In this document: positions 1 to 20,861 of the stretch, piece by piece
Layout of the letters: each line of letters opens with the position of its first letter
Numbering within the stretch: position 1 is the stretch's first letter
Virus record (IMG/VR): IMGVR_UViG_3300044712_000298
Span: 1-20,861 of that record
From: a virus
Reading direction: 5' to 3' (one strand)
DNA: 20,861 nt
Made by a program: the position numbers and the translations under genes
Notes under the pieces: generated by a model
Databases searched by the model: none
Told to the model about the DNA's origin: nothing
The model's input: only the letters and a program-made list of their open reading frames with translations

Positions 1-256
1 CTTTCTTTAGTATTGCTCTAGCAAACTCAAATCTATTTGCATAGGGCACCGTGTGACTAACCTCTAGTATTTCCTCATCACTTAACTCTCTTGGTGTTGT
101 GTAGAGGGGCTCGCCTTGACCAATTTCGTTATAAATCCATTCGGAATCTTCACCTATGTTGCTTACACATAGGTTTCTCCATGCAACAGGTTCTTGTTTA
201 TCAAAACTGTATGATGGCTTGATGCTAAATGTTCCATCCCCGTTATCTACTAACAT
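1..256 (-). CDS. hypothetical phage protein, C-terminus beyond left edge
   Basis: This minus-strand frame is open from ATG at 256 to the window edge and gives 85 residues, so the gene is partial. The start shares one base with the primase stop (TAATG), which suggests translational coupling. The protein begins MLVDNGDGTFSIKPS, has a PVAWRN segment near residue 23, then YTTPRELSDEEI and finally FEFARAILKK. The YTTP, LSDEEI and FARAI pattern is one I associate with small soluble phage proteins of unknown role encoded near replication genes. No catalytic motif is visible. It is the last visible gene of the long minus-strand unit. Confidence 0.75.
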   Translation of the reverse strand, partial: MLVDNGDGTFSIKPSYSFDKQEPVAWRNLCVSNIGEDSEWIYNEIGQGEPLYTTPRELSDEEILEVSHTVPYANRFEFARAILKK

Positions 257-2556
257 TAAAAAATCTCCTCTTTAAAGTTGCCAAGGCCGTCAACATACTT
301 CTGTGCCTTCGGTGTTAGTCCTACGCCTACATACCAGTGCTGTCTCTCACCACCGATGCGTGTTGACTCAGACGTGATGTTTCTATCCTGCGTGGCTGCC
401 AAGAATCGACGCTTGAATGTTAAGTCAGTGCCGTACCCTAAGTTCTTAGCAGTACTCCACTTCTTAAACACAGCAAACAAGTCGTCCTTGTCAACGCGCA
501 AGTTAGGCTCAAACATCAAAGCGTCTTCCATGAACGTGCCAATTGGGTTAGATAACTCTTCCATTGTCTCAAGCAACTCAACACCTGTCTTGGGCTGTAC
601 AAACCTGCCACCTCGCAATACACGGCGCTTGAGTCCTTCCATGGCCCAGTTGAAGATGCCTGACAGCTCTAACTTCAAACGGTCTGACAACTCAGTGTCT
701 TCGTTACCATAGAATGACTTGGTCATCTTGAACACAATCATACGACCAGTTAACGCGTTACTGTTCTCTGTCAACTGCAACACCTCGTTAGAATAAATTA
801 CGATGCGTGTTGGCAAGTATCCTGACCACGCCTCTTTATTTTTACGATTAACAGTAACAGTGTCACCACCCACAATACGCAATAGCTGAGATACAACAGC
901 ACCGCGGTTGCGCTCTGGAGCACGAGCATCAGTAAAAGAAGCAAGTAGCTTACCAAGCCAAGGTTGTAAACCAAAGTTATCACAAAGTTCTCCTAGTTCG
1001 GGCGCCACGGTATTGTGCTCGCCTAAAATTTCAACTAACACCTTGTTGATGGTGCCCTTACCTGAACGACGCGGCCCGATGATGTTGAAGAACTTTTGCT
1101 GACGTGTGTCGCCTGAGATGATGTATCCAAACATCTCCTGCAACGCGTCAATAGATTCTTGGTCGTGACCCCACACGTCGTCTAAAAACTTTAACCATGT
1201 TGGGCACGTTGCATTGGCATCGTACTCAAACGGCAAACTGTTTTGGGTAAAGAACCCCAACGAGTGTGGCAACAACACGCTGTCTTCCAAGTGGAAGATG
1301 CCATTCTTCAAACTGATTAGCTTGTGTGCATCAGGCTTGTTGTCGGCGTACTCGTCTAGCCACACTGGCGGTTTAGTTCCCGCGTGGTTAGGTAAGTGTA
1401 TAAGCGCTTTTGTTGCATCAAGTGCTCCTGATACCGCTGTCGGAGTTGGTGCAAATGGCAAAAGGTTTCCCTTTCTATCTTGCTTTTTGCACTTGTCCAA
1501 GAACTTGTACAACTGGGAGCGGACTGTTGCCTCTTCAATTTCTTCATAGTGTGTACCCTTGTAAACAAAGCAGTCACCTGTGTAATGAACTAGCTTGATA
1601 CCCTCTTCACAAGTGTGCATGGTTTCTAAATAGTGACGCGCGTGCTCCATCGGGGCTGTCCCAAGGACAATCTCACCACGTGCCAGTGCCTCAGCTTTTT
1701 TATTGCTGTTGATTTTAAAGATGAGGGAGCGTAACGTCGCGCCACCACCCTTACGGAATGTCTTCCACTTGATGTAGCAAGCCTTGTCCTGATAGTCGTC
1801 TGCATTACCATTGTTATAACTCCATGTGTCCCATGCATCACAAGCCTCAATGTCGCCATTGAACTGGTGGTGCAAGCATTGTCCAACTAACAACCACTCT
1901 GAGTAGTGGCAGTTAGGGTCTAGGTGCGCAAGAATCTCTGTCTCAACGCGGTGGATGTCATACCCTTCCACTGGCATTGAGAAGTCTTCAAACGCATCGC
2001 CTGATGATTTGATTGTGCGCTCAGGCACGATGTCAGTCAGGTCTTGCTTGTCAGTTGGTATCACTCCATTACCCATCACGTTGCCTGTGATGGTAAAGAA
2101 TCTACCGCGTCCGTATGCCTCAAAACCTTTTTCGTGGTCAACAAATGCGGTTGTCAGGTCAGCACGAGTAAAAATCTTGATGCCTGTGCCTGATGGTGAT
2201 ACCTCTGTGTAGCCTGTAACTTTTTGTAGGATATTGTTAGCAAAGTCCGACAAATTGTTACTTTCGTCAATACAGTCGTCCAAGTCAATGCCACATAGGT
2301 CATCGTCTTGGGTAAATACAAATCCAAGCCCTGAGTACTTACCTGTCTTGTAAGCCTCTTCGGCGGTCATAAAGTCTGTCCATGTGGACGGGTTGTTAGT
2401 GGATGCCGTCTTGCCACTTGTTTGTAGTGGCACCTTGCTCCAACGCTTTGCACCCTCTTCACCCACCTCCATGTAATCCCACAATACCCAACGCGCAATA
2501 CGCTTGAGCTCCAAGGGGATGTTTTCTAGTTTTACGGGTAGTGATGTCGGTTTCAT
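256..2556 (-). CDS. phage primase-helicase (PrimPol-like N-terminus, SF3/D5 helicase C-terminus)
   Basis: A 766-aa protein that probably primes and unwinds DNA at the phage replication fork. The N-terminal part looks like an archaeo-eukaryotic-type primase: the metal-binding GIDLDD pair (D91, D93), then SPSGTGIKIF (about 120-129) and FFTITG (153-158). A PriCT-like stretch follows at about 205-285 (SEWLLVGQCLHH). The C-terminal half is an SF3/D5-type helicase with Walker A GPRRSGKGT (494-502), a Walker B-like LASFTDAR (538-545) and motif C IVIYSNE (585-591). I chose the ATG at 2556 because AAAGGA lies 4 nt upstream; a GTG 18 nt further upstream in frame has no better ribosome site. The domain order matches bifunctional plasmid/phage primases. 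Polymerase activity is inferred, not shown. Confidence 0.93.
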   Translation of the reverse strand: MKPTSLPVKLENIPLELKRIARWVLWDYMEVGEEGAKRWSKVPLQTSGKTASTNNPSTWTDFMTAEEAYKTGKYSGLGFVFTQDDDLCGIDLDDCIDESNNLSDFANNILQKVTGYTEVSPSGTGIKIFTRADLTTAFVDHEKGFEAYGRGRFFTITGNVMGNGVIPTDKQDLTDIVPERTIKSSGDAFEDFSMPVEGYDIHRVETEILAHLDPNCHYSEWLLVGQCLHHQFNGDIEACDAWDTWSYNNGNADDYQDKACYIKWKTFRKGGGATLRSLIFKINSNKKAEALARGEIVLGTAPMEHARHYLETMHTCEEGIKLVHYTGDCFVYKGTHYEEIEEATVRSQLYKFLDKCKKQDRKGNLLPFAPTPTAVSGALDATKALIHLPNHAGTKPPVWLDEYADNKPDAHKLISLKNGIFHLEDSVLLPHSLGFFTQNSLPFEYDANATCPTWLKFLDDVWGHDQESIDALQEMFGYIISGDTRQQKFFNIIGPRRSGKGTINKVLVEILGEHNTVAPELGELCDNFGLQPWLGKLLASFTDARAPERNRGAVVSQLLRIVGGDTVTVNRKNKEAWSGYLPTRIVIYSNEVLQLTENSNALTGRMIVFKMTKSFYGNEDTELSDRLKLELSGIFNWAMEGLKRRVLRGGRFVQPKTGVELLETMEELSNPIGTFMEDALMFEPNLRVDKDDLFAVFKKWSTAKNLGYGTDLTFKRRFLAATQDRNITSESTRIGGERQHWYVGVGLTPKAQKYVDGLGNFKEEIF

Positions 2557-2650
2557 TAAATCCTTTCTGTGCACTACTACTAATGCAAACTTCTATATTC
2601 TAATATGGTGGTAAACAACAATTCTATATAACTAAAAGTAATCATTTGAC

Positions 2651-2749
2651 AGGGTATCCATGGTATCCATGGTCTGTTTCACTTTTATTCTATTTTTCGC
2701 GAAACAAAAAATAAAAAATAAGAATGAACTGCATTTAGACCATGGATAC
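2651..2749. promoter_or_regulatory. bipartite dyad element, copy 1 (upstream of primase)
   Basis: The left half-site (2651-2675) contains two tandem GGTATCCAT units. The right half-site includes an exact 13-bp inverted copy of its end: GTATCCATGGTCT at 2663-2675 against its reverse complement at 2737-2749. The roughly 60 bp between them is very AT-rich and centred on TTTCGCGAAA. The same architecture recurs at 11142-11246 with almost the same spacing (99 versus 100 bp, outer edge to outer edge). It lies in the gap before the primase, so it could be an operator, a replication-initiator site or a phage promoter region; the sequence does not decide. Confidence 0.7.
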
Positions 2750-2770
2750 TGTGGATTTAGTGGATTGAAC

Positions 2771-2789
2771 TAAGTGAGTGTGTACTAAC
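2771..2789. repeat. 19-bp repeat, copy 1
   Basis: TAAGTGAGTGTGTACTAAC is identical to 9774-9792. Here it overlaps the stop codon of the gene ending at 2785, and CTAAGT and ACTTAG on either side can form a short stem. Its role is unknown; it may be an mRNA 3'-end structure in the minus-strand transcript. Confidence 0.6.
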
Positions 2790-2997
2790 TTAGGTAAAAC
2801 GACAACATGTACCCAATGATACCGAACGATAGCATGATGACAATAGACTCAACAAACGCATATGAGCGCCATGAGTCTGGTTGTTCACACCTCCATATTG
2901 CCGTACCATAATCTGCGTCCCTGAACGCCTCTGACATCGTGCGGGGTGCATATTGGTAGCGGTGGTACTTGTTCACAAAGGTTTCGTAATTAGTCAT
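2785..2997 (-). CDS. small membrane-anchored phage protein (70 aa)
   Basis: Seventy residues. The N-terminal half is polar and aromatic (YHRYQYAPRTMSEAFRDADY, residues 11-30). The C-terminus is one hydrophobic segment (about 48-69, FVESIVIMLSFGIIGYML) that should cross the membrane and leave the N-terminal domain in the cytoplasm. GGAG lies about 8 nt before the ATG. The start overlaps the stop of the upstream 44-aa gene by ATGA. Two small membrane proteins in direct succession may work together, but I do not recognise a function. No lysis-specific feature such as a signal-arrest sequence is evident. Confidence 0.75.
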   Translation of the reverse strand: MTNYETFVNKYHRYQYAPRTMSEAFRDADYGTAIWRCEQPDSWRSYAFVESIVIMLSFGIIGYMLSFYLS

Positions 2998-3128
2998 AGT
3001 GTTACTCCTGTAAAATATGAAAATACTAGGTATGCCAAACTGAGCGCAAGCCCAAGTCCAAGCCCGTAAGATAAAATAATTATAATAAAAGCAATCGCCG
3101 ATGATGCTACTTCAACCCAAGTTGTCAT
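2994..3128 (-). CDS. 44-aa membrane protein
   Basis: A very short gene that is easily overlooked. After MTTWVEVASS the protein is almost wholly hydrophobic (about 11-38, including AFIIIILSY and GLGLGLALSL) and probably forms one long or two tight membrane helices. GGGAG lies upstream of the ATG. The gene overlaps the previous stop by TGATG and the next start by ATGA, which is the normal packing in this region and the best evidence that it is translated. Its function is unknown. It could be a holin-like or superinfection-related membrane peptide, but nothing specific supports that. Confidence 0.65.
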   Translation of the reverse strand: MTTWVEVASSAIAFIIIILSYGLGLGLALSLAYLVFSYFTGVTL

Positions 3129-3292
3129 CAGTATCTCCCATCCAAGATGCCTAAATACTTTTCTGTCAACTCGGCTGATAACAAAAAGATGTCGCGGGAA
3201 ACTTCTTTGTCGCTTCTATCTCTTGGCACCAACATTGGGTTGCTTGATAATGCAATCATAAAATCAAGGATTAGTTCTTGGCGTGTTTTCAT
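3128..3292 (-). CDS. 54-aa hypothetical protein
   Basis: I place the start at ATG 3292, where AGGAG sits 7 nt upstream; the frame stays open further upstream but without a ribosome site. The product is a small charged helical protein beginning MKTRQELILDFMIALS and ending LTEKYLGILDGRY. A middle segment, VPRDRSDKEVSRDIFLLSAEL, looks like a helix with alternating charges. The function is not recognised. The first 29 bp overlap, in another frame, the end of the 38-aa gene upstream. Confidence 0.65.
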   Translation of the reverse strand: MKTRQELILDFMIALSSNPMLVPRDRSDKEVSRDIFLLSAELTEKYLGILDGRY

Positions 3293-3380
3293 TTTGTTTC
3301 TCCTGTTTAGGTTTCTTAAAAATTTTATCGTAGTTGCTACGATAGTCTTCGGTTGTCTTCTTTTGCTTCTCATCGGTCAT
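3264..3380 (-). CDS. 38-aa basic hypothetical protein
   Basis: A short lysine-rich protein, MTDEKQKKTTEDYRSNYD then KIFKKPKQEKQ. The YRSNYDKIFKK pattern is one I associate with tiny phage proteins in similar early clusters. The start shares ATGA with the stop of the 64-aa gene upstream. The end runs 29 bp into the following gene in a different frame, so the next gene's AGGAG site lies inside this coding sequence. The role is unknown; the basic, disordered composition would allow nucleic-acid or protein binding. Confidence 0.55.
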   Translation of the reverse strand: MTDEKQKKTTEDYRSNYDKIFKKPKQEKQNENTPRTNP

Positions 3381-3571
3381 TTATGCACCTCATGTCCGGC
3401 CTGTTGCAAGTGTCTCATCGCCCACTTGCGAAACTCCTCACGATTCGCGCTGGTCTGTTCTTCACGCTCGTCCCATAAGAACTGCATCAAGAACTCACCT
3501 GACTCATTGTGCACTTCAATCTTAATCAGGTTGCCTGCTTTGTCATAAACGTCTTGTTGAATCACTGGCAT
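3377..3571 (-). CDS. 64-aa hypothetical protein
   Basis: The start at ATG 3571 is chosen because AAAGGAG lies just upstream (spacing 7). The protein begins MPVIQQDVYDKAGNLIKIEV, which reads as a beta-hairpin of two strands joined by a KAGN turn. The second half is helical and charged (REEFRKWAMRHLQQAGHEV). No family is recognised. It sits between the 114-aa gene and the 38-aa gene in the sigma-factor cluster. Confidence 0.7.
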   Translation of the reverse strand: MPVIQQDVYDKAGNLIKIEVHNESGEFLMQFLWDEREEQTSANREEFRKWAMRHLQQAGHEVHK

Positions 3572-3572
3572 A

Positions 3573-3917
3573 TCATGCTCCTTTAATTTCAGATAAAACA
3601 TCACGCACACCGCTTGGTGCATCGTCCCATGAATCACTGCGACCATAGTCACCGCGACTCATTCTCATACGCTCTTTGTCACGGAAGGCAGGTTCAATCT
3701 TCCACCATGCCAATGACGCGTCTTTGTACTCCTGCCAAATAGGGTTAGGCTCAAACAAAGGATGGTGCTCTCCGTCACCTTTGTATGAGTCCAAGTAGTC
3801 CCTGTGTGGTATCCACTCGTACTTCATGTTCGTACTCGTTCGCACCAGTTTTACTCTGTCGCGCGCTCGGATAAATCTATCGTACGCCTGCTTTTGTTCT
3901 TTTGTTAACTCAATCAT
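3573..3917 (-). CDS. 114-aa hypothetical protein following the sigma gene
   Basis: Starts at ATG 3917 with AGGAGG 6 nt upstream, inside the last codons of the sigma-like gene (8-bp overlap), so the two are probably translationally coupled. The protein begins MIELTKEQKQAYDRFIRARD, a basic helix. The middle is rich in aromatic residues and histidine (YEWIPHRDYL, PLFEPNPIWQEY, WWKIEP) and it ends in DVLSEIKGA. I do not recognise the fold. Coupling to a sigma factor makes a role in phage transcription, for example a co-activator like T4 gp33, an idea to test; the sequence itself does not show it. Confidence 0.7.
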   Translation of the reverse strand: MIELTKEQKQAYDRFIRARDRVKLVRTSTNMKYEWIPHRDYLDSYKGDGEHHPLFEPNPIWQEYKDASLAWWKIEPAFRDKERMRMSRGDYGRSDSWDDAPSGVRDVLSEIKGA

Positions 3918-4482
3918 CACTATCCTCCTGAAACTTCTCTTGGTTATATGCATCCAATGATACCGGCTCTCTCAACAAGTACCCTCTTAACTTTATTACT
4001 CGCGACTCGTGTACCTCCATGGCATCAGCCAGTTCGGTTGCACGTGGCTCACGTCCTAGCTTTTGCAACAAGATACGCTCGGTGTATTTCATCTTACGTA
4101 TCTCTTCTGCCACGTTGACTGGTATGCGAATCATGTTGCCATAGTTATCAATACCGCGTCGTACGTCCTTCATGATAAAGTTCTTTGCGTAGGTTGCAAA
4201 GCGTGCGCCGTTCTTTGGTATCCAACGCTTGCCTGCCTTCAGCAATGCCTCGTTGCCCATCGCCAACAAGTCATCCATTGGCACTGAGCCGTGATGCCAC
4301 GCAGGCGTGTCTTTAATTACCGATACAACAAAGCGTAGATTGTGCCTGACTAACTTCTCAAGTGCAAGGTCATCACCCTTTTGAATCAATGCTGATAGCC
4401 GTTCCTCCTCTTCCAATGGTAACGTTTTGATGTCGTACAGACTGCGTAAATAATCAGATAGTGCGTTTTTGTCATTTCTCAT
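3910..4482 (-). CDS. sigma-70-family factor lacking region 4
   Basis: A 190-aa RNA-polymerase sigma subunit homologue. Region 1.2-like sequence (SDYLRSLYDIKTLPLEEEE) is followed by region 2.1/2.2 (about 48-85, NLRFVVSVIK, MDDLLAMGNEALLKAG), region 2.3/2.4 (92-120, FATYAKNFIMKDVRRGI, MIRIPVN) and region 3 (126-175, LGREPRATELADAMEVHESRV, REPVSLD). It then ends; the -35-reading region 4 is absent. Compared with E. coli RpoD, the melting pair W433/W434 is N101/F102. The -12-reading Q437 and T440 are K105 and R108, so altered -10 specificity is expected. T4 gp55 is a similarly short sigma without region 4 that serves late promoters. The ATG at 4482 has only a weak upstream site. The role in late transcription is inferred. 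Confidence 0.9.
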   Translation of the reverse strand: MRNDKNALSDYLRSLYDIKTLPLEEEERLSALIQKGDDLALEKLVRHNLRFVVSVIKDTPAWHHGSVPMDDLLAMGNEALLKAGKRWIPKNGARFATYAKNFIMKDVRRGIDNYGNMIRIPVNVAEEIRKMKYTERILLQKLGREPRATELADAMEVHESRVIKLRGYLLREPVSLDAYNQEKFQEDSDD

Positions 4483-4582
4483 ACATCACCCCAACGCATA
4501 AAATGAATAGTGCCGTGGCAATGACTGCAGTGTTTTCTGCCAGTAATCCAACGAGTAAAAATAGTGCACTAAAGATTTTCAT
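4472..4582 (-). CDS. 36-aa membrane peptide
   Basis: Starts at ATG 4582 with GGGGAG 8 nt upstream. Apart from a short AEN break near residue 16, the product is hydrophobic from residue 3 to 33 (FSALFLLVGLL, IATALFILCVGVMY) and ends in a charged EK, so it should be one or two short membrane helices. It overlaps the upstream gene by ATGA and the sigma gene by 11 bp. The function is unknown. Confidence 0.6.
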   Translation of the reverse strand: MKIFSALFLLVGLLAENTAVIATALFILCVGVMYEK

Positions 4583-4758
4583 ATTAAACACTCCCCAACA
4601 AGTTTCATGGCTCGTTGGTAATGGTCTACCTTTTGCTCTTTGACCTTTGGTAAAACAGTCAGAGTGCACCCTGCGTCAAGGTAAGGCTGAGCCTCAATCT
4701 CTGAGGCCAATTTGCGAATAAGCTCGCCGTCGTCAAATACCCAAAATCTAAGTTGCAT
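4579..4758 (-). CDS. 59-aa hypothetical protein
   Basis: Starts at ATG 4758 (AAAAGGG about 9 nt upstream). The protein opens MQLRFWVFDDGELIRKLASE, which suggests a beta-strand followed by a helix, and later has a hydrophobic strand CTLTVLPKV. The overall pattern is a small alpha/beta domain. An extended -10 promoter sequence lies about 80 bp upstream (4839-4847). I do not recognise the family. Confidence 0.65.
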   Translation of the reverse strand: MQLRFWVFDDGELIRKLASEIEAQPYLDAGCTLTVLPKVKEQKVDHYQRAMKLVGECLI

Positions 4759-5020
4759 AGTGTCTAGCCCTTTTAACAAATATGGATGATGAACCACGTT
4801 TAACACGCGTGAATGTGCGTAATAAAATGATACGCGTGATTATAGCATATCGGTTCATTTGCTTGTTACAATCGCCCACCTTGGCTCGTCGTTCTTTTTG
4901 CATGGTTGTTCGCTTTGCCATTTTATTTTTGGTAAGTCGTACGCCCTTGTATCGTAGAGGTAAGCCAATGCGGTGCGGTTGAAATATGATGTTGAACTTG
5001 GTGCGTTTACAGTATCTCAT
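4748..5020 (-). CDS. possible 90-aa very basic protein
   Basis: A frame that fits tightly between its neighbours (14-bp overlap upstream, 11-bp downstream), which argues for a real gene. The product is strongly basic throughout (MRYCKRTKFNIIF, LTKNKMAKRTTMQKERRAK, RVKRGSSSIFVKRARHY). However, the second half has unremarkable codon and residue use, and an extended -10 promoter (TGCTATAAT) lies inside it. The frame could be a short real gene followed by a readable promoter-leader region, or not coding at all. If real, nucleic-acid binding is the obvious guess from charge. Confidence 0.4.
   Translation of the reverse strand: MRYCKRTKFNIIFQPHRIGLPLRYKGVRLTKNKMAKRTTMQKERRAKVGDCNKQMNRYAIITRIILLRTFTRVKRGSSSIFVKRARHYAT
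4839..4847 (-). promoter_or_regulatory. candidate extended -10 promoter
   Basis: On the minus strand the sequence reads TGCTATAAT, a full TATAAT with the TGn extension. No good -35 is seen at 16-18 bp, which is usual for extended -10 promoters. A transcript from here would run into the 59-aa gene, the 36-aa gene and the sigma gene. It lies within the doubtful basic reading frame. Confidence 0.4.
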
Positions 5021-5201
5021 CGTCGTTCACAATCTGTAAGTGACCCTTGAAGTGGAAACCACTGCCTTTTAAAAAGCTCTCAAATCGTTCAATGATGTCG
5101 TCCAAGTAGATAGCCTCAAACTCAGTCTCTACCCTGTCAACGACGTCATGGTCTTCAATTGATTTTTTGGTAAATGAATAAAACTCTTTGTAATCTTTCA
5201 T
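5007..5201 (-). CDS. 64-aa acidic hypothetical protein
   Basis: ATG at 5201 with GGAG 7 nt upstream; the start shares ATGA with the preceding gene's stop. The protein begins MKDYKEFYSFTKKSIED, continues FEAIYLDDIIERFESFLKGS, and ends GHLQIVNDDEIL. The YLDDIIERFESFLKG-G-F pattern followed by a short strand is one I associate with a widespread small phage family of unknown function. No catalytic residues are evident. Confidence 0.75.
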   Translation of the reverse strand: MKDYKEFYSFTKKSIEDHDVVDRVETEFEAIYLDDIIERFESFLKGSGFHFKGHLQIVNDDEIL

Positions 5202-5374
5202 CTGTATCTCCGTCTTTTGTAACGTTGCAATAAAATCAAGGCATCATCAAGATACCCCAGTTGTACAATCAGCTCAATTAAATTTTCACGTGCACTGAGC
5301 TCCACGTCGTAGCCTTCCCACAAGTGTAAAATCTCATGCAGTATACGCTCCCTATCTTCTCTGCTCTGTGACAT
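5198..5374 (-). CDS. 58-aa hypothetical protein
   Basis: An ATG at 5374 opens a 58-codon frame ending in ATGA overlap with the next gene. The product (MSQSREDRERILHEILHLWE then ELSARENLIELIVQLGYLDD and a basic tail LQRYKRRRYR) looks like a small all-helical protein with a positively charged C-terminus. Placement and overlap follow the regional pattern. The function is unknown. Confidence 0.6.
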   Translation of the reverse strand: MSQSREDRERILHEILHLWEGYDVELSARENLIELIVQLGYLDDALILLQRYKRRRYR

Positions 5375-5375
5375 A

Positions 5376-5543
5376 TCATTGCATCTCCCTGTCGTCCTCT
5401 GTCACAAACACCTTGCCTGTGTCCAGTACATCGTATGGGTCACCTGCCTGCCCAGTGATTGCCAACTCGCCTGCCTCGTTAGCATCCTCAGCCTCAACAA
5501 GGTAACACTCAAGGGTCTCAACGTACACCATGTACTTAGTCAT
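5376..5543 (-). CDS. 55-aa hypothetical protein
   Basis: Starts at ATG 5543 with GAGGA 5 nt upstream. The sequence MTKYMVYVETLECYLVEAED then ANEAGELAITG resembles the small 'strand, EA-rich helix, strand' proteins in phage early regions that begin with a short beta-strand and a VEAxxxxEAxxxA segment. It ends in an acidic tail. The 67-aa protein at 6149-6352 shows the same kind of pattern, so the two may be paralogous domains. The role is unknown. Confidence 0.7.
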   Translation of the reverse strand: MTKYMVYVETLECYLVEAEDANEAGELAITGQAGDPYDVLDTGKVFVTEDDREMQ

Positions 5544-5859
5544 CGTATTCCTCGTACTGGTCAACCGCTACGTCTAAAAACGGCTCAGTGCCACCCTTGT
5601 CGTCGTATGGTAGCTCAGTGATAAAGTAACCGATGCGGTTGACTAAATGATAACCATTCGTAACCCATGTACCCTCATCACCATCAACGTACGTCCACAC
5701 GCGATTAGGCTCTGTGTTGGCAATGGATAGCACGTACTCCAACTCATCACCAAAGGTCTCAAACATGATGCCCTCACCCTTTTCGTTTTGAAATGATGCG
5801 TTGTCATCCAAGTGATTCAACACTGGCTTGTATTTGTACTCCCAATCTTCAAAGTTCAT
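5536..5859 (-). CDS. 107-aa acidic hypothetical protein
   Basis: ATG at 5859 with GGAGG upstream. The product is acidic and aromatic: MNFEDWEYKYKPVLNHLDD, then GIMFETFGDELEYVLS, NRVWTYVDGDEGTWVTNGYH and a C-terminal ELPYDDKGG and YEEYDD. The spacing of strands and the WTYVDGD/WVTNGYH hairpin suggest a compact beta-rich domain. I have the impression of a conserved phage early protein but cannot assign a function. It overlaps the next gene by 8 bp. Confidence 0.78.
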   Translation of the reverse strand: MNFEDWEYKYKPVLNHLDDNASFQNEKGEGIMFETFGDELEYVLSIANTEPNRVWTYVDGDEGTWVTNGYHLVNRIGYFITELPYDDKGGTEPFLDVAVDQYEEYDD

Positions 5860-5995
5860 TTTGCACCTCCAAGTTTCTCATTTTAAAAGCCTGCAATGTG
5901 GCAGGTGAGTGTTGTTTAAGATAGTCAATCAGCTCCCAATACTGGTCTTCAAGACTGTCATACGCCTGCTCTAGCTCATTTGAATAGTAGCTCAT
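5849..5995 (-). CDS. 48-aa hypothetical protein
   Basis: A short frame with GGAGG before ATG 5995 and an 11-bp overlap with the 107-aa gene downstream. The product MSYYSNELEQAYDSLEDQYW, then ELIDYLKQHSPATLQAFKM, is probably a pair of amphipathic helices. The ribosome site for the next gene lies within its last codons. The function is unknown. Confidence 0.6.
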   Translation of the reverse strand: MSYYSNELEQAYDSLEDQYWELIDYLKQHSPATLQAFKMRNLEVQNEL

Positions 5996-6156
5996 ACCTT
6001 ACCTCCCTGTCTGATACGCTCCAATAGAGATTCAATATAACCGACAACTGCCTCAAGCCCCACCTTTGAATCAAAGCTCACTAGCTCTTTTTCAATCAGT
6101 GCCATGGCATTGTCGCGGTCAACAATCAATTTGTTAATGATATCACCTTTAGTCAT
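5992..6156 (-). CDS. 54-aa helical hypothetical protein
   Basis: Starts at ATG 6156 (GAAGGG about 7 nt upstream). The product begins MTKGDIINKLIVDRDNAMAL, continues EKELVSFDSKVGLEAVVGYI and ends ESLLERIRQGGKV. It looks like two or three amphipathic helices able to dimerise. It overlaps the following gene by 4 bp and the preceding one by 8 bp. No family is recognised. Confidence 0.65.
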   Translation of the reverse strand: MTKGDIINKLIVDRDNAMALIEKELVSFDSKVGLEAVVGYIESLLERIRQGGKV

Positions 6157-6352
6157 AAGTATACCCTTCTTCCTGCTCAACGTTTAAATCTTTTGGTGAC
6201 TCAGCACCATAAGCATCGTGCGACAAACAACGGCCCTCGTGTGGGTCATCTAACCACTGCCACACCTTGGCTCGTGCCTCTTCCTCTGTATCAGCCTCAA
6301 CAATCCACTGGTAATGAACTGTCTCCCACACCTGCCACTTTTGCTTATCCAT
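6149..6352 (-). CDS. 67-aa hypothetical protein
   Basis: ATG at 6352 overlaps the upstream stop (TAATG); GAAAGG lies 6 nt before. The product MDKQKWQVWETVHYQWIVEA, then DTEEEARAKVWQWLDD, matches the 'strand, strand, EA helix' plan of small phage proteins in which a short hairpin is followed by an Ala/Glu-rich helix. The C-terminal part is acidic (LNVEQEEGYTYD). The function is unknown. Confidence 0.72.
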   Translation of the reverse strand: MDKQKWQVWETVHYQWIVEADTEEEARAKVWQWLDDPHEGRCLSHDAYGAESPKDLNVEQEEGYTYD

Positions 6353-6654
6353 TATCTGCCTTTCAATTTTAGTCTGAGTTTACAAATACGCAACGCAATT
6401 GGTTCAACGTCTAGGTTTTCATACTCATCATACAAGGTACTGCCAGTCACGTCATCGGTTGGGTATACAGTGATGCGTAGCCCTGACTCAGTGCCGTCAC
6501 CAAGCTCGTCTGCATCCCACACGTTGATGCCGTACTCTCGGTCAAGCACTGTGACATAGTGCCACATATCGTCTGAGCCATCGTACTCCAGTGCGAGCAC
6601 TCCGTTGGCTCTTGATTGTAGCGTGCGTTTCACATGGTCTTCTAATTGCATCAT
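6352..6654 (-). CDS. 100-aa acidic hypothetical protein
   Basis: GAGGAG lies 5 nt before ATG 6654 (a second ATG follows at once). The N-terminus is a helix (MMQLEDHVKRTLQSRANGV), followed by beta-like stretches with many Asp and Tyr (MWHYVTVLDREYGINVWDAD, LRITVYPTDDV) and a basic end (CKLRLKLKGR). The sharp change from acidic body to basic tail is notable. I do not recognise the family. Confidence 0.72.
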   Translation of the reverse strand: MMQLEDHVKRTLQSRANGVLALEYDGSDDMWHYVTVLDREYGINVWDADELGDGTESGLRITVYPTDDVTGSTLYDEYENLDVEPIALRICKLRLKLKGR

Positions 6655-6854
6655 CCTAACTCCTCTTTATCTAACCAACTGGCAACAATCTCATCAATGT
6701 CTTCACTGTACTCATCAATCATACCTGACTCAATGATACGCTTGGTTATGTCGCACACGTTCCAACGTGACTCTGCTCGTGGCTTGTCACCAAGTATATC
6801 ACCAATCTGCCACGCTACCTCTGTGGCAATCTCTAATTTTAGATAGTCGTTCAT
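6651..6854 (-). CDS. 67-aa hypothetical protein
   Basis: A strong AGGAGG stands before ATG 6854. The product begins MNDYLKLEIATEVAWQIGDI and later has WNVCDITKRIIESGMIDEYS and DEIVASWLDKEE. It appears to be all-helical. The 'helix, gap, W-V-DITKRII' spacing resembles small phage proteins of unknown role. It overlaps the next gene by 4 bp. Confidence 0.72.
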   Translation of the reverse strand: MNDYLKLEIATEVAWQIGDILGDKPRAESRWNVCDITKRIIESGMIDEYSEDIDEIVASWLDKEELG

Positions 6855-6855
6855 G

Positions 6856-7026
6856 CTACCTCCTAAAAATGTAGTCAACTAAATCATCATCAAGGTCATA
6901 AAACACGTTGCCAAAGAAGGCGTAGTTCCTGCCCTTGAATGTGAATGCACTTGGTGCTACCACTGTCGTGCCATCGTCCAACGTGTATCGCATCTCACGT
7001 TGCGTTCTTTGCATTGTAACTCGCAT
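6856..7026 (-). CDS. 56-aa hypothetical protein
   Basis: An easily missed gene: ATG 7026 overlaps the preceding stop (TGATG) and has GAGGAG 8 nt upstream. The product reads MRVTMQRTQREMRYTLDDGT, then TVVAPSAFTFKGRNYAFFGN and VFYDLDDDLVDYIFRR. This is a run of beta-strands (a small barrel or sheet) ending in a short acidic helix. The following gene's ribosome site overlaps its final arginine codons. The function is unknown. Confidence 0.65.
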   Translation of the reverse strand: MRVTMQRTQREMRYTLDDGTTVVAPSAFTFKGRNYAFFGNVFYDLDDDLVDYIFRR

Positions 7027-7244
7027 CAGTTCCACTCCTCATCGTAATCATAATCGTCATCAACCTCAAACAAAATGATGCCGTTGTTCACCGCATCCAC
7101 ATCGTCCATGGTTGAGCCATCTTCAAGCGTGTAGTCCTCACCCCACTGCAGGTGCTGAGCGTGTGCCTGACCATTGTCATCGTAATAGTACGCACAATGC
7201 CTCCAGTTAACTTGGTCATTGTGCAGTAGTTTCATCTTGCTCAT
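7026..7244 (-). CDS. 72-aa acidic hypothetical protein
   Basis: GGAGG lies 4 nt before ATG 7244; an internal ATG nine bases on is less well placed. The sequence has aromatic beta-stretches (QVNWRHCAYYYDDNGQAH, LQWGEDYTLEDG) and ends in a very acidic tail (FEVDDDYDYDEEW). Such tails can mimic nucleic acid or bind basic proteins, but that is a general property and not evidence for a function here. Confidence 0.72.
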   Translation of the reverse strand: MSKMKLLHNDQVNWRHCAYYYDDNGQAHAQHLQWGEDYTLEDGSTMDDVDAVNNGIILFEVDDDYDYDEEWN

Positions 7245-7312
7245 AGTTCCTCCCAGTGGTCAAACACGTATATCACACCAAAGAATATAGCCAGTCCAAT
7301 AATGTAGCTCAT
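7241..7312 (-). CDS. 23-aa membrane micropeptide
   Basis: GGAGG 4 nt before ATG 7312, stop-start overlap with both neighbours (ATGA on each side), and a product with a single hydrophobic helix (MSYIIGLAIFFGVIYVFD) and a polar end (HWEEL). The tight packing and good ribosome site support translation despite the length. The role is unknown. Confidence 0.55.
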   Translation of the reverse strand: MSYIIGLAIFFGVIYVFDHWEEL

Positions 7313-7485
7313 TCGTCCTCCCACGTTCTTGAATGATACTCTTGCACAATCTCTTGGTCTAGTTGAAGTTCGTAACCTGTGCCCCTTCTCAATATGTTAA
7401 TTAAATAATCTATTGATTGTCCATCACCTAAAATGGTTTGAATGTCATCATCAATCAATCTATCAATCATTTCGTCTCTTGTCAT
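7309..7485 (-). CDS. 58-aa hypothetical protein
   Basis: AGGAGG lies 4 nt before ATG 7485. The product, MTRDEMIDRLIDDDIQTI then LGDGQSIDYLINILRRGTGY, has a short N-terminal acidic helix, a glycine turn and a second helix, ending in ELQLDQEIVQEYHS. The MTRDEMIDRLIDDD opening resembles small helical phage proteins. It overlaps the 23-aa gene by ATGA. The function is unknown. Confidence 0.65.
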   Translation of the reverse strand: MTRDEMIDRLIDDDIQTILGDGQSIDYLINILRRGTGYELQLDQEIVQEYHSRTWEDE

Positions 7486-7493
7486 ACGTCCTC

Positions 7494-7784
7494 CTATTTA
7501 ACGTGTACAAAAATAAATCTGTCTTTTAAAAACTCTGCCTGAGCTTGCTTACGTATTTGGTTTAGCTCTCGGGCAATGTCGTCACCACTGATGTCTTTCA
7601 TCCATCCTGAGCCGTACCACTGCTCTTGGTTTGGGTGATAGTCAAGCTCAATCCAGTTCTCACCCCACGATAAGCTGAAACACTTAGCACCCTGTTTTAG
7701 GTACTCAGCGATGGTACGCATAATCACTGCACGTGATGGCTTGCGGTTAAATGTAATCTCAATCGGTGTATATAGTGTGCTCAT
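7494..7784 (-). CDS. 96-aa hypothetical protein
   Basis: Starts at ATG 7784 with AGGAG about 7 nt upstream. The protein MSTLYTPIEITFNRKPSRAV opens with a strand. It then has a helix (IMRTIAEYLKQGAKC), a hydrophobic/aromatic hairpin (FSLSWGENWIELDYHP, WYGSGWMKDISGDDIA) and a C-terminal helix and strand (LNQIRKQAQAEFLKDRF). It looks like a compact alpha/beta domain with conserved-looking tryptophans. The function is not recognised. Confidence 0.75.
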   Translation of the reverse strand: MSTLYTPIEITFNRKPSRAVIMRTIAEYLKQGAKCFSLSWGENWIELDYHPNQEQWYGSGWMKDISGDDIARELNQIRKQAQAEFLKDRFIFVHVK

Positions 7785-7785
7785 A

Positions 7786-8208
7786 TTAAACTCCTGTGTA
7801 CTTGAATGGTGTATTGTAGTCGCCAATGCTCACGCCGTAGTAATACGCGGTGTCAAAGTAGTCAACCATGGCATCACTGCGGTCATAGTAATCAGCAGAA
7901 CGCATCGCCTCAAGCACCTTACCGATAATCTCTTTTGACTCACCTGTGAAGTGGTCTTGATACCAGTAAGGGTTAACTGTTGCGTACTCGTCACGCACCT
8001 TGAGGATGTCAGGCAGTTCTTTCCACGCCTCACTTTTAACTAAGGTCTCGTTGAAGTTACCAAGCAGGTCAATTGGTGCTGACTTGATGGTGCAACAAAT
8101 TTTTGAGTGGTGTTGCACTCTTAGACTGTACTTGATACCCAATGGCTTGAGTATCTTGTCTAGGTTAGCCTTGATAACTTTTTTCTTTTCTTGGTTCATG
8201 TATGCCAT
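7786..8208 (-). CDS. 140-aa conserved phage protein
   Basis: Starts at ATG 8208 (AAGGA about 9 nt upstream), some 30 bp downstream of the promoter-like repeat at 8237-8266. The N-terminus MAYMNQEKKKVIKANLDKIL is followed by KPLGIKYSLRVQHHSKICC and TIKSAPIDLLGNF, a combination I associate with a widespread phage early-gene family of unknown function. The C-terminus is aromatic and acidic (AMVDYFDTAYYYGVSIGDYN). The order 'helix, LRVxHHS, TIKSAPID' suggests a helix-strand-strand fold. No enzymatic motif is visible. Confidence 0.85.
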   Translation of the reverse strand: MAYMNQEKKKVIKANLDKILKPLGIKYSLRVQHHSKICCTIKSAPIDLLGNFNETLVKSEAWKELPDILKVRDEYATVNPYWYQDHFTGESKEIIGKVLEAMRSADYYDRSDAMVDYFDTAYYYGVSIGDYNTPFKYTGV

Positions 8209-8236
8209 GGTAGTAAATCCTTGTATTAGTTGTTCG

Positions 8237-8266
8237 TACTGTACTGGTTTTTCGGGTACACTTTTT
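8237..8266 (-). promoter_or_regulatory. 30-bp repeated promoter-like element, copy 1
   Basis: Minus-strand reading: AAAAAGTGTACCCG, then AAAAACCAG, then TACAGTA. Copies at 9442-9471 and 10407-10436 differ at only a few positions. TACAGT sits where a -10 box would be, about 30 bp before the ATG at 8208. No canonical -35 exists at 17 bp; the conserved GTGTACCC may replace it. The element overlaps the stop of the upstream gene. Confidence 0.6.
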
Positions 8267-8513
8267 AATCGCAGTCGGTTACCCAAGAGATGTCACACCC
8301 AAAATCAATGAGGGCTTTTCTGACATCCTGTGGCATATCATAGTAGCCATCATAATCAATCAGGACTAGCTGACCTGATTCGTTTTGCTCGAACCATAGC
8401 CCACCCTCACCGCCGTCCACAACGTCTTCAAAGCACCCATAGAGGTCTTTGGTGGCTAAGTGCACCTCAAAGTCACCGACGCGTGCCATCCTGTCAAAAT
8501 CATACGTGCTCAT
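8265..8513 (-). CDS. 82-aa acidic hypothetical protein
   Basis: Starts at ATG 8513 with GGAGGAG about 8 nt upstream. The product (MSTYDFDRMARVGDFEVHLA, then LYGCFEDVVDGGEGGLWFEQ, LVLIDYDGYYDMPQDVRKAL) alternates beta-strand and acidic loop and ends in a helix plus CDISWVTDCD. The FEV, LWFE and LVLIDYDG strands suggest a small beta-sheet domain. It belongs to the operon read before promoter copy 1. The function is unknown. Confidence 0.72.
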   Translation of the reverse strand: MSTYDFDRMARVGDFEVHLATKDLYGCFEDVVDGGEGGLWFEQNESGQLVLIDYDGYYDMPQDVRKALIDFGCDISWVTDCD

Positions 8514-8778
8514 GTTGTCTCTCCTCCATGCCCACCATGCCATTGATGATGTGACGCATCATGTCAACAACAATCTCACGCTTAGCCTGCTCTTCGTAGT
8601 TCTTGAGCGAGTGACCGCCTGACCATGTTGACGTGTTTGAGTACACCTCACGTATCAGGTACTGCAACGCTCTTGCATTGCTCGCACCTTCAATTTGAGA
8701 CTGCAAATAAGCCTCGTAATCACGTGCAAATTGCTTTTCCAATGCACGCACCTGTTCGTCATAATAAAAAGTGTTCAT
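8500..8778 (-). CDS. 92-aa helical hypothetical protein
   Basis: ATG at 8778 with AGGAG about 10 nt upstream. The product begins MNTFYYDEQVRALEKQFARD and is predicted to be almost entirely helical, with a middle segment REVYSNTSTWSGGHSLKNYE and an end MRHIINGMVGMEERQHEHV. It overlaps the next gene by 14 bp and the previous one by 4 bp. No family is recognised. Confidence 0.72.
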   Translation of the reverse strand: MNTFYYDEQVRALEKQFARDYEAYLQSQIEGASNARALQYLIREVYSNTSTWSGGHSLKNYEEQAKREIVVDMMRHIINGMVGMEERQHEHV

Positions 8779-9032
8779 GATTCGTATACTCCTAGTTCAC
8801 CTGCATTAATCCACTCGCTATGTAGGTCATACTTAGCAAGCACCTTGTCAATCACTGGGTTGACACCGAAGTTCCAGTCATCCCTGTAGATACCTTCGTA
8901 GTAGTCACACCACTTGTATGAATCAGGCTCTTCAGCACTGATTTGGAAACGACCATCCATGTCGTCTCTGACGTACACTGGTACACCCAGTTTTTTGAGT
9001 GCGTTGTACGCGTATCTGTATTGTTTTTTCAT
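8775..9032 (-). CDS. 85-aa hypothetical protein
   Basis: ATG at 9032, with AAAGGA at the end of the zinc-ribbon gene as ribosome site. The product is MKKQYRYAYNALKKLGVPVY, then VRDDMDGRFQISAEEPDSYK, then an aromatic stretch WCDYYEGIYRDDWNFGVNP and IDKVLAKYDLHSEW. The N-terminal helix followed by GVPVY and a G-F-I-S strand looks like a small alpha/beta protein with an acidic aromatic surface. The function is unknown. Confidence 0.75.
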   Translation of the reverse strand: MKKQYRYAYNALKKLGVPVYVRDDMDGRFQISAEEPDSYKWCDYYEGIYRDDWNFGVNPVIDKVLAKYDLHSEWINAGELGVYES

Positions 9033-9033
9033 A

Positions 9034-9201
9034 TCAGTCCTTTATGTAAAAGTGAATTGAGCCACAATTGGGGCAGAATACTGTTGCCTCATCTTCGTGG
9101 TCTGTGTCCTTCTCAGCCCAGTCCTTGCTCTCATGTTGACAGTCTAGGCACTCGTTAACTGGGTCACTGTCTAAACCCTTTACTACGTAATGGTTATTCA
9201 T
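9034..9201 (-). CDS. 55-aa zinc-ribbon protein
   Basis: A short gene with AGGAG 6 nt before ATG 9201. It carries two CxxC knuckles, C18-L-D-C21 and C43-P-N-C46, separated by an acidic stretch (EKDTDHEDEATV); the second knuckle, FCPNCGSIHF, is a classic ribbon half-site. The product likely binds one zinc ion. Small zinc-ribbon proteins in phage early regions may contact nucleic acid, RNA polymerase or host proteins; which applies here cannot be told. Its stop lies just before the next ATG. Confidence 0.78.
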   Translation of the reverse strand: MNNHYVVKGLDSDPVNECLDCQHESKDWAEKDTDHEDEATVFCPNCGSIHFYIKD

Positions 9202-9211
9202 ATCGCTCCTG

Positions 9212-9427
9212 TTAAAGGTTAGGGTTCAAGTAACGCTCATCTTTGTTCATGATGTTACTTAGGTCAAAAGGGATGATGACGATGTCATCGGTCTTGTACG
9301 TTGCCATTGCCTTGGCGTGTGCCTCAGCCATGTTCTTGGCAGTCAATGTGAATGTCACAAAGTTGTACCCTCCCACGACTGGGCTCTTAAATTCTACGTT
9401 TTGCTTAAGTATGTATCGTTTAGTCAT
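9212..9427 (-). CDS. 71-aa hypothetical protein
   Basis: AGGAGG lies 5 nt before ATG 9427 and promoter-like element copy 2 (9442-9471) stands immediately upstream, so this gene probably heads a transcript. The product MTKRYILKQNVEFKSPVVGG, then NFVTFTLTAKNMAEAHAKAM, follows the 'two strands then EA-type helix' plan seen elsewhere in this cluster. It ends IIPFDLSNIMNKDERYLNPN. The function is unknown. Confidence 0.75.
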   Translation of the reverse strand: MTKRYILKQNVEFKSPVVGGYNFVTFTLTAKNMAEAHAKAMATYKTDDIVIIPFDLSNIMNKDERYLNPNL

Positions 9428-9441
9428 AAATCCTCCTGTGT

Positions 9442-9471
9442 TACTTTACTGGTTTTTTGGGTACACTTTTT
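9442..9471 (-). promoter_or_regulatory. 30-bp repeated promoter-like element, copy 2
   Basis: Minus-strand reading: AAAAAGTGTACCCA, AAAAACCAG, TAAAGTA. TAAAGT is the presumed -10 box. The element begins 3 nt after ribozyme 1 and lies 15 bp before the ATG of the 71-aa gene, so it would restart transcription after the ribozyme array. Confidence 0.6.
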
Positions 9472-9473
9472 GT

Positions 9474-9525
9474 GGACTCATCAGCACACGCCTTACGTGT
9501 GGACTGGCTACTGCCAGTTTCGTCC
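9474..9525 (-). ncRNA. type II hammerhead ribozyme 1
   Basis: Minus-strand RNA, 5' to 3': stem II strand GGAC; core GAAA; stem III CTGGC, loop AGTA, GCCAG; UC; stem I CACACG, loop TAAGG, CGTGTG; core CTGATGA; stem II strand GTCC. Every invariant hammerhead core base is present and all stems pair without mismatch (4, 5 and 6 bp). The open helix is stem II, which defines type II. Predicted cleavage follows the C of UC, between positions 9502 and 9501. It starts 2 nt after the stop codon of the 72-aa gene and ends 3 nt before promoter element copy 2. Confidence 0.95.
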
Positions 9526-9527
9526 TG

Positions 9528-9746
9528 TTATTCAACCACATCCTCAATTACGATGCGGTGCACAAATACTGGCTTGGAGTACTTCTCTAGCCAGTACTGG
9601 CGATTCTCTTCGCTGATATCTCTGCGAGCAGTCATCTCGTTGATTTTGTCCTGCAACAATGCCTTAGCCTCTTCTAGGGTGTTGGCACGCCACTGGTCAG
9701 AGCCAAAGGTGTCTAAGCGGATGCAAATTGATTCGTATTTGTTCAT
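9528..9746 (-). CDS. 72-aa hypothetical protein between ribozymes 1 and 2
   Basis: Starts at ATG 9746 with GAGGA about 6 nt upstream. The product MNKYESICIRLDTFGSDQWR, then ANTLEEAKALLQDKINEMTA, ends YWLEKYSKPVFVHRIVIED. The plan is strand, LEEA helix with charged residues, then strand (VFVHRIVIE), again like the small 'EA-helix' phage proteins. The stop TAA is followed by CA and directly by ribozyme 1. The gene's own leader begins at the cleavage product of ribozyme 2 and includes a hairpin at 9760-9792. The function is unknown. Confidence 0.78.
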   Translation of the reverse strand: MNKYESICIRLDTFGSDQWRANTLEEAKALLQDKINEMTARRDISEENRQYWLEKYSKPVFVHRIVIEDVVE

Positions 9747-9759
9747 GGTAATCCTCATG

Positions 9760-9792
9760 GTTAGTAATAATCTTAAGTGAGTGTGTACTAAC
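9760..9792. repeat. 7-bp inverted repeat with 19-bp repeat copy 2
   Basis: GTTAGTA (9760-9766) pairs with TACTAAC (9786-9792) across a 19-nt loop, in the leader of the 72-aa gene. Positions 9774-9792 are the 19-bp sequence also found at 2771-2789. The hairpin would sit just upstream of the ribosome site in the mRNA downstream of ribozyme 2. Confidence 0.55.
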
Positions 9793-9806
9793 ATATTTGT
9801 CGCTTT

Positions 9807-9858
9807 GGACTCGTCAGTGAACGCCTCACGTTCAGACCATATCGCTATGGTTTCGTCC
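9807..9858 (-). ncRNA. type II hammerhead ribozyme 2
   Basis: Minus-strand RNA, 5' to 3': GGAC; GAAA; stem III CCATA, GNRA loop GCGA, TATGG; UC; stem I TGAACG, loop TGAGG, CGTTCA; core CTGACGA; GTCC. Same 52-nt length and same arm and loop sizes as the other two, but stems I and III have different, still fully paired, sequences. The one variable core base is C rather than U, which the hammerhead consensus allows. Predicted cleavage lies between 9835 and 9834. It starts 2 nt after the stop of the 64-aa gene. Confidence 0.95.
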
Positions 9859-9860
9859 TG

Positions 9861-10055
9861 TTAATAATCAAAGCCGATATAAACGACTGTCGTGCCCTTT
9901 AACTGTATGCCATTGCCCCACATATCTGTGGTGTCATCGCACTGGTAACGCTTGGTGTCACGATAGTATTCGTCACGTTGGTATACCTTATTGGCATCAG
10001 GCTTACGTTTGAAGTACTCGCCCTTTGGCAAGTCTTTAATCATTGCAGTTTGCAT
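9861..10055 (-). CDS. 64-aa conserved phage protein between ribozymes 2 and 3
   Basis: Starts at ATG 10055 with GAGGA about 6 nt upstream; an in-frame ATG four codons earlier lacks this spacing. The product MQTAMIKDLPKGEYFKRKPD, then ANKVYQRDEYYRDTKRYQCD and GTTVVYIGFDY, has the KDLPKGxYFKxKPxAxKVY signature that I associate with a family of small phage/prophage proteins. The fold looks like a small beta-barrel ending in VYIGF. Its molecular role is unknown to me. The stop TAA is followed by CA and ribozyme 2. Confidence 0.85.
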   Translation of the reverse strand: MQTAMIKDLPKGEYFKRKPDANKVYQRDEYYRDTKRYQCDDTTDMWGNGIQLKGTTVVYIGFDY

Positions 10056-10075
10056 GGTTGTCCTCATTGGTTATT

Positions 10076-10127
10076 AGACTCATCAGTAGGTGCATCACAC
10101 CTAGACCACATTGCTGTGGTTTCGTCT
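10076..10127 (-). ncRNA. type II hammerhead ribozyme 3
   Basis: Minus-strand RNA, 5' to 3': AGAC; GAAA; stem III CCACA, GNRA loop GCAA, TGTGG; UC; stem I TAGGTG, loop TGATG, CACCTA; core CTGATGA; GTCT. The G-C pair at the outer end of stem II in the other copies is an A-U pair here, a clean compensatory change. All helices pair fully. Predicted cleavage lies between 10104 and 10103. It starts 2 nt after the stop of the 79-aa gene. Confidence 0.95.
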
Positions 10128-10129
10128 TG

Positions 10130-10369
10130 TTATGTTCTTAGTGCTATGTTTAGGTTACGTAACGCCACCACCGCATCGTACATGGATGTGAATGGTTTGC
10201 GACCCATGCCGACTGTGTTGGTCTTGTTGTCACGTATCGTATACCCCACTGTCTCAATTGACCAGTTTGATTTGTCACTGTCTGATACGTATGGACATGC
10301 ACCATATATTGATGCGGTTGCACCGCTAACATGCACCCAACGTTTTGCATCTACGATTTGGTATCTCAT
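10130..10369 (-). CDS. 79-aa conserved phage protein, first gene of the ribozyme operon
   Basis: Starts at ATG 10369 with AGGAG 6 nt upstream. The product MRYQIVDAKRWVHVSGATAS, IYGACPYVSDSDKSNWSIET, then VGYTIRDNKTNTVGMGRKPF is a beta-rich protein with a 'VGYTI-DNKTNT-G-GRKPF' segment. I associate this pattern with small phage proteins of unknown function. It lies first after promoter element copy 3, preceded by a short leader hairpin. Its stop TAA is followed by CA and ribozyme 3. Confidence 0.82.
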   Translation of the reverse strand: MRYQIVDAKRWVHVSGATASIYGACPYVSDSDKSNWSIETVGYTIRDNKTNTVGMGRKPFTSMYDAVVALRNLNIALRT

Positions 10370-10388
10370 ATAACTCCTATTTGGTGGT

Positions 10389-10406
10389 TGAGACGTCATT
10401 GTCTCA
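10389..10406 (-). promoter_or_regulatory. leader hairpin
   Basis: TGAGAC and GTCTCA pair over a 6-nt loop between the -10-like TATAGT (10408-10413) and the ribosome site of the 79-aa gene. Depending on the exact start of transcription it would form at or near the 5' end of the mRNA. Confidence 0.4.
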
Positions 10407-10436
10407 TACTATATTGGTTTTTTGGGTACACTTTTT
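10407..10436 (-). promoter_or_regulatory. 30-bp repeated promoter-like element, copy 3
   Basis: Minus-strand reading: AAAAAGTGTACCCA, AAAAACCAA, TATAGTA. This copy has the best -10 box (TATAGT). It heads the three-gene, three-ribozyme unit and is the outermost minus-strand promoter candidate next to the central gap. Confidence 0.6.
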
Positions 10437-10672
10437 GAGCGGGCTTGCTGGGTGACTGGCAGGAGGAGGGTGTGCTAACACTATGTTAAATGCCTCCCCC
10501 ACTCTCGCACGTGCGTACAGGCTCATGGTGACGTTTAGCAATTTGCCTATGCCTACCCCTTGCCTCATTGCCGAACGCCTTATGTGGTGCGTTGTAGCGA
10601 GCACCGCTTTGGTGCACTGTTGCACTGCAACATCCCCATGTTGGTGCATGAGCAGACTGGCTAATTGCAAAT

Positions 10673-10731
10673 GAGAATGATTATCATTACGCAGTTTGCC
10701 CCCGTTGCTAATGCGAATGATTATCATTACG
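10673..10731. promoter_or_regulatory. two Fur-box-like dyads exactly 40 bp apart
   Basis: Positions 10673-10691 and 10713-10731 share AATGATTATCATTACG. Aligned with the Fur consensus 19-mer (GATAATGATAATCATTATC) they match at 15 and 14 positions. The core AATGAT-T-ATCATT is a perfect dyad. GCAAAT/ATTTGC-type words surround both. They could be host Fur sites or iterons for a phage protein. Confidence 0.5.
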
Positions 10732-10761
10732 CAAATTGCCCGAGTAGCCTATCTGTTATAT

Positions 10762-10789
10762 GTCTTATATCTTATGTCATATATAAGAC
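10762..10789. repeat. 9-bp inverted repeat
   Basis: GTCTTATAT (10762-10770) and ATATAAGAC (10781-10789) are exact inverted copies with a 10-nt spacer. It is AT-rich, so it could melt easily or act as a binding site; it is not followed by a T-run. Confidence 0.6.
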
Positions 10790-10796
10790 TGAGCCT

Positions 10797-10815
10797 ATGC
10801 ACCATATTGGTGCAT
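10797..10815. repeat. 8-bp inverted repeat (tight hairpin)
   Basis: ATGCACCA and TGGTGCAT flank a 3-nt loop. Part of the stem (TTGGTGCATGAGC) recurs about 155 bp to the left near 10651. The function is unknown. Confidence 0.6.
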
Positions 10816-10847
10816 GAGCCTCGGTGGTGTTGGGGCGTCGCGACTAT

Positions 10848-10863
10848 GTTAGTAAGTACTAAC
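10848..10863. repeat. GTTAGTA/TACTAAC palindrome
   Basis: GTTAGTA-AG-TACTAAC is a near-perfect palindrome. The same half-sites form the hairpin at 9760-9792, and a related word (GTTAGTGAGTACC) follows at about 10895, so this is a recurring motif in the genome and may be a protein-binding site. Confidence 0.5.
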
Positions 10864-10879
10864 TCACCTATATGTCAGT

Positions 10880-10933
10880 GAGCCCTCACATACATGTTAG
10901 TGAGTACCCACTTCGGCATAGGGGGGCTTTTTT
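10880..10933 (+). terminator. weak candidate terminator
   Basis: AGCCC (10880) can pair with the G-run ending GGGCT (about 10921-10926), which is followed by six Ts. The loop is long and no gene reads into it from the left, so it might end a small RNA or block transcription from leaking rightward. Confidence 0.3.
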
Positions 10934-11141
10934 ATTTGCCATCACCCCTTTTAGGTGTCTCTGCAGCGGGGCGCGGTGGCCCCATGCTAGAATGACAGTT
11001 TGTATAATTTTTTATTTTTTTTATTTTTTTTGTAGTATGTCTATGAGTTGTATAGAGATGAGGCTGAAACGCGGTTAAAGTTTCTGTACATCCTGGCAAA
11101 TAGATTCCCTTATTTATCAATTGCTTAGAAGGATAATTGCC

Positions 11142-11246
11142 AGGGTATCCACCCTATCCAGGGTCTAAACACACTTCCAGGTATATTATTTTAATCTCTC
11201 TCTCTCTCTCTAAAAGAAAAAATCAAATTAACCATGGATACCCTGT
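11142..11246. promoter_or_regulatory. bipartite dyad element, copy 2
   Basis: AGGGTATCCACCCTATCCA and GGGTCT at 11142-11166 parallel the left half-site at 2651-2675. The right half-site (11231-11246) is the exact reverse complement of the 16 bases ACAGGGTATCCATGGT at 2649-2664. Between them lies AT-rich DNA with a short TC repeat. Conserved half-site order, orientation and spacing with different inner sequence indicate selection on the protein-contact ends. Confidence 0.7.
11195..11210. repeat. (TC)8 microsatellite
   Basis: Eight TC dinucleotides followed by TAAAAG, within the second bipartite element. This gives a purine-rich opposite strand and a slippage-prone spacer. Confidence 0.85.
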
Positions 11247-11399
11247 CTCGTTTCGATACATACCCGTGGAATAAGGCCGACAAGACCATTTCTGTATAGA
11301 GGGGAAATGCGCCGGCATGTCTGTACATAGGTTCGTTTCTATACATGTGAATTATTTTGCTGACGTTATGCTTACAGAGGGCGGATTTGTACAGACAAT

Positions 11400-11416
11400 T
11401 GCATAAGTAGTTATAT
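11400..11416 (+). promoter_or_regulatory. late promoter-like motif, copy 1
   Basis: TGCATAAGTAGTTATAT, with the first 12 bases identical at 14286 and 18628. CATAAGTA (11402-11409) matches the T4 late box TATAAATA in 6 of 8 positions. If placed at -13 to -6 like that box, transcription would begin at 11415, the A of the start codon. Confidence 0.6.
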
Positions 11417-11849
11417 GAAGAGACTAAACAAAACCACAGGGCAACCATTCAAACGCGGAGATGTTCGAGAGGACGGCTTTGTATTTTTTAATTATACAAA
11501 CCAAATTAAATCCACCGGCTTCTTTATGGAGCGTTGGTTATCCCCAGAAGCATCCATTAAAGCCAAGACAAAAGACAGGACTTCCAAAAAGGCTAAGTAT
11601 CAAAGGAAGACAAATAGAAAGTCTCCCGGCTTTGATAGCTTGTCCACAGCCCAAAAAGCCACAGCTAACTTTTTGAAGAAGTTGAGTGAAGAGTGGGTGC
11701 AGTATGGAGACCTGACAATTGAGATGGTGGCTGAAGACTTGGTTGGATATCACTTAGATGCAGGCCCCCTACTAGAAGAAGCCATCCAACATGCTGGCCC
11801 TCTTGCCTTTGATGCCAAAGAGGCGTTTAGAATTTCCCTATCACTCTAA
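11415..11849 (+). CDS. 144-aa protein in terminase-small-subunit position
   Basis: First late gene. The N-terminus MKRLNKTTGQPFKRGDVRED, then GFVFFNYTNQ, carries the PFKRGDxREDGxxF signature that I associate with small phage proteins near HNH or other DNA-binding genes. A basic linker follows (about 48-70, rich in K and R), then a helical C-terminus (TAQKATANFLKKLSEEW, IEMVAEDLVGYHLDAG, LEEAIQHAGPL). Position just upstream of terL makes small terminase plausible, but no clear helix-turn-helix is visible, so this is inference. There is no Shine-Dalgarno; the late motif abuts the ATG. The stop overlaps the Hint start (TAATG). Confidence 0.75.
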   Translation: MKRLNKTTGQPFKRGDVREDGFVFFNYTNQIKSTGFFMERWLSPEASIKAKTKDRTSKKAKYQRKTNRKSPGFDSLSTAQKATANFLKKLSEEWVQYGDLTIEMVAEDLVGYHLDAGPLLEEAIQHAGPLAFDAKEAFRISLSL

Positions 11850-12835
11850 TGGCCCTGACTGCCGATACGTCCATCCCTACCCCCAGTGGTTGGGTGAACA
11901 TCAGTGACTTACAGGTTGGTGACATGGTGTTTGACCAATATGGTCAACCTGTGAAAGTTACCTTGATGCAGTCGTACATGCCACAGGAGTGTTACGAGAT
12001 TGAGTTTGATGATGGGTTGACCTTGGTTGGAGACAGGAACCTCACACTGCACCTGCAAGATGTCAAGTGGAGGAACAGGGTTGGTGAAAGTCAGCGCAGG
12101 CCAAACCGCAAGTTTCAAAGAAAGATGACGCGCCCACTCATCCAGCTAAATGCCAAAGAGTTATCCAGCGCCACGCTGGTGAACAGCGACAACAGGATGG
12201 TTTACTCTGTCCCTAATTGTTTGCCTGTCGAGTACCCAACACGTGACCTACCAGTACCGCCGTATATTTTTGGTGTTTGGTTTGGTTCACTGTCTCCAAC
12301 TGGTCGTCATTGGTTAGGAGATAAACCTATAGAGAAGATGAGAAAGATATTTAGAGGGTATGGTCACTTTATTAAGACAAGAAAACACAAGAACGGTGCT
12401 ACTATGTTTGACATCCGTCCTTCTGTACGCGATTCTTTTCTTTTTGCCGGACTGGATATTCCTACATCTCTGCCTTTTTATTATTTGGATGGGTCTGTTG
12501 CCCAACGTAGGGAGCTACTCGAAGGCCTCGTTGACAGTGGCTTCATCAAAAAGTCTGAAAAATCGAGTTTATACACGGCGAGAAACGCCAACTACAAGCT
12601 CTTACGCAAAATCCAGGGGCTAGTTGAGTCGTTGGGTGTCAAAACAACGCTACATACACCCTACGACACACCAAGTTACACGTTAAAGTTCCGTATAAAT
12701 GACAATTTTCCGATTATCTATGGAATAAATAGAAGATTTGTCACTAAAGTGCAAAAAATAACCCCCAAAAATTGTATTTTGATACAAACTGGGACGCAGT
12801 ACCTGATAGGTGAAGGCTTTATACCCGCATGTTAA
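11849..12835 (+). CDS. free-standing intein-like (Hint) protein with degenerate LAGLIDADG domain
   Basis: A 328-aa protein that reads as an intein without exteins. After Met comes intein block A starting with Ala (ALTADTSIPTPSGWVNI, DLQVGDMVFD, residues 2-29). This resembles class 3 inteins, which lack Cys1. Near the C-terminus block F retains the class 3 cysteine (KNC309, then YLIGEGF). Block B lacks its usual His and Trp (GDRNLTLHLQ). Block G, normally ending PTHN, is PAC followed by stop, so the Asn needed for C-terminal cleavage is gone. The LAGLIDADG helices are recognisable (IFGVWFGSLS 140-149, RELLEGLVDSGFI 221-233), but the catalytic acidic positions appear replaced. It overlaps the 144-aa gene by 1 bp and terL by 7 bp. 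Probably splicing-inactive; the function is unknown. Confidence 0.85.
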   Translation: MALTADTSIPTPSGWVNISDLQVGDMVFDQYGQPVKVTLMQSYMPQECYEIEFDDGLTLVGDRNLTLHLQDVKWRNRVGESQRRPNRKFQRKMTRPLIQLNAKELSSATLVNSDNRMVYSVPNCLPVEYPTRDLPVPPYIFGVWFGSLSPTGRHWLGDKPIEKMRKIFRGYGHFIKTRKHKNGATMFDIRPSVRDSFLFAGLDIPTSLPFYYLDGSVAQRRELLEGLVDSGFIKKSEKSSLYTARNANYKLLRKIQGLVESLGVKTTLHTPYDTPSYTLKFRINDNFPIIYGINRRFVTKVQKITPKNCILIQTGTQYLIGEGFIPAC

Positions 12836-14265
12836 ACAAAAACCAAGAGAAAGTTCTAGCCGACTTTGCAAAAAACAACAAACACTGGCCAAAACCAGAG
12901 CTCGAAGCGGCGCTCTGGCAAGTCAAATGGGAGCTCCAAGCCCTCCCACACCAAAGAGAGCCCGAAGACGGTGAGTATGACACGTTTCTCATGCTCGCTG
13001 GTCGTGGCTCAGGAAAAACGCACACCGCATCACACTGGATTGGGATTCGAGCTTGGAAATATCCAGGCACTCGATGGCTTGTCACTGCACCTACTTCTAA
13101 CGACATCCGCGCAACCTGCTTTGAAGGGGATTCTGGACTTCTAAACATCATTCCAGCGTGTCTCATCAAAGACTACAACAAATCTTTGTTTGAAATCACA
13201 TTAATTAACGGTTCTATCATCCAGGGCATACCAGCTTCCGAACCAGAACGTTATCGTGGTAAGCAGTTCCATGGCGCATGGTTCGACGAGCTGTGTGCGT
13301 TCGAGTATTTAGACGATGCGTACGATGGTGTGCAGTTTACCTTGCGTTTGAAGCACCCTAACATCAAGCGTGTGCAGCAAATCATCACCACCACACCAAA
13401 ACCAAAAGAGCTTATTGTCGATTTGAACGAAGGTAAGATTGGTGGTGACGTGTATGTAGTAAATGCCAGCTCATACGACAATAAACAAAACCTATCTAAC
13501 ACCTTCTTCAAACAGTTGGAGACCTATGAAGGTTCTGACTTGGGTAAGCAGGAGATTTATGGTGAAATCTTGGACCCAGAGGACGCTGGTATTGTCAAGC
13601 GTAAGTGGTTCCGTCTATGGGGCGCGAAAAAAGAAACTCCTAACCTTGAGTACGTAATTGCCTCGTATGACCCAGCTACCAGCGAGAAAACTCACAACGA
13701 CCCAACAGCTTGCGAGGTGTGGGGCGTATTTGACCAGCTAGATGGCGGCACGTGTGTCATTCTGCTGGACTGTTGGGACGCTCACTTGTCTTATCCAGAG
13801 CTGCGTAAGAAGGTCATGGAGGACTTCAAGGAGGTTGTGTACGGAGCCGACAACACATTCGCCAAAGGTAGGAAGGCAGACCTTATTTTGATGGAAGATA
13901 AGTCCGCTGGTATTTCTCTAATCCAAGAACTTCAGGGCGCTGGTGTGCCTGTGCGTGGATACAACCCAGGTAAGGCTGACAAAGTCCAGCGTATGAACAT
14001 CATTGCACCATTGATTGCAAAAGGAAAAGTATATGTACCTGAAGACCCTGACAAGCCCGGAGAAGTGGCGCCATGGGCTAAACGTTTCATCCGCCAAGTA
14101 TGTTCTTTCCCAGAATCGGGCGGTCATGATGACTATGTGGATGCACTATCGCAGGCCTTGCGAGTCTTACGTGACTCTGGCTGGCTACAACTGGACCCGT
14201 TACCGGCTAGGGACTATGACTATGCCGATGATAGAAAGCAACGATTTAATCCGTATGCTCAATAG
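12829..14265 (+). CDS. terL: terminase large subunit (DNA-packaging ATPase/nuclease)
   Basis: A 478-aa motor that pumps phage DNA into the procapsid through the portal and cuts the concatemer. The ATPase domain has Walker A AGRGSGKT (57-64), Walker B with the catalytic Glu FHGAWFDE (147-154) and coupling motif ITTTPKP (186-192). The C-terminal RNase H-like nuclease shows IASYDPATSEKTHNDPT (D281), LILMEDKSAG (E356/D357) and GGHDDYVDAL (D434, D435, D438). The length is typical of the family. No extein-like interruption remains, and the ORF is intact from its ATG, which overlaps the end of the Hint gene. GAAGG lies 16 nt upstream, so coupling is the likely mode of initiation. Highly confident. 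Confidence 0.97.
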   Translation: MLNKNQEKVLADFAKNNKHWPKPELEAALWQVKWELQALPHQREPEDGEYDTFLMLAGRGSGKTHTASHWIGIRAWKYPGTRWLVTAPTSNDIRATCFEGDSGLLNIIPACLIKDYNKSLFEITLINGSIIQGIPASEPERYRGKQFHGAWFDELCAFEYLDDAYDGVQFTLRLKHPNIKRVQQIITTTPKPKELIVDLNEGKIGGDVYVVNASSYDNKQNLSNTFFKQLETYEGSDLGKQEIYGEILDPEDAGIVKRKWFRLWGAKKETPNLEYVIASYDPATSEKTHNDPTACEVWGVFDQLDGGTCVILLDCWDAHLSYPELRKKVMEDFKEVVYGADNTFAKGRKADLILMEDKSAGISLIQELQGAGVPVRGYNPGKADKVQRMNIIAPLIAKGKVYVPEDPDKPGEVAPWAKRFIRQVCSFPESGGHDDYVDALSQALRVLRDSGWLQLDPLPARDYDYADDRKQRFNPYAQ

Positions 14266-14284
14266 GGCATTTCCCAGCTTTTTT
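14262..14284 (+). terminator. weak candidate terminator after terL
   Basis: A 3-bp GGG/CCC stem followed by AGCTTTTTTG lies directly after the terL stop and ahead of late motif copy 2. The stem is short, so termination would be partial at best. Confidence 0.3.
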
Positions 14285-14285
14285 G

Positions 14286-14302
14286 TGCATAAGTAGTACT
14301 AG
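14286..14302 (+). promoter_or_regulatory. late promoter-like motif, copy 2
   Basis: TGCATAAGTAGT followed by ACTAG. The box CATAAGTA is at 14288-14295. Here the ATG (14330) is about 30 nt downstream and has no evident Shine-Dalgarno sequence. Confidence 0.6.
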
Positions 14303-14329
14303 GGACAACTTCAACTCTAATACTACACC

Positions 14330-15646
14330 ATGGACCTATCTATAATTAAAAAAGCAATTGGTAATTTCAAGGCCATCCATGGGCGTACCCCAAATGCGGC
14401 CGAAATGGCCCAACTTGAAAAACAGGCGATGAAATTCACTCAGCCAACCAGCGGATTGCGTTCTGGTATGTCTGCAGCTCCTCGTGCTTCCTACGAGTTG
14501 GGTACAGATTTGAATTTGATTAACCCTGACACTGCTCGTGACCCATTCTTGACAAAAATGACAACTGGCAGAACAACAAAGGGCACAAACTTACGCCCGA
14601 TTGCTCAGGATGTATCAGACCCGTCTGTCATTAAGAACATCGAAGCACAACAGATGTCTGGTCAGTTAGATGAGTTAATCCCTGGCGCATCACAAGGTTC
14701 TACCACACCATCAGCAGACTACTTTGCTGAAGTGTCACAGAACATCGAGAACTCTGCACTACAAGGTGGTGCATTAGACAAATTAAAACAAGCGTTCTAC
14801 AAACAACAAGGACGCTTTCCGGATGAAGATGAGTTAAACGCAATCATTGCAGAGTTTAACCCAGCAAGACATCAGTATGGTGAGCAAGGCATTGGTATCA
14901 TGAGCCAGCGTCCACCAACAGCAAAAGGCATGACTGATTGGCGTAATGCAGCGCGTAATGAAGGTGTGGAAGAGTCATACCTCACCAAGCGTCAAGGTAA
15001 CTACCCACAGTACATTCAAGACGAGTTGGCTATCCAACGTGGTGAACTACCAGCAACAGCGTTAAAAGAAAAGAAGAAGCGTTACAAAGAAGTAGCACCA
15101 ATTGACTTCTACATTGACGAGAATGGTAACCCTGTAAAGATTTATCCAACAATGAAGGCGGAAGGTGGTCAAATAACCCCACGCGACATGTTGGCACAGA
15201 TGATTGTGAACCAAGTAACACCACAGAAGTTTGCGAATGGTGGAAAGCCAGGCGTTGCTGAGTTAGACCAGTGGACACTATCACAAAAAGACCCGTATGA
15301 CATGGCTCCAAAGATGCAAGCGTATGAGCCAGGTATTAGAGAGCGTGCAACAGATGCAGTTGCTCCGTACTTAGAAAAGATTGGTATGACACCGCGCAGA
15401 GCTCGTGAGCAAGCGTCAGTGATAACAGGATATCAAGGTGGTATGGACCCTCATGGCTTTACAGCCAAAACAGGCATTGGTCCTACAATGGTTTTAGACC
15501 CATTGGCACCGTTTGAAGCTGTTGAGCAGTTTAAGCGTGGTGAAGTATTGGATGGTGTATTATCCGCATTGACTCTTCCAGGTCAAGCAACAGTAATTAA
15601 GCCCCTAAGAACGATGGGCGCTAACAAAATTAAGAAATCAAAATAA
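14330..15646 (+). CDS. 438-aa late protein of unknown function
   Basis: It lies between terL and portal, so it is probably structural or packaging-related. The sequence has an internal repeat: residues 6-29 (IKKAIGNFKAIHGRTPNAAE) and 150-172 (LDKLKQAFYKQQGRFPDEDE) share K-x-A then GR-x-P and E followed by two hydrophobic positions, which looks like a short helix-turn-helix-like unit used twice. Glycine patches AEGGQI (about 275) and FANGGKPG (about 301) resemble ones I have seen in uncultured-phage structural proteins. The C-terminal third (GYQGGMDPHGFTAKTG, AVEQFKRGEVLDGVLSALTL) suggests a membrane-active or pore-like end, but only weakly. No Shine-Dalgarno. The function is unassigned. Confidence 0.8.
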   Translation: MDLSIIKKAIGNFKAIHGRTPNAAEMAQLEKQAMKFTQPTSGLRSGMSAAPRASYELGTDLNLINPDTARDPFLTKMTTGRTTKGTNLRPIAQDVSDPSVIKNIEAQQMSGQLDELIPGASQGSTTPSADYFAEVSQNIENSALQGGALDKLKQAFYKQQGRFPDEDELNAIIAEFNPARHQYGEQGIGIMSQRPPTAKGMTDWRNAARNEGVEESYLTKRQGNYPQYIQDELAIQRGELPATALKEKKKRYKEVAPIDFYIDENGNPVKIYPTMKAEGGQITPRDMLAQMIVNQVTPQKFANGGKPGVAELDQWTLSQKDPYDMAPKMQAYEPGIRERATDAVAPYLEKIGMTPRRAREQASVITGYQGGMDPHGFTAKTGIGPTMVLDPLAPFEAVEQFKRGEVLDGVLSALTLPGQATVIKPLRTMGANKIKKSK

Positions 15647-15649
15647 TTT

Positions 15650-18394
15650 ATGGCAAATCCAAAATTACCAATGCAGATGGGCAAGAACTTGGCTTCACTC
15701 GAGACGGATGAAGACATTGATGAAGCTCTTATGCAAGAAGAAGAGATTGAGCACTTTGAAGAAGTGTTAGGTCTTGAGCCTGGCGAAGCGGATGATGAAG
15801 TAATTGAGTTGGAAGATGGTTCTGTTGTGGTTAACTTCTCACCAACAGAAGGTCCAATTAAGAATCCTGAATTCTATTCTAACTTAGCCGAAGAGTTTGA
15901 TGACAGCACATTGTTGTCATTAGCAACTGAGTACTTAGACTTAATCGACGTTGACAAAGAGTCAAGAAAAGAGCGAGACAAACAGTATGAAGAAGGACTT
16001 CGTAGAACAGGACTTGGAAAGGATGCACCAGGCGGTGCTACATTTGATGGCGCATCAAAAGTCGTTCATCCAGTCATGGCTGAATCGTGTGTCGATTTTG
16101 CAGCGTCAAGCGCTCGCGAATTACTCCCTCCTGACGGAATTGTTAAAGCAGAAATAAAAGGCGAGTCAGACAGAAAACGTTTGGATGTTGCAGAACGTAA
16201 AGCAACGTTCATGAACTGGCAGTTGACAGAACAGATTCCTGAGTACCGCGACGAAACAGAAGTGTTATTGACACAACTACCATTAGGTGGTTCACAGTTT
16301 AAGAAATGGCGTTACGATAGTGAACAGCGCCGTCCAGTTTGCGAGTGGGTACCAATTGATAACATTTTGTTACCATACGCAACAACAAACTTCTACACAT
16401 CACAACGTGTTACAGAAGTACAAGAGATTACAGAAGATGTATTCCAGCAACGTGTAGAGCAAGGTATCTACCGTGACATCGGTGAAGGTTACGTTGGTGA
16501 AGTTCAACAAGACCAACAGACACGTTCACAACAAGCTAACGACAAGATTGAAGGTAAGTCAACACCATCTAAGAACGTTGATGGTATGCGTCGTATCTAC
16601 GAGATTACTTGCTTCTTGCGCTTAGAAGATGACCCAGAGACAGGCGGTCGTCGTGCACCTTACATTTTAACAATTGATGAGTCAAGCGGTGAAGTGTTGG
16701 CTCTTTACAGAAACTGGGCATATGGCGACGAGAAACTCACGAAACTCGACTGGTATGTGGAATATAAATTCATTCCTTGGAGGGGTGCTTATGCTATTGG
16801 CCTTCCTCACCTTATCGGCGGGCTTTCTGCTGCTCTTACCGGTTCTCTACGTGCTTTATTGGATGCTGCACATATCAATAACAGCCAAACGATGCTTAAG
16901 CTCAAAGGCGGACGCATTTCGGGCCAAAGCGATAGAATTGAACCGACGCAGGTAGTAGAGATTGAAGGTGCACCTGGTGTAGACGACGTACGTAAGTTGG
17001 CCATGCCGTTGCCGTTCAACCAGCCAAGTAACGTGTTGTACAACCTATTAGGCTGGTTAACATCTGCAGCCAAGGGTGTTGTTACAACAGCTGAAGAGAA
17101 GATTGGTGAAGCGAATGCTAATACACCAGTTGGAACAACACAAGCTCTTATTGAGCAAGGTGCTAAAGTATTCTCTAGCATTCATGCTCGTTTACATCGT
17201 TCACAAGCTAAATCATTCCAAATCTTGTCTCGTATCAATCACTGGTACTTGGAAGAGATGGACAACCAGTCTGGCGTGGAAATTGAAGTTCGTGACTTTG
17301 CTGCGAACAATGACATTCGTCCAGTATCAGACCCTAACATTTTCTCTGAGACTCAGAGATTGGCACAAGCGCAAGCCGTATTACAGATGGCTAACGCTGC
17401 ACCACAACTATACGATTTGAGGGCCGCACACCGGAGAGTTCTAAAGCAGCTCAAAGTACCGGCCATAAACGAGATATTGCCCGACCCAGATGGCATTAAG
17501 GAATCTAATCCTGCCCTGGAGAACGTTGCAATGTCCATGGGTCGCCCTGCGGCGGCTTACCCTGACCAAGACCATATAGCACATATCAAGATTCACTTGG
17601 CATATGCTCAGGACCCCAACTATGGTGGCAGCCCTCTAATCGGACCTACATTTGCACCTCATGCATTGGAGCACATCAAGCAGCATTTAACGTTGCACTA
17701 CTTGCAATCTATGCGCGCGTACGTGGCTCAGGCAGCTGGTGGCGAAGACACATTGAAGTTGCACGAAGAGAAGCCATTGACGTTGGAAGACCAGCAAGCT
17801 CTTGCATTGGCAGCACAGATGGTTTCTGAGGATGCCCAGGTTGCATTCCAGAATGAGCAACCAATCATCCAGCAGTTGGCACAGAAAGTCCAGCAAGCTA
17901 AACAACAAGCTATCCAGCAGGCTGCTGAAGCTGACCCAGCTGCACAGGTTATCCTCAAGACTCAGATGGCTGAGACACAGCGTAAGACACAAGAGTTCCA
18001 GGCTAAGATGCAAGCTGAGTTGCAAAAGACCCAGCAAGAGTACCAGCTTAAAGTGGCTGATATGGAGCGTAAGGTACAAGAGCTTATTGCCAAGTATCAA
18101 ACTCAGTCTCAGATTGACAGCCAAGCTAACGCAACTGACATTGCTTTGGCAAACATCAATAATGCTTCTAAAGAGCGTGTTGCTTATATCAACGGTCAAG
18201 TTGGTTTGAGCCAGCAACAGCAGCAACTAGAGCATGAACAAAACATGTCGGCCATCGAGGCTATTAACACAGCCGAACAAGACATCCGCCAACATGGCAT
18301 TGCTGTAGAGCAACAAGCATTCCAAAACCAGGCGCAACAAGTACAAAATGCAATTGAAGCGCAACAATCACAACCACCTCAAGGAGCAATATAA
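15650..18394 (+). CDS. portal protein (P22-like)
   Basis: A 914-aa portal subunit; a ring of these forms the DNA entry channel at one capsid vertex and docks the terminase. After an acidic N-terminal extension (about 1-75) comes the portal body: GLGKDAPGGATFDGASKVVH, SSARELLPPDG, TEQIPEYRDETEVLLTQLP, WVPIDNILLPY and IPWRGAYAIGLPHLIGGL, followed by the long crown/wing helices (NANTPVGTTQALIEQG, FSSIHARLHRSQAKSFQIL). From about residue 690 it becomes a glutamine-rich coiled coil (QQLAQKVQQAKQQAIQQA, QYQ-type repeats), reminiscent of the helical barrel of P22 gp1 but longer. The start ATG at 15650 is 3 nt after the previous stop and lacks a Shine-Dalgarno. Confidence 0.93.
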   Translation: MANPKLPMQMGKNLASLETDEDIDEALMQEEEIEHFEEVLGLEPGEADDEVIELEDGSVVVNFSPTEGPIKNPEFYSNLAEEFDDSTLLSLATEYLDLIDVDKESRKERDKQYEEGLRRTGLGKDAPGGATFDGASKVVHPVMAESCVDFAASSARELLPPDGIVKAEIKGESDRKRLDVAERKATFMNWQLTEQIPEYRDETEVLLTQLPLGGSQFKKWRYDSEQRRPVCEWVPIDNILLPYATTNFYTSQRVTEVQEITEDVFQQRVEQGIYRDIGEGYVGEVQQDQQTRSQQANDKIEGKSTPSKNVDGMRRIYEITCFLRLEDDPETGGRRAPYILTIDESSGEVLALYRNWAYGDEKLTKLDWYVEYKFIPWRGAYAIGLPHLIGGLSAALTGSLRALLDAAHINNSQTMLKLKGGRISGQSDRIEPTQVVEIEGAPGVDDVRKLAMPLPFNQPSNVLYNLLGWLTSAAKGVVTTAEEKIGEANANTPVGTTQALIEQGAKVFSSIHARLHRSQAKSFQILSRINHWYLEEMDNQSGVEIEVRDFAANNDIRPVSDPNIFSETQRLAQAQAVLQMANAAPQLYDLRAAHRRVLKQLKVPAINEILPDPDGIKESNPALENVAMSMGRPAAAYPDQDHIAHIKIHLAYAQDPNYGGSPLIGPTFAPHALEHIKQHLTLHYLQSMRAYVAQAAGGEDTLKLHEEKPLTLEDQQALALAAQMVSEDAQVAFQNEQPIIQQLAQKVQQAKQQAIQQAAEADPAAQVILKTQMAETQRKTQEFQAKMQAELQKTQQEYQLKVADMERKVQELIAKYQTQSQIDSQANATDIALANINNASKERVAYINGQVGLSQQQQQLEHEQNMSAIEAINTAEQDIRQHGIAVEQQAFQNQAQQVQNAIEAQQSQPPQGAI

Positions 18395-18600
18395 TGGCCG
18401 ACAATTTACAAGGCTTCCGTCAAACATACCAAGAAACTGGTAAGCTAAGCTCAGGCGGCGGCCCAGACTCTAAAATCGAAAAAGGCGCATCAGGTTCAAA
18501 GCGTGCTAACAATGCAGTTTTGAATGGCAACAAGATGGCTAAAGACAGCAAAGTTGGACCATACAATAACTTACGTAAGTCTAGCGGTAGTCTTTACTAA
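18394..18600 (+). CDS. 68-aa disordered basic protein
   Basis: The start overlaps the portal stop (TAATG), with AGGAG 8 nt upstream inside the portal gene. The product MADNLQGFRQTYQETGKLSS, GGGPDSKIEKGASGSKRANN, then DSKVGPYNNLRKSSGSLY is rich in Gly, Ser, Lys and Asn and probably unfolded. Position after the portal suggests a minor virion component, but nothing identifies it. Confidence 0.78.
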   Translation: MADNLQGFRQTYQETGKLSSGGGPDSKIEKGASGSKRANNAVLNGNKMAKDSKVGPYNNLRKSSGSLY

Positions 18601-18607
18601 CTTATGG

Positions 18608-18625
18608 GGCGGAAACTATTCCGCC
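18608..18625 (+). terminator. perfect 7-bp hairpin after the 68-aa gene
   Basis: GGCGGAA, loop ACTA, TTCCGCC. It is stable and GC-rich, but no T-run follows; instead late motif copy 3 starts 3 nt later. It may be an mRNA-stabilising 3' hairpin or a protein-aided terminator. Confidence 0.5.
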
Positions 18626-18627
18626 TG

Positions 18628-18644
18628 TGCATAAGTAGTTATAT
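18628..18644 (+). promoter_or_regulatory. late promoter-like motif, copy 3
   Basis: TGCATAAGTAGTTATAT, identical over 17 bases to copy 1. CATAAGTA is at 18630-18637, and the following ATG is at 18645. With T4-like geometry transcription would start at about 18643. Confidence 0.65.
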
Positions 18645-18839
18645 ATGGACATCATTTCAAATTTTATATCTCTTGTAAAAGAGACGAAACAGGAAATTGC
18701 GGACACAGTCGCCGCAGGCCACGGGGTTAATTCTTTCGAGACTTACCAACGCCTTGTGGGAAGGAATGAAGGGTTGCAAATCGCCCTTCAATTATTAGAC
18801 GACGTCATGACTGGAGACGACGAAAACAACGAGTCGTAA
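18645..18839 (+). CDS. 64-aa helical phage protein
   Basis: The product is MDIISNFISLVKETKQEIAD, TVAAGHGVNSFETYQRLVGR, NEGLQIALQLLDDVMTGD. The 'SFETYQRLVGRxEGLQxAL' core is one I associate with small proteins near the portal and capsid genes of many tailed phages. It should be mostly helical. The ATG follows the late motif directly and has no Shine-Dalgarno, so the transcript may be effectively leaderless. The function is unknown. Confidence 0.8.
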   Translation: MDIISNFISLVKETKQEIADTVAAGHGVNSFETYQRLVGRNEGLQIALQLLDDVMTGDDENNES

Positions 18840-18860
18840 GACTTATAGGAGCAATGCAAA

Positions 18861-19298
18861 TTGTTTGATGTATCACAAAAAGACGAACCAGACCTGCGTT
18901 CGGAACAGGAATGTTTTCCTGAAATCGACTGCGGTGTTGAGGTAGTTGGGGACAGAGTACTTGTGCAGTTGCGCAGGGAAAAGACAACCAGCAAGGGCGG
19001 TATCATCCTAGTTGATGAGACCAAACAAACGTTGAGATTCAACGAAACGGTAGCTAAAGTGGTGCAAATTGGCCCCTTGGCATACAAGAACTTAGACGAC
19101 TTGACCCCCTGGGTTGAAGGACCTTGGTGTAAAGAAGGCGACTTAGTTCGTACCATTAAATATGGTGGTGACCGATTCGTGGTTAATCCGGAAGATGGTG
19201 GAGCTCCTGTGGTGTTTATCACACTGCAAGCCCGCGAAATCATTTCTAAGATTAAATCGTTTGAACATGCTCAAAAAATGCGAGCTTTCGTGGATTAA
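18861..19298 (+). CDS. phage GroES-like co-chaperonin
   Basis: A 145-aa Cpn10/GroES homologue that would cap the host GroEL ring and help fold the capsid protein, as T4 gp31 does. The core begins GVEVVGDRVLVQLRREKTTS (25-44), followed by the mobile loop with GGIILVD (46-52), where IIL matches the GroEL-binding IVL of GroES. Then come NETVAKVVQIG, CKEGDLVRTIKYGGDRFVV and VVFITLQAREIISKI. The first 24 residues and the acidic insertion YKNLDDLTPWVEGPW (75-89) are extra to GroES. I use TTG 18861 as start because AGGAG lies 9 nt upstream; the ATG at 18854 gives only four codons. Assignment is strong, host interaction inferred. Confidence 0.92.
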   Translation: MFDVSQKDEPDLRSEQECFPEIDCGVEVVGDRVLVQLRREKTTSKGGIILVDETKQTLRFNETVAKVVQIGPLAYKNLDDLTPWVEGPWCKEGDLVRTIKYGGDRFVVNPEDGGAPVVFITLQAREIISKIKSFEHAQKMRAFVD

Positions 19299-19299
19299 T

Positions 19300-19665
19300 A
19301 TGTCAAAGTTAGAAGTACAACAAAAATACAGGAGTAATTCTCCTCGTTACAGTATGTACCAAACTCTTAGACATGCGAAAGCAAGAGCAGAAGTAACAAT
19401 TACTATCCAAGACCTTATGGATATTTTTGAAACGCAAGAAGGTAAGTGTGCTTTAAGCGGAGTAAAAATGACATGGCATCAAGGTAAAATTCAACCTACT
19501 TCAATTTCAATTGATAGGATTGATAATAGTAAAGGTTACATTCCGGGCAATGTGCGCCTAGTTTGTGTTGTAGTTAATGCTTTTAAAAGCACCCAAACTG
19601 ACAGCGAACTCTATGAGTTTGCCAAACAGTTGGTTGAAAATATGGCAAAAACCCAACCTAATTAA
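19300..19665 (+). CDS. HNH-family homing endonuclease
   Basis: A 121-aa nuclease. The N-terminal helical part (YSMYQTLRHAKARAEVTITI) contacts DNA in such proteins. The catalytic fold is C50-ALSG, then SISIDRIDNSKGYIPGNVRL (68-87) with the D-R-x-D and GN turn, and LVCVVVNAFKS with the closing Asn (N93). This is the 'DRIDxxKGYxxGNV' subgroup of HNH/endonuclease VII-like proteins. It starts 1 nt after the co-chaperonin stop with no Shine-Dalgarno and has more AT-rich codons than its neighbours, fitting a mobile insertion between two structural-assembly genes. The target is unknown. Confidence 0.88.
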   Translation: MSKLEVQQKYRSNSPRYSMYQTLRHAKARAEVTITIQDLMDIFETQEGKCALSGVKMTWHQGKIQPTSISIDRIDNSKGYIPGNVRLVCVVVNAFKSTQTDSELYEFAKQLVENMAKTQPN

Positions 19666-19688
19666 CAATTTTGAAAGAAAATTTAAAC

Positions 19689-20684
19689 ATGAGTGAAAAA
19701 GACATCCCTGTTAAAGAACAGGAAGATGGTTCTGCTTTAATTGCACTAGAGCAAGAAGCGGACCCATTTGCAAAAGAGGAAGAAGGCCAAGAGCCTGAAG
19801 AGCAAGCTGAAGGTGGTAAAGTTGAAGCCTCTGACGATGAAGGTGACGATGGTCACGAAGAATCTGATGAAGATGGCGACAACGAAGACGAAGATGAGCG
19901 TGAAAAAATCCGTGAAGCTCGTCGTGAAGAGCGCAAGCTAAAGAAAGAACTGGCTAAACAGCGTGAAGCCTCAGCAAAACATAAGATTAGTGCGCTTGAG
20001 CGCCGCAATGAAGAACTAGCAAGACGATTGGCTGCAGTTGAGTCTACAGCATCATCTTTCCAGTTTGCTCAGGTGGACAAAGCGATTGAAGACGAAGCAA
20101 CACGCGTCGAATACGCTAAAATGAAGCTCTTGCAAGCATCCCAAGCTGGTGATGCAGAAAGCCAAGTAGAGTACTTGGAGCAGTTGCAAGAAGCTAAGAC
20201 AAGACTAGCGCAGGTTCAAGCATACAAGAAACAACAGCTTGAGAATGCCAAACGACCAAAGCAGAACGTACCTAACCCTGTAACACAGGAAGTGCAACGT
20301 AATGCACAAGGTTGGTTGCAAAAGAATAAATGGTATGACCCACAGGCACGCGACACAGACAGCCGTATTGCCAAGGTTATTGACCAAGATTTAGCGTCTG
20401 AAGGATGGGACCCAGCTGACCCAGAGTATTGGGAAGAGTTGGATAACAGACTATCAGCACGTTTGCCACATCGCTATTCAGCGAAGACCGGCACCACTCC
20501 AAAACGAGTTAGTCCTACTCCATCAAGTAGAGCAGCTAACCCAGGTGGCAAGACATCAAACTCAATGGTGTTAAGCCCTGACAGAGTGCGTGCAATCAAA
20601 GAAGCCGGAGCTTGGGACGACGTAGCTCGCAGGAATAAAATGATTAAGGCTTACGCAGAATACGATAGACAAAACAAACAATAA
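19689..20684 (+). CDS. probable scaffolding protein
   Basis: A 331-aa protein expected to sit inside the procapsid and direct capsid-protein assembly. I place the start at ATG 19689 (MSEKDIPVKEQEDGSA); a TTG 18 nt upstream is in frame but less likely. Residues about 25-70 are highly acidic (EEEGQEPEEQAEGG, DDEGDDGHEESDEDGDNEDE). Then comes a long charged coiled coil (about 70-190, REARREERKLKKELAKQREA, ERRNEELARRLAAVE). The C-terminal part is Gly/Ser/Pro-rich (TPKRVSPTPSSRAANPGG) and ends in a basic helix (AWDDVARRNKMIKAYAEYD). Composition, C-terminal basic helix and location before the presumed capsid gene support scaffold; no sequence signature proves it. Confidence 0.82.
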   Translation: MSEKDIPVKEQEDGSALIALEQEADPFAKEEEGQEPEEQAEGGKVEASDDEGDDGHEESDEDGDNEDEDEREKIREARREERKLKKELAKQREASAKHKISALERRNEELARRLAAVESTASSFQFAQVDKAIEDEATRVEYAKMKLLQASQAGDAESQVEYLEQLQEAKTRLAQVQAYKKQQLENAKRPKQNVPNPVTQEVQRNAQGWLQKNKWYDPQARDTDSRIAKVIDQDLASEGWDPADPEYWEELDNRLSARLPHRYSAKTGTTPKRVSPTPSSRAANPGGKTSNSMVLSPDRVRAIKEAGAWDDVARRNKMIKAYAEYDRQNKQ

Positions 20685-20696
20685 GGAGTTTGGAAA

Positions 20697-20861
20697 ATGG
20701 CAAACGCAAGAATTAAAAGAGATTTGGACGACCGCTTAGCAGACCGCGCAGGTGAAGTGGTTGCCTCAAGACATACTGCCTCTGAGGCAGATTTAGCACG
20801 CAAGGAACGCCTTGATGCGTTCCGTGACAAATGGGCAAACAGTGCATTGCCTGACCTACCC
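20697..20861 (+). CDS. small late phage protein, cut by right edge
   Basis: AAGGAG lies 8 nt before ATG 20697; 55 residues are visible before the edge. The sequence MANARIKRDLDDRLADRAGE, then TASEADLARKERLDAFRDKW and ANSALPDLP, matches a recurrent late-gene pattern in which a helical N-terminus is followed by FRDKWAxSALPxLP. I associate this pattern with a small protein encoded just before the major capsid gene. It is not the capsid protein itself as far as can be seen. Confidence 0.8.
   Translation, partial: MANARIKRDLDDRLADRAGEVVASRHTASEADLARKERLDAFRDKWANSALPDLP

Follow-up and report, generated by a model that had tools for sequence, protein, structure and literature searches.

Three type II hammerhead ribozymes in consecutive gaps of a phage operon of small genes

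The window analysed here, the whole of a 20,861-nucleotide (20.9-kb) virus record for which a GenBank search returned no near-identical phage, carries three type II hammerhead ribozymes on its minus strand. Small genes form a leftward operon there, and its first three gaps contain one copy each, on the transcribed strand and with a single gene between neighbours. We estimate a probability of about 0.8 that these elements are functional and would cut the nascent leftward mRNA after C17 at the first three junctions of the operon, and self-cutting of the transcript appears well supported by the perfect cores, by covariation and by the similar arrays that have been published. An earlier note on this DNA had described three 52-nt minus-strand type II hammerheads in consecutive intergenic gaps, and our analysis agrees with it on coordinates, core, stems and position, and also on the three cleavage sites, which it placed correctly at the phosphodiester that follows C17. 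The same note had the transcript cut between each pair of genes; this would apply to the first three junctions but not to the rest of a leftward block of roughly 30 genes, and most of the later genes abut or overlap. It also called the operon early. A leftward operon of small genes is indeed what we find, whereas the early timing is a reading of the layout, suggested by an orientation opposite to that of the terminase and portal genes and by the small-gene content.

Each copy is 52 nt long and runs through the 3′ strand of stem II, GAAA, the stem III hairpin, UC, the stem I hairpin, CUGANGA and the 5′ strand of stem II, with 5 bp in stem III, 6 bp in stem I around a 5-nt loop and 4 bp in stem II (Table 1). 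Stems I and III are closed by loops and stem II is open in all three copies, which is the type II permutation, and the core positions C3 U4 G5 A6 N7 G8 A9, G12 A13 A14 A15.1 and U16.1 H17 are complete in 3/3. The occupied gaps measure 100, 117 and 77 nt and come after genes 9528–9743, 9861–10052 and 10130–10366, respectively. A strict descriptor, which demands an intact core and intact stems, finds only these three copies on both strands of the window and nothing in 300 first-order shuffles searched on both strands; a fourth or degenerate copy was found in the window neither by the descriptor nor, up to E=10, by our covariance model R2.

Table 1. Hammerhead copies and neighbouring features in the window, in order of leftward transcription.
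Feature	Position	Strand	Remarks
Promoter-like repeat ahead of first operon gene	10404..10441	-	
First gene of leftward operon, 78 aa	10130..10366	-	
TAA stop of gene 10130-10366	10130..10132	-	copy 3 starts 2 nt downstream (TAA-CA-AGAC)
Type II hammerhead copy 3 (first transcribed)	10076..10127	-	descriptor and R2 (71.1 bits); AGAC-GAAA-CCACA(GCAA)TGTGG-TC^TAGGTG(TGATG)CACCTA-CTGATGA-GTCT; cleavage expected 10104/10103
Gene between copies 3 and 2, 63 aa	9861..10052	-	95% identical in L008
TAA stop of gene 9861-10052	9861..9863	-	copy 2 starts 2 nt downstream (TAA-CA-GGAC)
Type II hammerhead copy 2	9807..9858	-	descriptor and R2 (72.8 bits); GGAC-GAAA-CCATA(GCGA)TATGG-TC^TGAACG(TGAGG)CGTTCA-CTGACGA-GTCC; cleavage expected 9835/9834
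Gene between copies 2 and 1, 71 aa	9528..9743	-	
TAA stop of gene 9528-9743	9528..9530	-	copy 1 starts 2 nt downstream (TAA-CA-GGAC)
Type II hammerhead copy 1	9474..9525	-	descriptor and R2 (73.9 bits); GGAC-GAAA-CTGGC(AGTA)GCCAG-TC^CACACG(TAAGG)CGTGTG-CTGATGA-GTCC; cleavage expected 9502/9501
Promoter-like repeat directly 3′ of hammerhead copy 1	9439..9476	-	
Gene downstream of copy 1, 71 aa	9212..9427	-	opens compact ribozyme-free block
Promoter-like repeat before gene 7786-8286	8234..8271	-	

A fixed-length pattern in which the core and a few letters of flanks and loops are fixed, and nearly all stem positions are free, matches at least 119 viral contig stretches; in 84,980 species genomes it matches five short metagenome-assembled contigs. 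Among the matches listed, 104 of the 107 distinct ones have all 15 pairs intact, and the unconstrained stem positions of these 107 take two to four Watson–Crick types. The covariation score is 0.845 for 44 sequences with the window included (0.171 when shuffled) and 0.809 for 27 sequences from other phages (0.168 when shuffled), the latter with 100% of cells paired. From these 27 sequences, which include no member of the window's phage family, we built R2, and it matches all three window copies with E of about 1e-17. A chance origin of the three elements is excluded, independently of the descriptor.

The earlier note had looked to the Rfam hammerhead models for confirmation, and that check failed: Rfam 15 gives no hammerhead match at E≤1 in the window, RF02276 (Hammerhead_II) included, whereas our R2 matches at 71–74 bits. 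Nor does RF02276 give a match at E≤10 in a 721-nt region or any match for the record, its threshold of 37 bits not being reached by the window copies; the sole Rfam hammerhead match in the 721-nt region is of type III (17.5 bits, E=0.92). The absent match is an error on the side of the Rfam models, a false negative. Across 12 related contigs Rfam reports 2 of 42 type II hammerheads defined by the descriptor and so badly undercounts this type in phages, whereas fragments of three Streptomyces phages give 22 Rfam matches. Because Rfam fails on the subclass to which the window copies belong, we built our own models, R1 and R2.

Rfam apparently misses the window copies because they are without the pseudoknot of the type II consensus of 2011, in which loop I pairs with the tail 3′ of stem II (PMC3088659). 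A pseudoknot of at least 4 pairs, a feature of the majority but not all of the type II hammerheads of 2011, is absent from the window copies, where loop I and the next 10 nt offer at most 1–2 contiguous Watson–Crick pairs, and we therefore reject it as their tertiary contact. In the wider set, at least 4 such pairs occur in 21/160 copies, against about 11 expected by chance. The 5-nt loop I of the subclass, on the other hand, begins with U in 81 of 82 copies and has A at position 3 in 58 and G at position 5 in 56; the base directly before stem II is an A in 141/160. We suggest that a U-N-A-N-G loop I and the A before stem II together may form the tertiary contact. The stem III loop is GNRA or UNCG in 112/143 of the subclass.

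As isolated 52-mers, the three copies are predicted to fold into the hammerhead as drawn. Given 60 nt of native flanking sequence, the energy model, which takes in neither co-transcriptional folding nor tertiary contact, prefers other pairings, with a stem II probability of 0.05–0.11 and a stem III pairing probability of 0.11 for copy 1. This folding with native flanks counts against function, as do the existence of hammerhead-free relatives and the missing pseudoknot, which was shown to be needed for fast type II cleavage in a published construct.

If the three elements are active, the leftward transcript probably begins at the promoter-like repeat at 10404–10441, and each ribozyme would fold during transcription and then cut after C17. 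The products would be nearly monocistronic mRNAs of three small genes and an uncut multigene remainder. Each upstream mRNA would end in the stem III hairpin, about 25 nt past its stop codon, and each downstream mRNA would carry the stem I hairpin at its 5′-OH end, so that every small gene could have its own mRNA lifetime without needing its own promoter and terminator. We regard such capping of ends and decoupling of genes as the most likely use of the array, at somewhat less than even odds. It follows from topology that, of the three permutations, only type II gives both new ends a hairpin. Type I hammerheads, found in relatives, leave a 3′ hairpin only, so the 5′ hairpin is not essential everywhere, and end-capping leaves unexplained why type I can substitute without it.

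The promoter-like element is 38 nt long and has three copies in the window, AAAAAGTGTACCC.AAAAACCA.TA.AGTA. Elements of the same family lie directly after a type I hammerhead in L128 and L138, and a related element occurs three times in L138; the nearest relative, L008, repeats an element of its own, a different one, at the equivalents of the first two places (10404–10441 and 9439–9476). Within each phage the copies seem to vary in concert, as sites of a phage-specific regulator or polymerase would, and a protein with sigma-70 regions 2 and 3 (3910–4482, minus strand), common to the relatives, is a candidate reader of the repeats. We also observed an operator-like 22-nt element, TAAGTTAGTACACACTCACTTA, in three copies (2771–2792, 9774–9795 and 10845–10866); L008 retains the copy at 9774, which is located in the leader that follows hammerhead copy 2. 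A tandem pair of 40-nt repeats around AATGATTATCATT at 10665–10744, between two divergent gene blocks and again present in L008, is a possible replication or regulator site. On the plus strand, an ORF at 11849–12835 with Hint and LAGLIDADG similarity overlaps the start of the terminase gene and resembles an intein-type element in the form of a separate gene. The leader segment 9744–9759 (minus strand), ACCATGAGGATTACCATG, is similar to the operator hairpin of the MS2 coat protein (Rfam RF02359, E=7.2), probably by chance, and matches of the window to SNORD91 and alpha-tmRNA stay below threshold even at their strongest and were taken as chance.

The position of the ribozymes relative to stop codons bears on a second possible use, in which the ribozymes cleave but a terminating ribosome covers the start of the ribozyme and so protects well-translated mRNA, while poorly translated mRNA is cut. 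In the fetched phage contigs, the stop of the upstream gene lies at −4 to +5 nt from the ribozyme 5′ end for 116 of 162 type II copies, and when ribozymes are allowed to slide freely within the same gap, with 12 nt kept for ribosome binding, this placement is observed in 71/113 cases against 32.8 expected. Some type I copies (7 of 21) even hold an open-frame stop codon within loop II. These placements favor gating by translation. With 22 nt reserved, however, the excess shrinks to 27/64 observed versus 15.1 expected, so compaction of phage genomes accounts for part of it, although the remainder is probably real; the stop-to-ribozyme distances are also looser in the Streptomyces phage arrays. 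One fixed distance from stop to cleavage site for both permutations was rejected because type I has two placements. We rank translation-gated cutting second, as unlikely though worth keeping in mind, behind separate mRNAs with hairpin ends.

L008, whose terminase is 95% identical to that of the window, carries type II hammerheads in four successive gaps, four in all, and the core positions are unchanged in 3/3 window and 4/4 L008 copies. At the gap before gene 9212–9427, all three helices differ between the window and L008 (GGAC/GGTC, CTGGC/CCATG and CACACG/TATACG, respectively) with core and pairing kept, and the proteins flanking this gap are 79% and 92% identical. Between the homologues of 9861–10052 and 9528–9743, L008 has an extra gene and an extra ribozyme, a cassette that is absent from the window, and its first gene, which precedes a nearly unchanged ribozyme, is a different one. 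Both differences could suggest that the hammerheads are recombination joints, short similar repeats in the gaps that let cassettes be gained, lost or swapped, with cleavage incidental. On the other hand, the helices diverge freely with compensatory changes and only core and loop positions are fixed, so the copies share little continuous identity, and a plain repeat needs neither paired helices nor an exact catalytic core nor an exchange of type I for type II. We consider this explanation improbable, more so than gating by translation. That the elements are dead relics or structural hairpins in the window phage, such as mRNA stabilisers or RNase III sites, is more improbable still: the missing pseudoknot, the unfavourable pairing in long context and the lack of an Rfam match would fit it, but relics would gather core changes where every core position is intact in the window and L008 copies, and structural hairpins would not keep CUGANGA, GAAA and UH.

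Hammerhead arrays come and go among the relatives. One or two type II copies each are found in L121, L157, L197 and L199, while many relatives with 83–88% identical terminase have no hammerheads in the available 8–10 kb upstream, which means that the function is dispensable. A search of relatives that lack hammerheads for other Rfam ribozymes gave none at gathering threshold. In L145, no ribozyme separates the homologue of gene 10130–10366 (60% identity) from the gene that comes next. No hammerhead occurs in the stretches fetched from cultured phages that encode relatives of the flanked genes (Roseobacter CRP-125, Roseobacter CRP-114 and Pseudomonas vFB297) or from terminase relatives (MW202545, Caulobacter GB2A, Brevundimonas Polewnik), and a short BLAST match inside replication genes of lambda-like phages is not a hammerhead. 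All phage contigs fetched, a set biased to the patterns used and one in which copies in one contig are not independent, together hold 127 consecutive same-strand type II pairs, of which 75 enclose exactly one predicted gene and one encloses none, and in no locus do type II copies lie on both strands.

Type I hammerheads occur in the same operon region of L128, L134, L138, L139, L140, L141, L143, L150 and L151. At one syntenic site, immediately 5′ of the promoter-like repeat, the type II copy of the window has a type I counterpart in L128 and L138. L128 and L269 share a homologous gene of about 130 aa (45% identity) with a hammerhead on either side, of type I in L128 and of type II in L269, and L329 has a type I hammerhead before its homologue of 9861–10052 (38–40% identity) and, by eye, a second one after it with a one-base departure. 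Since both permutations occur around a homologous gene, it is the cutting that is conserved, whereas neither sequence nor permutation is; selection, as this case shows, acts on the cut rather than on the sequence. Judged from these comparisons, the arrays are patchy and dispensable, and the cut, where present, appears to survive changes of both helix and permutation. We put forward, as a tentative idea that we consider more likely wrong than right, that phages may keep a general, permutation-independent system of operon processing, with one hammerhead per gap at or overlapping the upstream stop, in which helices, tertiary contacts and permutation are replaced and the cut is kept, cassettes are gained and lost together with their ribozyme, and termination tunes cutting. 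The no-pseudoknot U-N-A-N-G subclass, unseen by RNA libraries, would be a large part of such a system.

The earlier note held that a series of this kind was not a described system, which is wrong, as PMC3088659 had already described such arrays. Perreault et al. (2011; PMC3088659) reported natural type II hammerheads clustered around single phage genes and proposed mRNA processing for the clustered hammerheads; multi-hammerhead polycistronic RNAs cleave in vitro, and the triple array at A. tumefaciens ardA cleaves in vitro and in E. coli (PMC3088659). The window array resembles these in having several hammerheads on the transcribed strand that flank single genes; the A. tumefaciens ardA array and the prophage clusters of 2011 likewise have three in a row, type II included. 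The window differs in its phage and its genes, in the absence of the pseudoknot, in placing each ribozyme 2 nt after a stop codon, and in filling three successive gaps of very small genes. Relative to RF02276, the copies have the same core and the same permutation, open at stem II, but form a subclass with a U-N-A-N-G loop I, an A flanking stem II on either side and no pseudoknot. The type I hammerheads of L128, L134, L138, L140, L143 and L150, whose terminases are 86–90% identical, lie in the same operon region but are open at stem I and sometimes hold the stop codon inside loop II. A search of the open-access literature, with subscription papers outside it, returned no later account of such arrays and none of the stop codon placement or of an exchange of permutation at homologous sites. 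What our analysis adds is the wholly replaced helices at an orthologous gap, the exchange of type I and type II, the placement at stop codons, and cultured phages with arrays.

These cultured phages are the Arquatrovirinae Marav, Daudau and phiScoe1 (GenBank OQ995441, NC_054668 and OQ672741; L338, L339 and L340), Streptomyces phages with dense type II arrays in the gaps of small-gene operons. Their hammerheads are unannotated in the records, and no account of them turned up in our search of the open-access literature. Rfam alone recognises 8 copies over 5.8 kb in Marav, 8 over 11.9 kb in Daudau and 6 over 6.3 kb in phiScoe1; with one copy added by descriptor, every gap of at least 84 nt in the stretch of Marav examined holds at least one hammerhead. 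Like the window array, the Streptomyces arrays place hammerheads in consecutive gaps of a small-gene operon, one or two per gap; they differ from it in being mostly of the form that Rfam recognises, with a longer loop I, and in belonging to cultured phages. The 2011 survey left open the role of hammerheads in phages and bacteria (PMC3088659), and cultured phages with 6–9 copies in a few kb offer a place where the purpose of such arrays could be tested.
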